Shown here piece by piece: positions 1-64,000 of a DNA stretch of 64,000 bases. Positions within the stretch are counted from its first letter, which is position 1; each line of letters opens with the position of its first letter. Source of the stretch: Spirochaetota bacterium (GTDB lineage Bacteria; Spirochaetota; UBA4802; UBA5550); assembly GCA_017999915.1 (NCBI GenBank), contig JAGNKX010000001.1, forward strand, positions 879,440 through 943,439, in the 5' to 3' direction. The position numbers were made by a program, and so were the translations under genes. Under the pieces are notes generated by a model that saw nothing but the letters and a program-made list of their open reading frames with translations, did no database searches and was not told the DNA's origin.

Positions 1-1106
1 ATTGCTGGAATAAGCACCTCCCCCTTTTCTACGAGATTGCCAAAGATCCCCAGGGCTTTCATCGCATGATGGAAATACTGTCCCGAAAGGGCCACGGCCT
101 CGGAGAATTGTTTGTATCGGATATAGCCTTGGTTATCTATCGCCGAGGGATATAGATCCCCCACTGCTCCCCGGCGCAGGGATATATTGATGCGTCCTGA
201 TTTGTTTTCCTTTACTATATCCGGAGCAAAATACCGCAGTTCGTATGCTGCCTGTGCGGCCAGAATGATCTTACGGGCTGTTGTCACATCGATACTGCCG
301 GCTTTCTTCCCAGCCCGGTGTATCTTTGCTCCTAATTGTAAAAATGATGTCAAACCAGCAACCTGGTGGATATACAAGTCCGAGGCCTGCAATGCCGTGC
401 CTTTTTCGATGGCTGGAAAAAAGAAATAGTCCAGATCAATTATGAGTGCGTCCTTTGCCCCAGATGATTTTCGATATACACGGATTGGTTCTCCCTCAAT
501 GACGGCAACAATAGATTCTCCGGTTTTAGGATCATGCTTCTGAATACTTGCATACGCCCGTGGCATGGGAACCTTGCCGTCTATGATGGGCATAATCTTA
601 TCTTTCGCTGCCTCTACGATATCCCCTGCGCCATGGATTGCCCGCCCGTTGTGGTTTACCAGTGCGCCAAATGCTGCCTTATATAGAGTTTCCAGACTAA
701 TAATAACCCGCGCCCCTACCCGGTCCTCTTTTCTGTTGAGATCGCGTGTGATTATTTCCCGGAAGTCATATAAGCCTTTCCCTTGGGTGGTGATCATGGT
801 ATAAATGCCCGCCCCAATGTCCGATATAAAGGCGTTATTCACCGAATATTTATAGCGGGCTAAAGATCCAGCTACAAGCAGAGCGTCCGCCTCATGTTTA
901 ATAAGGCCCTTGACGCCCTCCAGCTCAAAGGCATTATTGATAGAATAAGGTTTTCTTGTCCCGTTTTTTACATCCTCGGCAATCCTGCTCCGGCCCGTTT
1001 CAGGGTGTATATTCCTTGTTGGCACTATTGAAGTTATTTGCCGTGGAATGTTCTCTTTTGATTTATCAAAATTTAGCAGGATATGCTCTGCAGTTTCGTT
1101 TTTCAT
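1..1106 (-). CDS. Unknown protein of the integrated element, 5' end present, C-terminus outside the window
   Basis: An open frame of about 368 codons runs from an ATG at 1106 to the left edge without a stop, so the C-terminus is missing. Its ATG overlaps the stop of the DnaB-like helicase as ATGA (1103-1106), which implies translational coupling. The protein looks soluble and mixed alpha/beta, with no signal peptide or membrane segment. I recognise no family. Its place as the last visible gene of a primase-helicase-X series suggests a role in element replication or copy control. That is inference from position only. Confidence 0.8.
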   Translation of the reverse strand, partial: MKNETAEHILLNFDKSKENIPRQITSIVPTRNIHPETGRSRIAEDVKNGTRKPYSINNAFELEGVKGLIKHEADALLVAGSLARYKYSVNNAFISDIGAGIYTMITTQGKGLYDFREIITRDLNRKEDRVGARVIISLETLYKAAFGALVNHNGRAIHGAGDIVEAAKDKIMPIIDGKVPMPRAYASIQKHDPKTGESIVAVIEGEPIRVYRKSSGAKDALIIDLDYFFFPAIEKGTALQASDLYIHQVAGLTSFLQLGAKIHRAGKKAGSIDVTTARKIILAAQAAYELRYFAPDIVKENKSGRINISLRRGAVGDLYPSAIDNQGYIRYKQFSEAVALSGQYFHHAMKALGIFGNLVEKGEVLIPA

Positions 1107-2185
1107 CTTAACCTCTTACCAATGGTGTCGTCATAATCCGACTCATCGATTGCTGCACTGCTGTCCGTTTCCTGGATCATGGAAAGGGGGGTAAAATTAA
1201 AAGCCGCATTTATCTTTGTCTCCCAGCGGCGGCCCTTCGGTCCGAGCTTGTTTTTTGATGCCTTGATACGCCGGGTAGGATCCTCCATGGCAGGAATGAC
1301 TTGGGGTTTCCCGGTGTCTGGATCTTTGATAACTTTCATTTTGCCTGAAATATCGAAAGCAACGTCAGCCACGTTTTCGATCTCGCTGGTTTCTCTGTAC
1401 CGAAATGTTGTGCTGTTGGTATCCCTATTCAGTTGACTGATAAGAAATATTATACAGCCGTCGGCTGCCAATGCTTTTTGTATGTCCTTCAAATTACTTA
1501 CAGCGGCATTGAGGGCCTCTCGTTTTAGCGCATCTACCGGCGTCGGTACTACCTGCAGGTAATCGATGCAAATAATGATCTTTTTGCAGCCGCACTGCTC
1601 TTTGACCTTTTCTGCCTCTATTTGCAGGGTTGCCAGGTCGAGTTTTTCTTTAATTACAATTCGACCAAGTATTTTATTATGCTCCGTGTTCAATGACTCG
1701 ATGTCGAATGTAGTGTTAAATTGGTTCATCCCTGTCATTTGCGAAAGGATGCGCTTGGCGGATACAAATAGGCTATCGTCAAGGCTATAAAACAGTACTA
1801 CCGTATCGTCGTTGTTCTGTAAAATTTCCAGTACCAGGGCCGTGACTATTGACGTTTTCGCGCTTGATGATTCACCGCCAATGACGTTTAGACCGTCTCG
1901 AACAAGAGGCGAATAATCCGGCGAGTTTAAATCCTTAAACACATTGCCCAGACGATACGGTCGGATTTGATAGTTAGCTATCTCTTTTATTTGGTCTAAC
2001 AGCGTGGTTATGACAAATTCGTTATTCCACTCGTTACTTGCCTCGCCCACGATCCTCTGAAGTTTATCCGGTAGTGCTGCATCATTGACTGCATCTTCAT
2101 TATTGATGAGTGGGCGAACTCGGGCAAGAATGTCGCTGTTTCTATCCCATACGGTATCTGTTCGTAATGCATAATCATCACTCAT
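1103..2185 (-). CDS. DnaB-like replicative helicase (RecA-fold ATPase)
   Basis: This 360-residue protein is a P-loop helicase of the DnaB C-terminal type, without the usual N-terminal primase-binding domain. A Walker A-like GGESSSAKTS sits near residues 101-110, a Walker B-like IICIDYLQVV follows about 100 residues later, and ISQLNRD resembles the DnaB sensor region. It is shorter than chromosomal DnaB (about 450 residues), as expected for phage or island helicases. It overlaps the primase gene upstream and the unknown gene downstream by 4 bp each (ATGA), so the three are almost certainly one translational unit for element DNA replication. Confidence 0.88.
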   Translation of the reverse strand: MSDDYALRTDTVWDRNSDILARVRPLINNEDAVNDAALPDKLQRIVGEASNEWNNEFVITTLLDQIKEIANYQIRPYRLGNVFKDLNSPDYSPLVRDGLNVIGGESSSAKTSIVTALVLEILQNNDDTVVLFYSLDDSLFVSAKRILSQMTGMNQFNTTFDIESLNTEHNKILGRIVIKEKLDLATLQIEAEKVKEQCGCKKIIICIDYLQVVPTPVDALKREALNAAVSNLKDIQKALAADGCIIFLISQLNRDTNSTTFRYRETSEIENVADVAFDISGKMKVIKDPDTGKPQVIPAMEDPTRRIKASKNKLGPKGRRWETKINAAFNFTPLSMIQETDSSAAIDESDYDDTIGKRLR

Positions 2186-3402
2186 AATATAACCCCCTGA
2201 AATGTTTTTTTAATTTTGTGTATTCCCTGCCGCTCTGCCAGTGTAATATCCACCAGCCGCTCCAGTTCGTGTGCTGTGTATTTTATACCATCATTGAATG
2301 GCGTTTGCTGCTTGCGGATGTTATCATGATGTCCGTAGTCCGCTTGTCGGGCAATATCGTTCAGGTCCTTGACGGCCCCGCTGATATTGTATTCAGTTTT
2401 AAGACGATTAAAATCAATGGCATAGACTTCCTTGCCACGTTTCAGAAATTCCTTTTTTACCCGGAGATAAAAGGCCCGGCCCGCGGCGTCTTGGTCACTG
2501 GCAATGACAAGCCTGTATGGAGCAAGAATATCAAAATACTCGGGCTTGAAATTATTAACGCCGGCGATCCCGATGGGAGTGTCAAGACCGAGTTGCAGGG
2601 CCGAGAGTACGTCAATAGCTCCCTCGCATAGATAGATGGTTGCGCCTGGTGCGAGATCCTTCAGTTTCTGCTGGGTGTACATTGGGACAGCGATCTCGGA
2701 TAAAAATCGGTATTTGGCCCCGCTACCGCCGTCTATGTCACGGCCCTGCAGATTTATAATGTTTCCCTCGGTGTCATGGTAGGGGATGATAATACGGTGA
2801 TGGATAAAGACAAAATAAGGCCTCCCAGTACTGCCCATTGCGACGATCCCGGCGTCTTGTAGCCGCTCCATGCCGTATTTGTCGTTCAAGGCCTTTTTAA
2901 TAGCGTTCATAGCCTTGGGGATAGACTTTATTCCAGCCCGTTCGATGATGTTACGGCGAATCCCCCGGCCCTCCAGGTAGATTGCGGCTCCTTCCGGATC
3001 CAGCATGTCCAAGAGATCCTGGTATATATACGAAAATTCTCTCCCATCCTTTTTCGAAGACTGTTCGATTGCTTTGTAGACTTTATCGTTGCCCCTGTGT
3101 AACGATTTAGCGGGCCGGGCAGGGGTTGTGGTCTTCTGTTTGGGATCGAGATTGTATTGTTGCTTTATCACTTTTATTGCTTCCCGGGTCGGGATTTTCA
3201 ATTTTTCTTTAACAAGGTCTATACTGCTACCCCCGATCCCGCATCCAAAACAGAAAAAAGAATTTGTATGCGGATACAATTTACACGATGCTTTGGTGTC
3301 ATGCCCGTTAAAACACAACACCATGCCATGTCGGTCCGGCTTTATCCCAAGCCGAGTTGCAATGTCTGCAATTGGTATTCGTTTTATTTCGTCGATAATC
3401 AC
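2182..3402 (-). CDS. DnaG-like primase with CHC2 zinc finger and Toprim domain
   Basis: The protein has 406 residues. The first 70 carry a CHC2-type zinc finger (a Cys/His pair in LCFNGHDTKAS, then FCFGCGIGGS). A Toprim domain starts near residue 254 with the acidic motif YLCEGAIDVL and continues with the DQDAAGRAF motif. The helicase-interaction tail of chromosomal DnaG appears to be missing. It would prime element DNA together with the adjacent helicase, whose start codon overlaps its stop. Primase-helicase pairs of this sort are typical of phages, satellites and replicating islands. Confidence 0.9.
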   Translation of the reverse strand: MIIDEIKRIPIADIATRLGIKPDRHGMVLCFNGHDTKASCKLYPHTNSFFCFGCGIGGSSIDLVKEKLKIPTREAIKVIKQQYNLDPKQKTTTPARPAKSLHRGNDKVYKAIEQSSKKDGREFSYIYQDLLDMLDPEGAAIYLEGRGIRRNIIERAGIKSIPKAMNAIKKALNDKYGMERLQDAGIVAMGSTGRPYFVFIHHRIIIPYHDTEGNIINLQGRDIDGGSGAKYRFLSEIAVPMYTQQKLKDLAPGATIYLCEGAIDVLSALQLGLDTPIGIAGVNNFKPEYFDILAPYRLVIASDQDAAGRAFYLRVKKEFLKRGKEVYAIDFNRLKTEYNISGAVKDLNDIARQADYGHHDNIRKQQTPFNDGIKYTAHELERLVDITLAERQGIHKIKKTFQGVIL

Positions 3403-3440
3403 GATTTATATACCTCGCACATTCTCAGAGCCGGGCTTAT

Positions 3441-3590
3441 TCATTCCTCTATCTGCACTTTTTCTGTTACAGTTTTTTCCAATCGCGTAGATTTGCCGTG
3501 ACGAATTATCGTCAATGTGATATTGCCATATTCGACCCGATTGATTTGGTCTTGCAACCACGCGGTCGCTTTTATAATTTGTAGGTCCAT
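3441..3590 (-). CDS. DUF2292 (YezD)-like small protein
   Basis: A 49-codon gene is preceded by a strong ribosome-binding site (GGAGG, 7 bp before the ATG). Its ATG at 3590 overlaps the stop of the HTH gene as TAATG. The segment YGNITLTIIRHGK followed by RLEKT resembles the DUF2292/YezD pattern of a short beta hairpin after an N-terminal helix. Function is unknown in the family. A longer overlapping frame on the same strand (3406-3675) is less credible because it has no comparable start signal. The match rests on eye comparison only. Confidence 0.65.
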   Translation of the reverse strand: MDLQIIKATAWLQDQINRVEYGNITLTIIRHGKSTRLEKTVTEKVQIEE

Positions 3591-3844
3591 TATTGATCCT
3601 CCCCAATATTTTCAGATTGTTCTCTAACAAATCTGACGACTTCCTCCGGAATAAAACGAATTGATCTGCCTCCAAATATACGTATGAAAAGTTTTTTGGG
3701 TATTACCCCGGCGCACATATCGTGCCGGGCTTTATCCTCGGAAATACCAAGGTACTCGGCAAATTGCTTGTATCGCCATAGGGGTTGGAATTGGACAGGT
3801 GTTTCAACCACCTGGCCGTCAATTTTAATTGGATGATTGTGCAT
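3590..3844 (-). CDS. Excisionase/AlpA-like helix-turn-helix protein
   Basis: This 84-residue protein has a MerR/excisionase-type winged helix: WRYKQFAEYLGISEDKARHD is the helix-turn-helix, followed by a GRSIRFIPEEVVRFV wing and helix. That is the layout of HTH_17/AlpA DNA-binding proteins. In integrative elements such proteins direct excision or switch on early genes. It heads the HTH - DUF2292-like - primase - helicase run. The leader contains a short inverted repeat at 3907-3926 that could be its operator. Confidence 0.75.
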   Translation of the reverse strand: MHNHPIKIDGQVVETPVQFQPLWRYKQFAEYLGISEDKARHDMCAGVIPKKLFIRIFGGRSIRFIPEEVVRFVREQSENIGEDQ

Positions 3845-3906
3845 AACATCACTCCAGGGTGTATTTTTCTTTATCTTTATTGATTAAAGTGTAATATACA
3901 GAAGTG

Positions 3907-3926
3907 ATTTCTGCAAAAACAGAAAT
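3907..3926. repeat. Inverted repeat between the 316-residue gene and the HTH gene
   Basis: ATTTCTG and CAGAAAT form a perfect 7-bp stem with a 6-base loop. It lies 21 bp downstream of the stop of the 316-residue protein and about 63 bp upstream of the HTH gene, on the minus strand. There is no T-run in the transcribed direction, so an operator for the HTH protein is as likely as a weak transcript end. Confidence 0.4.
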
Positions 3927-3947
3927 GTTTATTATTGTTAATGGTGT

Positions 3948-4898
3948 TTATGTGGTAGGTATTTTTAAAACTTTTTCAAAATAATGCATTGATTCATGAT
4001 AGAAGCGGTCGGCTTTTCTTCCTCTTGAATATTGGGAAGCCAAACTCCCGGGATCATACTCATTGTCATTGTTTTGTCTGGGTTCTTTTGGTTTAAATAT
4101 CTTGCAAATTCTATCAGCATGTAGCTTGCCTTTCTTTTGGTAGTCATGAATAAATCCATGGTTTTGCAATGTTTGCATAAATCCCAACAGGTCAACATCA
4201 TCACGATTCCAGATAATTTTTTTTTCACCGGACAAAACCTTAGACCAGTCATTAACAGTGATGCCTTTAGTTCGTTCCATTGCGATGAGGCCATTGTATA
4301 ATTGTTGATGATTCTTTATTGTTTCAAAATTGACGAATAACTGTTTAGTCTCCAATGCTAATGGTATAGTAATGTTATTATCTATATTGTTGTTACCTTG
4401 AATGGTCTCAATTTCATTAATAATTCCATAAAGTTGAGCCATAAACCATATGCAAACGTCAAGGTCTTCGCAGCTGTCATTTCTCTCATAATAGACTTTA
4501 TAGTATTCATTATCATCAGTTATTAAATGACAACCACAAGCTTTTTCAAAATAGCATTTAATACGAATTTTTAAATAATTTACAATGCCACCCGCCTTTT
4601 GAATGTTATCATCGATTTGCTCCATTATTAAACTTTTTAGATTATGACCAGCTTTATCTTTCTTTATAGCGGATGATTCTATGTCTTTGATTTCTTTTAA
4701 CGCAGATTGATCAAGATATAAATAAAACTTAATCCAAGGATTCTCGTTAATATAAAACTGTAAATATTGCATTTTGTGTTTCGGATAACCTCTAAGATCT
4801 TCTTTTATTTTTTTTATCTCATCATCAAAAGATTTTGCCGAGGGTGGTGTTTGTGTGCAATATTGTTGAAAATCATCCAGAGTTACTGCTATATACAT
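3948..4898 (-). CDS. Unknown protein of the integrated element
   Basis: The protein has 316 residues, is soluble and lysine-rich, and I do not recognise its family. The N-terminal half is strongly helical. The C-terminal part (about 215-316) has a WSKVLSGEKKIIWN segment, then a helix-rich region with LLGFMQTLQNHGFI and a basic tail, which loosely resembles a winged-helix regulatory region. The start at 4898 has a GGGAG ribosome-binding site 7 bp upstream, and the leader shares an 11-base AATAATACTAC block with that of the next gene upstream. Codon use is AT-rich like the rest of the element. Confidence 0.75.
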   Translation of the reverse strand: MYIAVTLDDFQQYCTQTPPSAKSFDDEIKKIKEDLRGYPKHKMQYLQFYINENPWIKFYLYLDQSALKEIKDIESSAIKKDKAGHNLKSLIMEQIDDNIQKAGGIVNYLKIRIKCYFEKACGCHLITDDNEYYKVYYERNDSCEDLDVCIWFMAQLYGIINEIETIQGNNNIDNNITIPLALETKQLFVNFETIKNHQQLYNGLIAMERTKGITVNDWSKVLSGEKKIIWNRDDVDLLGFMQTLQNHGFIHDYQKKGKLHADRICKIFKPKEPRQNNDNEYDPGSLASQYSRGRKADRFYHESMHYFEKVLKIPTT

Positions 4899-5031
4899 TT
4901 CAATACTCCCGTAGTATTATTTCCCGAAAAAATGTGGGAAAGCCATCGGGAATGGCCTTATCGATCAAGATAGCTGGTCCTGATCTATCCCTATATTTGA
5001 CTCAATAAAATAATTAAATTAGTCAATATAT

Positions 5032-5250
5032 TTATTGCAGTTTGGAAATATCTGCCTCCATCGATTTTGTAATATGTGCAATCAACCTGCCAATCTGATT
5101 AACAACATGGTTGTCGTAATCCAGGCCGATCATCTTGTAATTTTCCAAAGAACGACCAAGTGCATAAATTGTTGAATGGTTCAAGGTTAGATTGTCAATT
5201 GCATCTAACCTCGCGGTACTTAACCCCGTTTTTTCTGCGAAATTTTTCAT
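5032..5250 (-). CDS. Small element protein, possible HTH-like N-terminus
   Basis: A 72-residue protein follows the integrase by 18 bp and has an excellent AGGAGG site 6 bp before its ATG. The N-terminal stretch MKNFAEKTGLSTARLDAIDN is compatible with a compact helix-turn-helix. The rest is helical. I can assign no family. Position directly after the integrase suggests a small regulator or recombination directionality factor, which is inference. Confidence 0.65.
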   Translation of the reverse strand: MKNFAEKTGLSTARLDAIDNLTLNHSTIYALGRSLENYKMIGLDYDNHVVNQIGRLIAHITKSMEADISKLQ

Positions 5251-5268
5251 TGTACTCCTCCTGTAGTA

Positions 5269-6411
5269 TTATTTGTTCATTGTAGTGGTGGGTTGGTTAA
5301 TACTAAAAAGTGAGTCCTGAACCACTTTTAAGACGTCGCTCATCTCGTCGGGATGATAATAATGCTGTGTCATTTCATTCGTCAGATGGCCGGTAAGACT
5401 TTGTATCTTTTGTAATGGTATTCTGGCATTAATCAATAGAGAATTAAACCAATGGCGCCAGCTGTGAAATGTTATATTACGCTCTATTCTCTCTTTATTG
5501 CCAATGCCAATTTGTCTTAAAGCTCTATATAGGTCTTTTGATATAATCTTGCCTTCGATGGGCTTGCTCTCGATACTTGAAAAAAACAAAAAAGAGTCCG
5601 GCTTGCCCCAGGGATTAATCTGAATTAAGCGCTCAATTTCTGATTGGAGATTGGTTGGTATTATTATTGTCCGGCTTCGGCCAGTTTTTGTGGTTTCATT
5701 TAATACGCCAAATGCCTCATCCCATGAGCGGGAAATGGTTATATAATTATCATGGACCTCCTGTAGGGTCAGAGCAAGTAATTCACCGCGGCGCAAGCCG
5801 GTACTGGCAGCCATGAGATTCATTACATAGGCTCGATAATCAAGCCAGTCGATGGAAAAAATCTGTCGCACCTCATCAACGGTCAGGATACCCCGTAGTT
5901 TAGGCCTGTTAGCAGCTCGCTCCACTTTTGGCACATATTGGATCAGGGATTTGTCTTCTGCAGCTTCAAGGATGGTTTTAAGACATGAGAGAGCCTTGTT
6001 GATTGTTGATCCAGCATACCCTTTTTGGTATAGATCATTCCTGAAAATTTTAATGCATGTTTTGTCAATGCTGGTTAATCGCATTTTCCCAAAGTCCGGG
6101 AGCAGGCGATTATTCAGGATTGCCATATTTTCACGGCATTGCCGAATGGTGATTCGTTTGCCTGTGGCCTTTTTATCAGTGGCCCAGGGTCCGGTCCAGG
6201 AAAAGAAGTCTTTCGAAAATTCGGCAAAGGATACATTACTTCTACGGACAATTTGCCCGGCAGATAGATAATCAAAAGCCCATCGTTCGGCTTTTCCTTT
6301 TGATGTCTGCCCGGTGCTTTTAGCCGCGCCCCACTGGTTGTTAGGTTGTTTAAAACGGACGTAGTAAATGCGGTTTCTGCGATAAAGGGAGTAGGGTTTT
6401 CCTTGAAGCAT
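5269..6411 (-). CDS. Tyrosine recombinase / integrase of the tRNA-Arg element
   Basis: With the start at 6411 the protein has 380 residues. That ATG is chosen because AGGAGG lies 6 bp upstream (6418-6423); a longer frame to 6492 has no such signal. It has an N-terminal Arm-type DNA-binding region, a SAM-like core-binding domain and a C-terminal catalytic domain. The catalytic set is visible: Arg in STGLRRGELLAL, Lys in TKTGRSRTIII, HSWRHW (His and Arg), His in SLTGHLTNEM and Tyr in the following HYYHPDE. It lies 148 bp from the 3' end of tRNA-Arg(ACG) and points away from it, the usual arrangement for tRNA-targeted islands. Confidence 0.93.
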   Translation of the reverse strand: MLQGKPYSLYRRNRIYYVRFKQPNNQWGAAKSTGQTSKGKAERWAFDYLSAGQIVRRSNVSFAEFSKDFFSWTGPWATDKKATGKRITIRQCRENMAILNNRLLPDFGKMRLTSIDKTCIKIFRNDLYQKGYAGSTINKALSCLKTILEAAEDKSLIQYVPKVERAANRPKLRGILTVDEVRQIFSIDWLDYRAYVMNLMAASTGLRRGELLALTLQEVHDNYITISRSWDEAFGVLNETTKTGRSRTIIIPTNLQSEIERLIQINPWGKPDSFLFFSSIESKPIEGKIISKDLYRALRQIGIGNKERIERNITFHSWRHWFNSLLINARIPLQKIQSLTGHLTNEMTQHYYHPDEMSDVLKVVQDSLFSINQPTTTMNK

Positions 6412-6559
6412 GGTGAACCTCCTAAAATCGTGCTGCATGTAAGTGAGCGTTTGTGCTACACTTATGCTACACTTGATAATTTTAAGAAGCACCAGCTGTC
6501 TGGAAGCCTCGAAATGATCGCTTTTCAGATCATTTTAAGTCGTTTTGAGGGGGTTGATG

Positions 6560-6633
<74 letters not shown>

Positions 6634-6705
6634 GTGTTAGACTATATGCAGTATACTTTTTCCCACCCTGTGCGGCAACAAGAAAAAGCATAATGTGCGG
6701 AGAAA

Positions 6706-7083
6706 TCAGACATCGATCTTTTTTGCGTACTTGATGAGGACCGGGAAGTCGTACAGCTCGGTCGCCTTCACCTTCATGAACCCGTAGGCGCACAGGGCGA
6801 AATAGGCCAGGTGGGAAAGATATACCAGCACGACGACGATCAGCTTCAGTACGCGGAACGAGATCGGTATAAAAACGGTCGAAAATGTCAGGACGATGGG
6901 CAGCGCGGTGAACGCCAGGGCCATGACAAAGGCCTGCTTTCCGTGGTGCATGGCGAAGCTGTCCTCTTTCCTGAAAATAAACGGATAGGTCCACCCGATG
7001 AACGGGAAATAGGTGAACCATATCAGGGGCACGTCGAAATCGACGTTGAACCGCTTGATTGTTACATTGATACTTTCTTTCAT
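6706..7083 (-). CDS. DUF4870/Tic20-like membrane protein
   Basis: This 125-residue protein has about three hydrophobic segments. The first half contains [17 protein letters not shown] followed by [13 protein letters not shown], the hallmark spacing of DUF4870/Tic20-like proteins, in which a charged residue pair and a His-Gly-Lys-Gln segment precede a membrane helix. The family is widespread and of unclear function. It sits between tRNA-Arg and tRNA-Ser on the same strand and belongs to the chromosome, not the island. Confidence 0.8.
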
Positions 7084-7099
7084 CGCTCGTTAACGTATT

Positions 7100-7186
7100 C
7101 GGAGAAGGAGGGATTCGAACCCTCGGTACCGTTACCAGTACAACGGTTTAGCAAACCGTCCCCTTCGGCCTCTCGGGCACCTCTCC
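7100..7186 (-). tRNA. tRNA-Ser (GCT anticodon)
   Basis: The 87-base class II tRNA reads on the minus strand. Acceptor GGAGAGG pairs with CTTCTCC, the anticodon loop is TTGCTAA, and the long variable arm includes a GGTAC-type stem as usual for serine tRNAs. The T arm contains GGTTCGAATCC. CCA is not encoded. Its 5' base is the first base of the hairpin at 7186-7223. Confidence 0.95.
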
Positions 7187-7223
7187 ATTGATAAGGGCAC
7201 AAGCCATTGTGCGCTTATCAATG
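7186..7223. repeat. Near-perfect hairpin between the two tRNA-Ser genes
   Basis: Two 16-base arms (starting CATTGATAAG and ending CTTATCAATG) are complementary except for one G-G mismatch, around a 6-base loop. The hairpin fills most of the 44-bp spacer and its base touches the mature 5' end of tRNA-Ser(GCT). A role in processing of the tRNA pair is possible. Confidence 0.8.
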
Positions 7224-7230
7224 ACCGGTT

Positions 7231-7315
7231 CGGAGAGTGAGGGATTCGAACCCCCGGTACCTTGCGGTACAACGGTTTTCAAGACCGCCTCCATCGGCCA
7301 CTCGGACAACTCTCC
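7231..7315 (-). tRNA. tRNA-Ser (TGA anticodon)
   Basis: The 85-base class II tRNA has acceptor GGAGAGT pairing with ACTCTCC and anticodon loop CTTGAAA (TGA). The long variable arm contains GGTACC-type pairing, and the T arm has GGTTCGAATCC. CCA is not encoded. It is upstream of tRNA-Ser(GCT) on the same strand and probably shares its transcript. Confidence 0.95.
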
Positions 7316-7423
7316 GGGAGCAAAATTATTGAAACGCTGATGATTGTCAAATAAAAAAGATGGAATCGGGGATGGATGCAATCCTGCGGTTAAAAATTTG
7401 CATAAAATCCCGCGAAGGGACGG

Positions 7424-8095
7424 TCAAATATCCACATTAATGCCGAATTTGATGGATATTTCCCCGGTAACCGGGAGCGGCTTGTAATTGAATCCCCACA
7501 CCTTTATTTTTTGACCGGTCACCATGACATCAAGGGCGAGGCATGGCTCGATAAAGAGGTTGTTGTAGAACTTCCAGATATATCCGCCCTCGATGGTTAC
7601 AAAGGGAGCGATGGAGTTTCCCTTCCTGTTGAAATACCTGTGGCTGACCATGTTGTTACACACGCCGACGCCGGCACCGACGGTGAAGCCGTCGAAGTTG
7701 CTCCCGAAGCAATATTCGAGAACAAGGGAAAAGGTGTTGGCGCTGTTTTTATGAAAATACCTGGTGCCCACCAGGGACTCGGGGATCCGCATGTGGGTGA
7801 TGTTCAGGCGCAGCTTGAACCGGTCTATGCCGAACCAGGGCTGGATCGACAGGCCGAATTCGCCATCCACCGCGCTCAGCACGGTGGGAAAAAAATCAAG
7901 GTTCACGCCAAGTCCCAGACGGAGCTGTTTTGCCGGCGCCATGGAATCGCCAGCGGTCTTGTCTTCTATTACTTCGAAGGGAATTTTTTTATTGGGATTC
8001 TCCTGTCCCAGGGCCGGCTGATTGAACAGGCACAGTGCGGCGACGACGGCTCCGGAAAGGAAAACCGATAATGTGAGTTCAGTTTTTATTATCAT
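7424..8095 (-). CDS. Exported outer-membrane beta-barrel candidate
   Basis: About 223 residues from the ATG at 8095; a TTG two codons further upstream is an alternative start. An N-terminal signal peptide (hydrophobic run ending near ALGQ) is followed by a linker and then alternating strands such as LRLGLGVNLDFFP, FKLRLNITHMRI and FVTIEGGYIWKFY. It ends in ISIKFGINVDI. Glycine- and aromatic-rich amphipathic strands of this kind suggest a small OmpW/OmpA-like barrel of about eight strands. No specific family recognised. It is a single gene with no operon partner. Confidence 0.72.
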   Translation of the reverse strand: MIIKTELTLSVFLSGAVVAALCLFNQPALGQENPNKKIPFEVIEDKTAGDSMAPAKQLRLGLGVNLDFFPTVLSAVDGEFGLSIQPWFGIDRFKLRLNITHMRIPESLVGTRYFHKNSANTFSLVLEYCFGSNFDGFTVGAGVGVCNNMVSHRYFNRKGNSIAPFVTIEGGYIWKFYNNLFIEPCLALDVMVTGQKIKVWGFNYKPLPVTGEISIKFGINVDI

Positions 8096-8310
8096 TGCCA
8101 ACTATTGTTTAACTTTATAATTAGACGAGTCACGCGTTTTTCATTAGCAAATTCGCTAATACTATATTAAAGCATAAAAGGCTTACTATCGAAATTATTT
8201 TTATATCATCAAGGATTTCATTAACAACATTACCGATCACTGGCATACCATATCAAGTGAATCGATTTTTTCAACTCATTTATTGGCTGTCCCATATAAA
8301 GCAGTAGCGT

Positions 8311-9129
8311 CTATTCTGCATCGGCGGCGGCGCGGGCCATGATGTCGTTTATTATCATTCCCGCCAGCATAAACCCGAAGGTGCCGGTGACGTGCGCCAG
8401 GGCGCCGTTGATCTGCTTTTTCATGCCGCACCAGTCGATGGGCGCCTCGTCATGGTCGGCGCAGAATTTGGCCCGGTCTCTTGCGCAGGGACAGTCGCCG
8501 GAGCCGCAGACCGTTTCGGCCGCCGGCTGCACCGGGAGCTCCTCGCTGTACACGCAGGGGATGTCGGTGGAGGCGCTGTCCTGGCGGAGCCTTCGCCGGA
8601 CGGTCCGCGCCAGGGGACAGTTCTTTGTCCTGGACAAGAGGTCTATCCGTATTTTGGACGGGTCCGATTTAGCCCCGGCTCCCATGGATGAGTAAATGGT
8701 GACTCCCTTCTCAAGGCATTGCTCTATCAGCAACACCTTGTTCTTGATGGAGTCGATGGCGTCGATGACGTAGTCGAAGGATTTCAGGTCAAAGCTGTCG
8801 CAGCTCTTTTCATCGTAGGCCCCGTGGCGGGCCGTGATCGCAGCGGAGGGATTGATCTCAAGGAGCCGCTTTTTCATCTCCTCCACCTTTGACTCGCCCA
8901 CGTTCCGGGCCAGGGCCTGGGCCTGGCGGTTGATGTTGGTGGGGCACACGATATCGGAATCGACCATGGTGAGGTTCAAGAGGCCGGAGCGGACCAGGCT
9001 TTCGGCGCACCAGCTACCGACGCCGCCGACACCGAAGATTATCACCGAAGCCGTGCCAAGCCGGTCCAGGGCTTTTTGACCGATGACCATCAGGGTGCGA
9101 TGGGTCATGTTTTCGTAGAAAGAGTTCAT
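8311..9129 (-). CDS. tcdA: tRNA threonylcarbamoyladenosine dehydratase (TcdA)
   Basis: The protein has 272 residues and is of the ThiF/MoeB/E1 type. The nucleotide-binding glycine motif IIFGVGGVGSW lies near residues 31-41, with the E1 motif NINRQAQAL and the DAIDSIKNK segment further on. Length and the YENMTHRTLMVIGQ start fit TcdA (CsdL), which activates the carboxylate of t6A37 with ATP to form cyclic ct6A in ANN-decoding tRNAs. It is transcribed divergently from the exported protein at 9280. MoeB/ThiF proper are less likely because no sulfur-carrier or moco/thiamin genes are near. Confidence 0.88.
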   Translation of the reverse strand: MNSFYENMTHRTLMVIGQKALDRLGTASVIIFGVGGVGSWCAESLVRSGLLNLTMVDSDIVCPTNINRQAQALARNVGESKVEEMKKRLLEINPSAAITARHGAYDEKSCDSFDLKSFDYVIDAIDSIKNKVLLIEQCLEKGVTIYSSMGAGAKSDPSKIRIDLLSRTKNCPLARTVRRRLRQDSASTDIPCVYSEELPVQPAAETVCGSGDCPCARDRAKFCADHDEAPIDWCGMKKQINGALAHVTGTFGFMLAGMIINDIMARAAADAE

Positions 9130-9279
9130 GGTGTGTTGTCCTTCCCCAAGAAGGATTTCTTCGACCCCCGAATGTCAATACTATTTTTTAGCCCCCTGTG
9201 TGAAGACAGTCATGGAACCTGCCTTGATGCAATGGAAATACGGTTGACTCCTTATGAGCCCTGTGATTGTTATATCACC

Positions 9280-9801
9280 ATGAAAAACGCAATTCGATTG
9301 CTGATTGTCTTTGTTTGCGCTGCCGCGATGCTCTCCGGAAATCTGGAGGCGCGGCGGATTTCCAGGGACAACGCTGTTTACATCACGGCCCTGGAAATAA
9401 AGGACCTTGAGAGAAAAGGGCTTCTCATTCCCGCCGGAAGAGACGCCTGGAAGACCAGGTCCGGCCTTCTCATAGCAGGGCGGGACCCGGAAGGACGCAC
9501 CAGGCTCGAGCATATCATGCGCCACGGCGCTGACAGCCCCGGAAGGCCCAGGCATGGCGTGTTTTCCCTTACGAAAGCCGGTATCATCGAGCTCCTGGAC
9601 GAGGCGTGGAACAGGATCAGGGCCGGCGGTATCACAAGTAAGGAGGGGGGCGCCAAGGCGGCCTATACCGTGAAGATGGGAAGGTCCATCGGATATCTCG
9701 GCGGCCGAATGGGCCGGGAGCGGGGGAACCCGAGGCTTGAATCGGTCCGCCTGGTTGTTAAAAAGGACAAGGGCGCGGTGATTACTTTTTTTCCGATGTA
9801 G
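9280..9801 (+). CDS. Exported protein, possible BECR-fold RNase-like domain
   Basis: The protein has 173 residues. The ATG at 9280 starts a signal peptide (MKNAIRLLIVFVCAAAML) with cleavage likely near LEA/RR; a longer frame upstream lacks one. The mature part has EHIMRHGAD, then RHGVFSL and a helix, a GRSIGYLGGR segment, and a terminal strand pair ending GAVITFFPM. This His - (R/K)H-x-x-F - helix - G-strand - vitxFP order recalls barnase/EndoU/colicin-E5/D-RelE (BECR) toxin domains, but I cannot verify the match. No immunity-like neighbour is obvious. Could equally be a new secreted family. Confidence 0.6.
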   Translation: MKNAIRLLIVFVCAAAMLSGNLEARRISRDNAVYITALEIKDLERKGLLIPAGRDAWKTRSGLLIAGRDPEGRTRLEHIMRHGADSPGRPRHGVFSLTKAGIIELLDEAWNRIRAGGITSKEGGAKAAYTVKMGRSIGYLGGRMGRERGNPRLESVRLVVKKDKGAVITFFPM

Positions 9802-9802
9802 T

Positions 9803-9832
9803 TGAAAGCGAGGAGTCGGAACCTCGCTTTCA
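9803..9832. repeat. 11-bp perfect hairpin after the exported RNase-like gene
   Basis: TGAAAGCGAGG and CCTCGCTTTCA pair perfectly around an 8-base loop just downstream of the stop at 9801. There is no T-run afterwards, so it may stabilise the mRNA 3' end or act as a weak terminator. Confidence 0.6.
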
Positions 9833-9870
9833 CGAAAACATGATTGTCGATTGAAATACGGGGGATACTC

Positions 9871-10056
9871 ATGAAAGGCAACGACGATCTTATCTGCCCC
9901 TTCTGCGAGGAAGGGACCCTGAAAAAAATCACGTGCAAAAAGTGCGGGAAGCCCTTTCTCATCTGCGACGAGTGCGAGTCCATTTACAAGGATACCGGTT
10001 CCCTCGATGAGGATGGCTGGGCTGAATGCCCCTATTGCGGGACCCACGTCGAATGA
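9871..10056 (+). CDS. Small zinc-ribbon protein
   Basis: The protein has 61 residues from the ATG at 9871, which has GGGGGA 5 bp upstream. Four cysteine pairs are visible: CPFCEEG, CKKCGK, CDECES and CPYCGTHVE. This gives two zinc ribbons with an acidic surface. The family is not identified, and such proteins often bind RNA or partner proteins. A terminator-like hairpin follows immediately. Confidence 0.75.
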   Translation: MKGNDDLICPFCEEGTLKKITCKKCGKPFLICDECESIYKDTGSLDEDGWAECPYCGTHVE

Positions 10057-10071
10057 TGAGAGATGGCCCCG

Positions 10072-10095
10072 GCGGCGATCCCGTTCGCCGCTTTT
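10072..10095 (+). terminator. Rho-independent terminator after the zinc-ribbon gene
   Basis: GCGGCGA and TCGCCGC form a 7-bp stem with a 6-base loop, followed by TTTT. It is 16 bp past the stop at 10056, before the convergent argB gene. Confidence 0.6.
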
Positions 10096-10109
10096 CATGA
10101 GGAAACGGA

Positions 10110-10976
10110 TCAGCCGTTGACTATCTCGGTGCCGATGCCCGCCTGCGTGAAGATCTCCAGCAACACGGCGTGTTCGACGCGGCCGTCTATGATGTGGGCC
10201 TTGGCGACGCCGCCAGCCACCGCGTCGCAGCAGCAGTTTACTTTTGGAATCATGCCACCGGTGATCTGGCCCTTCTCGATGTGAGCCTGGATCTTCTTCA
10301 CCTTGAGGGTTGAAACGAGCTTGTCCTCCAGCATGACCCCTTCAATGTCGGTGAGCAGGATCAGTTTTTCCGCCTTCAGCGCCTCGGCGATCTTCCCGGC
10401 CGCCAGGTCCGCGTTGATGTTATAGGTGGTCCCCTCCTCGTCCACGCCGATGGGGGCTATGACCAGTATGAAGCGGTCCCGGTCCAGGGTGTCCAGGACC
10501 GCCGGATTGATCGACTTGACCGTGCCCACCTGGCCGATGTCCACCCGCTCGTTCGTTTTGGTAACGTGATACATTTTCTGCGCCGTGATCAGGTTCCCGT
10601 CCTTGCCGCAGAGGCCCACGGCCTTGCCGCCGGTCTGGTTGATGTTGTTGACGATCTCCTTGTTGATCTTTCCCGTCAGCACCATTTCCACGACGTCCAT
10701 GGTCTCCCGGTCCGTGACGCGCATGCCGTCCACGAAATCGCTTTTTTTGCCGATCTGCTTCAGGAGGTCGTTGATCTGGGGACCGCCGCCGTGGACGATC
10801 ACCGGGTTCATGCCCGTGAGCTTCAGGAGCACCATGTCCCGGGCGAAGGACTTCTGGAGGGCGTCGTCCACCATGGCGTGGCCACCGTATTTCACGACAA
10901 TGGTTTTCCCGTAGAATTCCCGTATGTAGGGAAGCGATTCCAGAAGGGTGTTCACTGTATCGATATATTTTTTCAT
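10110..10976 (-). CDS. argB: Acetylglutamate kinase
   Basis: The protein has 288 residues and is an amino-acid kinase fold enzyme that phosphorylates N-acetylglutamate in arginine synthesis. VVKYGGHAM near residue 27, the [11 protein letters not shown] substrate loop and the [11 protein letters not shown] motif match ArgB, and [20 protein letters not shown] matches its C-terminal pattern. No other arg genes are near, so the gene stands alone. It is divergent from murJ. Confidence 0.95.
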
Positions 10977-11109
10977 GGAGGACCGCCCGGCGATGGATTA
11001 TTGACAGGGCGGGGTTTGCACAAAATCCCGTATCTGTCTGGTGAAAAACAAGGATCAATTGCACCATAACGTCAATAATATTTTTACATTCACGAGGTAA
11101 TATTCTTGA

Positions 11110-11115
11110 TATAAT
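11110..11115 (+). promoter_or_regulatory. Possible -10 box for murJ
   Basis: TATAAT lies 28 bp upstream of the murJ ATG. The best -35 candidate, TTTACA at 11083-11088, is 21 bp away, which is longer than ideal, so the assignment is tentative. Confidence 0.35.
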
Positions 11116-11143
11116 AGGCCCCGCGAAATTATCGTACCTTTTG

Positions 11144-12748
11144 ATGACAGAGTCTGAAACATCTCCGGCCAAATCGCGCACCCGGTGGCACGCCTTCCTG
11201 GTGGCCAGCGGCATCATGCTGAGCCGCCTCGCGGGCCTCATCCGCGAAAGCGTCTTCGCCTACTTCTTCGGCAACTCCGAGGCGGCCGACGCCCTGAAGG
11301 CGGCCTTCCGCATCCCCAATCTTCTCCAGAACCTCTTCGGCGAGGGAGTGCTTTCGGCGTCCTTCATCCCGGTCTACGCGAACCTCCTGGCGCGGGGCGA
11401 GAAGGAGGAGGCAGACCGGGTGGCCGGCGCCATCGCCGCCCTGCTGATGGCGGCCACGTCGGTCCTGGTGCTGGTCGGGGTCCTCGCCACGCCCTGGATC
11501 ATCAACCTGGTGACACCGGGGTTCGAGGGCCCGAAGCGGGAGCTCTGCATCGTGCTGGTGCGGATACTCTTTCCCGGGGCCGGGCTCCTGGTCTGGTCCG
11601 CCTGGTGCCTGGGGATACTGAACAGCCACGGCAAGTTCTTCCTCTCCTACACCGCGCCGGTGCTCTGGAACTTCGTGATCATCGCGACCCTGGTCGTCTT
11701 CGGGGGGAGCACCGGCCTGGAGAGCCTCGCCGAATGGGTCGCCTGGGGGTCCGTGGCGGGGAGCGGGGCGCAGCTGCTTATCCAGCTCCCGGCGGTGCTT
11801 CGCCTCCTGACGAGGCTGCGCCTTTCCCTCGATCGCCGCACGAGCCACGTGCGCGCGGTGGTGCGGAATTTCGTGCCGGTTTTTTTCAGCCGCGGCGTGG
11901 TCCAGATCAGCTCCTACATAGACGCCATGCTGGCCAGCTTCCTCCCCACCGGGGCGGTGGCCGCTTTCACCTATGCCCAGATTCTCTACGTCCTGCCGGT
12001 GAGCCTTTTCGGCATGTCCGTGTCAGCCGCGGAGCTCCCCGCCATGTCCCGGGCGACCGGGAGCGAGACGGAGATAGCCGAGTATCTCCGGAAGCGCCTC
12101 AACGCGGGCCTGCGGCAGATCGCCTTCTTCATCGTCCCGTCGGCCATGGCCTTTTTCGCCCTCGGCGACATCATCACCGCAGCCCTGTACCAGCGGGGGA
12201 AGTTCACCGCTTCCGATTCAGTGTACGTGTGGGCCATCCTGGCCGGGGCCTCCGTGGGTCTCCTTGCCTCCACCATGGGCCGCCTCTACTCGTCGACCTT
12301 CTACGCCCTCCGGGACACGAGGACGCCACTCCGCTTCGCGGTGGTGCGGGTGACCCTCGCGGCCGCCATGGGGTTCCTGGCGTCGCAGTATCTTCCAGGA
12401 TTGATCGGCATTGAGCGGCGCTGGGGCGCCGCGGGCATCACCGTGGCTTCGGGCCTGGCGGGCTGGATCGAATTCACGCTCCTGCGCCGCAGCCTGAACA
12501 GGCGAATCGGGAAAAGCGGCATTGAATTTTCATTCACCGCGAAGCTCTGGGTCGCCGCCTGCGCCGGCGCGGCCGCCGCCTGGGCGGTGAAGCTGGCAAT
12601 GCGCGAGCTCCACCCGATCCTCCAGGCCCTGCTGGTCCTCGGCCCCTACGGGATCGTCTACTTCGCCATGGCCTTCATCATGAAGCTGCCCGAGGTCCAG
12701 TTCATCAGGCGGATCGCCGGGCGGTTCATACCCTTTCTGAAAAAATAA
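11144..12748 (+). CDS. murJ: Lipid II flippase MurJ (MviN)
   Basis: The protein has 534 residues, with about 14 membrane helices of the MOP superfamily. It moves lipid II across the inner membrane for peptidoglycan synthesis. The opening GIMLSRLAGLIRESVFAYFF is the MurJ signature around the first helix. FGEGVLSASFIPVYA and ALYQRGKF are further family hallmarks. The ATG at 11144 is preferred to a TTG one codon upstream. Single gene, divergent from argB. Confidence 0.95.
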   Translation: MTESETSPAKSRTRWHAFLVASGIMLSRLAGLIRESVFAYFFGNSEAADALKAAFRIPNLLQNLFGEGVLSASFIPVYANLLARGEKEEADRVAGAIAALLMAATSVLVLVGVLATPWIINLVTPGFEGPKRELCIVLVRILFPGAGLLVWSAWCLGILNSHGKFFLSYTAPVLWNFVIIATLVVFGGSTGLESLAEWVAWGSVAGSGAQLLIQLPAVLRLLTRLRLSLDRRTSHVRAVVRNFVPVFFSRGVVQISSYIDAMLASFLPTGAVAAFTYAQILYVLPVSLFGMSVSAAELPAMSRATGSETEIAEYLRKRLNAGLRQIAFFIVPSAMAFFALGDIITAALYQRGKFTASDSVYVWAILAGASVGLLASTMGRLYSSTFYALRDTRTPLRFAVVRVTLAAAMGFLASQYLPGLIGIERRWGAAGITVASGLAGWIEFTLLRRSLNRRIGKSGIEFSFTAKLWVAACAGAAAAWAVKLAMRELHPILQALLVLGPYGIVYFAMAFIMKLPEVQFIRRIAGRFIPFLKK

Positions 12749-13002
12749 CACTGATTGAATGAATTGCCCTGTGATTGCAGCGTTAACTCCTTCACTTGAT
12801 CTCTTCTATCAAATAACCGAAAAAAATTCTTGTTCTGTGTTCCTGATTGCATATATGTGTTATATTGTAATATGCGGGATCGTATGGCGGCGGCCCGGGA
12901 ATCAGGACTTTGGCGAAAAGCCGCCATTGATGGAATAGTCATACTGTCCCGGTGCTGATGGTCCCATCGAATAAACACTCATAAAAAAGGAGGCTATTTG
13001 AT

Positions 13003-13254
13003 ATGGCAGATGCAGCAACACCCAATCAACCCGCAGGCAAGGGCCTGGTCATCGCAGGTTACATATTCGCCGTCCTGGGCGGGCTCATCGGACTCGTTAT
13101 CGGCGCCCATATGAAGTGGGGAAAGGTCACGGATGCGTCCGGGGCCAAGGTGCTCAAATATGACGAGGCTTCACAGAAGAAGGGACTGATCATTTTCATA
13201 ATAGGACTGGTGTCGATGATATTCTGGAACGTCGTGCGTACGGCCATGAGATAG
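13003..13254 (+). CDS. Small two-helix membrane protein
   Basis: The protein has 83 residues with an AAAGGAGG site 10 bp before the ATG. Hydrophobic helices at about 15-36 and 62-80 flank a polar loop containing KWGKVTDASG. A proline/asparagine-rich N-terminus precedes the first helix. Function unknown. The arrangement resembles bacterial TM2/DUF4190-like small proteins, but no clear match can be claimed. Confidence 0.75.
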   Translation: MADAATPNQPAGKGLVIAGYIFAVLGGLIGLVIGAHMKWGKVTDASGAKVLKYDEASQKKGLIIFIIGLVSMIFWNVVRTAMR

Positions 13255-13616
13255 CATTGCCGTGCTGTTGAGCGGCGGGGCAATGCCGGCCCGCTGACCA
13301 GGGTGGAATAATCCCGCCGCTTGAATTTCATGAATAATGTTTTAATGATTCGTGATGCCGCAGTGAATTCACGGAGTTTAGTGTATACAAACGCCATTAT
13401 GAACATAAAAGGGATGTTTTTTAGAAGTTTATTTTGCGATGATAAATAATTATATTGACACCTTTCATCGAAGTAGCTATATTATCTTCAACTGAATAGT
13501 TTCAAAAATCCTTCAATTGTCTTACCCTCGAGTTTAATCCTGGCTTAAGTAATTGCGGTTTTTATGAGTCTTATTCTTCGGGTGGAACCCGTAACATTTT
13601 TAACAGGAGTTTTTTA
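13255..13616 (+). other. Intergenic region with the cold-shock gene leader
   Basis: These 362 bases hold no convincing coding frame. The right part contains the promoter at 13455-13483 and a leader of roughly 125 bases before the cold-shock gene. The left part is plain AT-rich spacer after the small membrane protein. Confidence 0.6.
13455..13483 (+). promoter_or_regulatory. Sigma-70-type promoter of the cold-shock gene
   Basis: TTGACA (13455-13460) and TATATT (13478-13483) are separated by exactly 17 bp, a near-consensus pair. A transcription start near 13490 would give a leader of about 125 nt ahead of the coding region, as in cspA-type genes. Confidence 0.65.
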
Positions 13617-13820
13617 ATGGCTAAAGGAACAGTCAAATGGTTCAACGAAAAAAAAGGTTTTGGATTCTTGTCTCACGATGACGGAACGGACCTCTTCGTC
13701 CATCACACCGGCATTGCCGGCAACGGATTCAAGACGCTTTACGAAGGCGACAGGGTTGAATTCGAAGTTGAAAAGGGCGAAAAGGGCCCCCGGGCGGTCT
13801 CTGTCAGGACCGTTCAATAG
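13617..13820 (+). CDS. CspA-family cold-shock protein
   Basis: The protein has 67 residues, the full length of the family. RNP1 (KGFGFLS, residues 13-19) and RNP2 (LFVHH, 26-30) are intact and bind single-stranded RNA or DNA. The start [15 protein letters not shown] is classic CspA. A GGAG site lies about 8 bp upstream. It has its own promoter, a long leader and a strong terminator, so it is a monocistronic unit probably controlled by leader folding at low temperature. Confidence 0.95.
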
Positions 13821-13840
13821 TATTTCACACCATGAAATTG

Positions 13841-13872
13841 AAAAAACCTGGCCGGAAGCGGCCAGGTTTTTT
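13841..13872 (+). terminator. Strong, symmetric rho-independent terminator
   Basis: CCTGGCC (13847-13853) and GGCCAGG (13860-13866) pair perfectly, preceded by six A and followed by six T, so it can work in both directions. It ends the cold-shock transcript 20-50 bp after the stop. Confidence 0.9.
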
Positions 13873-14083
13873 ATTATATGGCGCTCTGGTCTATACGAGG
13901 GGCAGGAAGGACCCCCAATCTTCTTCATGATATAACGCGCCGCCAAAGGAAAGGGTTTTATCATTGAAAAAATTTTCGTCCATGCTATGTTTGATTGAAA
14001 CAGGGCTGAAGTTCCCGGCAAAAAGATCTGAAGACTTTTCCCATGAAATAAAAATGCAACCCGAAACCCGGGATGCACTCTAA

Positions 14084-14584
14084 GTGAATTATATGAAAAA
14101 AACCGGTTTCCTGTGTGTCATTGTTATATGTGCGATCCTGGGCAATTCCTGCGCGGTGAGCGAAAGAAAGCTGCGGCACTACTCGTCCGAATGCGCTGCG
14201 GCGGAACGCGCTTATAAAACCATATACAGCGAGGCATTGCCCAAGGAGCTCTATTTCGCTGAATACGAAGGATGGATCGGGGACAGCCGGTCCTTTCAGC
14301 TTCGGCGCCCGGTATTTGTGAAAATTCGCTTCGGCGGCCATGGAGAGGGATATTATCGTCTCCGGAAAGAGGAGGGAGACAAACATCCCTTCACCATGAA
14401 GATCGACAGGAATAATAACATCGAATTGACGGGGAGCGGCGGCAAGGGGAACATGATCCATGTCTTCCGGGGCAAGGAAAAAGACGGAACCATCAAGGGG
14501 GTCTGGAGAAATGGACGGGGCGCGGAAGCCTTTGCCTTCTATGTCACTGTTAAAAGACGTTATGGTCCCCTGTCCCGCCGGTGA
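14084..14584 (+). CDS. Putative lipoprotein of unknown function
   Basis: The protein has 166 residues. The signal peptide ends in a lipobox-like ILGNSC near residues 18-23, so it is probably membrane-anchored. The mature part is mixed, with several short strands and a C-terminal basic stretch (VKRRYGPLSRR). No family recognised. It lies just upstream of an exported SGNH-like hydrolase on the same strand and may be cotranscribed with it. Confidence 0.72.
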   Translation: MNYMKKTGFLCVIVICAILGNSCAVSERKLRHYSSECAAAERAYKTIYSEALPKELYFAEYEGWIGDSRSFQLRRPVFVKIRFGGHGEGYYRLRKEEGDKHPFTMKIDRNNNIELTGSGGKGNMIHVFRGKEKDGTIKGVWRNGRGAEAFAFYVTVKRRYGPLSRR

Positions 14585-14660
14585 TCGACCGTCGCATCGA
14601 TCTTGCTTCGACGCCAAGCAGCGCGGCATTATTATGATTTACAGGTCACAGCTAATAAAT

Positions 14661-15545
14661 ATGAAAAGATACCATGGCATGAAACTGTTCCAACATAAGG
14701 GCAGGCGCTGTTTTCGGGCAGCGGCGGTTGCCGTCATTGCCGCGTCCCTTATCATGGCCGGTTCGCCTCTCATGGCCGGGGAGCCGTCATTCGCGGAAGA
14801 AGTGCTCACCATTATTCGGGCGAAGATGAATGAGCGCCAGAACAGGCGGAACATGCGCAAAGGGGCCGTGCTAGAGGCCTTCTTTTCCCGGACAGAGCCC
14901 TCGCCTGAAATATGGACTATGGACCATCCGTCTCACCGCAGGCGCCTGGCGCAGTTCAGCGAGAAGCTGCGCGGCACCCCCCGAAGCGACACCATAGCCT
15001 TCGGGGACTCGCTCCTGGACATGACGAGAATCAGGCTGCGCTCGGTGCCGGACCGGATGAATTTTTCGACCAGCGGCACCTGGGCCCATCACATGGCCCG
15101 GATGGCGGCGGATATCCGTCCGGAACTGATGCGCGACGGCCATTATCAATCGGTAAAATATGTCGTGGTGGGGAGCCTGGGCGGGAATCCCCTGCTGATG
15201 CGCCAGCCCGTGGACGTGACGATAACCCGCAGCTGCGCCGCCCTGGACTCGATCCGGAGCCTCTACCTCGGAGCGCGCATAATCGTGTTCGGACTGCCCC
15301 CCACGGTGAGCCTCTATGTCAACATGAACGCCATTCCCTTCGAGGCTGCCCTGTACCAGTGGGTCCTGGCGGACCGTGACGCGGTCCTGCTCCCCCTTCA
15401 GCGGCATTTCGCCGGATCCATGGGGATCTTCCCCAGGGCAGACATGACCGTGGACGGCGTGCATTTCTCCGAACGGGGCGCCCTTGAATTTGACAGGCTC
15501 ATCGAACGGGCCAAGAAGGCCCCATCGAGGTCTGTCATTGACTGA
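14661..15545 (+). CDS. Exported SGNH/GDSL-like hydrolase
   Basis: About 294 residues from the ATG at 14661. The start is uncertain, with in-frame ATGs at 14634 and 14679 and no clear ribosome-binding site. A signal peptide (hydrophobic run AAAVAVIAASLIMAG) is followed by IAFGDSLLD, the block I nucleophile serine, and VDGVHFSERG, the block V Asp-x-x-His. This fits SGNH esterases/acetylhydrolases acting in the envelope. The Gly and Asn of blocks II and III are not certain. Possible roles include deacylation of an exported polymer. Confidence 0.72.
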   Translation: MKRYHGMKLFQHKGRRCFRAAAVAVIAASLIMAGSPLMAGEPSFAEEVLTIIRAKMNERQNRRNMRKGAVLEAFFSRTEPSPEIWTMDHPSHRRRLAQFSEKLRGTPRSDTIAFGDSLLDMTRIRLRSVPDRMNFSTSGTWAHHMARMAADIRPELMRDGHYQSVKYVVVGSLGGNPLLMRQPVDVTITRSCAALDSIRSLYLGARIIVFGLPPTVSLYVNMNAIPFEAALYQWVLADRDAVLLPLQRHFAGSMGIFPRADMTVDGVHFSERGALEFDRLIERAKKAPSRSVID

Positions 15546-15709
15546 TCTTCCAGGGCCGTGCCGCGGCTTCAGAAAATCTTTAACCCCAAAATTTTTTAGT
15601 TGATGATCATTTCATTATTGATTATTAATAATAGTATCCCATGGAGGCCCTGCAGCAACAGGCTGATTGGAATAATGCGTTGAATTAGGCTGTAACAGGG
15701 AGGATCATA

Positions 15710-16117
15710 TTGAATATGGCGTTGTTCATGAAACTGTATCTGATCACAATACCGGTTTTTTTCGCCATCGATATCATCTGGCTGGCCGCCGTAGCCAGGG
15801 GCTTTTACAACACCCACCTGGGATATATCATGGCCGAGTCGGTCCGATGGCCCGCTGCGATCATATTTTATCTGCTCTACATTGCCGGCCTCGTCCTGTT
15901 CGTCATCATGCCCGCTTTTGAGAAGCAGTCGTTGCTCAGGGCCCTGGCGCTGGGAGCCCTGCTGGGCCTTGTCTCCTACGCCACCTATGATCTCACCAAT
16001 TACGCGACCATACGGGACTGGCCCCTGGTGGTGGTTATCGTTGACATGGCCTGGGGAACGGCGCTGTCCGCCGGCGTATCGGCGATCAGCTGCCTGATCG
16101 CCCTTCGGTGGCTCTAA
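15710..16117 (+). CDS. DUF2177 membrane protein
   Basis: The protein has 135 residues and four membrane helices. AIDIIWLAAVARGFYNTHLG and the SYATYDLTNYATI segment match DUF2177. The TTG at 15710 has GGGAGG at ideal spacing; an ATG at 15716 is the alternative start. It ends 13 bp before plsC and probably shares its transcript. Function is unknown, and proximity to plsC hints at a membrane lipid role. Confidence 0.85.
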   Translation: MNMALFMKLYLITIPVFFAIDIIWLAAVARGFYNTHLGYIMAESVRWPAAIIFYLLYIAGLVLFVIMPAFEKQSLLRALALGALLGLVSYATYDLTNYATIRDWPLVVVIVDMAWGTALSAGVSAISCLIALRWL

Positions 16118-16130
16118 GACCGGGAGGCCC

Positions 16131-16862
16131 ATGGATCGCATCCTGCGTGTTCTGTATCAGCCCTATAAATGGCTCGTCTTTTTTCCTCTTTTTTTCATTA
16201 TCACCTGCATCCTGGTCCTGATCGGCATTGTTGTATTGATCTTCCTTGACGACTACGCGGCCAACAGGACCACCGGCGTCTGGTGGGCCCGCCTGACCGG
16301 ATACATCACGCCGATGAGAGTGAGAGTGACCGGTCGCGAGCATATCGTAAAAGGCCAGTCCTATGTCATTGTTTCCAATCATCAGAGCATGTACGACGTG
16401 CTGGTGCTGTACGGATGGCTCGGCCTTGACTTGAAGTGGGTGATAAAAAAAGAGCTCCGGAAGGTCCCGATCATCGGATTTGCGGCTGAAAAGGGGGGCA
16501 ATGTTTTCATAGACCGGTCCAATCCCCGCGGGGCCTACCAATCCCTGGAAGCGGCGAAAAAAAAGATAATTAACGGCACCTCCATCATTATCCTTCCGGA
16601 GGGGACAAGGAGCAGGACCGGAGAATTGGGGGAATTCAGGAAAGGCGCCTTCTGGCTGGCCCGGGAGCTGAAGCTGCCGATACTGCCGGTGTCGATCGCC
16701 AATACCAGGGCCATCCTTCCGCCGCGAACCTTTGACCTGTTCCCCGGCACTGCATACATGAAGATCCATCAGCCCATCGATACCGCTTCCCATGACGAGT
16801 CGGCCTTTGACAATCTCATCGGCAGGGTTCGGGAGGTGATACGGTCCGGTCTTGACAAATGA
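16131..16862 (+). CDS. plsC: 1-acyl-sn-glycerol-3-phosphate acyltransferase
   Basis: The protein has 243 residues with an N-terminal membrane anchor (about 15-40). The acyltransferase motifs are clear: NHQSMYDV (NHx4D, motif I), GGNVFIDRS (motif II), ILPEGTRSRTG (motif III) and LPILPVSI (motif IV). It makes phosphatidic acid from lysophosphatidate at the inner membrane. It follows the DUF2177 gene by 13 bp. Confidence 0.92.
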   Translation: MDRILRVLYQPYKWLVFFPLFFIITCILVLIGIVVLIFLDDYAANRTTGVWWARLTGYITPMRVRVTGREHIVKGQSYVIVSNHQSMYDVLVLYGWLGLDLKWVIKKELRKVPIIGFAAEKGGNVFIDRSNPRGAYQSLEAAKKKIINGTSIIILPEGTRSRTGELGEFRKGAFWLARELKLPILPVSIANTRAILPPRTFDLFPGTAYMKIHQPIDTASHDESAFDNLIGRVREVIRSGLDK

Positions 16863-16937
16863 ACAAGCACCGGCCTCATCGTCCCCCTGTGTCCGAAAAA
16901 TGGACGGGTTAACCGATGAAGCCCCTCCGGGGACCGC

Positions 16938-17486
16938 TTACCAGAGGCTGAAGGGAAAATAAGCGGTCCAGACCAGGGCATCAAGGAGAGCCGTCTGGAT
17001 TGCGAATGCGGCGGCGCCGGCCACGGCAAGGCGGAAGGCCCATGAACCGAGACGCGGCCGCGTCAGCATCAGGGCTGCGATTATGCCGATGGAGCCGAGT
17101 CCCACTACCGCCAGAACAAGGCGGATCGCTATCCAGAGCCCCGGTGACGGCTCCCGGACCATGGCAACGGTCAGGGGCATCCAGAGGGCCGACGGCGCCA
17201 GAATGGCTCCGTAGAGAACATGGAACAGCCGGTGCCGGTAACGGCCGGCGATGATCGCCTCATCGGGATTGACCTTGAAAAGAATGAAAAACGTGAATAG
17301 CAGATACCCGATCGCTGCTGTTATCATCGAGGCGGTATACAACGGAATGAGCCCTTCCGGCACATTTCCCCACAGGGCCTTTGCCGAAGTTCCGTCCGCG
17401 GTGAGGCCATAGCCGTAGCTGGCCAGCACAGCGCCGCCGCAGACCAGGTTTATCAGGATGAGCTCGATTTTTTGCCGGTGTAACAT
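16938..17486 (-). CDS. Multi-pass membrane protein, unknown
   Basis: The protein has 182 residues and about five hydrophobic segments starting with LILINLVCGGAVLASYGYG. The start at 17486 has AGGAGG 7 bp upstream. No family can be named. It lies 42 bp downstream of the phosphoesterase-nucleotidyltransferase gene on the same strand, so an operon is likely. Confidence 0.72.
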   Translation of the reverse strand: MLHRQKIELILINLVCGGAVLASYGYGLTADGTSAKALWGNVPEGLIPLYTASMITAAIGYLLFTFFILFKVNPDEAIIAGRYRHRLFHVLYGAILAPSALWMPLTVAMVREPSPGLWIAIRLVLAVVGLGSIGIIAALMLTRPRLGSWAFRLAVAGAAAFAIQTALLDALVWTAYFPFSLW

Positions 17487-17528
17487 AGGGACCCTCCTTA
17501 TATTAATCAGTACCGCTGCGCGGCCATG

Positions 17529-19193
17529 TTATCTTTTCTTCTGGAGCAGGGTTTCGATCCTCTGCATCATGGATTCCGGAATGACGACACCGGAGGTCCT
17601 GAGACGGGTGATGTACTTTTCGAAGGATTTCCCGGTGTCGGATGAGGCGGCCAGGACGCGGAGATAGGATCTCATGTTTTCCTCCACCTCCTTCCGGAAG
17701 GATATGTTCCTGTTCAGGAGGTCTTCCGCCGGTGCCAGGACCCGGTAATTCACGGGCCTGCAGAAAGAGCGGTACACGGCAAAGCGCTGGGTCATGTCGC
17801 AGTCCGCCTTGCCGGCGTTGATGCTTGCCATGACATGGTCCAGGTTGATGAAGTCGATGACCTGGAAGCCGTGGCGGTCCGCCAGGATATCTGTTATCCT
17901 GGCCGCCACGTCCTTGGCGAAATCGCAGGAGCCGAAATCCAGGCCGCATGTTTGCTGGTCCTTAATGTAGAGGACCGCGTCAACGTCCGATGAATCCTGC
18001 GCCATGCCCATGTTTACCGATCCCACCAGGTCCAGGGCGATGTGGTCGCCCAGGTCGCCCAGGGACCGGAGGGCATGTTCAAGGTTCCGCACGCGCTCCT
18101 CGCTCTGTTTCGTCTGGTAAATCCTGAAAAAGTTCCGAATGTCCCTGAATATCCGGATCTCCGGCACCAGGCTGTAGCGTTCGATGTTCTCATCAATGAC
18201 CGAGATCTCTTTGAGGGCCCGGAAGCGCGCCGGGTCGATAAGGGATTCATGATACCGGGATCCCGCATTCCGGTATTCGGCAATGTCGTATACCCGAGTA
18301 TCAACGATTTTTTTCAGCTGCACGAGAGGGATGGCGCCGCCTTCAACGGTGATCTCGAAGAAAAAGCCACCTTCGGAAATGTCGCCGCGGGACGTCATCA
18401 CCTCGCCGAAATTCGAGGGGTTCAGGTAGAGGGTGCCTTCGGCATGGCGCAATCCCCAGCTTTCGTGGACATGGCCGGTGAGGCAGGCCATGACGTCGTG
18501 GGTGTCGCAGTAGGTCCTGAGGGAGGGGGAGCCCCATGACCCGAGGGAGCCTATGGAATCGAGCATCCCCTGGGCAGGATGGTGGGCCACGATGATGTCG
18601 GGCCGGGCACGGTCAAGGAAGCGGTAGAGCTCGCTGTCGGTGTCCTTCAGCGACCTGCCGCCGTAGCGTACCATCCATGTTTCGGGAAACCCGGGGGTGC
18701 GAACATCGGCGCCGCCGTATCCGGCCAGGGTGAGGCCGCCGACCTCCACCGACCTGAGATGGAGGCTGCGCCCCTCGAGGGGGGTGCCTGCGGGGTCCAT
18801 GTCGTAATTTCCCGGGATGGTCACGATCATGGCGTCGCCGCCGGCGTTGAAGATGTTTTCAAGTATCTGGTATTTTTTGAGCATCACCTCCCGGGCTTTG
18901 TCCGTGGCGTCAAGATAGAAGCGCGCTTTGTCTGCCATTTCGCCGGCCAGGCTTTCCCCTTCAAGGAGGGATCGGACATACTCTTCGAGGATGATGTGCT
19001 GTTCCTTCGATTCCCGCCGCATGGCATGGAAAAAATTCTGCGTATCGGCGTATTCTATGGATTGGCCCAGGGTATAGAAGGGGAGGTCGATAAGGTCGCC
19101 GGCAATGATGTACAGGTCGGCGACGGTCTCCTTGAGGAGATTGTAGACCCGGGAAAAGCTGCCATGGATGTCGGTGCAGTGGATTATTTTCAT
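17529..19193 (-). CDS. Metallophosphoesterase fused to a nucleotidyltransferase domain
   Basis: The protein has 554 residues from the ATG at 19193 (MKIIHCTDIHG). The N-terminal half has the calcineurin-like set DIHGS, AGDLID, PGNYDMD (Tyr replaces the usual His of GNHD), VAHHPA and TGHVHES. At about residues 390-407, DLVGSVNMGMAQDSSDVDAV is a Pol-beta-type nucleotidyltransferase motif (GSx-G, SDxD), with helical sequence after it. The protein could couple phosphodiester or phosphomonoester hydrolysis with nucleotidyl or NMP transfer. Substrates are unknown. Both motif sets look catalytically competent, apart from the His-to-Tyr change. Confidence 0.85.
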   Translation of the reverse strand: MKIIHCTDIHGSFSRVYNLLKETVADLYIIAGDLIDLPFYTLGQSIEYADTQNFFHAMRRESKEQHIILEEYVRSLLEGESLAGEMADKARFYLDATDKAREVMLKKYQILENIFNAGGDAMIVTIPGNYDMDPAGTPLEGRSLHLRSVEVGGLTLAGYGGADVRTPGFPETWMVRYGGRSLKDTDSELYRFLDRARPDIIVAHHPAQGMLDSIGSLGSWGSPSLRTYCDTHDVMACLTGHVHESWGLRHAEGTLYLNPSNFGEVMTSRGDISEGGFFFEITVEGGAIPLVQLKKIVDTRVYDIAEYRNAGSRYHESLIDPARFRALKEISVIDENIERYSLVPEIRIFRDIRNFFRIYQTKQSEERVRNLEHALRSLGDLGDHIALDLVGSVNMGMAQDSSDVDAVLYIKDQQTCGLDFGSCDFAKDVAARITDILADRHGFQVIDFINLDHVMASINAGKADCDMTQRFAVYRSFCRPVNYRVLAPAEDLLNRNISFRKEVEENMRSYLRVLAASSDTGKSFEKYITRLRTSGVVIPESMMQRIETLLQKKR

Positions 19194-19336
19194 GGCGATC
19201 AGACGGATCGGCGCGAAGGCGTCCAAAGCCCGGCGCCCTGTCGGAACCGTCGGTTAAGTAAGCCCCGCTGCGGGCGGTTTGTCAAATCATTTGCCTGTGC
19301 CGGGCCTTTGCGCCCCGGCACAGAGCCGCGGGGACG

Positions 19337-20407
19337 TTATTTCCCGATTCCCCTGTTGCGGCCCATCAGCATCATCTGGGCGAGGGCGTTCTCCGGGAGC
19401 GGTTTCCGGTCGCTTTCATCTTTCGCCTTGAGGGCGATGGCCGCTGCCGGGCAATTGGGCACGCACACGCCGCATCCGATGCAGCGGTCGCGGTCTATCT
19501 CCGCAATGCCGTCGCCGTTCAGGGCAATGGCCTCCATGGGACACCACGACAGGCAGGCGCCGCATCCCGTGCAGGATTCCGGTTTGACCGTGGAAAAATG
19601 GTTGGAGTATACGATTTCAGCGGGCCGCGGATGGCTCTTCATGGAGCCCAGGACCCCGCAGCAGTCTTTGCAGCAGTTGCACAACCCGTTCGGGTTTCGC
19701 GAGGTCGAGGGCTGCGTCACCAGGCCGGCTTTCTGCGCCTTCCGGATGATCTCGAAGGCTTCCTCCGCGGTGACCCTTCGCCCCATGTCGTTGTCAAGGT
19801 AGTACCGTGCCATGGATCCGAACATGAAGCACGCCTCCATGGGCGCGTCGCACCCCCGGTGGAGGATCTTCTTGGTCTTGCGGCAGATGCAGTCGGTGAC
19901 GACAATCGTGTCGATTCCCTGGAGGATTTTCCCCACGTCGTCGAGGGCCGCGATGTTCAGCTCAGGGGTGATGGACTCGTTCACCGGTATCGTGCGCAGG
20001 AAGGCCCCCTTCACGTCGGCAAAGACCCTTTTAAATCCCTCGTCAGAATATCTCTGGAACATGGCCGAGAGCTTCTCATTCAGCCTGTTGACCTGGAACT
20101 CGAACAATCCGTGCACGAAGGGGATCGCGCCAAACCGTGACGATCCGTCCTTTGTAAGCCTGAAGAGGAGTCCCCGGGAGGCCATGGTCTCGAGCCGTGC
20201 GGCCGTTTCCTCAGGGGGGCGGCCGGTGCGCTTCGCCACTGACTCGGGCGTCTCGACCATGGGGCTCATGTCGAGGAAGAGCTCCGCCTCGTCCCGGCTG
20301 AAGAGCTCCTTGAGGATCTCGATCTCGATCCCAGATTCAGTGGGAGGAAACCCCACGGAAAAGGAATCAAGCTTTTTCTGGATGGCCCTGTAGACGTCTT
20401 CTTTCAT
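19337..20407 (-). CDS. Multi-cluster 4Fe-4S ferredoxin-like protein
   Basis: The protein has 356 residues. An N-terminal winged-helix-like region (SVAKRTGRPPEETAARLETM) is followed by CICRKTKKILHRGC and CNCCKDCCGVL cysteine clusters. Two classical ferredoxin motifs close the protein: CTGCGACLSWCPM and CIGCGVCVPNCPA. The pattern resembles redox-coupled partner proteins of anaerobes. It overlaps the TetR gene upstream as ATGA, so the regulator and this protein form one unit. Its electron partners are not in the window. Confidence 0.85.
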   Translation of the reverse strand: MKEDVYRAIQKKLDSFSVGFPPTESGIEIEILKELFSRDEAELFLDMSPMVETPESVAKRTGRPPEETAARLETMASRGLLFRLTKDGSSRFGAIPFVHGLFEFQVNRLNEKLSAMFQRYSDEGFKRVFADVKGAFLRTIPVNESITPELNIAALDDVGKILQGIDTIVVTDCICRKTKKILHRGCDAPMEACFMFGSMARYYLDNDMGRRVTAEEAFEIIRKAQKAGLVTQPSTSRNPNGLCNCCKDCCGVLGSMKSHPRPAEIVYSNHFSTVKPESCTGCGACLSWCPMEAIALNGDGIAEIDRDRCIGCGVCVPNCPAAAIALKAKDESDRKPLPENALAQMMLMGRNRGIGK

Positions 20408-21036
20408 TGCCGGTGCTCCTTTTTCGGGTTATTCCGAAGCGATAGTATCAGGCGTTCAACGCCGTCGATTCCGTTGGTGAAATACTCATTGGAGCCGGTG
20501 CCCTTGGCCAGCACCGCCGCCCCTTCGATGAGGGTGATGATCGTAAGGGCCGTCGCGTCCGCATCGATCCCGGGATCGAACTCGCCGGCGCTCTGTCCCT
20601 TTTGTATCAGCCTGCGAATGGTCTTCCTCCATTCGGCAAGGACCTTCATCGCGGCCATGCATAAAGGGCCGTGGGTGTCATCCGCGTCAGCCAGGGTGTT
20701 GGCAAGGGGACATCCGCCGGTGGCGACTATCTCATCCCGAAGGAGGCGGTAGACCTTCGGATAAACGAGCATTTTGCCGAGGTATGTCTTCTGCCGCGCC
20801 ATCTCTTCGGAAAAGGCGCCGATGATGCGGCTGACTCTATGATCAAAGGCGCGGAGGGCCACCTCGTCCTTGTTTTTAAAATTACCGTAGATGCTCCCCT
20901 TGGTAAGGCCGGTCGCCCCGGTCATGTCCGAAAGGGACGTGCCGGCGAATCCCTTCCTGTTGAAAACGGGGGACACCCGTTCAATGATATATTTTTTCGT
21001 GCGTTCTGTTTTCCCTTCCGGTGCGGAACCTTTCAT
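20404..21036 (-). CDS. TetR-family transcriptional regulator
   Basis: The protein has 210 residues. The N-terminal helix-turn-helix includes FAGTSLSDMTGATGLTKGSI and YGNFKNKDEV, as in TetR/AcrR proteins. The C-terminal part is the ligand/dimer domain. It overlaps the downstream ferredoxin gene by 4 bp. A perfect 14-bp palindrome lies 10 bp before its start within the promoter, so it very likely represses its own operon. No ribosome-binding site precedes the ATG, which fits leaderless translation. Confidence 0.9.
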   Translation of the reverse strand: MKGSAPEGKTERTKKYIIERVSPVFNRKGFAGTSLSDMTGATGLTKGSIYGNFKNKDEVALRAFDHRVSRIIGAFSEEMARQKTYLGKMLVYPKVYRLLRDEIVATGGCPLANTLADADDTHGPLCMAAMKVLAEWRKTIRRLIQKGQSAGEFDPGIDADATALTIITLIEGAAVLAKGTGSNEYFTNGIDGVERLILSLRNNPKKEHRQ

Positions 21037-21042
21037 GGGAAA

Positions 21043-21070
21043 AAAATACCGATCGGTATATTATTGTCAA
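21043..21070 (-). promoter_or_regulatory. Promoter of the TetR operon
   Basis: On the minus strand TTGACA (21070-21065) and TATTTT (21048-21043) are 16 bp apart. The predicted transcription start falls at or next to the A of the ATG at 21036, giving a leaderless mRNA. The operator sits in the spacer. Confidence 0.5.
21046..21059. promoter_or_regulatory. Palindromic TetR operator
   Basis: ATACCGATCGGTAT is a perfect 14-bp palindrome between the -35 and -10 boxes. It resembles operators of TetR-type regulators, and binding would block RNA polymerase directly. Confidence 0.7.
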
Positions 21071-21150
21071 GATGAAAAAATGAACCTGTGTCAACTGACA
21101 GGTTGTCACCGCCGTTTATCGCGGGTATAATCCTCGCCCCTCCTGTCCCC

Positions 21151-21181
21151 CCTCCCTCTCTCCGTAAAGCGGAGAGGGAGG
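21151..21181. repeat. Imperfect hairpin, GC-rich
   Basis: CCTCCCTCTCTCCG pairs with CGGAGAGGGAGG apart from a 2-base bulge, around a short loop. It lies in the spacer between the TetR operon and the UDP-sugar gene and resembles the CT-rich hairpins at 24327-24408. Confidence 0.45.
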
Positions 21182-21287
21182 TATATTTTCGATTTATGTT
21201 TTGAATAACACATTAAAATAATAATTGATCAATACCCCTGCGTTTGATACGGTGCTGTCATGCCACATTGATGTTGCAGGAGGAGCC

Positions 21288-22664
21288 ATGATTACTTTTC
21301 CCGGCTATGAAGCTGTGATCAAAAGAGTCTATGACAGCGGGCAGGACCATGTGTTCGAATACTGGAGCGGGCTCAATGACCATGAAAAAAAGGAGCTCCT
21401 TGACGATCTGGCCGATGTCGATTTTGGCCTGCTGGGGAAGCTCTATTCCTCCAAGGAAGCCCTGGCGGACACCAACTTCGAACCGGCGCCATACATACCG
21501 GTGCCGAAAAATGATAGGGAAATGAAGGAATACCGGGTGGCCCATGATGCCGGAGTCGATCACGTGCGGAGCGGTAAAACGGCGGCCTTCGTGGTCGCCG
21601 GCGGGCAGGGATCGCGCCTCGGCTATGACGGCCCCAAGGGGAAGTTTCCGGTGGGCCCGGTCTCAGGGAAGACCCTGTTCCAGATACACGCTGAAAAGAT
21701 CGTGAAATACTCGCGCAAGTACGGCGTCGCGATCCCCTTTCTCATCATGACCTCGAGAGCCAACCACGACGAGACCAATGCCTTCTTCCGCGAGAACGGC
21801 TACTTCGGCCTCGGCCCGGAGAACGTCTTCATCTTTCCCCAGAACATGATTCCGTCCCTGGACACGAAGGGGAGGCTCATCATGGAAACGAAAAAAAACG
21901 TATTCAAAAACCCGGACGGCCACGGGGGTAGCCTCACGGCTCTTTATACCTCGGGCGTGATCGGGGAAATGAAAAAAAGGGGTGTCGAGACCATCTCCTA
22001 TTTCCAGGTGGACAACCCCCTGGTGAGGATAATCGACCCGGTCTTCATCGGCTTTCAGGTCCTCCGGGGGGCCGATGTTTCCAGCAAGGCCGTGAAGAAG
22101 GCCTACCCGGAGGAAAAGGTGGGCGTCTTCGTCCGCTTCAGCAACAGCACCATCGGCATCGTGGAATACTCGGACCTTCCCGAGGAGAAGACCCGCAGCA
22201 CCGATGAACGGGGCGAGTTGCGCTATTCCTCCGGAAGTATCGCCATCCACCTGTTCCGGAGGGAATTCATCGAGCGGCTAACGGCCGGGACCGAGATATC
22301 GCTTCCCTTTCACACGGCGCGGAAGAAGATCAGGGCTTTCCAGGGCGGCGCAGCCCGCGAGATCGAGGGATTCAAGTTCGAGAAATTCGTCTTCGACGCC
22401 CTTCCCCTGACGGAAAAAAACATCGTTTTTGAAACGCTCCGCGAGGAGGAGTTCGCCCCCGTCAAGAATCCCTCCGGGGTGGATTCGGTGGAGTCGGCCC
22501 AGAAGATGATGGATGACCAGTTCCGGTCATGGCTCGTCAGCAGGGGGGTGAGGGTCCCCGCTTCGGTCAGGGCCATCGAGATCTCCCCCCTGGCCGCGGT
22601 GGAGGCCGATGATATCGATCCTGCCATGGCTGTCCCTGATAAAGAAGCGGTTTATCTTTCCTGA
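21288..22664 (+). CDS. UDPGP-family UTP:sugar-1-phosphate uridylyltransferase
   Basis: The protein has 458 residues from the ATG at 21288, which has GGAGGAG just upstream; frames reaching further left have no such signal. VVAGGQGSRLGYDGPKGKFP is the UDPGP signature loop. Length, the QVDNPLVRI segment and FHTARKKI favour the eukaryotic-type UDP-GlcNAc/UDP-GalNAc pyrophosphorylase over bacterial GalU or GlmU. It makes a UDP-sugar from UTP and a hexose or hexosamine phosphate. A small exported protein follows after 6 bp. Confidence 0.88.
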   Translation: MITFPGYEAVIKRVYDSGQDHVFEYWSGLNDHEKKELLDDLADVDFGLLGKLYSSKEALADTNFEPAPYIPVPKNDREMKEYRVAHDAGVDHVRSGKTAAFVVAGGQGSRLGYDGPKGKFPVGPVSGKTLFQIHAEKIVKYSRKYGVAIPFLIMTSRANHDETNAFFRENGYFGLGPENVFIFPQNMIPSLDTKGRLIMETKKNVFKNPDGHGGSLTALYTSGVIGEMKKRGVETISYFQVDNPLVRIIDPVFIGFQVLRGADVSSKAVKKAYPEEKVGVFVRFSNSTIGIVEYSDLPEEKTRSTDERGELRYSSGSIAIHLFRREFIERLTAGTEISLPFHTARKKIRAFQGGAAREIEGFKFEKFVFDALPLTEKNIVFETLREEEFAPVKNPSGVDSVESAQKMMDDQFRSWLVSRGVRVPASVRAIEISPLAAVEADDIDPAMAVPDKEAVYLS

Positions 22665-22670
22665 CGGGTT

Positions 22671-23198
22671 ATGAATAAAATGAATCGAACAAAAAAATAC
22701 GCCCTTGCCGCCGCGGTTCTGCTCCTCATGGCGGTTCTTCCCGGCCGGCTGGCTTTATCGAAGCCTGCGGAGCGGATCCTGGTGCTGGGCTTCGACAGCA
22801 CGCTCATCAACAATATCCAGGACCGCCTATTACGGGAGACGATCATGAGGGAACTGCGTAACGCGGGATATCCCATCGTACCGGTCATGGAAGTCGAATC
22901 CATCTTCCACGAGGGCCCTGAGCGGCAGATACGGAAGCTCTCCCGGGAAGAGATAATGGGCCTGTGCAGGGACATGAAGGCAGGCTACGCCTGCTGCGGA
23001 TCAATCGTTCCTGAGGGTGGAAAGGCCAGTGATGCCATAAAGGCCGGGAACAGGTATGCCTGCGTCGTGACCCTGTACAATAGGGAGAAGAATAAATTCG
23101 AGGAAATACGCCTATCCATTGGAGGGGAGGACAACCTGTACCGGTTCTATGAAGCCCTGTCTAAGATGATCGCAGCGGAGATCGGCAAGCGGTTGTAG
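22671..23198 (+). CDS. Exported protein of unknown function
   Basis: The protein has 175 residues. It has a basic N-terminus and a signal peptide (ALAAAVLLLMAVLPGRLALS). The mature part contains ERILVLGFDSTLINNIQDR, a Rossmann-like start that recalls TolB-N/LpoB-like exported proteins, then a helical C-terminus. It starts 6 bp after the UDP-sugar gene, so the two are coupled. No reliable family. Confidence 0.7.
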   Translation: MNKMNRTKKYALAAAVLLLMAVLPGRLALSKPAERILVLGFDSTLINNIQDRLLRETIMRELRNAGYPIVPVMEVESIFHEGPERQIRKLSREEIMGLCRDMKAGYACCGSIVPEGGKASDAIKAGNRYACVVTLYNREKNKFEEIRLSIGGEDNLYRFYEALSKMIAAEIGKRL

Positions 23199-23213
23199 CG
23201 AACAGGGTCTTCT

Positions 23214-23375
23214 TTACGCGTTCAGTATGAACTTGTTCACCAGGAAGTCGGTCTGCTTCGGGTCCAGGTCGAACTTCTGGGCCGCCTCTTCGATCAGTTT
23301 CGACTTGTCTGCTTTCGGGTTCGTCTTAAGCTCGCCGCTTAAAAAGCGGAACGCGTCTTCCATCTGTTTATCCAT
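23214..23375 (-). CDS. 53-residue protein downstream of a radical SAM gene
   Basis: The gene encodes 53 residues from the ATG at 23375, with GGAGAG 5 bp upstream. It is helical and charged (MDKQMEDAFRFL, FDLDPKQTDFLVNKFILNA). It lies 50 bp past the stop of the radical SAM gene on the same strand. It may be a partner or substrate peptide of that enzyme, but has no Cys that would suggest a sactipeptide. Function unknown. Confidence 0.6.
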   Translation of the reverse strand: MDKQMEDAFRFLSGELKTNPKADKSKLIEEAAQKFDLDPKQTDFLVNKFILNA

Positions 23376-23425
23376 GGCGTCTCTCCATCGTATCGTGAAA
23401 TGCGGGGGCGCGGCGTGCCGCGCCC

Positions 23426-24298
23426 TTACAATGCCCTCATATGCTCGGGCTTGAGGAGCTTTTCGTCCCTCTTCTTCAGCACCTGGTCGAGGAGCTCCAG
23501 GATCTCCTTTTTCTGGTCAGGCAGGACCGCGCGCAGGGGGAGGTAATTGGAGGCGTGGTTCGACGTGAACAGGCACTGGCTCTTCACGTCCATGTTCTCC
23601 ACGATTACCTTCAGCTCCTCCAGAAGACCGAACTTGTCCGGGAGCCGGAACGTGCCGGCCCGGTGGGCCTTGTAGAGTTCCGTGTTGGGGAGGATCATCA
23701 CCGTGAGGGCGGAGGCGAAATCCGGCGACATCTCGCCCAGGAGCTTCCCCGTGTCGCGGGCGTGTTCCATGGACATTTCGGTGCCGCCGATGCCCAGGAG
23801 AACGGTCTGGGATAGGAGGATGCCCGATTCCTTGATCCTGGCGGCCGCCTCCTTCATGTTGACCGGGAAGGCCCCCTTCTTGATCTTCCGCAAAACTTCT
23901 TTATTGCCCGATTCGATCCCCTGGTACGCTATGCCGATGCCGGCCTCCCTGAGCTCCTTCAGTTCGGCCGGGGTTTTTTTAAGAATGGCCTTGGTATTGG
24001 CGTACACGCCGAAGCGCTCCACCCGGGGGTTCTTTTTCTTTATATAATTGATGATCTCCAGGAGCGTGGCCGTGGGCAGGATAAGGACATCGCCGTCAGC
24101 GAGAAAGACGCGGTCGAACTGGTACCGCGACGCTTCCTCGATGTCGCGCTTGATGGTGTCCATGTCCTTGAGGCGGAACTTCTCGCCCTTGTAGGCGCCG
24201 CAGAAGGTGCACATGTTGTGGGAGCACCCCACGGTCACCTGGATGATCATGCTGTAGGCCTCGCTGGGAGGCCGAATGACGTGTCCTACGTAGTCCAT
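23426..24298 (-). CDS. Radical SAM protein (CX4CX2C type)
   Basis: The protein has 290 residues. Cluster-binding Cys25, Cys30 and Cys33 lie in VGCSHNMCTFC, and VIRPPSEAYS precedes them. This spacing and flank belong to a widespread subfamily of short radical SAM proteins without a B12 domain. GIAYQGIESGNKEVL is the central SAM-binding region. The substrate is unknown. It is paralogous to the protein at 28349. A 53-residue gene follows it. Confidence 0.88.
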   Translation of the reverse strand: MDYVGHVIRPPSEAYSMIIQVTVGCSHNMCTFCGAYKGEKFRLKDMDTIKRDIEEASRYQFDRVFLADGDVLILPTATLLEIINYIKKKNPRVERFGVYANTKAILKKTPAELKELREAGIGIAYQGIESGNKEVLRKIKKGAFPVNMKEAAARIKESGILLSQTVLLGIGGTEMSMEHARDTGKLLGEMSPDFASALTVMILPNTELYKAHRAGTFRLPDKFGLLEELKVIVENMDVKSQCLFTSNHASNYLPLRAVLPDQKKEILELLDQVLKKRDEKLLKPEHMRAL

Positions 24299-24326
24299 TG
24301 CAATAACCTTGCTGTATCGTATAATC

Positions 24327-24408
24327 CCTCCCCCTCGATGGGGGAGGCTGGGTGGGGGTGGTCAAGATTATGTTCACCCTCCCCCTGCCCCTCCCATCAA
24401 GGGAGGGG
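24327..24408. repeat. Two CT/GA-rich hairpins in tandem
   Basis: CCTCCCCC/GGGGGAGG (24327-24347) and CCCCTCCC/GGGAGGGG (24388-24408) are perfect 8-bp stems with 5-base loops. They fill the spacer between queE and the radical SAM gene. Similar CT-rich hairpins are common interspersed repeats. Confidence 0.6.
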
Positions 24409-24486
24409 GAAAATATTTCATATGAAATCTTAATCCCGCTCCGGTTACACCTTCCCGGGAGGGTGTATTTTTAGCAATAATAATTT

Positions 24487-25131
24487 CTATTTACCCGGCG
24501 CGTCCGGGCCCCAGAGAATCTTGTGGATCTGAAGGTTGAGCCGTACCGGAAGACGTTCTTTTACGATCAGGTCCGCCAGGACTGCGGCGGACATGGCGCC
24601 GGCGGCGGGAGAAAAGTTGATGACGATGCCCTTTTTCGCGAGATATTTTCCTGTGAAATCCTTTGAGAATTCGTAATCCGCCATGTCGGATATGACGAAT
24701 TTTATCTCATCCCTGTCGTTGAGATATTTAAGGTTCCTCATTTCAAAGGAGTCGGCTTCGCCGCTGGAGGGCGTTTTAACATCGACGATTTTTCGCACCT
24801 TTTCAGGGACGTCTTTCAGAAGGATGCTCCCGTTCGTTTCCATCTGGCATTTCCATCCCCGGTCCAGTATCCGCTTTAACAGGACCAGGGTGCTGGTCTG
24901 GAGCATCGGCTCGCCCCCGGTGACGGTCACGTGGTCGGCGGAAGGATATTTTTCTATTCCCAGGATAATGGCGTCCATCTCCATGGCAGTGCCGATGTCC
25001 CGGGCGTACCGGGTATCGCAGTAGGCGCAGTCCAGATTGCATCCGGCGAGGCGCACGAAAACCGAGGAAAATCCCGCGGTCGTGGTTTCGCCCTGGATGG
25101 AGTAGAAAATTTCATTCACAATGAGGCTCAT
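24487..25131 (-). CDS. queE: 7-carboxy-7-deazaguanine synthase
   Basis: The protein has 214 residues and is a radical SAM enzyme of queuosine and deazapurine synthesis. Cys31, Cys35 and Cys38 lie in GCNLDCAYCDTRY (CX3CX2C). The opening VNEIFYSIQGET is the QueE signature, and VTVTGGEPML follows. It acts on 6-carboxy-tetrahydropterin. No queC, queD or queF gene is beside it. Confidence 0.93.
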   Translation of the reverse strand: MSLIVNEIFYSIQGETTTAGFSSVFVRLAGCNLDCAYCDTRYARDIGTAMEMDAIILGIEKYPSADHVTVTGGEPMLQTSTLVLLKRILDRGWKCQMETNGSILLKDVPEKVRKIVDVKTPSSGEADSFEMRNLKYLNDRDEIKFVISDMADYEFSKDFTGKYLAKKGIVINFSPAAGAMSAAVLADLIVKERLPVRLNLQIHKILWGPDAPGK

Positions 25132-25251
25132 GGATCAATTCTATCATATGAGAGGAATAAGTCAATGGTCATTTTTCAAATGTGGAAGGAGGGACCCGGC
25201 GACCCCGCCCATCCTCCCGCGGTTCTGCCCGGGACAGGCGGGGTTCTCTTT

Positions 25252-25776
25252 TTATTCGCGGAACGTAGCCGCAGCCTCGGCTATAATGCGCTCGGCAGCG
25301 TCCGCCTTCATGTCCGCCTGCCACTGGAAACCGAGGGCCACGGAGGATCCGTTTTTCAGGGGCACCAGATAGACCTCGGCGGTCACGGGCCGGGGTATCT
25401 TTTTGGCGAATCGCTCGCCCCTGGCGGCCCTGGGCCCGAATTTTTTCTTGATCGCGGTCCCCGCGACGACTGAGCCCATGAAGGTCGAGCGTGTGTATTC
25501 GATCAGGTCAATCTTGGCTTTATCCAGCTCTTTTTTCTGTTCCCTGTCGTAGAGCACCGCCATGATGCTCATGCCCTCCTTGCCGGGAGAGCTGTTTTTC
25601 GGATAAACCAGAAGAAGGGCGTTGAGACCGGCCTTTTGTGGCGCCGAGAATTCGACGCCGGTTGTAAAGCCGATGCCGTGTACCGTCACCGGGTATTTCG
25701 GCTCCGCTGGAGCGACGGCAGAAAGAGCGATGAGAATCGCCGCAACGCTCATGATAAAAAAGGCTGTTTGTTTCAT
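25252..25776 (-). CDS. Exported protein, unknown
   Basis: The protein has 174 residues with a signal peptide ending near VAPA. The mature part contains VTVHGIGFTTGVEF and later MGSVVAGTAIKKKFG. The layout is a single small domain of strands and helices, with no Cys, so it is probably periplasmic. No family recognised. It is 120 bp upstream of queE on the same strand. Confidence 0.68.
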   Translation of the reverse strand: MKQTAFFIMSVAAILIALSAVAPAEPKYPVTVHGIGFTTGVEFSAPQKAGLNALLLVYPKNSSPGKEGMSIMAVLYDREQKKELDKAKIDLIEYTRSTFMGSVVAGTAIKKKFGPRAARGERFAKKIPRPVTAEVYLVPLKNGSSVALGFQWQADMKADAAERIIAEAAATFRE

Positions 25777-25938
25777 GGAAAACCCTCTCGTTGTTTTGTT
25801 GTATGCCTGAGGCCGGCTGACGCGGTATTCAGCGTCACGGACTCAGTAATGGTAGTACAGTAGTCCTGGCCGCTGAACTACGTTCAGTTTACGGTATCAT
25901 ATGAAAAACGGCCAAGAAATTTCAATACTATTATTATA

Positions 25939-25971
25939 CTGACAGTTTGCTGTTTTTCAGCAAATTGCCAG
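25939..25971 (-). terminator. Hairpin after the ADP-ribosylglycohydrolase gene
   Basis: A 14-bp stem with one mismatch (core TTTGCTG/CAGCAAA) and 5-base loop lies 11 bp past the stop. There is no good T-run on the minus strand, so its role as a terminator is uncertain. Confidence 0.45.
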
Positions 25972-25981
25972 TTGCGTAACT

Positions 25982-26779
25982 TTATAATCGACTATATTCG
26001 CCCCCGCCGCCTTCCATGTACGCTTTACGGAAGCGATTGACAATGCCCAGGAGCCGTTCGTCAAGAACCGAAAGGGCCCTTTCCTGAACAGGGAGAGGTA
26101 TTTCCCGGTAAAAAGCCTCGGCGATGGCGCCGGCGATACAGGCAATGGTATCGCTGTCGCCGCCCAGGGATATGGCGTTCCTGACGGCATCCACGAAGTC
26201 GCTCGATTCCAGGAATGCGATGATCGCCTCCGGCACCGAGCCCTGACAGCTCACGTCGAACCGGTAGCCGGGCCGGATGGCGTCAAGGGTCCTGGCCATA
26301 TCGTACCCGAACATATCTCCCGCGCAGGAGCGGATATCGCTTTTGGACGCGCCCTGCCGCGCCATGAAAATAGCCGCTGCAACAGCCTGGGCGCCCCTGA
26401 TCCCCTCCGGATGATTGTGCGTCACTTCGGCGCTCCTTTTGGCTTCATCCAGCGTCTCTTCAAGGGTGCCTGATGTGTAACCGACGGGGCTCACCCTCAT
26501 GGCCGAGCCGTTGCCGTGGCTCCGGTACGGACCAGCGGAGTCCGACCGGGCCCACTGCCTGAACCCTCCCCCGAACCCGGCGTCGGGATACAAACGGTAG
26601 TATTCCCTTAGCTTCGTCTCATAGGGAACGCCGTCGAGTATGGCGTGGGCCACCGCAACGGTGAGCACGGTATCGTCTGTAAAGCGGCACCGTGGCCCGA
26701 ACAGCGGGAAGTCCTTGGTCTTGATGTTGTGCCTTTCGTATATGGAGCCAATGATGTCGCCGATTATCGCGCCTATCAT
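25982..26779 (-). CDS. ADP-ribosylglycohydrolase family protein
   Basis: The protein has 265 residues from the ATG at 26779, where MIGAIIGDIIGSIYE opens the family. Motifs FTDDTVLTVA (near residue 33) and GGDSDTIACIAGAIA (C-terminal) carry the metal-binding acidic residues of DraG/ARH enzymes. It removes ADP-ribose from proteins or small molecules. No ADP-ribosyltransferase is nearby. Longer starts upstream give an unusual N-terminus, so the short one is used. The spacer to the divergent gene contains TTGACaaagGTCAA, a small inverted repeat. Confidence 0.88.
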   Translation of the reverse strand: MIGAIIGDIIGSIYERHNIKTKDFPLFGPRCRFTDDTVLTVAVAHAILDGVPYETKLREYYRLYPDAGFGGGFRQWARSDSAGPYRSHGNGSAMRVSPVGYTSGTLEETLDEAKRSAEVTHNHPEGIRGAQAVAAAIFMARQGASKSDIRSCAGDMFGYDMARTLDAIRPGYRFDVSCQGSVPEAIIAFLESSDFVDAVRNAISLGGDSDTIACIAGAIAEAFYREIPLPVQERALSVLDERLLGIVNRFRKAYMEGGGGEYSRL

Positions 26780-27042
26780 AATGGATTTTTCCTTGGTTTT
26801 ACTTGTGCAGAGTCTCTTTATGTATCTGAACTGTTTTGTGCCATGAAACAGGTTATTATTCAGGGACATGCTTCCTGTTAACGGCCGGTAGTCAGGGCAT
26901 TGTACCCTGCCTATGGTTACAGTCAAGGAGAACAACGGAAATAGTTGAATGATAAAAATATTTACATTATTTTCAATTATCAATATCTTGACAAAGGTCA
27001 ATTGATGATGCTGTTGTATTTCGATAATCCGGATTGATAGGT

Positions 27043-27288
27043 ATGGCTGGCAGGATCACGCTAAAAGTGAAATGCTATTCAGGCGCCAGGGCCAATGAGA
27101 GGCCGGTCAGCTTCCTCCTGGGGGAAAAGCTTTATGGCGTATCGGACATTGTTGACCGGTGGTACGGCCCGGACTACCTCTATTTCAAGGTCCGCGCCGA
27201 TGACGGCAATATTTATATCTTGCGGTGCGATGAAAGTCTGGACCAATGGGAGCTGGAAATGTTCCAAAAATCAGGGGAATCCCGATGA
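27043..27288 (+). CDS. Small cytoplasmic protein before the CruF-like gene
   Basis: The protein has 81 residues. It is strand-rich (ITLKVKCYSG, LYFKVRADDGNIYILRCDE) and has no signal peptide. Its stop overlaps the next start as ATGA (27285-27288), so the two are coupled. A TTG 9 bp upstream is an alternative start. Function unknown. Confidence 0.65.
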   Translation: MAGRITLKVKCYSGARANERPVSFLLGEKLYGVSDIVDRWYGPDYLYFKVRADDGNIYILRCDESLDQWELEMFQKSGESR

Positions 27289-28343
27289 CTATTATAAAAA
27301 CTATCATAAAGGAGATATGGGACCATCTCCCGGTCTGGTTCATCTTCTATATTACAGCCTATACCGTATTCGGTTATAGCGCATTGCTGAAAGGGCCAAG
27401 GCCTGACTATGCCCTCACCTTTGTCTTTCCCTACGGGTGGTTCATCTTTTATTATTTCGCGCGGTTCAATGCCGATGGCGGTCTTGACGCTCAGGGGATT
27501 ATGCGCAGGTACCTGGCCGTTGCCGCCATCACCGCTGTCGTTCTCGCAGCGGTGGCTGCCGTCGCCAGGCCGGTAAGGTTAGGCCCTGACTGGCCCTCGC
27601 ATGTTGACGCGTCCCTCTGGTACTATGAAACAGCGAATGTCCTCTGGACCCTGCTCATCGCCCTCCATTGCCTCGTCTTCCGGGGATGGAAAAAATTACT
27701 TCTCTTCTTCGGCGTCGCCTTTGTCTACGGCATGGTCCTGGAAAGCTCCGGGGTGACCATGGGCTTTTTCTTCGAGGACCATTATCACCTGTACGTGCCG
27801 GGTTTCAGCGCCCCGGTAGCCACCATGTTCGGATGGAGCATGGTCTTTTATCCCTGCGTCTTTCTTCTCGACGGCCTCCGCAAAGGGATCCCCGCAATCG
27901 GAAGCAGGTCGTTCCCGTGGCAGGGTCTCCTTGTGGCCCTGATAGCGGTGTCCCTCGACGCCCTCATCGATCCCTTTGCCACTGATTTCGGGTTATGGAC
28001 ATGGAACGGGGACTACAACAGGGGAAACAGCCTCTACTGGTTCGGGGTTCCCCTGGTGAATTTCGTGTCATGGTTCACCGCCGTGTTCTCCTTCGGGGTC
28101 GCCTATTATTTCTTTGAACTGAAAAAAGCGGGATGGGACCAGATCAAAAGAACCGCAGCCATGGCATGCTCCCTTCCCCTGGTCCTGGCCGTGGCCGGCG
28201 TCATCGAATTTACCGCCCTGGGGCTCGTTGAAGGATTTAACGGACCAAGCTGGTCCATTCTCAGGAAGTATATCAGCGACGGCATGCCCCTCACCAGGGA
28301 GCCGAAGAAAGGGAAGATCGGTGAAAACCATGATGGAAGGTGA
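27285..28343 (+). CDS. CruF/DUF422-like carotenoid biosynthesis membrane protein
   Basis: The protein has 352 residues and about eight membrane helices. VYGMVLESSGVTMGFFF, the DALIDPFATDFGLWTWN segment and YWFGVPLVNFVSW match the acidic and aromatic pattern of the carotenoid hydratase CruF (bisanhydrobacterioruberin hydratase) family. In known cases it hydrates the ends of C40/C50 carotenoids. No phytoene synthase or desaturase is in the window, so the substrate is unknown. It overlaps the upstream small gene and lies 5 bp before a radical SAM gene. Confidence 0.72.
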   Translation: MTIIKTIIKEIWDHLPVWFIFYITAYTVFGYSALLKGPRPDYALTFVFPYGWFIFYYFARFNADGGLDAQGIMRRYLAVAAITAVVLAAVAAVARPVRLGPDWPSHVDASLWYYETANVLWTLLIALHCLVFRGWKKLLLFFGVAFVYGMVLESSGVTMGFFFEDHYHLYVPGFSAPVATMFGWSMVFYPCVFLLDGLRKGIPAIGSRSFPWQGLLVALIAVSLDALIDPFATDFGLWTWNGDYNRGNSLYWFGVPLVNFVSWFTAVFSFGVAYYFFELKKAGWDQIKRTAAMACSLPLVLAVAGVIEFTALGLVEGFNGPSWSILRKYISDGMPLTREPKKGKIGENHDGR

Positions 28344-28348
28344 ATCCC

Positions 28349-29491
28349 ATGACATGTTTTGAACTGGGCCCCATCAGGCCCCCCAGCGAGGCCCAGAGCA
28401 TCCTGCTCCGGCTGACCCGCAATTGCCACTGGAACAAGTGCGCCTTCTGCCCCGTGTATAAAAACAGGCAATTCTCCATGAGGAAAACCGACGAGGTGAA
28501 GCGCGACATCGATGTGATGGCGGCCATAGCCGGCGCGATCTACCGGGAGCTGAACCGGCTCTACCCGGACCGCAGGGACAACACCGCCGTGGTCCATGTC
28601 ATCGACACCGTCGATTTCGGGGACGACATCGACCAGGGATGCGCGCGCCAGGTAGCCTTCTGGATGTTCCACGGCATGAAGAGCCTTTTCCTGCAGGACG
28701 CCGACGCCCTGGTATTCCGGACCCCGGACCTCCTGGAGATACTGAATTACATAAGAGAAAAGTTTCCCACCATAGAGCGTATCACCACCTATTCACGGGC
28801 CCAGACCATCAGCCGGAAAACACCGGAGGAGCTCCAATCCCTCCGCCGGGCCGGGCTAAACCGCATCCATATCGGCATGGAAACCGGATCGGACGCCGTC
28901 CTTTCCATGGTGAACAAGGGCGTGACTCAGGAGGAGCAGATACGGGCGGGGCAAAACGTGGTGGCCGCCGGGTTCGAGCTTTCCGAGTATTTCATGCCGG
29001 GCCTGGGCGGCGCTGAGCATTCCGAGGAGAACGCCGTTGAATCCGCCAGGGTCCTGAGCGCGGTCAATCCCACGTTCATCCGTATCCGCAGCACCATCCC
29101 GGTGCCCGGGACGCCCCTCCATGACATGATGACCGCGGGATCGTGGACGCCCCTCACGGAGGAGGAAAAGGTCAGGGAGATCAGGCTTTTCATCGAGCGC
29201 CTGGAGGGTATCACAAGCACCGTGCAGAGCGACCACATCATGAACCTCCTGGAGGATGTGGAAGGCGCCCTGCCCGGCGACAAGGCCGCCATGACGGGTG
29301 TCATAGACCGCTTCCTCGCCATGGCCCCCGACGACAGGGAATCCTTCATCGTGGGCCGGAGGATCGGCCGGTATCGATATCTTTCGGATTATGTCCGATT
29401 GCCCGATGTGGAGAACATCAAGGCCGAGATCCTGCGCCAGTTCGGTTCCATCGACAGGGGCATGCTGGAGATCCTGACGAATTTTATTTAA
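28349..29491 (+). CDS. Radical SAM protein (CX4CX2C type)
   Basis: The protein has 380 residues from the ATG at 28349, which has GGAAGG 8 bp upstream. Cys26, Cys31 and Cys34 lie in RNCHWNKCAFC, after PIRPPSEAQS, so it is a paralogue of the protein at 23426. RIHIGMETGSDAVLSMV is the central region. A C-terminal extension of about 90 residues is extra relative to the paralogue. It is probably in one operon with the CruF-like gene. Substrate unknown. Confidence 0.88.
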   Translation: MTCFELGPIRPPSEAQSILLRLTRNCHWNKCAFCPVYKNRQFSMRKTDEVKRDIDVMAAIAGAIYRELNRLYPDRRDNTAVVHVIDTVDFGDDIDQGCARQVAFWMFHGMKSLFLQDADALVFRTPDLLEILNYIREKFPTIERITTYSRAQTISRKTPEELQSLRRAGLNRIHIGMETGSDAVLSMVNKGVTQEEQIRAGQNVVAAGFELSEYFMPGLGGAEHSEENAVESARVLSAVNPTFIRIRSTIPVPGTPLHDMMTAGSWTPLTEEEKVREIRLFIERLEGITSTVQSDHIMNLLEDVEGALPGDKAAMTGVIDRFLAMAPDDRESFIVGRRIGRYRYLSDYVRLPDVENIKAEILRQFGSIDRGMLEILTNFI

Positions 29492-29664
29492 TTGAGAGCT
29501 GACATCTTCCCCGTGATGATACGCGCTGAGCCATGGCGGTTGAAATTAATTCCCGTGAACAGTATTTGCTCTTGACATATTGTCCAGCTTTTGTTCTTTA
29601 TTTTTTAATATGATCGGCTCAGTCGAGCGGAGACACTCTGGTTTCAGATCTGCCTGGGACTCTT

Positions 29665-30006
29665 ATGAAGATAAAAAGCACCATTGATGATTCTATAGCG
29701 ATCCTGGAAATTGAAGGATCTCTTTCGTCGGACATGAAGGTTGAATTCGACGCCGAGATAAACCGCTATCTGGCCAAGTCGATCCATGTCATCCTCGATC
29801 TCTCAAAGGTCGCCTTTGTCGACAGCTCCACTCTCGGTTCGATCATCAAGTATTACTCGATGTTCAAAAAGAACGGCAGGCACCTGCTTCTCTCCGGAAT
29901 CAACCAGAAAATTTACGACGTGTTCAGACTGACCGGGATCACCAAGCAGATTAACATATTCGAGTCCACCGGGAACGCGGTGGATTACATACGTGAAAAC
30001 GGCTGA
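29665..30006 (+). CDS. STAS-domain anti-sigma factor antagonist
   Basis: The protein has 113 residues and is a lone STAS domain of the SpoIIAA/RsbV type. FVDSSTLGSI (residues 51-60) contains the phosphorylatable Ser55. In this family phosphorylation by an anti-sigma kinase blocks binding, and dephosphorylation by a PPM phosphatase restores it. Neither partner is in the window. It is the first of a co-directional set with pth, xpaC and telA. Confidence 0.88.
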   Translation: MKIKSTIDDSIAILEIEGSLSSDMKVEFDAEINRYLAKSIHVILDLSKVAFVDSSTLGSIIKYYSMFKKNGRHLLLSGINQKIYDVFRLTGITKQINIFESTGNAVDYIRENG

Positions 30007-30032
30007 TCTGCAGCGGTACGGAGACACGGACA

Positions 30033-30566
30033 ATGTTTGTCATCGCCTGCCTGGGGAATCCCGGCAAAAAGTATTCAAAGAACAGGCATAACATCGGCTT
30101 TATCATGGGCGATTACATAGCCGAGAGGTACGGTATTCAGGTAAGCGCATCCTCCTTCGATTCGGTTTCAGGGAAGGGGACCATTGACGGTATCGAGGCG
30201 CTGCTCCTCATGCCGCAGACATACATGAACAACAGCGGCGGGCCGGTGCGGCAGGCCCTGGCGTTCTACAAGGTGCCGCCGGAGTTCCTCGTGGCGATCC
30301 ATGACGACATCGAGCTTCCCTTCGGCGAGTGCCGGTCGAAGTTCGGCGGCGGCCACAAGGGGCAGAACGGAATCAGGTCGATCATCCAGGAGCTCGGGAC
30401 CCCTGATTTTCACCGGATCCGTTTCGGCGTCGGCCGACCGGAGAACCCCGAGGTGGCGGTGGCGGACCACGTGCTGTCGAATTTCAGCGGCGAGGAGCTT
30501 TCCCGGATACGGGACAACGCGCCCGCCGTCATGGACATGGTGGTTTCAATAATGAAGGCCCGGTGA
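30033..30566 (+). CDS. pth: Peptidyl-tRNA hydrolase
   Basis: The protein has 177 residues. CLGNPGKKYSKNRHNIGF holds the catalytic His19 and Asn9 equivalents, and AIHDDIELPFG holds the conserved Asp. It frees tRNAs from peptidyl-tRNA that drops off ribosomes. It begins 26 bp after the STAS gene and ends 18 bp before the XpaC gene. Confidence 0.95.
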   Translation: MFVIACLGNPGKKYSKNRHNIGFIMGDYIAERYGIQVSASSFDSVSGKGTIDGIEALLLMPQTYMNNSGGPVRQALAFYKVPPEFLVAIHDDIELPFGECRSKFGGGHKGQNGIRSIIQELGTPDFHRIRFGVGRPENPEVAVADHVLSNFSGEELSRIRDNAPAVMDMVVSIMKAR

Positions 30567-30584
30567 CCGGGCGGAGGATCATCA

Positions 30585-31181
30585 GTGAAACGATTTTTCA
30601 TTCTTTTCCTTATCGGCACGGCGATATTCGCCGCGCTGGTGCGGTTTACGCTCCTCGGGTTCCTCCTTTCTTCCGTTGCGGGGATCGTCGGCATGATGCT
30701 GATCGGCTCCGTTTTCAAGATCTATGACCGCGCGTCCAGGAAGCGGGAGGAAGCCAAGCCGGCCCCGGACAAGGCGGCCGCCGACCTGGTGCGGGAGGGC
30801 ATGGAGAAGCTCCGGCAGATCAGCAACACCACCCGGATGATCCAGAGCAACGAGGTCGCCGCCAAGATCAGGGAATGCTGCAAGGTGGGAGTGGATATAT
30901 TCGACTACATCAAGAAGAACCCGAACAAGATCAACAAGGTCAAGCAGTTCGCCAATTACTATCTTGACGCGACGAAGAAGATCATCGAGCAGTACGTCGA
31001 GCTCTCCGGCAGGCCCAACAGGACGCCGGAAATAGAGCAGGCCATCCAGAAAGTCGAAGGGATGCTCGACCTGATCAAGCAGACCTTCGACCGGCAGATG
31101 GCGAACCTGCTCGAGGACAACCTGCTGGACATCAACACCGAGCTTACGGTCTTGAAAAATACCATGAAGATGGAAGGATAG
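30585..31181 (+). CDS. XpaC-like 5-bromo-4-chloroindolyl phosphate hydrolysis protein
   Basis: The protein has 198 residues, starts at GTG 30585 and has GGAGGATC upstream. Two N-terminal membrane helices (about 4-45) precede a helical cytoplasmic part with QFANYYLDATKKIIEQYVEL, the XpaC hallmark. XpaC and TelA are a known pair of toxic-anion/stress-linked proteins. Their exact roles are unclear. TelA follows after a hairpin and a short repetitive element. Confidence 0.85.
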   Translation: MKRFFILFLIGTAIFAALVRFTLLGFLLSSVAGIVGMMLIGSVFKIYDRASRKREEAKPAPDKAAADLVREGMEKLRQISNTTRMIQSNEVAAKIRECCKVGVDIFDYIKKNPNKINKVKQFANYYLDATKKIIEQYVELSGRPNRTPEIEQAIQKVEGMLDLIKQTFDRQMANLLEDNLLDINTELTVLKNTMKMEG

Positions 31182-31183
31182 TG

Positions 31184-31216
31184 GCCGATACCGGCGCCTG
31201 CTGCGCCGGTATCGGC
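31184..31216 (+). repeat. 14-bp perfect hairpin after xpaC
   Basis: GCCGATACCGGCGC and its complement pair perfectly around a 5-base loop. There is no T-run, so it is not a classic intrinsic terminator. It could be a processing or stabilising element, letting transcription continue to telA. Confidence 0.8.
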
Positions 31217-31233
31217 TTAAATAATTGAAAAAT

Positions 31234-31336
31234 GATTATGGATTTTTTTTGCTCGCTCCGCCTGGTATTTGCATCCTGCAAGACTCGGCTGCCAGCGGCA
31301 TCCGTGCCGCTTGCTCGCAATAACAAATCCATAATC
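31234..31336. repeat. 103-bp element with 12-bp terminal inverted repeats
   Basis: GATTATGGATTT at the left end and AAATCCATAATC at the right end are perfect inverted copies. Inside lie two TTGCTCGC direct repeats and a smaller palindrome AGCGGCA/TGCCGCT. No coding frame is present. The structure suits a miniature interspersed element or a large regulatory hairpin upstream of telA. Confidence 0.65.
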
Positions 31337-31377
31337 GTGGAATAATATGCTGAAAAAATGCAGAGGAGGAGGATGCC

Positions 31378-32502
31378 ATGGATTTGCAAAACGTTGACGC
31401 CCAGGCGGCGCAGCCGCTCGAGGTGAAGGAGCTGACGCTGGCCGACTTGAAGGAAGACGAGAAGAAAAAGGTGGAGCAGATTCAGAAAGAGCTGGACGTG
31501 GATAACTCCCAGAGCGTCATCCAGTTCGGCGTCGGGTCCCAGAGCGGGATTTCGAACTTTTCCGATACCATCCTGAGCGAGATCAGGGCGCGGGACAGCG
31601 GCTATGTGGGCAACATCCTCACGGACCTGATGCTCAAGGTGAAAAGCATGGACATGGGAGACCTCACGGCGGGGGAAAGCGGCCTCTCGAAGATCCCCAT
31701 CATCGGCAGCCTGATCGGCAGCGCCAAGAAGTCATTTGCCAGCTTTGAAAAGCTCTCCGATCAGATCGAGAAGATCGTGGACGAGCTCACCAAGGCGCGG
31801 ATGCAGCTCCTGAAGGACATCACCATGTTCGATTCTCTCTATGAGAAGAACATACAGTACATCCGGGAGCTGGACCTCTACATCCTGGCGGGAAAGCTGA
31901 AGCTGAAAGAAGTCGGGGACAAGGTCATTCCCGAGCTCAAGGCCAAGGCCGACCAGACCAAGGACACCCTGGACGCACAGAAGGTCCAGGACATGACCCA
32001 GGCGCAGAACCGCCTCGAGAAGAAGATCTATGACCTGCAGCTCTCGCGCATGGTGGCCCTGCAGACCAATCCCCAGGTGAGGCTCATCCAGAGCGGCGAC
32101 CAGGTGCTGGTGGAGAAGATCCAGAGCTCGATCCTCAATACCATCCCTCTCTGGAAAAACCAGGTGGTCATCGCCCTCGGCATCGTCCGCCAGAAGAAGG
32201 CCCTGGAGGCTCAGAAGGAGGTCTCCAAGACCACCAACGAGCTGTTGCAGAAGAACGCGGAGATGCTGAAAACCGGGACCATCGAAGTGGCCCGGGAATC
32301 GGAGAAGGGGATCGTCGAGATGGAGACCCTGAAAAAGGTGCATGACAACCTGATCTCGACCATCGAAGAGACTCTGAAGATCCAGCAGGAGGGCAGGACG
32401 AAGCGCCAGCAGGCCGAAGGGGAGCTTGCCAAACTCGAGGGCGAGCTGAAGACCAAGCTCAAGGAGGCCGGTTCTTCCAGCCCGGGGATGAAGCTGACTT
32501 AA
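31378..32502 (+). CDS. telA: TelA-family toxic anion resistance protein
   Basis: The protein has 374 residues and is almost entirely helical. SQSVIQFGVGSQSGISNFSD is the TelA N-terminal signature and EELDLYILAGKLKL-like sequence follows (IRELDLYILAG). The family was linked to tellurite and other toxic anion resistance, but its molecular action is unknown. A GGAGGA site precedes the ATG. Pairing with xpaC is common in other bacteria. Confidence 0.92.
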   Translation: MDLQNVDAQAAQPLEVKELTLADLKEDEKKKVEQIQKELDVDNSQSVIQFGVGSQSGISNFSDTILSEIRARDSGYVGNILTDLMLKVKSMDMGDLTAGESGLSKIPIIGSLIGSAKKSFASFEKLSDQIEKIVDELTKARMQLLKDITMFDSLYEKNIQYIRELDLYILAGKLKLKEVGDKVIPELKAKADQTKDTLDAQKVQDMTQAQNRLEKKIYDLQLSRMVALQTNPQVRLIQSGDQVLVEKIQSSILNTIPLWKNQVVIALGIVRQKKALEAQKEVSKTTNELLQKNAEMLKTGTIEVARESEKGIVEMETLKKVHDNLISTIEETLKIQQEGRTKRQQAEGELAKLEGELKTKLKEAGSSSPGMKLT

Positions 32503-32595
32503 AGGGTTTGAGGCGGGGCGGCGGATTGGCGCGCCGTTGTTTCCGCGCGGCCCCGTCCCTTCCATGCGTTATGACATCATTATCGGGAGTGTGCC

Positions 32596-33144
32596 ATGAA
32601 TGCGATTGTTCCCCTCGCTGAAGGGTTTGAGGAAATTGAGGCGGTGACGATTATCGATGTCCTGAGAAGGGCCGGGGTCGCGGTGACCTCCGCGTCGCTG
32701 AAAAAAAATCCCGTCACGGGCTCACATGCCATAGCGATAACGGCCGATAAGAGTATAGACGATATTAAGGCGTCAGATTTCGACTGCATAGTTCTTCCCG
32801 GCGGCATGCCGGGCAGCAACAATCTCAAGGAAGACCCGAGGATCATAGCCCTTGTCAGGGATTTCAGCGGGGCCGGAAAGATCACGGCGGCCCTGTGCGC
32901 CGCGCCGCTGGTGCTGGGCCACGCGGGGGTCCTCAGGGGGAAACGGGCCACCTGCTATCCGGGGTTCGAGGAGCAGATGACCGGGGCGACGCCCCTTCCC
33001 GACCCGGTGGTCCGGGACGGAACGGTGATCACCGGCAGGGGGCCCGGGTGCGCCATTCCCTTTGCCCTTGAGCTGGTGGCGTCCCTTGCCGGAGAGGACG
33101 CGGCGAAATCCCTTAAAGAGAACATGCAGGTGTACTGGATGTGA
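32596..33144 (+). CDS. DJ-1/PfpI-family protein (YajL/ThiJ-like)
   Basis: The protein has 182 residues, matching DJ-1. Glu15 in AEGFEEIEAVT and Cys101 in AALCAAPLVL form the conserved Glu-Cys nucleophile pair, and VLPGGMPGSNNL is the family loop. Members act as deglycases, chaperones or oxidative-stress sensors. The stop is 4 bp before the start of the cNMP-binding gene. Confidence 0.9.
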   Translation: MNAIVPLAEGFEEIEAVTIIDVLRRAGVAVTSASLKKNPVTGSHAIAITADKSIDDIKASDFDCIVLPGGMPGSNNLKEDPRIIALVRDFSGAGKITAALCAAPLVLGHAGVLRGKRATCYPGFEEQMTGATPLPDPVVRDGTVITGRGPGCAIPFALELVASLAGEDAAKSLKENMQVYWM

Positions 33145-33148
33145 TTAC

Positions 33149-34549
33149 ATGAGTGAATACAACAAGAGGCTCTTCAAGGCCGGCGCCTACATCTACATTG
33201 AAGGGGACGAGGATGTCGATGAGGTCTACATCGTGGAGAAGGGCCTCGTCGAGTTTAAAAGCAGCAACCAGCGGGTCCGCACCCACGGGGAAAACGCCGC
33301 TCCCGGGGACGTCTTCGGCTTCATCTCGTCCCTGAGCCAGCGGCCTCGCATGGAAACGGCCTTCGCCAAGGTGAACTCCTCGGTCATCGTCTTCGACCGG
33401 GAACGGTTCCTTTCCCTTCTCAAGAAAAATTCGGAGATCGCCATCAAGCTTCTCAATTCCTATGCCGACGAATTGCGTCTCTACGACACGATGATATTCC
33501 CCCTGGTCGGCGTCAAGGGGACTTTCCAGCCCGAAGAAACCCAGCTCTACGGCCTGGGCCTCTATTACTACAACTTGAAAATGCACTCGAACGCCTATTA
33601 TGTCCTGAGCCGGTACACGCAGCTTTTCCCCAACGGGGCCAGCCGGGCCAGCGCGCGAAAAACCATCGCTGAAATAGAAAAGACCGGCATCAGGAGGATT
33701 CCCGAGCCGGTGCCGGACGGCATCTACCGCCAGTACGCGGACAAGCAGATCATATTCTGCGAGCATGAGCCGGGCAACGAGCTTTTCATCATAAAAAGCG
33801 GGCGGGTCAAGATCGTCAAGTACCACGGCGACAGCGAGATCATTCTATCGGTGCTCAAGGAGGGGGAGATATTCGGCGAGCTCGCCATAGTATCGGACAA
33901 GCCGCGTAACGCGACGGCCGTAAGCTTCGGCACCGCTGTCCTTCTCCCGATAGACAAGGATTCCCTCCTGAAGCTGATCCAGAAGTCCTCGGACCTGCTG
34001 AAGAGGATATTCACCGCCATAAGCCAGCGGGTATGGTTCACCTTTATCCGCACCGAGTCGAAATTCTACCAGAAGCCGATCACCAGGATCTACGCCTTCC
34101 TGGAGAACAAGCTCATCGAGGACAATGTTTCGCTGAAGAACAGGGAGCCCCATATATTCAACTTCGGTATCGACGAGCTCCTTAAAATGAACAGCATCCC
34201 CGCCGACCAGGTGGCCACCGCCATGGCGGAGCTGTCCCAGGACCATAATCTGAATTTTTACATGGGACAGACCGTGATCGATAACCCGAGCGTGGTTTCT
34301 TCCAAGGCGCGTTACCACCGCTCGCGGGACCATCTGTATGAAGCCAATGAAGAGAGCGCCGCCGCGCAACCGCGCGGGGAGGTTCAGCCCCGGGAAGAGG
34401 TCCTGGAGCCCGCCGGACTGGAAGAGGATGTCGCCGAGGATCTTGCCGACATGAGGATTCCCCATCGTGAAGCGGAAGAAACGGTCCCCGGTTCGGCCGG
34501 GACCCTCTTTGATGAGCTCGACCAGGAATTGCGAAAAAACGGCCAGTGA
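33149..34549 (+). CDS. Protein with two cyclic-nucleotide-binding domains
   Basis: The protein has 466 residues from the ATG at 33149; upstream sequence belongs to the DJ-1 gene. A first CRP-like domain spans about 8-120 and is degenerate at the binding cassette (FGFISSLSQRPRMETA). A TPR-like helical middle (130-180) follows. The second domain (about 200-315) has a canonical cassette FGELAIVSDKPRNATAV with the Glu and Arg that grip cNMP. The C-terminus is acidic and low-complexity. There is no clear HTH, so it is likely a cytoplasmic sensor rather than a CRP regulator. Confidence 0.88.
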   Translation: MSEYNKRLFKAGAYIYIEGDEDVDEVYIVEKGLVEFKSSNQRVRTHGENAAPGDVFGFISSLSQRPRMETAFAKVNSSVIVFDRERFLSLLKKNSEIAIKLLNSYADELRLYDTMIFPLVGVKGTFQPEETQLYGLGLYYYNLKMHSNAYYVLSRYTQLFPNGASRASARKTIAEIEKTGIRRIPEPVPDGIYRQYADKQIIFCEHEPGNELFIIKSGRVKIVKYHGDSEIILSVLKEGEIFGELAIVSDKPRNATAVSFGTAVLLPIDKDSLLKLIQKSSDLLKRIFTAISQRVWFTFIRTESKFYQKPITRIYAFLENKLIEDNVSLKNREPHIFNFGIDELLKMNSIPADQVATAMAELSQDHNLNFYMGQTVIDNPSVVSSKARYHRSRDHLYEANEESAAAQPRGEVQPREEVLEPAGLEEDVAEDLADMRIPHREAEETVPGSAGTLFDELDQELRKNGQ

Positions 34550-34571
34550 CTGCCGCCCCTGTGATGGCGCA

Positions 34572-34622
34572 GCCGGGCTTGTAAAATATGCCTCCGGAGC
34601 GGCCCGCCCGGCGGATTTTTTT
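34572..34622 (+). terminator. Candidate terminator after the cNMP-binding gene
   Basis: GCCGGGC and GCCCGGC flank a 27-base loop, and a run of T begins three bases later. The long loop makes the call tentative; a smaller internal GC stem is also possible. Confidence 0.4.
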
Positions 34623-34722
34623 ATTGACTCGCAAAGGAATAACGCAATATATATCATCATTCGCCATACCTGGCTGAGGCAGCGGTTTTTTACATCCGGC
34701 AATCCGATCGTGGAGGAACAGC

Positions 34723-35370
34723 ATGAGATATACGGTGGTTAAGCAATTTTCAAACGGGGTTATTGATAATATTTTCAGTTTTATCTTCAAATGGGTCGAC
34801 TGCGGGAAGATGTTCGTTGAATTCCTCTGGTCCTTTCTTGAGATATGGATCGCGTTTTTCCTTATATTCTACAATGCCTTCATGTACGTGTATTACCTGT
34901 TCCTGTTCTTCATAGACCGGGGGGCCGAGTCGAGCGCCGGCATGTTCAGGCTCAGGGGATCCTACAGCGGTTCGTCGACGATACCGAAGTTCGAGATTAC
35001 CCGCGCTCCCAGCTCGGTGCCGCCGCAGTACGGCTCCCAGGTCGTTACAAAAACGGCCGAAGCGGTGGGCAAAACCGCCGGAGCGGTGGCCACTAAAACC
35101 GCCGAGGCCGCGTCGCAGACCCTGAACGCCTTCAGGTCCGGCGGGTCCGCCGCCGCCCGGGGCGTGAAGCAGTCCTTCTTCAAGGAACTTCTGAGCGCGC
35201 TGGTCGATTTTTTCAAGTTCATCGGCGGCATCCTGGCAATGCCCTTCAAAAAGCTGGTGCTTCTCTTCGATCGCGGCAAGGAAAAGCGGAACATGCGGCA
35301 AGCCGAATCGGATTCCAGCAAGAGCCTCATAGACGAATACATCAAGGAATACGAGCAGAAGCGGCGGTAA
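34723..35370 (+). CDS. Membrane protein with alanine/threonine-rich linker
   Basis: The protein has 215 residues with GGAGG before the ATG. One or two hydrophobic helices (about 35-70) are followed by a linker of repeated KTA/TAEA motifs (EAVGKTAGAVATKTAEAASQ). A second hydrophobic-amphipathic region and a basic, coiled C-terminus complete it. The linker repeats suggest an extended helix. No family recognised. Confidence 0.68.
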   Translation: MRYTVVKQFSNGVIDNIFSFIFKWVDCGKMFVEFLWSFLEIWIAFFLIFYNAFMYVYYLFLFFIDRGAESSAGMFRLRGSYSGSSTIPKFEITRAPSSVPPQYGSQVVTKTAEAVGKTAGAVATKTAEAASQTLNAFRSGGSAAARGVKQSFFKELLSALVDFFKFIGGILAMPFKKLVLLFDRGKEKRNMRQAESDSSKSLIDEYIKEYEQKRR

Positions 35371-35787
35371 TCAGTATACCAGCTGGACCACGATCTCTCT
35401 CTTGCGCGGCCTGGTGTCGCAGTCGATGAGCACGACCTGCTGCCAGGTCCCGAGGGATGGCTCTCCCCGCACCACGGGCACCGTCACCGACGGCCCGATA
35501 AGCGCCGCCTGCAGGTGGGCGGAACCGTTGTCATCATGCCAGGTGTCGTGATGATGGTAGTGCCCCCCGTAGGGAACAATCCTCTCCAGAAAGATGTCGA
35601 TATCCTTCTTCAGTCCCGGCTCATATTCAATGGTGGTGATGCCGGCCGTTGACCCGGCCGAAAAGACCGTGGCGATACCATCGGTGACGCCGCTCCTGCT
35701 TATTATCTTTCTCAGCTCGGAGGTCAGGTCCACAACATCGCGATTGCCCCTCGTGGAAACCGCTATGTAATCAGTTTTCACAGTCAT
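35371..35787 (-). CDS. YjbQ/UPF0047 family protein
   Basis: The protein has 138 residues from the ATG at 35787, matching the family length; GGAGG is 9 bp upstream. GGHYHHHDTWHDDNGSAHLQ is the metal-binding histidine motif, and ITTIEYEPGLKKDI and GTWQQVVLIDCD are further hallmarks. YjbQ proteins have thiamin phosphate synthase-like activity in some tests, but the true role is unclear. A longer in-frame N-terminus has no start signal. Confidence 0.92.
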   Translation of the reverse strand: MTVKTDYIAVSTRGNRDVVDLTSELRKIISRSGVTDGIATVFSAGSTAGITTIEYEPGLKKDIDIFLERIVPYGGHYHHHDTWHDDNGSAHLQAALIGPSVTVPVVRGEPSLGTWQQVVLIDCDTRPRKREIVVQLVY

Positions 35788-36064
35788 CTCATTCCACCTC
35801 CTGTGCGGTACATATAGAAAAGTCTTCCGATCGCCGAATGTCAAATCTATTTCGACCTGACGCGGTGCAGGCGTCGGCCGGCGGCGGCGCGCTGTTCCGC
35901 CGAAAAATATTACGCAACTTTTTGAAAATGTCCATGTTCCCGGAGCCAGGGGAGGTCGGCACATTTAAAAATTGAACTGACATGTCATTCTTATCATTTA
36001 TGGCTTGAAATAATCCAAAGATAAATCATAACTGTCACCCGATATCATTCACGGCAGGGTGAAC

Positions 36065-37540
36065 ATGAAAAATCTCGAAGGGCTTTTTAACCCGAAAAGC
36101 ATCGCCGTCGTGGGCGCGACCGAAGGAAGGTTCAAGTGGGGGGCCACGGTGCTCTCGAACATACTCGACGGCGGCTTCAAGGGCCCGGTTTACCCCGTGT
36201 CATCGTCCAGGGACACGGTGTACGGCCTCAGGGCCTACAAAACCCTGGGTGATATACCGGAGCCGGTGGACCTGGTTTTCGTGGCAACCCCCGCTCACAC
36301 GGTCCTTTCCGTTCTCCGGGAGTGCGTGGAGAAGAAGATCCATAATGCGGTGGTCATATCGTCGGGCTTCAGCGAAGCGGGGGGCGAAGGCATACGCCAT
36401 GAAAAGGAACTGGCCGATTTCGCGCAGAAGCATGAGATTGTCATTGTCGGACCGAACACCATGGGTATGTCAAACATCAGCCGCGGCCTTAACGGCACCG
36501 GCGCCCATCCGCGGCCGAAACCAGGAAGGATATCCATCATCGCCCAGAGCGGCAACGTGGGGAACCAGATCATGCTCTGGGCGGAGATCGAGGGGTTCGG
36601 CATCAGCAAGTTCGTCGGCTCCGGCAACGAGGCGGTCGTCAAGGTCGAGGATTATCTGGAATATTTCAACAGCGATCCCGACACGTCGGTCATACTGATA
36701 TACCTCGAAGGGGTCGATGACGGCAGGAAGTTCATCGATATCGCCAGGAACACGTCGCTGAAGAAGCCGGTCATCGCGCTGAAGGCGGGGAGGACCGCCG
36801 GGGGGAGCAGGGCCGCACAGTCCCACACCGGGGCGATGGCCGGCTCCTTCCAGATATTCGAGAGCGTGATGAAGCAGACCGGCATCATGATCGCCATGAA
36901 CCCGACGGAGCTCCTGGCGCTTTCCGCGGCCTTTGACAGCTATCCATTGCCGAAGGGGAACAGGGTCGGCATCGTGACCCTCGGGGGCGGCTGGGGCGTC
37001 ATTACCGCCGACGAATGCGAGGAGCGGGGCCTCGTCCTGCCGCCTCTCCCGGACGACATCACCAAAAAGCTCGATGAGAGGCTTCCGACCTTCTGGAGCA
37101 GGGCGAACCCGGTGGACCTGGTAGGCCAGCCCGACGCCAATCTCTTCAAGGAATCGATTGAGATCATGGTTTCCTCTGACGCCTTTGACGCGATCATCGT
37201 GCTGGGCCTTATCGGTTCGGCCCCCTTCGGCATACGTCCCCTCCAGGCCGCGAACCGCCTTGGATGCCTTCCTGAAGAAGAGCTGCGCATGTTCGAGGAG
37301 GGCGCCAGGGTCGTCGATTATTTCATCCTCGAGACCATCGTGACCATGATGCAGCAGTATCACAAACCCATCTATCCGGTGTCCCTGGCCGCGTTTCCCG
37401 GCGATAAAATCATCCACGAACGCGAGGGGAGTCCCTATAAAGCGATCGTGTACAAGACGCCGGAAATGGCCGTCCTCTGCCTGTCGAAGCAATATCTGTA
37501 CAGCAAGTATATCCAGATGCGCGGAAACGGCCGTCCCTGA
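36065..37540 (+). CDS. ADP-forming acyl-CoA synthetase, alpha-subunit type
   Basis: The protein has 491 residues from the ATG at 36065, with AGGG 5 bp upstream. The CoA-binding Rossmann domain (KSIAVVGATEGRFKWGATVL) is followed by two succinyl-CoA-synthetase-like domains. RAAQSHTGAMAGS carries the His that is phosphorylated. It lacks the ATP-grasp domain, as in the alpha subunit of acetate-CoA ligase (ADP-forming), and no beta subunit is in the window. It would interconvert acyl-CoA and acid with ATP synthesis in anaerobic metabolism. It precedes the pgs operon by 77 bp. Confidence 0.85.
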   Translation: MKNLEGLFNPKSIAVVGATEGRFKWGATVLSNILDGGFKGPVYPVSSSRDTVYGLRAYKTLGDIPEPVDLVFVATPAHTVLSVLRECVEKKIHNAVVISSGFSEAGGEGIRHEKELADFAQKHEIVIVGPNTMGMSNISRGLNGTGAHPRPKPGRISIIAQSGNVGNQIMLWAEIEGFGISKFVGSGNEAVVKVEDYLEYFNSDPDTSVILIYLEGVDDGRKFIDIARNTSLKKPVIALKAGRTAGGSRAAQSHTGAMAGSFQIFESVMKQTGIMIAMNPTELLALSAAFDSYPLPKGNRVGIVTLGGGWGVITADECEERGLVLPPLPDDITKKLDERLPTFWSRANPVDLVGQPDANLFKESIEIMVSSDAFDAIIVLGLIGSAPFGIRPLQAANRLGCLPEEELRMFEEGARVVDYFILETIVTMMQQYHKPIYPVSLAAFPGDKIIHEREGSPYKAIVYKTPEMAVLCLSKQYLYSKYIQMRGNGRP

Positions 37541-37562
37541 CGGTCGGGTGTGCCAAAATAAC

Positions 37563-37591
37563 TTGACTTTTTCCAACTCTTCCACTATGAA
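37563..37591 (+). promoter_or_regulatory. Sigma-70-type promoter of the pgs operon
   Basis: TTGACT (37563-37568) and TATGAA (37586-37591) have a 17-bp spacer. Transcription would begin near 37598, about 20 nt before the GTG start of pgsB. Confidence 0.55.
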
Positions 37592-37617
37592 CAATGGTCT
37601 AGTATCGGGGGTTGTAC

Positions 37618-38811
37618 GTGAATGAAGTGATTTTCATGGGCGCGCTTGTGCTGCTGATGGTCCTCCTCGGCGCGGCCGAATACGTCTATCATATCAAGAA
37701 CCTCCGATCGATCCCCATCAGGATCCATGTGAACGGAACGCGGGGAAAGTCGTCGGTGACCAGGCTCATCGCCGCGGGCCTCCGCGAGGGAGGCATCAGG
37801 ACCTTCGCCAAGACCACCGGAACGCTCCCGCGCATGATCATCCACGACGGCACCGAATACCCGGTGTACCGGCAGGCCAAGGCCAATATCATCGAGCAGG
37901 TCCGGATCGTCGCCTTCGCCGCGCGGAACCAGGCGGAGGCCCTCGTCATAGAATGCATGGCCATCCAGCCCTACCTGCAGAGCCTGTGCGAAAGGAAGCT
38001 CGTGCAGTCGACCCACGGCGTTATAACCAACGTGCGGGAGGACCACCTTGACGTGATGGGACCGGGGGAGCGGGACGTGGCCCTGGCCCTGCTCGGGTCG
38101 ACGCCGCCCGGCAAAGAGCTCTTTACCTGCGAGAGGGACTACCCCCATGAGTTTGAATCGGTGTGCCGCGACCGCGGCACCCGTCTTGCCGTCATCGGCG
38201 ACGCCGAAATGGAAGCGGTCAGCGACCGGGACCTGAAGGATTTCCGCTACGTCGAGCACCGGGACAATATCGCCCTGGCCCTGAAGGTGTGCCGCGCCGT
38301 CGGCGTGCCCGGCGATGTCGCCCTCCGGGGCATGAAGAAGGCCGAGCCGGATGTCGGTGCCATGAGCGACCTGAAACTTGATTTTTTCGGGCGGCGGATC
38401 CATTTCATCAACGGCTTTGCCGCCAATGACCCGGAATCGACCGGGATGATCTGGCGCATGGCCCTGGAAAAGCACCCGGACGTGCAGCGGCGGGTCATGA
38501 TCATCAACAGCCGCATCGACCGCCCGGACCGGTCCCGCCAGATCGGGGAGGCCCTGGCCGGCTGGGATCGCGCCGACCGCTATATCCTCATCGGCTCCGG
38601 CTCCTATTTCCTGGTGCGGTACGCGGTCAAGGCCGGCCTTGACGCCCGCGTTTTTACCAACGCTGAGGACCTTGAAACCGAGATCATCTTCGAGGAAGTG
38701 CTGAAGTATTGCAAAAAGACGACCCTGGTGATGGGCGCCGGCAACATAGCCGGTCCCGGCCTTGAGCTGCTGACTTTTTTTCGGAACAGGTCGGAGGAAA
38801 TGCTGGTGTAA
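37618..38811 (+). CDS. pgsB: Poly-gamma-glutamate synthase PgsB/CapB
   Basis: The protein has 397 residues from GTG 37618, with GGGGG 6 bp upstream. An N-terminal membrane helix precedes the Mur-ligase ATP loop NGTRGKSSVTRLI. It is the amide ligase that forms poly-gamma-glutamate chains with PgsC. HVNGTRGKSS and GVITNVREDHLDVMG are PgsB hallmarks. It is the first gene of pgsBC-pgsW. Confidence 0.92.
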   Translation: MNEVIFMGALVLLMVLLGAAEYVYHIKNLRSIPIRIHVNGTRGKSSVTRLIAAGLREGGIRTFAKTTGTLPRMIIHDGTEYPVYRQAKANIIEQVRIVAFAARNQAEALVIECMAIQPYLQSLCERKLVQSTHGVITNVREDHLDVMGPGERDVALALLGSTPPGKELFTCERDYPHEFESVCRDRGTRLAVIGDAEMEAVSDRDLKDFRYVEHRDNIALALKVCRAVGVPGDVALRGMKKAEPDVGAMSDLKLDFFGRRIHFINGFAANDPESTGMIWRMALEKHPDVQRRVMIINSRIDRPDRSRQIGEALAGWDRADRYILIGSGSYFLVRYAVKAGLDARVFTNAEDLETEIIFEEVLKYCKKTTLVMGAGNIAGPGLELLTFFRNRSEEMLV

Positions 38812-38846
38812 GGATTGGGCCCCGTACGGGGAAGGGGAAACGAACT

Positions 38847-39305
38847 ATGGAAAACATCATTACGTTCTCGATCGGCCTGGGCCTCTGCGTGAGCCTCCTC
38901 TTTTCCGAATTCTTCGGGATCGCGGCGGGGGGGATGGTGGTGCCCGGCTATATAGCGCTCTACCTTAACAAGCCCCTGATGATTCTCTCCACCGTGGTGG
39001 TGAGTCTGCTCACCTATTTCATCGTCAATTCCCTGGGCACCTTCATGATCATCTACGGACGGCGGCGCACGGTGCTGATGATCCTCCTGGGATTCCTTCT
39101 CGGCTGGCTGGTGAGGATGCTGGAGCCGATCCCCCTGGGTCCCCAGGCGCTGGAGCTCTCCGTGGTGGGATATATCATACCGGGGCTCATCGCCATATGG
39201 ATCGACCGTCAGGGCATCATAGAGACCGCCGCGGCCCTGGTGACGTCCAGCACCATCGTGCGCCTGATCCTGATACTCCTCTTCGGCAGGGAGATGCTGG
39301 TATGA
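38847..39305 (+). CDS. pgsC: Poly-gamma-glutamate synthase membrane subunit PgsC/CapC
   Basis: The protein has 152 residues and about four to five membrane helices. FFGIAAGGMVVPGYIALYL and ELSVVGYIIPGLIAIW match PgsC. It forms the membrane synthase complex with PgsB. It overlaps pgsW as ATGA (39302-39305). Confidence 0.9.
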   Translation: MENIITFSIGLGLCVSLLFSEFFGIAAGGMVVPGYIALYLNKPLMILSTVVVSLLTYFIVNSLGTFMIIYGRRRTVLMILLGFLLGWLVRMLEPIPLGPQALELSVVGYIIPGLIAIWIDRQGIIETAAALVTSSTIVRLILILLFGREMLV

Positions 39306-40447
39306 AGAAGCTGATCTGGAAACCGAGCACCGTATCGTGGCAGATACACCTGGTCATAGCCATCATGTCCATCATCGGGGTGGTCATTGTCGAGTCCTTC
39401 AAGATCAACGTCAAGCAGCCGTATTACAAGGAGAAGGTCCTCGCGGCCCGGTATATGCTCAAGGGAATGGAAATACTCAAGCGGCACCGCCTGGAGAAGG
39501 TGGGACCCATCAACAAGGTCATCGACCCGCTGCGGTCCGGCCTGATCGGCGTCCTCACGACGCCCATAACCAGCACCACCGTGGACATCGATTCGAAGCT
39601 CACCAGCGTCAATCCGAACTGGGCGGCGGTGATCGTTTCCATGCTGAAGGAGGCGAAGGTGAAAAACGGCAGCACCGTGGCCGTTTCCCTGACCGGCTCT
39701 TTCCCTGCGATGAACCTTGCTGTGTTCTCGGCCGCCCGGGCCCTGAACCTGCGGCTCATCATCATTACCAGCGTATCCGCGTCCACCTGGGGGGCCAACA
39801 TACCCGGCTTTACCTGGCTCGATATGGAAGACATCCTTGTCAGGGAGGGATTTGCTCCCTACCGCTCCGTTGCCGCGTCCCTCGGGGGGGTCCAGGACAA
39901 GGGACTGGGCATGTCGGAGGAGGGGAAAGGGATCCTGCGCACGACGATCCGGAAGTATGACATTACCCTGCTGGAATTCGACGACATGAAGCGAAGCATC
40001 AACGCGCGCATGGACATGTACTATGACCTTGCAAAGGAAACCCAGATCGCGGCCTACATAAACGTGGGGGGAGGGACAGTGGCCATCGGATCCTTCATCG
40101 GCAAGATGCGGTACAGGTCCGGGCTTAACCTCAAGCCGTCGCAGAAGGCGATGCGGATCGAAAGCGTCATGAGCAGGTTCGCCCGCAATAACATTCCCAT
40201 ATTGAACATCAATTACTTGAAGACCCTGGCGCAGAACTACAAAGTCCCCATCGGCCCGAAAAAAATTCCGAAGATCGGCCAGGGCGAGATTTATTACCGC
40301 CTGGAATACAACAAGCAGGTGGTTGCCGCCGTGCTGGTCTCCCTTGTGATCTTTCTGTTTCTGTTCATGAAACTCGGGATCGGGTACCGGATCTTCATTC
40401 CGCAGAAAAAGACGCTCAAGGCGCGGCCCCCCGAGCACATGGTGTAA
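39302..40447 (+). CDS. pgsW: Poly-gamma-glutamate system protein PgsW
   Basis: The protein has 381 residues with an N-terminal anchor and a C-terminal membrane segment (AVLVSLVIFLFLFMKLGIG). Its place behind PgsC, and the conserved middle (SKLTSVNPNWAAVIVSMLKE, SLTGSFPAMNLAVFSAARAL), match the pgsW family found in PgsBC systems that lack PgsA and PgsE. It may take over the export or assembly role of PgsA. Translation is coupled to pgsC. Confidence 0.8.
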   Translation: MKKLIWKPSTVSWQIHLVIAIMSIIGVVIVESFKINVKQPYYKEKVLAARYMLKGMEILKRHRLEKVGPINKVIDPLRSGLIGVLTTPITSTTVDIDSKLTSVNPNWAAVIVSMLKEAKVKNGSTVAVSLTGSFPAMNLAVFSAARALNLRLIIITSVSASTWGANIPGFTWLDMEDILVREGFAPYRSVAASLGGVQDKGLGMSEEGKGILRTTIRKYDITLLEFDDMKRSINARMDMYYDLAKETQIAAYINVGGGTVAIGSFIGKMRYRSGLNLKPSQKAMRIESVMSRFARNNIPILNINYLKTLAQNYKVPIGPKKIPKIGQGEIYYRLEYNKQVVAAVLVSLVIFLFLFMKLGIGYRIFIPQKKTLKARPPEHMV

Positions 40448-40504
40448 GGAACCGGCTGCCGCGGCCGATTATTATAACATTCATCCAGTGGAAGGTAAAG
40501 CCTG

Positions 40505-41227
40505 TTGAAAATGAAAAGGGCCATCATATTCGGCGCCAGCTCAGGCATAGGCCGCGAAATGGCGAAGATACTGTCCCGGGAAGGATATCTCCTCGGCCTT
40601 GCGGCGCGGAGGGAAGACCTCTTGAAGGGCCTGAGGGAGGAGCTGCCCGGGGAATCCCATGTCAGGGTGTGCGATATCGCCAGCGACGATCACTGCGAGG
40701 CCGCCTTCAACGGATTTATCTCAGACATGGGCGGATGCGACCTGGTGGTGATATCGTCCGGCACCGGTTTTATCAATGAGGAATTGGAGTGGCAAAAGGA
40801 GAAGGAAACCATTGATGTCAACGTGACCGGTTTCGCCCGCCTGGCCGTCCTTGCGGCCCGGTATTTTCTCGACAGGGGGGCGGGGCACCTTGTGGGCATC
40901 TCATCCATAGGGGCGCTGCGGGGCGGCCGCGACGCGCCGGCCTACAGCGCCTCAAAGGCCTTCGTGTCCAATTACCTGGAGGGACTCCGGTGCAGGATGA
41001 AACGGCTTGCGCCGGGGATCACCGTCACGGATATCATGCCGGGCTTTGTCGATACGGCTATGGCCAAGGGAGAGGGTCTTTTCTGGGTGGCCCCGGCGGA
41101 AGTCGCGGCCCGGCAGATATGCCGGGCCATAGGGAAGAAAAAGGAAAAGGTGATAATTACCCGGAGATGGCGTCTTGTGGCCCTTGCGCTGAAGCTCATG
41201 CCGGATCGGCTCTATTGGAGATTGTAA
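40505..41227 (+). CDS. SDR-family short-chain dehydrogenase
   Basis: About 240 residues. AIIFGASSGIGREM is the NAD(P)-binding TGxxxGxG-type motif, and YSASKAF with the upstream SSIG holds the catalytic Ser-Tyr-Lys. TTG 40505 has GGAAGG at 9 bp; ATG 40511 is an alternative. It is 57 bp downstream of pgsW, so it may belong to the same transcript. Substrate unknown. Confidence 0.9.
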   Translation: MKMKRAIIFGASSGIGREMAKILSREGYLLGLAARREDLLKGLREELPGESHVRVCDIASDDHCEAAFNGFISDMGGCDLVVISSGTGFINEELEWQKEKETIDVNVTGFARLAVLAARYFLDRGAGHLVGISSIGALRGGRDAPAYSASKAFVSNYLEGLRCRMKRLAPGITVTDIMPGFVDTAMAKGEGLFWVAPAEVAARQICRAIGKKKEKVIITRRWRLVALALKLMPDRLYWRL

Positions 41228-41282
41228 TCAATTATCGGGTCCCCCCTGACCACCTGAGGGGCGCACGAAATATTATTTATGC

Positions 41283-41325
41283 CTGTCATCGCGAGGAGTG
41301 AAACGACGAAGCGATCTGGTGACAG
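41283..41325. repeat. Intergenic repeat with terminal hexamer inverted repeats
   Basis: CTGTCA at the left and TGACAG at the right flank CGCGAGGAGTGAAACGACGA. This resembles a short interspersed repeat of the CGTCATTGCGAGGAGCGAAGCGAC type that is scattered in many bacterial genomes. It lies before the agmatinase gene. Confidence 0.5.
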
Positions 41326-41361
41326 AGGATATTGTATTTTGAACAGAACAGGACTGCAATC

Positions 41362-42216
41362 ATGACAATAAAAAAAAATTTTGCCGACGTGCCGAAGGGA
41401 TACGAGGAGTATGCCAGGGCCAGGATCGTAGTGGTGCCGGTTCCCTACGATGAAACATCCACCTGGATGAAGGGCGCCGACCGGGGGCCCGATGCCATCA
41501 TCGACGCGTCGTATAACATGTACCAGTACGATATAGACACCGACTCTGACGTCACCAGGATGGGGATTCACACCGATGATCCGGTCACGGAAAAATCGTC
41601 GCCGGAGACGATGGTCGAGGCCGTAAGGGCGAGGATCGCCCGTCACCTGGACGCAGGCAAGTTCACGGTGACCCTGGGGGGGGAGCACTCGGTCACGGTC
41701 GGAGCGGTGAAGGCCCACGCGGAGCGGTATCCAAACCTGTCGGTGCTGCAGCTGGACGCCCATGGAGACCTCCAGGAGGAATTTCACGGGTCCCGGTACA
41801 ATCATGCCTGCGTGATGGCGCGCGTGCGCCAGTGGTGCCCTGCCGTCCAGGTGGGGATCCGGAGCCTGGACGGTGCTGAGCGGGCCTCGGCCGATCCGGA
41901 ACGGCTGTTCCTGGCCGAGGATATCCAGGGCAGGAGCGGCTGGATTGACCGCGCCGTGTCCCTTCTTACCGATGAAGTTTACGTAACCATTGACCTTGAC
42001 GCCTTTGACATATCCATCATGGCCGCAACGGGAACGCCGGAACCAGGGGGTCTCGGGTGGTATGACGTGATAAACCTTTTAAAAAAGGTATCGAAAGAAA
42101 AGAAGATCGTCGGATTTGACGTGGTGGAGCTCTGCCCCAATCCCTACGCGAAGCACTGCGATTATCTGGCTGCGAAGCTGGTGTATCGGCTCCTGAGCTA
42201 TATCTTCAAGGAATGA
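41362..42216 (+). CDS. speB: Agmatinase/ureohydrolase
   Basis: The protein has 284 residues from the ATG at 41362. The manganese ligands are present: GGEHSVT, LDAHGDLQEEF and TIDLDAFDIS, with the closing GTPEPGGLGW. It hydrolyses agmatine to putrescine and urea, though arginase or guanidino hydrolase activity cannot be excluded. Arginine metabolism genes other than argB are absent. Confidence 0.88.
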   Translation: MTIKKNFADVPKGYEEYARARIVVVPVPYDETSTWMKGADRGPDAIIDASYNMYQYDIDTDSDVTRMGIHTDDPVTEKSSPETMVEAVRARIARHLDAGKFTVTLGGEHSVTVGAVKAHAERYPNLSVLQLDAHGDLQEEFHGSRYNHACVMARVRQWCPAVQVGIRSLDGAERASADPERLFLAEDIQGRSGWIDRAVSLLTDEVYVTIDLDAFDISIMAATGTPEPGGLGWYDVINLLKKVSKEKKIVGFDVVELCPNPYAKHCDYLAAKLVYRLLSYIFKE

Positions 42217-42252
42217 AATCAGCCAAGAACTGATACGGGTTGAGATGCTTTT

Positions 42253-42744
42253 TCAGCGGTCCGGTCCGATCCTTTTCAGGATGTAGGGCATCACCACGTT
42301 CAGGTCGATATACTTCTTTTTAACATCCCCGGGCAGATGCTTGAAATCCCGCACCGTTCCGCGGCAGGCCGCATCCCCGCAGAGGCACTCCATTTCCCAG
42401 CAGTCCTCGTCCATGGTGGTCGAATAGTCGAAGGAAAGCTCTTCGTCTTTCCTGATGTCGCGGATGGCGATGTAGAGGATTTTGCCGTCCCTGCAGGTGA
42501 GGCCGCCGTTGGGGTTGCAGGAATGGTTGATGAGGTCGTCGGCGTTGCCGGAGGGGCCCATGAAGCTATCTTCATCGATCTGGAGGAAATGGTTGTTCTC
42601 CGGGTCATGGAGCTCCAGGTACTGGGCCATGGTGTAGGTAGGGCCCGTGAACTCGCACACGACTTCGCCTCTGGCGATGTCTGAGCCGGCAAAGACTGCC
42701 TTTCCTTTTTCCGTTTCCCGTATCACGAGGCGGCTGTTTTCCAT
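42253..42744 (-). CDS. SET-domain methyltransferase-like protein
   Basis: The protein has 163 residues from the ATG at 42744. It has a SET core with NHSCNPNG (73-80), the ELSFDYSTT motif (102-110) and a post-SET-like ECLCGDAACRG (119-129) cysteine cluster. Bacterial SET proteins are known in few lineages and often modify ribosomal or chromatin-like proteins. The target is unknown. It is convergent with speB. Confidence 0.87.
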   Translation of the reverse strand: MENSRLVIRETEKGKAVFAGSDIARGEVVCEFTGPTYTMAQYLELHDPENNHFLQIDEDSFMGPSGNADDLINHSCNPNGGLTCRDGKILYIAIRDIRKDEELSFDYSTTMDEDCWEMECLCGDAACRGTVRDFKHLPGDVKKKYIDLNVVMPYILKRIGPDR

Positions 42745-42939
42745 GGCGGTTGTTCGTCTCCAGCTATGCAAAGAATGTGCCGGCGGCAAGGGCCGGGTAC
42801 GCCTCCGCCGGTTCTGACAGGCATAGATGGCCATCGGGGGTTTTTATGCAATATTTTTTTTACCGGCAGTGAATTGACTGCTGCGGCTGTCGGATTATTG
42901 TCCGGGCCGCCATGAGTCCGTGATTCCTCCCTGGATGGG

Positions 42940-43752
42940 TCATTTTTTTGCGGCCGGTAGTTTCAATTTTTGTCCCGGGAATATCATCGTGGGGCTCTGT
43001 ATGATATCCCTGTTGGCGTTGTACAGTTCGATCCACCGGGAGTAGTCTCCCAAAACTTTTTCGCTGATCGATATCAGGTCATCCTTCACCTGTACCGTAT
43101 AATAATCCCCTTCCTCCGCCGGTTTTGCCGGTTCCTTTGGCTGCGTTTCCGGCGTCATGCTCTGCTGTTTTACAGCCGGCGTTTTTGTGTCGGTCGCCTC
43201 GCGCTGCTGCTCCGGTGCCGTTATGAGCCGGGTAATCCTGCTTTTCAATGCCTCACGGGTTCCCGGGATCAGCAGCAGAAATATTAAAACAAGGATGATG
43301 ACGATCAGGATAAATTGGAGAATTCTCCGAAGCAGGCTTGGTCCCTCGGGGTGTGCCGGCTCTTCATGCTTTGCCGGTTCGGGGGGAGCAGGCGGTAATG
43401 CCGGCTTATCGCGACGCCGCGTGGCGTCAGCGGGCGCCGCTTTCTTCTGCTTCGAGGAAGAGGCTTGTTTTTTTGCTTTTGGCGAAGAGCCCCTGGCGGC
43501 GGCCCATGAACGAATCTCTCCCCTGAACCACTGATCGGCCTCCGGCGTGAAGGCATAGTGATCCCGGATGTATTTCATCGTGTTTTTTTCAATATCCGAA
43601 TAATCGCTGGAGTCTTTGACGGCCCGCAGAATTTTCCTGGCATCATTCAGCGATATGCGGCCATCGCCTTTTCCTTGAACCGATGCATCCGCCATGCCGA
43701 TCAATTTCCTGTCGTAATTCTTTCCTTTGATTTTTTTATAATAGGTCGCCAT
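42940..43752 (-). CDS. LysM-domain membrane protein
   Basis: The protein has 270 residues from the ATG at 43752, with AGGAGG upstream. An N-terminal helical EF-like or SRP-like module (MATYYKKIKGKNYDRKLIG) is followed by a proline/lysine linker, a membrane helix (ILQFILIVIILVLIFLLLIP) and a second linker. It ends in a LysM domain (YYTVQVKDDLISISEKVLGD to FPGQKLKLP). The LysM should face the periplasm and bind peptidoglycan, while the N-terminus stays cytoplasmic. Confidence 0.82.
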   Translation of the reverse strand: MATYYKKIKGKNYDRKLIGMADASVQGKGDGRISLNDARKILRAVKDSSDYSDIEKNTMKYIRDHYAFTPEADQWFRGEIRSWAAARGSSPKAKKQASSSKQKKAAPADATRRRDKPALPPAPPEPAKHEEPAHPEGPSLLRRILQFILIVIILVLIFLLLIPGTREALKSRITRLITAPEQQREATDTKTPAVKQQSMTPETQPKEPAKPAEEGDYYTVQVKDDLISISEKVLGDYSRWIELYNANRDIIQSPTMIFPGQKLKLPAAKK

Positions 43753-43937
43753 GGTAATGTACCCTCCTTTGTCTGCGTGTATTGTTATATTAAAGGGAGA
43801 CGGGGTTATCGATGACTCTTTTTGAATGCGAGTTTTGTTTATCATAGACTTGTTAAAATGTCAAGCGACAATGCAAATAAAAAACATGCATTTGTATTTG
43901 ACAGGTTGCGTCGGTAAGGATAATCAGGGGACATGGC

Positions 43938-44426
43938 ATGGACCTCATGGAAATAATTCCTTTACACAGGATACCTGATTATGCGCCGATCCTCGCCCAC
44001 TGGTCCTACATGGAGTGGTACCGGGCAAGGTCCATGGATTTTACCCTGGTCCTCAGGGCGTACCAGGAGAGGGCGCGCAGCGACAGGGTGCCTCTTTCCT
44101 TCGTGGCGATAGAGGGGTCCCTTCCGGTGGGAATGGTCACTCTTAAGCTGGACGATCTCTGGTCGCGAAAGGACCTGAATCCATGGCTGGCGTCGCTCTA
44201 CGTGTTGCCTGAGTACCGCAGGTGCGGAACGGGACAGGCTCTGGTCCGCGCGGTCACGGCCCGGGCCCCGGAGCTCGGCCATGATCGCCTCTATCTTTTC
44301 CTCGGCCGCCATGACCGGGAATGGCTGGAGCGATACTACATTAACCGCGGGTGGGCCGTTGTCGAATCAGCAGTGGACAATGACGGCCTTGAAACAAAGA
44401 TACTCGCCTATGAACTCCCCCGCTGA
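43938..44426 (+). CDS. GNAT-family acetyltransferase
   Basis: The protein has 162 residues. The acetyl-CoA motif YVLPEYRRCGTGQALVRAV is motif A of GNAT (Q/RxxGxG/A). GGGG lies 7 bp before the ATG. The stop lies inside the next gene, an overlap of about 17 bp. Substrate unknown. Confidence 0.88.
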   Translation: MDLMEIIPLHRIPDYAPILAHWSYMEWYRARSMDFTLVLRAYQERARSDRVPLSFVAIEGSLPVGMVTLKLDDLWSRKDLNPWLASLYVLPEYRRCGTGQALVRAVTARAPELGHDRLYLFLGRHDREWLERYYINRGWAVVESAVDNDGLETKILAYELPR

Positions 44427-45513
44427 TTCGACGTTCCGGGATGCGGTCTTCGTCGAGCGGTTGAATCGCTTTGTGGCGCGGGTCGATCTGGAGGGAACGG
44501 CACTGCTCGTCCGCGTCCCCAATACGGGCCGCCTCGCGGAGCTGTTCATTCCGGGAACGCCGGTGATCCTTGTGCCGTCACAGGGAAAATACCCCTTTAC
44601 CATACAATACGTCATATATCAGGGCCGGCCCGTGCTCATCGATTCAATTTTGAGCAACCGCGTGTTCCGGGACTGCATGGCGGTGCGGACGGTTCCGGGC
44701 CTGGAGGACTATGCCATCATCAAGCGCGAGCCGGCCGTCGGGAATCATCGCTTTGATTTTTCCATCGGCAATGGGGTGAGCGATTCCTTCGTAGAGATCA
44801 AGTCATGCACGCTGGCGTGGCATTCCATAGCCTCCTTCCCTGACGCGGTGAGCGACAGGGCGGCGGAACATGTGCGTGTCCTGGCTGAATCGGGTAAGGG
44901 AATCCTTGTATTTCTGCTCCTCCATGAGGGTGTCGACCTGTTCGTGCCCAACTATCATACTGATTTTGCCTTTTATGAAGCGCTCCGCTCCCATGGCGAT
45001 GCCATTGACGTTCGGGCCTATGCCGCCCGGTACGACAGCGGGTACCGGATCAGGGGAATGAGACCGGTCAGGATCGAGGTCCCTGATGTGGAGCCCCGGG
45101 GCGTTTACACCATTGTGCTCTATAATAACACCGAGAGTGATATTGCCGTCGGCGGGCTGGGGACCAGGACCTTCCCGCGGGGATATTATATCTATGTCGG
45201 AAGCAGCATGAACAATCTCTTCAAGAGGATAGACCATCACCGGCGAAAGAGAAAGAAGCCGCACTGGCACATCGATTACCTGACTGTGCAATGGCCGATC
45301 AGGGCGGCGCTGCCGATCGTGACCGGGGAAAGACTGGAATGCGCTCTTGCCGGCTCCGTGGCGGCCCTGGGCTACCGGTGCGTGGAGGGGTTCGGATCGT
45401 CCGACTGCGGCTGCGCGGGCCACCTCTTCCACGGGGAGTCGAATCCTCTCCATGACGAGCGGTTCATTGATACGATCTACACGTACCGGTACGGGCGCCT
45501 GCTGGAGCGGTGA
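44410..45513 (+). CDS. SfsA nuclease-like protein fused to a DUF123/GIY-YIG domain
   Basis: The protein has 367 residues from the ATG at 44410. The N-terminal 230 residues are SfsA (sugar fermentation stimulation protein, a putative nuclease), including PFTIQYVIYQGRPVLIDS and FVEIKSCTLAW (PD-ExK-like). The C-terminal 130 residues match DUF123 (FPRGYYIYVGSSMNNLFKRI and HWHIDYLTV), a GIY-YIG-related nuclease domain. Both halves have nuclease-like motifs. The two domains are separate genes in many bacteria. Confidence 0.87.
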   Translation: MNSPADSTFRDAVFVERLNRFVARVDLEGTALLVRVPNTGRLAELFIPGTPVILVPSQGKYPFTIQYVIYQGRPVLIDSILSNRVFRDCMAVRTVPGLEDYAIIKREPAVGNHRFDFSIGNGVSDSFVEIKSCTLAWHSIASFPDAVSDRAAEHVRVLAESGKGILVFLLLHEGVDLFVPNYHTDFAFYEALRSHGDAIDVRAYAARYDSGYRIRGMRPVRIEVPDVEPRGVYTIVLYNNTESDIAVGGLGTRTFPRGYYIYVGSSMNNLFKRIDHHRRKRKKPHWHIDYLTVQWPIRAALPIVTGERLECALAGSVAALGYRCVEGFGSSDCGCAGHLFHGESNPLHDERFIDTIYTYRYGRLLER

Positions 45514-45522
45514 GGCCCCGGA

Positions 45523-46875
45523 TCATGTCATCTGGTATTTCTTGTTCAGAAAAAGATCGAGGCAGATATCGACAATGTCCTTGTCGAAGTGTATGCCTCT
45601 CTGCTTCTTGATTTCGTCCAGGGCGAAATCGATCCCCCGGGAGGGACGGTAGGGACGGTCCGAAGCCATGGCCTCAACGACGTCGGCGACGCATATGATG
45701 CGCGAGCCCAGCAGGATGCTTTCGCCGTCAAGGCCAAGGGGATAGCCCGAGCCGTTGAGCCACTCGTGGTGCTGGAAAACCATTTCTGCCAGGGGCCAGG
45801 GAAATTCGATGGTCTTCAGGATATCATAACCGATCTGGGGATGGGTCTTGATGAGCTCGAATTCAATGGGAGAGAGCTTTCCCGGCTTGCTCAGAATTTC
45901 AGTGGGGATGCAGATCTTTCCCAGGTCGTGGATGATGCCCGCCATGAATATCCCTTCGATCTCCTTTTCAGACAGCTTCATCTCCCGGGCAATGGCGCGG
46001 GCGATATCGGCGACGCGCCGCTGGTGGCCCGCGGTGTAGGGATCCCTGGTCTCGAGGGTCTGCGCCATGGCCTGGATGATGCCGCTGATCGCTTTCTTGA
46101 TCTGGAGGTAGCTTTCCTTGATCTTCATCTCTGATTTGATCCGCTCGGTGTCGTCCCTGAGAACGATAACGGACCCGGACCGCTCCCCGCTGATGTCGCT
46201 GATATGGGATACGCTGAAGTCAATGGGTACCTGCTTGCCGTTGGGGGTGATGAAGTAATTGAAGTGGAGGCCGGCATCGGCTTCCTGCCCGGCATCGATA
46301 CCGGGATGGATGCCGTTGTAACGGATGTTCAGGATCTCCGTGAAGCGCTTTCCGATAAGCTTGTCGATGGTCAGGTCGGTTATTTTTTCCGCGATGGGAT
46401 TGACATAGGTTATCTGGTCGGAATTGTCCATGACAAAAACGGCATCGCCGATGCTGTTCAGGATCGTGAAGAACCGCAGCTCGCTTTCCTTGAGCTTGTC
46501 CTCCATCTCGTGTCGCAGTATGGCCAGGTCAATGGCCGACTTGAGCTCTTTCTTGTCAACCGGCTTGACGATGTAGCCGGAGGGGTTCGTGGTCAGGGCG
46601 CGCTTCAGGGTGTTGCTGTCCGATGATGACGTGAGGTATATGACCGGGATGTTGTGAATCTCGTTGATCTGCCGCGCCGCCTCGATACCGTCAATTTCGC
46701 CGTCCAGGATGATGTCCATCAGTACCAGGTCGGGACTGCTTGTTATCACTTCCCTGACGGCTTCCTCGCCGGTCGGCACCGTATTGGAAATAGTGAATCC
46801 CAGGTCGCGGATGAATTTATTGAGAAGGAGGATCGTTGTTTTGTCGTCTTCGACAAGAAGAATTTTTTTATTCAT
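45523..46875 (-). CDS. REC-PAS-HD-GYP response regulator (c-di-GMP phosphodiesterase type)
   Basis: The protein has 450 residues. The receiver domain (1-120) has phosphoacceptor Asp54 (VLMDIILDG) and Lys104. A PAS domain spans about 125-250, and the HD-GYP domain about 255-450. HDLGKICIP and HHEWLNGSGYP give the HD and GYP motifs. It probably hydrolyses cyclic-di-GMP when phosphorylated or ligand-bound. No histidine kinase partner is beside it. Confidence 0.92.
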   Translation of the reverse strand: MNKKILLVEDDKTTILLLNKFIRDLGFTISNTVPTGEEAVREVITSSPDLVLMDIILDGEIDGIEAARQINEIHNIPVIYLTSSSDSNTLKRALTTNPSGYIVKPVDKKELKSAIDLAILRHEMEDKLKESELRFFTILNSIGDAVFVMDNSDQITYVNPIAEKITDLTIDKLIGKRFTEILNIRYNGIHPGIDAGQEADAGLHFNYFITPNGKQVPIDFSVSHISDISGERSGSVIVLRDDTERIKSEMKIKESYLQIKKAISGIIQAMAQTLETRDPYTAGHQRRVADIARAIAREMKLSEKEIEGIFMAGIIHDLGKICIPTEILSKPGKLSPIEFELIKTHPQIGYDILKTIEFPWPLAEMVFQHHEWLNGSGYPLGLDGESILLGSRIICVADVVEAMASDRPYRPSRGIDFALDEIKKQRGIHFDKDIVDICLDLFLNKKYQMT

Positions 46876-47427
46876 TAAGATCCTTTGCCATGCCGGCCCT
46901 TGTGTCTTTGGTTGAATGCATCGAATAAAAGGTTTTTAGCGACATAATTAAACAATGTGTTCTTTGCCAAGTATTGCACAGTGAATAAAAAAATTCAATT
47001 TATTCATTATTAAAATACTAAAAAATTTTGTAGAAGTAAATATATGCTTATGTAAAGTATTATTTTTACGCATTATTTACCGGGATGCCTGTTTTCATAA
47101 AGGTGGGGTTTTCGGATAAACTGGTTATATCGCCGGTTTTTTGAAGAGATACGCAGCGGGATTTATTAATGTATCAGATGTGCAATAAGGGAAACAGGCG
47201 TTTTCTTTTAATGGGGCAATAATAAATTGATTAGCAATAAAAAATCTTAATGGACAAAAAAAATTGTAGATATTTTTATGGGCCCATCATTTTACTGCTT
47301 TTCTTATTTTTATGCCACGGGTAAAAAGCGATTCTTATCACTGAGGATACGAGAAGATTGCATTTCTTATTATCGCACTACATATAAAAAATAGAAATAA
47401 CAAGAGTATTACCGGGAGGATTCTTCT
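46876..47427. other. AT-rich divergent intergenic region
   Basis: 552 bases between the HD-GYP gene (minus) and the activase gene (plus). I find no coding frame, RNA gene or riboswitch motif that I recognise. It is rich in A/T runs and must hold both promoters, and its length would allow a large leader for the activase gene. Confidence 0.5.
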
Positions 47428-50400
47428 ATGCAAAGTTTAGGAATCAATATCGGCTCATCGAGCATCAAGGCGGTGCTCCTGGAGGACAAGAAGGTCCTCT
47501 GGAAAACATACGTGGCCCATGAGGGCAATTTTCTCGAGACCCTGAAAACGATACTTGTCGAGAACAGCGTTTCTCCCGGCGTGCCATCCCTGGTGACCGG
47601 GACGGAAGGCCGCTATCTGATCAACACGAACAACGTACTCGAATCGATCTGCATCGAAGAGGCCCTGTCACAGCTCAACCTGAATGTCAACGCCGTGGTT
47701 TCCCTGGGCGGCGAGAATTTCGTCGTGTACACGATCGATGAAAATGGAAGGATCATCACCAGTTTCGCCGGGAACAAGTGCGCCTCCGGGACCGGCGAAT
47801 TCTTCAAGCAGCAGCTCGGGCGCATGGACCTGCGCCTCCACGACGTGGCGACCGTGCCCGATACGGCCAAGGTGTGCCACATGTCGTCGCGCTGCTCCGT
47901 GTTCATGAAGAGCGATTGCACCCACAAGCTGAACAAGGGCGAGGCCACCAAGGCCGATATCGTCCTGTCCCTCACCGATGTCATGGCGACCAAGGTGGTC
48001 GATTTCCTCAAGCGGGCGCGCATCAATTCCGGAAAGGTGCTCCTTGCCGGCGGCGTCACCCGGAACAAGTATATCATCCAGTTCGTTAAGGACAAGATGC
48101 CCGGCATCGAGATCATCGTTCCGGAAGAGGCCCCCTATTTCGAGGCCTTCGGCGCGGCCCATCTGGCCCGGAATTCCGGGAGCCCCTTCCCCGGCATCGG
48201 CAATCTCTTCAAGCCCCAGCAGATCGAGTTTGCCCGCTACAAGAGCCTCACGACGGTGGAGGGGAGGGTGCATTACCTGAAATCCCGGCGCGGCGCGGCG
48301 AAGCCGGGAGGCGAGTATATCCTCGGCGTGGACGGCGGCTCCACCACCACCAAGGTGGCCCTTATTGACATTGAAACGGACGAGATCGTCGCGTCCCATT
48401 ACGGCCGCACCCACGGCGACCCGGTCAATGCCCTGAAGGAGTGCCTGACCGAGGTCAAGAAACAGCTTAACGAACAGATCGGCGACGCGAAGATCAACAT
48501 CACCCTCGCCTCCACGACGGGATCGTCGCGGGAGATCCTGGGCGTGTTCCTCGAGACGCCGGCCGTATATAATGAAATCATCGCCCATGCGGTGGGCACG
48601 ACCTATTTCAAGCCCGACATCGACACCATCTTTGAGATCGGGGGGCAGGACGCGAAATACGCCCTGCTCAAGAACAAGGTCCCCATAGACTACGCCATGA
48701 ACGAGGCCTGCTCCGCCGGGACCGGCTCCTTCCTGGAGGAATCCGCCTCCGGGGACCTGAACATCACCAACGTCCGGGACATCGGCGACATCGCCGTGCA
48801 GGCCCAGGGCCCGCTGAAATTCGGGGAACAGTGCTCCGCCTTTATCAACTCCGATATCCGCAAGGCGATCCAGCTCGGGGCCTCGCGGGAGGACATCACC
48901 GCCGGCATCATCACCTCCATCGTGTCGAATTACCTGAACCGCGTCGTGGGGAACCGCACCATCGGGGACAACATCGTCCTCCAGGGGGGCGTGGCCCTGA
49001 ACAAGGCGGTGCCCCTGGCCTTCGCCATGCTCATGAACAAGAACATCACCATTCCGCCCGACCCGGAGCTGCTCGGCTGCTTCGGCGTGGGGATCCTGGC
49101 AAAGCAGAAATTTCACGACGGCATCATAACCAAGGGCGCCTTTGAGATCGACGCGATCCTTAACACGAAGATCGTGTACGAGCGCGAGTTCCGCTGCAAG
49201 GCCTGCGACAACGACTGTCCGATCCGCGTGCTCAACGTGAACGGCCACAAGTACATGTTCGGCGGCCGGTGCAACAAGTACGCCAACATGAGGAAGAAGA
49301 AAAACATCGACGAATCAAAGGTCTTCAATTATATAGAGAAGCGGGAACAGCTCATGTTCCACGAATGCGCCCCGCCGAAGGAGGAATTCGTCAGGAAATA
49401 TGATTTCGTCGTGGGCGTGCCCAAGGCCTTTTCCGTGTACACCCTGTGGCCGCTCTATGCATGGTTTTTCCACAGCCTCGGCATAGAGGTGCGGCTGTCG
49501 GAGGACATTTCCCACGAGGGCGTGGCCCGCACCGAGGGGTCCTACTGCTTCCCGGCCGAAATAGCCCACGGCGCGGTCCAGGACATCATCAATTCCGGCC
49601 TTGACTACATCTTCGTGCCCCATTTCAGGGACCTGGAGAGCTACGAGGAAAAGGTGCACGCCACCTTCTGCCCCATCACCCAGTCGCTCCCCTATTATAT
49701 CAAGAAGGCCTTCCCGGAGATCGACGAGAAGAAGTTCCTCTCGCCCATTGTCAGCTTCAAGTTCGGCCTGGAAAAGGCCCTCGAGGAATTCATCAAGATG
49801 GGAGGAGAGATGGGCATCCCCGAGCGGGAGGTGCGGCGAGCCTTCGACATCGGCTGCGCCAGGCAGAAGGATTTCTGGGAACGCTACCACGCCATGGGCC
49901 GGGACGCCTATGAAAAGGCAAAGGCCGCGGAGCACCCGGTCATCGCCATCCTGGGAAGGCCCTACAACGCCTTCACCCGCGACGCCAACATGGGCATTCC
50001 CCTGAAGTTCACCACCCGCGGCTACTCGGTCATCCCCTTTGACATGCTGCCCGTCGACGAGGCCCATATATTCGACAACATGTACTGGTATTACGGCCAG
50101 CAGGACATGAGGGCGAGCGTGGTCCTGAAGGACCAGCCGAACATTTTCATCACGTATATAACCAATTTCTCCTGCGCCCCCGATTCGTTCATGCTCCATT
50201 ATGTGAAGTGGATCATGGGTACCAAGCCCTTCCTGGTGCTGGAGCTCGATTCCCACTCGGCGGACGCCGGGGTAGATACCAGGGTCGAGGCCTTCCTGGA
50301 CATCATCGAGGGGTACCGCTCCAAGTTCGACCAGATACGGGAAGAGCGCTACGACAACGGGCTTCGCTTCATCAACAATGGCGTAGACCCGCTCCACCTC

Positions 50401-51741
50401 ATGGACCTCAAGAACGACCGGAAGATCGATATCTTCGGGAACAAGAAGGTGAAGATGCTCCTCACGAGCATGGGACGGCTTTCCTCCGAGCTCCTGGCGG
50501 CGTCCCTGCGGGCTGCCAATATCACGGCCGAGGCCATGCCCCTCCCGGACGTTTATACCCTGCAGATGGCGCGAAACCACATGTCCGGCAAGGAGTGCCT
50601 CCCCTCGCAGCTGGTACTTGGGGCCGCACTCAAGTATTTCTCCTCAGAAAAATATCGGAAGGACGAGATATACCTGCTCTTCGTACCCACGACGACCGGC
50701 CCGTGCCGCACCGGGCAGTACTTCGTGTTCTACGAGAACCTGTTCAAGGACATGCGCCTCGAGAACGTGGTGGTGGTCACCCTCGATTCGGACAACTCCT
50801 ACAACGAGCTGGGACCGCATTTCAGCAAGAGCGCCTGGTGGGGCCTCGTGGTGGCGGATTTCATGAAGGACATCGAGACGTCGCTCCGCACCTGCGCGGT
50901 GGACCCGGTCACGGCCATCGCCAAGTACGACGAGCTGTGGCAGGAACTCATCGACATCACCGAGACCGATATCGCGAAGGTGCTGCCCGCCCTCCGGCGC
51001 ATCGCGGTCGAAATAGCCAAGATTCCGCTCAAGCGCAGGATCGAGGATACGCCGAAGGTCCTCATCGTGGGTGAAATATTCGTGCGCCGGGACGATTTTG
51101 CCGTGGACGAGATGATACGCATGTTCAGCAAGCGGGGCATCATCGCCAAGGTTTCCGGCATCACGGAATGGATCTACTACTGCGATTACACCAGGAAGCA
51201 TGACATACAGAAGCGCCTGGGCCTCCTTCCCTGGTATAAGAAGCCGTTCTCCAGGGTTTTCCGCGACCTCGTGGCGTGGAAGATAGAGGAGAAATACAAG
51301 CATAGCGTCGAAAAGAGGGTGAAGAAGGCCCTCGAGGTGACGAACCTGATACCGCGTACGCCCCATGACATGGAGCATATCATGGGCAACGCGGAAAAGC
51401 ACTTCGTCAGCGACGAGCTCTATTCCGAGATATCCATATCGAGCGGCGTCGCCTCCACGGCCATGATGGAGGACTTTTCCGGGATCGTGAACATATCGCC
51501 CTTCGCCTGCCTCATCGGCCGGGTGATCGAGGGCCTCATTACCCCCTGGTCGCGGGAGCGGCGCTTCCCGGTCATTTCGGTCGAGATCGACGGGGACATC
51601 CTCCCGCCGGGCATCGTCAACAAGCTCGAGATTTTCATGCTCAACGTGCTCCGGTTCCGGTACAACCCGGCCATCTCGGAGCTGGTGGAGCGGGAAGGCG
51701 AGAAGGTGGTTTCCCTGGACAGGAAGATCATCAAGGCGTAA
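47428..51741 (+). CDS. BadF/BcrAD-type CoA-dehydratase activator fusion protein
   Basis: The protein has 1437 residues. Two ASKHA ATPase domains open it: SLGINIGSSSIKAVLLED at the N-terminus and YILGVDGGSTTTKVAL near residue 295. Both have the CSAGTG-type Fe-S Cys (KCASGTGEF, ACSAGTGSFLEE). A DUF2229-like part with CKACDNDCPIRV follows, then 2-hydroxyacyl-CoA dehydratase component-like regions (EGSYCFPAEIAHG, GKECLPSQLVLGA). Activators of this kind drive electrons to radical dehydratases with ATP. No matching dehydratase subunits are nearby. Confidence 0.9.
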   Translation: MQSLGINIGSSSIKAVLLEDKKVLWKTYVAHEGNFLETLKTILVENSVSPGVPSLVTGTEGRYLINTNNVLESICIEEALSQLNLNVNAVVSLGGENFVVYTIDENGRIITSFAGNKCASGTGEFFKQQLGRMDLRLHDVATVPDTAKVCHMSSRCSVFMKSDCTHKLNKGEATKADIVLSLTDVMATKVVDFLKRARINSGKVLLAGGVTRNKYIIQFVKDKMPGIEIIVPEEAPYFEAFGAAHLARNSGSPFPGIGNLFKPQQIEFARYKSLTTVEGRVHYLKSRRGAAKPGGEYILGVDGGSTTTKVALIDIETDEIVASHYGRTHGDPVNALKECLTEVKKQLNEQIGDAKINITLASTTGSSREILGVFLETPAVYNEIIAHAVGTTYFKPDIDTIFEIGGQDAKYALLKNKVPIDYAMNEACSAGTGSFLEESASGDLNITNVRDIGDIAVQAQGPLKFGEQCSAFINSDIRKAIQLGASREDITAGIITSIVSNYLNRVVGNRTIGDNIVLQGGVALNKAVPLAFAMLMNKNITIPPDPELLGCFGVGILAKQKFHDGIITKGAFEIDAILNTKIVYEREFRCKACDNDCPIRVLNVNGHKYMFGGRCNKYANMRKKKNIDESKVFNYIEKREQLMFHECAPPKEEFVRKYDFVVGVPKAFSVYTLWPLYAWFFHSLGIEVRLSEDISHEGVARTEGSYCFPAEIAHGAVQDIINSGLDYIFVPHFRDLESYEEKVHATFCPITQSLPYYIKKAFPEIDEKKFLSPIVSFKFGLEKALEEFIKMGGEMGIPEREVRRAFDIGCARQKDFWERYHAMGRDAYEKAKAAEHPVIAILGRPYNAFTRDANMGIPLKFTTRGYSVIPFDMLPVDEAHIFDNMYWYYGQQDMRASVVLKDQPNIFITYITNFSCAPDSFMLHYVKWIMGTKPFLVLELDSHSADAGVDTRVEAFLDIIEGYRSKFDQIREERYDNGLRFINNGVDPLHLMDLKNDRKIDIFGNKKVKMLLTSMGRLSSELLAASLRAANITAEAMPLPDVYTLQMARNHMSGKECLPSQLVLGAALKYFSSEKYRKDEIYLLFVPTTTGPCRTGQYFVFYENLFKDMRLENVVVVTLDSDNSYNELGPHFSKSAWWGLVVADFMKDIETSLRTCAVDPVTAIAKYDELWQELIDITETDIAKVLPALRRIAVEIAKIPLKRRIEDTPKVLIVGEIFVRRDDFAVDEMIRMFSKRGIIAKVSGITEWIYYCDYTRKHDIQKRLGLLPWYKKPFSRVFRDLVAWKIEEKYKHSVEKRVKKALEVTNLIPRTPHDMEHIMGNAEKHFVSDELYSEISISSGVASTAMMEDFSGIVNISPFACLIGRVIEGLITPWSRERRFPVISVEIDGDILPPGIVNKLEIFMLNVLRFRYNPAISELVEREGEKVVSLDRKIIKA

Positions 51742-51748
51742 CGTAAAA

Positions 51749-51776
51749 GGCCGCGATTTTAATCGCGGCCTTTTTT
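51749..51776 (+). terminator. Rho-independent terminator of the activase gene
   Basis: GGCCGCGATT and AATCGCGGCC pair with a short loop, followed by six T. It lies 8 bp past the stop at 51741. Confidence 0.9.
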
Positions 51777-51805
51777 AGATTGAGTCATGAGTTTTGGATG
51801 TGCTC

Positions 51806-52825
51806 TTATATGCCGGATTTCTTCTCCTTGAACCGGGACTTTATATCATCCAGCTTGTTCTTGTACCGTCCCATGATTTTGTCGCGGGCCTTCAGGTAGT
51901 CCTCCCTGATTTTTTGCAGCGACGTGAGGTTCTTTCTCTGCTGATTGGCGACGATGCCCGATTTGCTCTCTATCGAGCGGTACCGGTCGCTCACATCGCC
52001 GTCCTTCCCCCTGTACGATTCGGCAATGTCCTTCGCGGAGTGGTTGAGGGCTTCGTTCATCAGGATGTCGTCCTCTGTTCTTTCCGTGGCGCCGTTCAGC
52101 ATGTCCCCGGCTTTTTCCAGCGATTCCTTGCTGTCCGCATTGTCAACGGCGCTCCGAACGCTTACAATGGCGTCCCCTGTTTCCTTGTTGCGATCGTCGA
52201 AGGACTTGAGATTGCTCTCGTATCGTTCGGAACGGGCCGCGGTATTTTTTTCAAAGTCACGGTCGTTCCTGTTTTTCCACTCCTCGGCGCTGCCTTTCGA
52301 GGGGGCAGGTTTCCCCCCCATGGGGGTTTCGGATTTTTCATTTTCCTTCACCGCGGCGGATCCCTTTGGGCTTATAATCTCCACGGTGCCTTCCTTCACG
52401 TCGACGCGGGTGTCGCCGCCGGTGCTGACGGTGAGGGTATATTCCGTCCCCCGGACCGCGCAGACGATCGTCGGCGAATAGGATTTGCTGGTGCCCTTGA
52501 TGAGCTTCTTTATGCTTCCGGAGGCGGTCCCGGATATAAGGGAAACGCTGTCGGAACCGGAGATGTTCTTGCTGCCGATGGTGGCGCTGCTCGATTCGTT
52601 CAGCTTGATCTTGCCGCCGTCCCCGTACATGATTTCAAGATAGGAATTCTTTCCTGTTTTCAGGTAGTCCCCGGTCTGGAGTTTTTTCCCCACCGCCACG
52701 GGGGCCGGTTTCCCGCCGCGGGTCAGGGTTATGCTCCCGAGGAAGAACGATATTTCCACCGGATACAGGGCCGAGGGGAGTAGGAGGATAAGCGCTGCCT
52801 GGATGAACGCGAGTTTTTTGATCAT
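51806..52825 (-). CDS. FecR-domain exported protein
   Basis: The protein has 339 residues from the ATG at 52825 (AAGGAG upstream). A signal peptide ends near LYPVE. A FecR domain (about 35-170) holds VAVGKKLQTGDYLKTG, TIVCAVRGTEYTLTVST and VDVKEGTVEIISP. A long helical, charged C-terminal region (about 175-339) looks like coiled coil. FecR-like exported proteins are abundant in spirochaetes and are usually without a sigma partner. Confidence 0.85.
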   Translation of the reverse strand: MIKKLAFIQAALILLLPSALYPVEISFFLGSITLTRGGKPAPVAVGKKLQTGDYLKTGKNSYLEIMYGDGGKIKLNESSSATIGSKNISGSDSVSLISGTASGSIKKLIKGTSKSYSPTIVCAVRGTEYTLTVSTGGDTRVDVKEGTVEIISPKGSAAVKENEKSETPMGGKPAPSKGSAEEWKNRNDRDFEKNTAARSERYESNLKSFDDRNKETGDAIVSVRSAVDNADSKESLEKAGDMLNGATERTEDDILMNEALNHSAKDIAESYRGKDGDVSDRYRSIESKSGIVANQQRKNLTSLQKIREDYLKARDKIMGRYKNKLDDIKSRFKEKKSGI

Positions 52826-52889
52826 GACGGTCCGCTCCTTGCTTTTTAAAGATACTACCATCAAGATAAAGGGGATGGCGTTTTAGTTC

Positions 52890-53951
52890 TTATTTTTTTA
52901 CCATGCCGGCTATTATTTTCACGTCCTGCGATGAGTCCTTGTTGATGACCAGGATCTCGTTTCCGGCCTGGACTACGACGATATTGGACAGGCCCACGAC
53001 GCTGATACGGCTGTTTTCCGTGAACACGGAGCAGTTTTCCGAGTTGAGGAAGATCGCCATGTCCTTCTCCGGCGAGCGGTTCCTGCTTCCGTCTGGGGGC
53101 AGGATATCGTCGATGGATTTCCAGCTGCCCAGGTCGGTCCAGCCGAAATCGCCGGGGATGACGATGCGGTTTTCTGCCCGCTCCATGATGCCGAAGTCCA
53201 CCGATATGGATTCAACGGCATCGAAAATCTTCTTTTTTATTTCCCAGGGTTTGCCGTCATTTGAGGCGATTTCCGCCGGGGTCAGTTCCGACAGGGGCTG
53301 GAACGCCGATATCTGGTCCGGAAGAAGCTTCCGGTACTGATCCAGAAGAACCGAGATCTTCCATACGAAGATGCCGCTGTTCCAGAAGTAATTCCCGGAC
53401 TCGAAGTACTGGCGGGCGCGGTCGATATCGGGCTTTTCCACGAAGGTGTCGATGGGATAGATGGGGCCCGGACCGTCCATCGCCTTGATGTAGCCGTACC
53501 CCGTCTCCGGGTAGGTGGGCTTGATGCCGATGGTCACGAGCCTGCCCTGTTCGGCCTCGCGTATGCCTTCCCTGAGGATGCGGGTGAATTCATCGGTATT
53601 CTTGATATGATGGTCCGCCGGCAGGGAAATCATGATGGAATCGTCAAAGCGTTTCTTTATGTACAGGGCTGCGTAGAGGAGGGCCGCCGCCGTATTGCGG
53701 GGCCGCGGCTCGGACAGCACGGTGCCGCTGAGCTTGAATTTGCCGATTTCGTCCCTGGAGAGGTTTTCATGTTTTTTTGACGTGACTATGATGCAATGTT
53801 CAGGATCAAGAGGGAGCATGCGCTTTATAGTCTCTTCCAGGAGCGTCCCCGATCCTGAAAGATTATGAAACTGTTTCGGCTTTTCATCCCGCGAGAGAGG
53901 CCAGAGCCGTGTTCCGGCCCCGCCGGCAAGAATAACAGGTATTACCTTCAT
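52890..53951 (-). CDS. manC: Mannose-1-phosphate guanylyltransferase
   Basis: The protein has 353 residues. VILAGGAGTRLWPLSRDEKP is the nucleotidyltransferase signature, and YPIDTFVEKPD and FLWNSGIFVW-like (YFWNSGIFVWK) match ManC. It lacks the C-terminal isomerase domain of bifunctional forms. It supplies GDP-mannose for glycans. It is 65 bp upstream of the FecR gene and may share its transcript. Confidence 0.93.
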   Translation of the reverse strand: MKVIPVILAGGAGTRLWPLSRDEKPKQFHNLSGSGTLLEETIKRMLPLDPEHCIIVTSKKHENLSRDEIGKFKLSGTVLSEPRPRNTAAALLYAALYIKKRFDDSIMISLPADHHIKNTDEFTRILREGIREAEQGRLVTIGIKPTYPETGYGYIKAMDGPGPIYPIDTFVEKPDIDRARQYFESGNYFWNSGIFVWKISVLLDQYRKLLPDQISAFQPLSELTPAEIASNDGKPWEIKKKIFDAVESISVDFGIMERAENRIVIPGDFGWTDLGSWKSIDDILPPDGSRNRSPEKDMAIFLNSENCSVFTENSRISVVGLSNIVVVQAGNEILVINKDSSQDVKIIAGMVKK

Positions 53952-54270
53952 TGAATGTCCATTTCGATTTAATTTTCAACAAGAATATGTCGGTGCAACG
54001 GATTATTATGTCAACAATTATTCCTCAAAATCTTTTTGTGGCGCCCTGAACCATCGATACTATTGCTGAAAATTCCGGATCATGGATCATGATCTTCGCC
54101 ATCACGTTAAGGGTGTACAATTTATTGGCGTAAATGACGATAACAATAATAGAGGGGCATATCATTTTTTTATTGCCGTGGCGGTATGATCCCGGCTATA
54201 CTTTATATGTGCGTCAATGGAATCCATACAAATCCTGATAACAGGAAAGAAATGAGCGGGGATTAAACAC
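53952..54270 (+). other. Intergenic region before the HEAT-repeat gene
   Basis: 319 bases between the divergent ManC (minus) and HEAT-repeat (plus) genes. No coding frame or RNA is evident, and it should hold both promoters. GGGGA lies 8 bp before the GTG start at 54271. Confidence 0.5.
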
Positions 54271-57200
54271 GTGGCTGAAGAAAAGAGTTTCTTGCAAACC
54301 ATAAAGCTTGAGATCAGCAGAAGCTTTAAGCTGGTTCCCTACGAGCGCCTGGCATTCCACAAGGTCCTGGGCATATTGAAATCCGACATTGGACTGAGCA
54401 TACTGTCCAAGGAGCTTGACAAGGGTCCGGAAATACGTTACAGCGCGTTGGCGACACTGGTCACCTCCGATAATCCCGCCGGGCTTCCTGTCCTTCTTTC
54501 GCAGCTTGAGAAAAATATTACCGATGAAGAGCGGATCATGGTCCTTGAGTACATCATGCGGCTGGGGGGCGCGGATAACATCAAGGATATCATTAATTTT
54601 TTAAAAAAGAAGCAGGACCTGGGATATTCCCCCGCCGTCGCCGCCACGGCCTTCGAGGCGCTAAAAACGATAGGAGTGGAAGCCGAGGAGGTGCTGAATT
54701 TCCTGGTATCGGTCATAAACACCGAGCGCGTCGATCCGCAGCTCAGGTCTCTGGCGATTGAATCCCTCTCGTCGTTCAAATCGATAGCCCTTTTTGAAAA
54801 GATCCTGAAAAAGGGCGAAGACGTCTTTTGCTATTCCGCCTACAAGGCCATATACGGTCTCGCGGTCGATCTTGCCGACAAGGCCAGCAAGGTGAAAACA
54901 GAAGACGACCGGCTCTACACCTATTCTCCCGACAGCGAGGACAAGATCGTCCTTGATATCAGGGTCCTCCTTGGAAAGATGACCCATGAGTTCGATACCT
55001 ATTCCAATGAGACGAAAAACGCCTTTATCTGCGCCATGATAGCCTGCAACCACCGGGAATACCTGATCTATACCATGAAGGCCCTCACCTCCAATGACAT
55101 AGAGCTGATCAGCATGGTCCTGTTTTCGCTTTATCATAACATCGATCGTCTCAGGGACCCGGACAAGCTTTTCAGAAACCTGATCGCCATTTCAACCGAG
55201 ATCGACAGGTTCAACGAGATGATCGTCGATATCTTCGTCAAATATTTCAACATGCCCGTGGATACGCGTCCCTTCAATCTTCTCAAGGACAAATTGTACA
55301 ATTATATCGTCGTCACCCTGGAAACCTATTTCGAGAATTACCGGAAGTCCTTCATGATCACCGATGTCATAGAGAAGGGCCTTCCGGAAAGCTTCCAGCG
55401 GATCAGAAGGTTCATCCTGAGCCACTGCACGCCGGAGGTGAAAAAGGAGATCATCGCCTTCCTGACCAATGACGATCCCTCCCTGGTGAAGCATATCGTG
55501 TCCAGCCTCGCGAAGCGGATAAGCTATCTCGAGGGCGAAGGCGTGGAAGACCTGGCCCTGCTCATGGAGGTGATGCTGGAGAAGGACCGCAAGTCGCGGG
55601 AGAACTCCGCGTCGCGCCTCGAAGACCTGAATTTCGAGAAGCTGTATCTCCGGAACCGCATCATCAGGCTGTGCCGCGTCATCAGCCTCCTCCATATCGA
55701 CGAGGCCTCCTCGGTGCTGGTGAACATTTACAATTACCTGAAGAAATACCCGGACCGCGATATCCTGGAGGCGACGGTCCTCACCCTCTCCACCCTGAAT
55801 TACTCCTACATGCTCGGTGAGATCGAGGTCATGATCACCACCGGCGCTCCCGAGGATCAGAAAAACGCGCTGGGGCTTCTCTCCCTCTTCACCGAACAGA
55901 GGTCCCTTAACATCATCCTGGAGCTCATGAAGAACAGGATAGCGGAGGATTCCGGCATCGTCGAATCGGCGATGACCATACTCCTCGACAGGGACATCAC
56001 GGGCAACATCACGGCAAACCAGATATTCAAGAGCGTCATTGCAGGCAATCCGAGCGCGTCGATACGAAGCCTCGCCGTCCTCGGGATCGGCCAGTGCCGG
56101 TTCGACGGGGACATCGATTATCTGAACGACCTGTTCTACAAGATGGGGCAGGACAATTCCAAGGATGTCATCGTGCGGGCCATCGCGATGATCGTCACCG
56201 ACAGCCAGAGCTTCAACAAGCGCCAGCTCATGCGCTACCTGCAGGAGTACCTGAAGGACCCGGGTATCAAGGTGCGGATTTTCTCGTGCCTCCTGCTGGC
56301 CCAGCTGGGAAACAAGGACGCCCTCAGGTCGATCCGCGACATGCTGGTGATCAAGAACAAGGGGATCCAGCGGGATATTTTGGCGATACTGGGGGACCTG
56401 AAGTCGATCGAATTTTCCTTCTTCCTTCTCTCGCTGCTCAAGGAGGAGTACGGGATCTCGAAGGATATAATTCCCGTCATCGCGAAACTCTCTCTGGAGG
56501 AGATGAAGGAAATAGACGGATTCGTGGTGAACATCTTCCGCAAGTACGAGGCTCCCGTCATCGAGGGGATGCAGGTCCCGTCACCGCAGGAGCCGGGACT
56601 CATATCCGTCGAGGGCCTGAAGAGGGAGCGGCTGACGATCCTCAACATGGTCCTGGCCGAGGGAAGCCTGACATCGCTGGCCGGGAGCATTCCCGATCTC
56701 ATAAGCCTGAACCTCAGGATAAAGGCCTTCATCGCCTCCGCCATCAGCGACGGGGGAGGGACCATCACGAAGCTCTCGAACAGCAATATCGTCGCGTATT
56801 TTTCCAGCGCCAAGGCGGCGGCCGACTCGGCCATTAAGATCCAGAGAAATATCCTGGCCTTCAACTCATTGCGGGTCACGGACAGGAACATCGACATGTA
56901 CCTGCAGCTTGTGACGGATACCGTGAGCATTATCAACGATGAAATAATAGATTTTCCCCGCATGATGAGGGCTTTCACGAGTCTGCCCGTAAGGAACAAG
57001 ACCGTCATAGACCACGCCACGATGGAGCTGATTTCGGACTCCTTCAGCGTGAGGGAAATCCCGCGGATGGTGCTCGCGATGAGCGGGATTCCCGTCACTA
57101 ACTACGAGCTGATGAACCCGATAAACTTCGCCCAGCTTTCGGATCAAACCATCAAGAGGATCAAGGAAGAGGAAGAAAAGCGGAACCAGATGCAGCAGCA

Positions 57201-57432
57201 GATTCAGGCCGAGCTCAAGAGACTCAAGCAGGGGAGCCGGGCCCCGTCGTCTGCGGCGATCGCCCGGGGACTTGATAACCTGGGGGGACAGCTGCAGAAC
57301 GAGCTCGACGAGATAGACCGGTACGTCCAGAAGCGCTCGACGGACCGGGAACTGATAAAGAACGTCCGTAAAATGCTCACCAACGTGCATAACCTCTACA
57401 AGGTGGAGATATCACGGCTCATCATCGATTGA
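54271..57432 (+). CDS. HEAT-repeat protein with C-terminal degenerate cyclase-like domain
   Basis: The protein has 1053 residues and starts at GTG. Residues 1 to about 820 are helical HEAT/ARM repeats of about 35 residues (for example GPEIRYSALATLVTSDNP and PSASIRSLAVLGIGQC). About residues 830-960 resemble a class III adenylate cyclase fold (VAYFSSAKAAADSAIKIQRN and ELISDSFSVREI) but lack the metal and purine residues I would expect. A coiled-coil tail (EEEKRNQMQQQIQAELKRL) ends it. It is probably a scaffold that may sense a ligand. Confidence 0.8.
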   Translation: MAEEKSFLQTIKLEISRSFKLVPYERLAFHKVLGILKSDIGLSILSKELDKGPEIRYSALATLVTSDNPAGLPVLLSQLEKNITDEERIMVLEYIMRLGGADNIKDIINFLKKKQDLGYSPAVAATAFEALKTIGVEAEEVLNFLVSVINTERVDPQLRSLAIESLSSFKSIALFEKILKKGEDVFCYSAYKAIYGLAVDLADKASKVKTEDDRLYTYSPDSEDKIVLDIRVLLGKMTHEFDTYSNETKNAFICAMIACNHREYLIYTMKALTSNDIELISMVLFSLYHNIDRLRDPDKLFRNLIAISTEIDRFNEMIVDIFVKYFNMPVDTRPFNLLKDKLYNYIVVTLETYFENYRKSFMITDVIEKGLPESFQRIRRFILSHCTPEVKKEIIAFLTNDDPSLVKHIVSSLAKRISYLEGEGVEDLALLMEVMLEKDRKSRENSASRLEDLNFEKLYLRNRIIRLCRVISLLHIDEASSVLVNIYNYLKKYPDRDILEATVLTLSTLNYSYMLGEIEVMITTGAPEDQKNALGLLSLFTEQRSLNIILELMKNRIAEDSGIVESAMTILLDRDITGNITANQIFKSVIAGNPSASIRSLAVLGIGQCRFDGDIDYLNDLFYKMGQDNSKDVIVRAIAMIVTDSQSFNKRQLMRYLQEYLKDPGIKVRIFSCLLLAQLGNKDALRSIRDMLVIKNKGIQRDILAILGDLKSIEFSFFLLSLLKEEYGISKDIIPVIAKLSLEEMKEIDGFVVNIFRKYEAPVIEGMQVPSPQEPGLISVEGLKRERLTILNMVLAEGSLTSLAGSIPDLISLNLRIKAFIASAISDGGGTITKLSNSNIVAYFSSAKAAADSAIKIQRNILAFNSLRVTDRNIDMYLQLVTDTVSIINDEIIDFPRMMRAFTSLPVRNKTVIDHATMELISDSFSVREIPRMVLAMSGIPVTNYELMNPINFAQLSDQTIKRIKEEEEKRNQMQQQIQAELKRLKQGSRAPSSAAIARGLDNLGGQLQNELDEIDRYVQKRSTDRELIKNVRKMLTNVHNLYKVEISRLIID

Positions 57433-57454
57433 TGCGCCCGCCTCCCCGATACGG

Positions 57455-58345
57455 CTATTTTTCGATGAAGCGGTTGCTCAGGTTGAGCTTGTGCTCGATC
57501 AGGGTGACGGAATGGGTGACGAAAAACCTGTCGCTTTTGTTCGCCAGCAGAATGCCGTAATGTTCGCTCGCCGTCCTGTAGTCCTGCAGCTTGAATGATG
57601 TCTCGGCGTAGAAATAATGATAGGTCTTGTCGTATTCCTTGCGGGTGTCTATCGCCTTGAGGGTGTTCAGGGCCTTGTAATAATCCTGCTCCATGAACAG
57701 GATCTTCGCTTTCCCCAGTATGGCGTTGTTGAAGCGGCTGTTGATCCTCAGGCACTGGTCGTAATACTTTTTTGCCAGCTGGAGCTGATGCCTGCTGAAA
57801 AACAGATCGCCGATAAGAACATAGGTGTTCAGCTCGTTCTTGTTCCATTTGAGCGCCTGGCGATAGGCGTCGATGGCCTCGTTGTCCTGGTACCATCGCT
57901 GGTAGATGGCACCCATCTGGAGATAGGTCCCGGAATACTCGGGAACCACGGCCTGGGCCTTTTTGAAGTGGAGGAGCGACTTCTGCAGGTCCTGGAGATG
58001 GAGGCAACATACGCCGAGGTTGTAGCGGAAGGGGAAAAAGAGAGCGGAATTCTTGAGGGCTTTTTCCAGGATTTCCAGGGCGCCGGCAAAATCCCCGGTC
58101 TCCATCCTGGCCGCGGCGCTGTTGTTGACCTCGGCGAGGGTGCTTTCGCCGGTGCAGTATACGATGTCGTTTTTGAAATAGATGCGGTCCCTGGGACCTG
58201 CGTCGTCCGGGTTCTTGCGGGCCAGGTGGAGGAGATAATTCAGGTACGTGAAATCCTCGCGGGCCGCGGCGGGTAGGCCCGTGCAGAGCGTTGCCGCCAG
58301 GAGCAGGATGACGGCGGGTAATGAACTGCGGGCGGTGCCTGTCAT
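57455..58345 (-). CDS. Exported TPR-repeat protein
   Basis: The protein has 296 residues from the ATG at 58345. A signal peptide (LPAVILLLAATLCTGLPAAA) is followed by several tetratricopeptide repeats, such as FPFRYNLGVCCLHLQDLQKS and GTYLQMGAIYQRWYQDNEAI. It is probably periplasmic and bridges protein partners. It begins 15 bp after the ABC ATPase stop, so they may be cotranscribed. Confidence 0.85.
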   Translation of the reverse strand: MTGTARSSLPAVILLLAATLCTGLPAAAREDFTYLNYLLHLARKNPDDAGPRDRIYFKNDIVYCTGESTLAEVNNSAAARMETGDFAGALEILEKALKNSALFFPFRYNLGVCCLHLQDLQKSLLHFKKAQAVVPEYSGTYLQMGAIYQRWYQDNEAIDAYRQALKWNKNELNTYVLIGDLFFSRHQLQLAKKYYDQCLRINSRFNNAILGKAKILFMEQDYYKALNTLKAIDTRKEYDKTYHYFYAETSFKLQDYRTASEHYGILLANKSDRFFVTHSVTLIEHKLNLSNRFIEK

Positions 58346-58359
58346 GGCGGCCCTGCCGA

Positions 58360-59358
58360 TCAATAGAGGTGGCAGGCGACCCTGGCCTGCCGTACCTGTT
58401 TCATCGCAGGGTAATCCTTCCTGCATATATCCATGGCATGGGGACAGCGGGGGTGGAAATGGCATCCTTCCGGCGGGTTTTCCGGAGAGAGAATTTCTCC
58501 CGTGATAACGCTGAATCCGTGCTTTCCGGCCCTCGTCTCCGGGACTGCCTTTATCAGGCTCCGCGTATAGGGATGGAGCGGGCCGGCATAGAGGCTTTTT
58601 TTCGGGCTCTCCTCGACGATGCGTCCCAGGTACATCACCACGATGCGGTCGCTCATATGCTCTACCACTGCCAGGTCGTGGGACACCAGGAGGTAGGTGA
58701 GCTTCAATTTTTTCTGCAGATCATGGAGAAGGTTCAGGATCTGCCCCTGGATCGACATGTCCAGGGCCGAGACCGGCTCGTCGAGGATGATGAACCGCGG
58801 ATTAAGGGCCAGGGCCCGGGCTATGCCGATCCGCTGCCGCTGGCCGCCGCTGAATTCGTGGGGATACCGGTCGCGGTGAGACGCCTCAAGGCCCACCAGC
58901 GACGACAGTTCCTCAAACCGGGCATTGATCTCCCTCTGCTTCATGGTGGTGTGAATCCGGAGCGGCTCGGTGATTGTTTTTTCCACGGTCATGCGGGGGT
59001 TGAGGGAGCTGTAGGGATCCTGGAAGACGATCTGCATGTTTTTCCGGAAGGCCCGAAGATCGCCGCGGTCCAGTTCATGGACCCGGGTGCCTCCTATGAC
59101 GATCTCCCCGGCATCGGGCTCGATGAGACGCAGGATCGACCGCGCGGCCGTGGTTTTCCCGCTCCCGCTTTCCCCCACCATGCCGAGGGTCTGCCCTTCC
59201 GGTATTGAGAAAGAAACGCCGTCAACGGCCCTGATGGTCCCGGGGCGCTCGAAGAACCCGGCTTTCCTGGTCGAGAAGTGCTTGGCCAGGGCTTGAACCG
59301 AGACCATTGTCTCACGCTTTTTCTCTATTGCTTTCAACTGTTCCTCGAAGAACTTCAA
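58360..59358 (-). CDS. Oligopeptide/dipeptide ABC transporter ATPase (OppF/DppF type)
   Basis: The protein has 332 residues. Walker A GESGSGKTT, the signature FSGGQRQRIGIARAL and Walker B RFIILDEPVS are intact. The C-terminal CHFHPRCPHAMDICRK oligopeptide motif is that of OppD/OppF-type proteins. No permease, binding protein or second ATPase is in the window. A start at 59307 (MVSVQALAK) is an alternative. Confidence 0.92.
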   Translation of the reverse strand: MKFFEEQLKAIEKKRETMVSVQALAKHFSTRKAGFFERPGTIRAVDGVSFSIPEGQTLGMVGESGSGKTTAARSILRLIEPDAGEIVIGGTRVHELDRGDLRAFRKNMQIVFQDPYSSLNPRMTVEKTITEPLRIHTTMKQREINARFEELSSLVGLEASHRDRYPHEFSGGQRQRIGIARALALNPRFIILDEPVSALDMSIQGQILNLLHDLQKKLKLTYLLVSHDLAVVEHMSDRIVVMYLGRIVEESPKKSLYAGPLHPYTRSLIKAVPETRAGKHGFSVITGEILSPENPPEGCHFHPRCPHAMDICRKDYPAMKQVRQARVACHLY

Positions 59359-59411
59359 TGATTCATGTATTAATTATCATTCAGGAATATTGTCAACACT
59401 ATTTGATCGCA

Positions 59412-59456
59412 GCGCGCTCTTATTCCCGGAGCAAAGCTCCGGGAATAAGAGCGCGC
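59412..59456. repeat. 45-bp perfect inverted repeat (21-bp stem)
   Basis: GCGCGCTCTTATTCCCGGAGC and its exact complement are separated only by AAA. A DNA or RNA hairpin of this quality is rare by chance. There is no downstream T-run. It lies in the divergent spacer. Confidence 0.9.
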
Positions 59457-59471
59457 AAAACATTATGCGAC

Positions 59472-59502
59472 AAAATACCCCGTAGCCTGCTATGGGTATT
59501 TT
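59472..59502. repeat. Second hairpin in the same spacer
   Basis: AAAATACCC and GGGTATTTT pair, continuing inward as GTAG/CTAT with one bulged C. It begins 16 bp after the larger hairpin, so the two could act together. Confidence 0.6.
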
Positions 59503-59676
59503 ATGGCGGTTGCTTCAGGTTTTTATCATTGTGATGAAGGGTTCTATGGTTCCAGAGCTTTAAAAGAATTTTTTTATTGATTTTTTATTGCGCTAATTAT
59601 GTATATAAATCAGTTTAGCCGTGTCCAAATCATGGAAAGGGCGCATTCAGGGCGTGATACAGAGGGGATGCAGGTA

Positions 59677-60855
59677 ATGGAAGATTTTACTATCATATCA
59701 TATCCGGGTACCAGAAACGATCTGCTCCTGTCCCTGAACGAATCGAGGTCCCGGTACATGCTTCCCATCGGCGGGAGGTTCCGGGTCGTTGACTTTACCC
59801 TGCGGAATTCCTTTACCTCGGGGGCCCGCACAACCATCATTTACAACAACCTTGACGATGATCTCGGGGAATATGTCGACCGGTATGGTCCCTTCGGCGA
59901 CATGAAATTCCCTCCCATCAAAGTCATAACCCGCGAGTACTCCGATATCAAGGTATGCTATAATCTTATCCTGGAAAGCAACACGGAATATTACGTCATA
60001 TACAACGGCGATAATCCCTCGATCATCGATTTTTCCACGATCATAAGGAAATACAAGGCCAAGAAGACCGGCGCCGTGCTGTTCCGGTTGAACCTGGACG
60101 GCAAGCCCACCATGGCCTACACGGTCCTCATCTCGGACCAGCAGACCCTGCTTGATGTGGTGAAGTCAGCCATCAAGGAAAAGAGAACCGCGCCTAACCT
60201 TTTCGAAATGATCATCAATATCCTCGTCAACGAAGGGATCGCTAAAAGCAGCTTCGACGCCTATTACTGGCCCATCAAGAACGTGCCGGAATATTACGCT
60301 CTCAGCCGGGATATCATATGGGACCCGGAAATTTTCGGCATGCTCTATCGCGAGCAGATCATCAAGAGCCACATTGCCTCGGGCGGTTTCGCCCACGTGG
60401 GACGCCACGGAAAGATCGTCAGGTCCTTTGTTTCGGATTTCTGCAAGATCAACGGCACCGTCGAGAACTCCATCATATACCCGGGCGTTGAAATCGGCGA
60501 GCAGACCGTGGTAAAGGATTCGATCATACTGCCCCATAACCGGATAGGGTCAGGAGCGCGCATCATGCGTTCCATCATCGATGAGCGCACCGACCTGAAA
60601 GAGGAATCGACCTACCTGAATATCGGGAACGGGAGCCGGATCGGGTCTAGCGAGGAATTCATTAAGAATTCCGATTTTCCCCGCTCGCTTTTTTCAAGCA
60701 TCACCCTCATCGGAAAAGACTGCCGCATCGCCGACGGCGCGCGCATCGGAGGAGGCTGTTACATTGCCTCCGGACTGGGAGACGAGTTCCAGGGGTCGAA
60801 AAAATTCCTTTACGACGGAACATCCCTCATGAAACCCATCCCCGGCGTGGTATAA
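59677..60855 (+). CDS. GlgD-like glucose-1-phosphate adenylyltransferase homologue
   Basis: The protein has 392 residues from the ATG at 59677. The N-terminal PIGGRFRVVDFTLRNS matches the GlgC/GlgD substrate loop, and the C-terminus has left-handed beta-helix repeats (GTVENSIIYPGVEIGEQTVV). The usual GlgC nucleotide loop with catalytic residues is not evident, so a regulatory GlgD-type subunit is more likely than an active enzyme. No glgC is adjacent. Longer starts upstream lack GGGG-type signals as good as that at 59664. Confidence 0.78.
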   Translation: MEDFTIISYPGTRNDLLLSLNESRSRYMLPIGGRFRVVDFTLRNSFTSGARTTIIYNNLDDDLGEYVDRYGPFGDMKFPPIKVITREYSDIKVCYNLILESNTEYYVIYNGDNPSIIDFSTIIRKYKAKKTGAVLFRLNLDGKPTMAYTVLISDQQTLLDVVKSAIKEKRTAPNLFEMIINILVNEGIAKSSFDAYYWPIKNVPEYYALSRDIIWDPEIFGMLYREQIIKSHIASGGFAHVGRHGKIVRSFVSDFCKINGTVENSIIYPGVEIGEQTVVKDSIILPHNRIGSGARIMRSIIDERTDLKEESTYLNIGNGSRIGSSEEFIKNSDFPRSLFSSITLIGKDCRIADGARIGGGCYIASGLGDEFQGSKKFLYDGTSLMKPIPGVV

Positions 60856-60870
60856 GGAGCGCCCGGGACC

Positions 60871-61515
60871 ATGAGGGCAGGGAGCGCATGTGCCGGGTTT
60901 CTCCTCTGCGCGTTACTGGCGGCGCTGCAGAATCCGGCATTCCCGGCAAAGAAACAGGTTACCAGGACCATGGATTTCCACGAGTTTGCAAAACAGGTGC
61001 GGGGGAAGGAATCGTTTGCCCTGAAAGTGCGCGGCGCGCCACGTGAATCGTTTTTTACCGGGAAACGGTATGTCCATTACGAGACCGTGGCCTATATCGG
61101 CGTCGATGACATACGTTCAACGCACCAGATGCTGTACCACACGGATGAGGATTTTACCGTCATCTTCGGTAGCGCGGCTGTCCCGGTGCGATACAGCCAG
61201 GTCCGCACCTGCCTCAACCCGTCCTTTGAGAGGAAATACGCAAAGGAAGACCTTGTCGATCCCCGGTCCGCAAAAGAAAAATCTCTCCGCTCGATCATGG
61301 ACGACAAACAGGTAACGGCGCTCCTCCTGGTTGAATATGGACTCGGGGAGGGTATTACATATTACGGCAGGCTCAAGACCGAAGGTTATCACCTCCCGCC
61401 ACAGGAACCGGGAGGGAGACCGGAACGCAGGGAAAAAACCGTCCTGCTCATCTCAGACCGTTCCTTCCCCAACGAATGCGAGCTCACCCCCCTATACCAG
61501 GGATGGAGTTATTGA
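60871..61515 (+). CDS. Exported protein of unknown function
   Basis: The protein has 214 residues with a signal peptide (LLCALLAALQNPAFPA). The mature part has VRGAPRESFFTGKRYVHYE and is rich in short strands and Arg/Lys. It has no lipobox. It is 15 bp past the GlgD-like gene, so they share a transcript. No family recognised. Confidence 0.7.
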   Translation: MRAGSACAGFLLCALLAALQNPAFPAKKQVTRTMDFHEFAKQVRGKESFALKVRGAPRESFFTGKRYVHYETVAYIGVDDIRSTHQMLYHTDEDFTVIFGSAAVPVRYSQVRTCLNPSFERKYAKEDLVDPRSAKEKSLRSIMDDKQVTALLLVEYGLGEGITYYGRLKTEGYHLPPQEPGGRPERREKTVLLISDRSFPNECELTPLYQGWSY

Positions 61516-61665
61516 CCGCGGGAACAGGCGCGGCCATCGGGAAGGCAGCCCTGCCGAAATAATCCCTCCATGAAAGGATTGACATTTTTACAAAAGGCCC
61601 GTAGCCTGTAATTGACGGCGTCTTATGGGACATATAACCGGATATCAGCTGAAGGGAGGATGACT

Positions 61666-62061
61666 ATGAATAAAATCGTTATTTCCGTGATTGCCGCGGT
61701 CCTGCTGCCCCTCTTCCTCTCCGGGTGCGGAAAGTCCGGCGCCAGCTGTGATGATTGCTACGGCGGCACTGACTACCGGGGCCTCTATGACTGTTACGAT
61801 CGTTGTGACTGCCGGTATCGCCACGGCCGCCTTGCCATGCCGGAAGAGTTTTTCGACGCCCGCGATTTTCGCCGTGACAGCCTCTATGGCGATTACCATA
61901 GGTGGCGCGATGACGAGATAGGAAAATATAATAAGAAGGGATCGCGCTGGAGCCGTTATCACCGGTATCGCCGCCATTATTATCCGTATCATGGCCATCA
62001 GGATGCCCTGTCAGAGCGCTTTTTGCCGCATATCGCACCAGATTATGAGTATGATGAATAA
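61666..62061 (+). CDS. Tyrosine/histidine-rich lipoprotein
   Basis: The protein has 131 residues from the ATG at 61666 (GGGAGG 6 bp upstream). The signal peptide ends in the lipobox LSGC (residues 16-19). The mature part has clustered Cys (CDDCYGG, YDCYDRCDCRYRH) and then a Tyr/His/Arg-rich tail (WSRYHRYRRHYYPYHGH). The Cys and His content suggests metal binding. Family unknown. Confidence 0.72.
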   Translation: MNKIVISVIAAVLLPLFLSGCGKSGASCDDCYGGTDYRGLYDCYDRCDCRYRHGRLAMPEEFFDARDFRRDSLYGDYHRWRDDEIGKYNKKGSRWSRYHRYRRHYYPYHGHQDALSERFLPHIAPDYEYDE

Positions 62062-62207
62062 TTCGCAGCTGTATGCCGAGAGCCGCAGATTAAAACCTAC
62101 CAGCCCTATACCGGCGGTTTTTTTCTCAACATTGAACCGGTATCGTTCGATGATACAATATGGTCCCGGCGTTTATCCATGCCGGGCATTCGGGATTTGG
62201 ATACACT

Positions 62208-63359
62208 ATGTCATTTTTACGCGACAATCCACGGAAGCTGAAAAGCGCTACCCAGGTGGAAGCGATCAACAGGATAATTGAGAAGTATGTCGATTTAAAA
62301 GAGCTTTTCCTGCGCGTGGAATTTAAAAGGGAGCCGATCGAGTATCTGGAACGACCGGAAGACGATGTTCTCGTGCTGCGGTTTAAACAGCCTCTTGAAG
62401 AGGACCATGTTGAGATTTTCACGGTTTTGAGGGAGCGGTTTATAGATTTTGTTTTAGAAAAGATCTCCGCCGCCGGTCCCGCCTTTCCCGATTACAGTTA
62501 TAACATGCGAATCACAAAATGCTCGATCGCCCTGGATAAGCGGGAGCATGAGCGGTACGAGTTCGTCGATGAGTTCCCCATGGCGACCAATATCGCGACG
62601 ATCAAAATCAGGGAGCGCGAGAGCGATTTTAGGAAGTCGCTGTCGGTGCGGATGATCGTCGAGGAGTTCATTGGTAAGATCGACGGCGTGGATATCAAAA
62701 AGGTGCAGTACAAGGAGGACAAGGACATCACGCCCGTTGTCCAGTATGTCATGGAGTCCGGCTCCACGCTCCACATTCCGGACATGTCGGATTTGCCCCG
62801 TTTTTTCAAGGAGAACGGCGCCGTTCTTGAGAATATCAAATCCGCGGAGCTCCGGGATGACCTGCAGCGCTGGCTCCAGAACAACAATGTCAGCATCAAG
62901 TCCCTTGTCGTCATGCCGGTGATGTATCAGCCCCTGGTGGGGAAAGAATTTCCCATCGCCTACCTTACCGCCATCAACAAAGATACCGTCATAGACGCGG
63001 CCCGGGTCGAGCGGATCCGTTCGTCCATCAATGACCTCTCGGAGAGGGTGCGGAACGGGAATCTGGTAGAATCGAAGCTTCAGGGAAAGATCATCGACGT
63101 GTCCGCCGGAGGCGTAAAGATCGAGCTCGGCGACAGCAAGATGATCGAAAAGCTGGTCACCCAGAATGTCATCATGCTTGAAATGAATTTCAAAGAGGAG
63201 AATCCCATCGTCATATCCGGTCAGATGGTATGGGTTTACAAGCTCGATGACGGCCGCTGCATGATAGGCATAGATTTTCACGGTTCACGGTTCGGGCCGA
63301 GAATGAAGAGCGCTCTCGCGATTCATGTGCAGAATTTCATTTCCCGCACCAGGCACTAG
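62208..63359 (+). CDS. DUF1577-like protein with C-terminal PilZ domain
   Basis: The protein has 383 residues from the ATG at 62208. The N-terminal 290 residues match DUF1577, known from Leptospira and other spirochaetes (for example LERPEDDVLVLRFKQPLEE). The C-terminus has a PilZ-like GKIIDVSAGGVKIEL (the DxSxxG motif) and FHGSRFG. It is likely a c-di-GMP-responsive effector, though the upstream RxxxR motif is not clear. It may pair with the HD-GYP protein at 45523. Confidence 0.8.
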   Translation: MSFLRDNPRKLKSATQVEAINRIIEKYVDLKELFLRVEFKREPIEYLERPEDDVLVLRFKQPLEEDHVEIFTVLRERFIDFVLEKISAAGPAFPDYSYNMRITKCSIALDKREHERYEFVDEFPMATNIATIKIRERESDFRKSLSVRMIVEEFIGKIDGVDIKKVQYKEDKDITPVVQYVMESGSTLHIPDMSDLPRFFKENGAVLENIKSAELRDDLQRWLQNNNVSIKSLVVMPVMYQPLVGKEFPIAYLTAINKDTVIDAARVERIRSSINDLSERVRNGNLVESKLQGKIIDVSAGGVKIELGDSKMIEKLVTQNVIMLEMNFKEENPIVISGQMVWVYKLDDGRCMIGIDFHGSRFGPRMKSALAIHVQNFISRTRH

Positions 63360-63374
63360 TCACGGGTGTTCACG

Positions 63375-64000
63375 ATGAAACTGAGAATGCTCCTGCCCGT
63401 CGCGTTAATTTTTTTTTACGCCGCGGCCCAGGCCGCCGAGATAGCCGTCATCCCCTACAAAATAGAAAATCCCTCCTCTGATTTTCCGGAATCAACGGGG
63501 GGAGAATATGCGCGGCTCCTTTCAGTGGCCTCCATGGTGCTAAAGGATGATGTGGAGATCACCTCTCCCCGCCAGGTACATCTGGACCTGGCACGCTGGA
63601 AGCTGTCCTCCCAGGACATCATAACAAAAGACGATCTCGACATGATGGGGAGCACCCTGCATATCGATTATTTCCTCCTCGGAAATCTCGCCCGTGGCGG
63701 CGACCGGTACCGCTCCGACAGCGTCCTATACTCGGTCCGCGACCGGAAAGTGGTTGCCAGGGCCCGGGTGTCGGACCGCGAGCTTATCGGACTCGCGCAA
63801 AAAGAAATAAAGGAGGCTTTGAGGCTGTTTCGCACAAAGTCTCCCATGGACGCAGGCGCCGGCGGCGGTTCCATGGACCTGGTTTTTCTCCTGGACCTGT
63901 CATACCGGATTAATCGGGACTGGCAGCCGGTAAAAAGCGCCGTTATCGGCCTTGCTTCGCACCTGATAGACAACCGCAGGATGGATACCAGGATCTACCT
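63375..64000 (+). CDS. Exported VWA-like protein, truncated by the window edge
   Basis: About 208 codons from the ATG at 63375 to the right edge, with no stop. A signal peptide (LLPVALIFFYAAAQA) is followed by a TolB-N-like EIAVIPYKIENPSS and, near residue 178, MDLVFLLDLSYRINRDW, which resembles the start of a von Willebrand A domain. The MIDAS motif would be DLSYR rather than DxSxS, so metal binding may be lost. It follows the PilZ gene by 15 bp. Confidence 0.75.
   Translation, partial: MKLRMLLPVALIFFYAAAQAAEIAVIPYKIENPSSDFPESTGGEYARLLSVASMVLKDDVEITSPRQVHLDLARWKLSSQDIITKDDLDMMGSTLHIDYFLLGNLARGGDRYRSDSVLYSVRDRKVVARARVSDRELIGLAQKEIKEALRLFRTKSPMDAGAGGGSMDLVFLLDLSYRINRDWQPVKSAVIGLASHLIDNRRMDTRIY

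Follow-up and report, generated by a model that had tools for sequence, protein, structure and literature searches.

What is a perfect 21-bp hairpin doing in the spacer between two divergent genes of a Spirochaetota bacterium? The stretch of DNA analysed here, referred to as the window, comprises 64,000 nucleotides of contig JAGNKX010000001.1. The spacer in question lies near its right-hand end, flanked by an oligopeptide ABC ATPase gene (ABC_tran plus oligo_HPY) on the minus strand and by a plus-strand gene whose protein has GlmU-type hexapeptide repeats, the divergent arrangement named in a first-pass annotation made from the sequence alone. The hairpin is exact, as that annotation had it, down to the AAA loop. 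Its stem is the longest perfect one in the window when loops of up to 10 are allowed, the runners-up reaching 14 bp, and across 30 randomised windows (first-order Markov) the longest perfect stem ranged from 8 to 11 bp per window and never exceeded 11 bp. The RNA fold of 59380–59540 has a z of −7.8. The second hairpin reported from the same spacer is also present, at approximately 59472–59502, with arms at 59467–59480 and 59494–59507 that are 86% complementary and a GC stem at approximately 59478–59496, followed by TATTTTAT. The accompanying statement that neither hairpin has a T-run is strictly correct, but hairpin 2, with its outer arms AAAATA/TATTTT, scored as terminator-like on the plus strand.

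The search for further copies that had been suggested as a check proved productive. BLAST with 59400–59510 against the genome that holds the window (5.46 Mb in 29 contigs, 99% complete) returned 42 matches. R2, a covariance model built from the right-hand part of 39 copies, marked 51 distinct places in the same genome, counted from match rows after reverse-strand palindrome matches had been excluded; the few lowest-scoring of these may be mere terminators. Two additional places have the left end, namely C9:123434, where the right part is broken, and C27:20283, where the left end is fused to the right terminus. The family has about 50 dispersed copies in this genome. Among other genomes of the genus, clear copies number two in G003 and one in G002, and no strong copies were found in G001, G004 or G005. 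Across 59 genomes, R2 had a match at E 0.001 or better in 12, strong only in G000 (the genome of the window), G002 and G003; the matches outside the genus are weak (≤26.3 bits) and resemble plain terminators. A 22-base core pattern gave 0 matches in viral contigs, and its only matches in genome contigs were to a pair of contigs from a same-genus MAG and to a single locus in each of two Paenibacillus genomes. We reject the Paenibacillus matches as family members and take them as chance because the palindromes are absent at the one locus viewed (L056); a Spo0A-box interpretation of the match was dropped. An attC/integron interpretation was abandoned as well, the copies lying outside cassette arrays and showing no ends of the form GTTRRRY, the motif expected there. 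As regards the double-stranded RNA processing substrate also suggested in the first pass, no Rfam family matched at its gathering score, and the only hits were two miRNA models far below gathering.

Comparison of the copies shows that the hairpins form the left and right ends of a single 97-bp mobile element (Table 1). The first-pass suggestion of a mobile element, in part or as a remnant, was right in kind, as is shown by the copy number of about 50, the empty sites and the insertions confined to particular lineages; it erred in treating the hairpins as two objects, and its limits of 59412–59502 fall a few bases short of the true unit. The family consensus, with slashes marking the ends of the element, is TTGAT / CGCAGCGCGCG-CAAA-CCCCGGAGC-TCT-GCTCCGGGG-ATGAGAGCGCGC-AAAACATTATGCGACA-AATA-CCCCGYAGC-TT-GCTGCGGGG-TATTTTAT /. 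The palindromes near the two ends, CCCCGGAGC..GCTCCGGGG on the left and CCCCGYAGC..GCTGCGGGG on the right, resemble each other, and in the family form the left palindrome begins 16 nt in and the right one stops 8 nt before the end. There are no terminal inverted repeats, the ends CGCAGCGC and TATTTTAT not being complementary, which rules out a classical MITE. The element is too short for a transposase and has no coding capacity; no reading frame of at least 100 aa runs across the core in 37 of 42 copies, with frames called crudely from fetched stretches. In most copies, hairpin 1 pairs only in two stems, the outer of 6 bp and the inner of 9 bp, with the bases CAAA, referred to below as the left guide, between them in an internal loop GCAAA/ATGAGA. 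TGCGA, within the conserved stretch that follows at 59457–59470, can pair with TCGCA at 59407–59411, and AAAACATTA is then unpaired. The pairing of hairpin 2 is kept through sequence changes (81.3% of cells paired versus 77.9% when shuffled, and 10 double changes versus 4.4).

Table 1. Coordinates of the element in the window, of an empty site in the window and of related palindrome loci
Feature	Position	Strand	Description
Target sequence left of element	59403–59407	+	TTGAT (C_L, core TGAT); host DNA outside the element; empty sites of relatives keep TRAT
Mobile element	59408–59504	+	97 bp, CGCA to TATTTTAT; ends taken from the empty sites of other copies and from internally deleted copies with both ends
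Hairpin 1 (left end of element)	59412–59456	+	Arms 59412–59432 and 59436–59456, 21 bp, 100% complementary, loop AAA
Conserved stretch AAAACATTATGCGA	59457–59470	+	Four of the 6 invariant columns of alignment A1 (39 copies)
Hairpin 2, right-end palindrome	59478–59496	+	Family form CCCCGYAGCTTGCTGCGGGG
Right terminus TTAT (predicted C_R)	59501–59504	+	
Empty site in window	35368–35375	+	TAAT/CAGT, uninterrupted at 35371/35372; the relative G003 has a copy after TGAT
Short TnpA loci with bracketing palindromes	L012:1451–1968, L013:1398–1875 (G000); L182:1450–1965 (G003); L181, L185 (G005)		

Evidence of movement comes from sites that are filled in one genome and empty in another. Such sites were sought for 17 loci including that of the window, of which four were clear, one was half clear (C8:149258, upstream side only) and the rest had diverged too far, found no match or were taken no further in alignment. 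One copy, on C88 of G003, sits at the stop codon of a gene, reading ..CGCTGAT/CGCA..TATTTTGT/CAGTATACC; the window has ..GGTAAT/CAGTATACC at this site, and G005 is also without the insert. The copy at C17:9684 is missing in three relatives, which read CCTGAT/TCAA (G005), AATGAT/TCAC (G004) and TTGAG (G003), and that at C1:503660 is missing in G003, where the sequence is AATTTGAT/GACAGATA. A 300-bp repeat on C2 contains the element in the host and lacks it on C91 of G003 (ATTTAAT/GAAGAA), with a second element-free copy of the repeat on C91 indicated by coordinates only. Insertion is the simpler reading of these differences because several relatives share the empty state wherever more than one could be compared. 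At the four clear empty sites, the element begins after TRAT and ends TTTTRT. Copies lie 3′ of a T(T)RAT sequence, which in most cases is TTGAT, and TGAT is present at 14 of 22 tabulated left ends; at the empty sites themselves the tetranucleotide varies, some having TGAT and others TAAT, while G003 has TGAG at C17. No target duplication is resolvable at the four loci beyond a possible 2-bp AT.

In the spacer that holds the window copy, the element is absent from G001, G002, G003 and G005, although divergence of the spacer prevents the junction from being fixed in these relatives. Another of the possibilities first raised for this locus, a conserved cruciform regulatory site, is unsupported: the same spacer, part of which these four relatives share, lacks the element in all of them. 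An AT-rich tract at 59563–59612 of the window (TTTTTTATTGATTTTTTATTGCGC), 5′ of the hexapeptide-repeat gene, is kept in the same four genomes, unlike the remaining spacer, and may be the promoter region.

IS200/IS605 transposition is characterised by insertion on the 3′ side of a short fixed sequence, by a target left unduplicated, and by ends that have subterminal palindromes and lack inverted repeats (PMC7290912, PMC5934647). We consider it very probable that the element is a non-autonomous single-strand DNA transposon of the PATE type that depends on a Y1 transposase supplied by another element. The repeat family, its insertions, target and ends, the lack of inverted repeats and of genes, the guide complementarity and the covariation at the left end are observed; the class of enzyme, a pathway through single strands and mobilisation in trans are inferred. 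In essence, a Y1 (HUH, single tyrosine) transposase supplied in trans would bind both subterminal palindromes on one strand and would cut immediately after the TGAT of the left flank and immediately after the terminal TTAT. The positions of the cuts would be set by pairing with the four-base guide that precedes each palindrome, CAAA on the left and AATA on the right. The excised circle would then enter 3′ of another TTGAT-like site, again without target duplication.

The four bases before the palindromes fit the code of IS608, CAAA with TGAT at the left and AATA with TTAT at the right. As described for IS608, C_L TTAC is matched by G_L AAAG and C_R TCAA by G_R GAAT, with pairs A+16:T−3 and A+17:T−4 (PMC5934647); guide-target pairing of this sort is called linear and cross complementarity in the REP literature (PMC8266576). 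The rule tested was c1:g2, c2:g1 and c4:g4, where c4:g4 is our own reading of the published IS608 sequences. It predicts CANA for TGAT and AANA for TTAT, and the family shows CAAA and AATA at the palindrome feet. At the left end of 22 copies, 53 of 66 predicted pairs are present compared with a shuffled mean of 47.0 (p 0.0016, a value that is optimistic because the table was read by hand and the copies are related by descent). Copies with a perfected, replaced or deleted left palindrome, the window copy among them, were left out of this table. Control registers gave p 0.18 (plain parallel) and p 1.0 (antiparallel), and the c2:g1 pair alone gave p 0.039. Matched guide changes are seen in the combinations TTAT with AAAA, TTAT with AAAT and TAAT with TAAA; three rows break c2:g1 despite a non-TGAT target (TTAT with CAAC, TTAT with CAAA and TAAT with CAAA). 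The right end, for which 29 of 42 copies were usable, has a consensus that fits, with 70 of 87 pairs present, and does not covary (p 0.62). We put forward only tentatively, and with more doubt than confidence, the notion of natural retargeting, in which copies within one genome would have shifted their target by mutating the DNA guide (CAAA/TGAT; AAAA or AAAT/TTAT; TAAA/TAAT). Provided that these copies truly inserted at new targets, rather than being changed by later mutation, the family would be a natural counterpart of engineered IS608 retargeting.

The search for a cognate transposase was negative: across six draft genomes of the genus, 26 Y1_Tnp loci were examined and not one has such ends within ~1.5 kb. 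Nor was an autonomous parent found next to 10 copies that have no left end, the nearest upstream genes looking by eye like ordinary host genes. The enzyme could instead be a RAYT (TnpA_REP) acting on a REP/REPIN-type repeat, rather than an IS200/IS605-like TnpA. Extragenic palindromes in tens of copies would suit such a system, as would the GTAG inside the stem of hairpin 2 and four further Y1 reading frames in the genome (134–212 aa), some of them of RAYT-like length. We regard this as unlikely. The GTAG is within the stem and not at its 5′ foot, and it is CAAA and AATA that precede the palindromes; no such palindromes lie beside any of the 26 Y1 genes examined; and the unit moves whole, with its ends and target fixed. 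In REP sequences, the tetranucleotide GTAG/GTGG is described as expected 0–2 nt before the stem (PMC6006769).

The possible AT at the junctions raises another option, a different recombinase that makes a 2-bp AT duplication, for example by an IS110-like mechanism, and the filled sites at C17:9684 and C1:503660 can indeed be read as TG-AT-element-AT. The C88 copy of G003, however, has AT on its left and GT on its right, and the guide-target complementarity and the paired subterminal palindromes would be left unexplained, so that we find such a recombinase quite improbable. We give almost no credence to a selected functional RNA (for instance a portable bidirectional terminator or 3′-UTR element) spread by duplication, for although hairpin 2 is terminator-like with its pairing preserved through changes (10 double changes versus 4.4) and several copies lie at stop codons, placement is near-random (14 of 42 copies divergent, 13 convergent and 15 co-directional, by crude reading frames), the copies share no promoter-like sequence upstream and the four relatives compared lack the element at the window locus. 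A transposon of the kind preferred here may nonetheless act as a terminator after insertion; hairpin 2 is terminator-like, and it may therefore affect neighbouring transcription.

The perfection of the hairpin that first drew attention is probably secondary to the PATE-type element itself. In the window copy, the left arm of hairpin 1 complements the right arm base for base and the guide CAAA is gone. The copy at C11:86806 has undergone the same arm conversion, and at C18:65870 the conversion is in the opposite direction, with the right arm copied from the left. The perfect left hairpin would thus be self-templated, template switching or self-templated repair of an imperfect palindrome being the likely cause. 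Because the left guide has been overwritten by arm conversion, the window copy is probably no longer mobile. Other copies are altered in different ways. Short copies without the left palindrome read TGATCGCAAAAC, a form that would fit deletion between the CGCA repeats that flank this palindrome, and the copies at C27:20283, C12:66330 and C4:73846, which have internal deletions, are fused inside the palindromes with both ends kept. In several copies (L031, L043, L044, L045, L050 and L144), the tip of hairpin 2 is swapped for a TCCCGATnnATCGGGA-like palindrome; these are possibly a subfamily, and the exact TCCCGATnnATCGGGA pattern was seen only within element copies in the 308 kb examined. The left palindrome of the C10:43878 copy (G000, L040:2924–2978) is replaced by a TTTAAA-centred one, like those found beside short TnpA genes, and this is a case of one mobile palindrome nested in another.

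Short IS200-type TnpA genes of the genus (113–126 aa in G000; Table 1) are bracketed by long perfect palindromes, many of them TTTAAA-centred (TCTGATAGGG..GGGGTTTAAACCCC..CCCTATCAGA), whose outer arms run into different sequences, as if inserting into the tips of existing palindromes. At L017:1432–1679, two long palindromes that share the core GGACAGAACAnTGTTCTGTCC lie beside the gene for a divergent Y1 protein or overlap it. Tandem repeats of up to 300 bp, with an element copy in each, are present at L025:2930–6400 (G000 C2:297829–301236) and L148, where they separate genes that by eye resemble toxin-antitoxin or Fic/AbiE-type modules.

An odd perfect hairpin can now be placed in a mobile family with known ends, a known target and a probable mechanism. 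There is a practical lesson in this for strong intergenic hairpins in environmental spirochaetes, namely to look for copies before calling them regulatory RNA. Furthermore, the variable guides, together with recent insertions for which empty sites exist, amount to a small natural data set on the evolution of DNA-guided target choice.

The family is newly seen, and the kind of element to which it belongs (PATE, IS200/IS605-like) is already known. A literature search limited to open-licence papers found no earlier report of the family, the nearest spirochaete case being the IS605 stem loops of Borrelia plasmids. As described, these are likewise hairpins without a transposase, some of them at the 3′ ends of genes, but they are single left or right stem loops that match a resident IS605, whereas the two ends of the present element travel as one unit, with no known parent resident in the genome (PMC2775950). 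REP and REPIN sequences, in the accounts compared, are also extragenic, palindromic, multicopy and thought to be moved by a Y1 enzyme; the present element differs in having no GTAG/GTGG foot, no RAYT flanked by repeats and a fixed orientation to TTGAT (PMC3733652, PMC8266576, PMC3116915).

The family also resembles two IS200/IS605 elements, ISDra2, which is reported to insert 3′ of TTGAT (PMC2806898), and IS608 (PMC5934647). With both, as described, the family shares a fixed tetra- or pentanucleotide target, subterminal palindromes, crossed-pairing guides and no duplication; it differs from them in being without tnpA or tnpB and in its palindromes and guides (CAAA and AATA), and its left linker is 15 nt compared with 19 nt in IS608, as derived from guide positions +16 to +19 (PMC5934647). 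The PATEs of the haloarchaeon Haloquadratum walsbyi are described as having palindromes akin to the ones in an IS605-type transposon and, for some, an origin by deletion (PMC3119063). The spirochaete element differs in its host, in measuring only ~97–105 bp with the two palindromes making up most of it, and in that no related IS605-type transposon was found near the 26 Y1 genes of the genus. In the terms of the same account, however, it shares with the H. walsbyi PATEs near-terminal palindromes without terminal inverted repeats or target duplication, a length too short for a transposase, a copy number in the tens, core deletions between repeats and foreign palindromes inside the near-terminal ones (PMC3119063).
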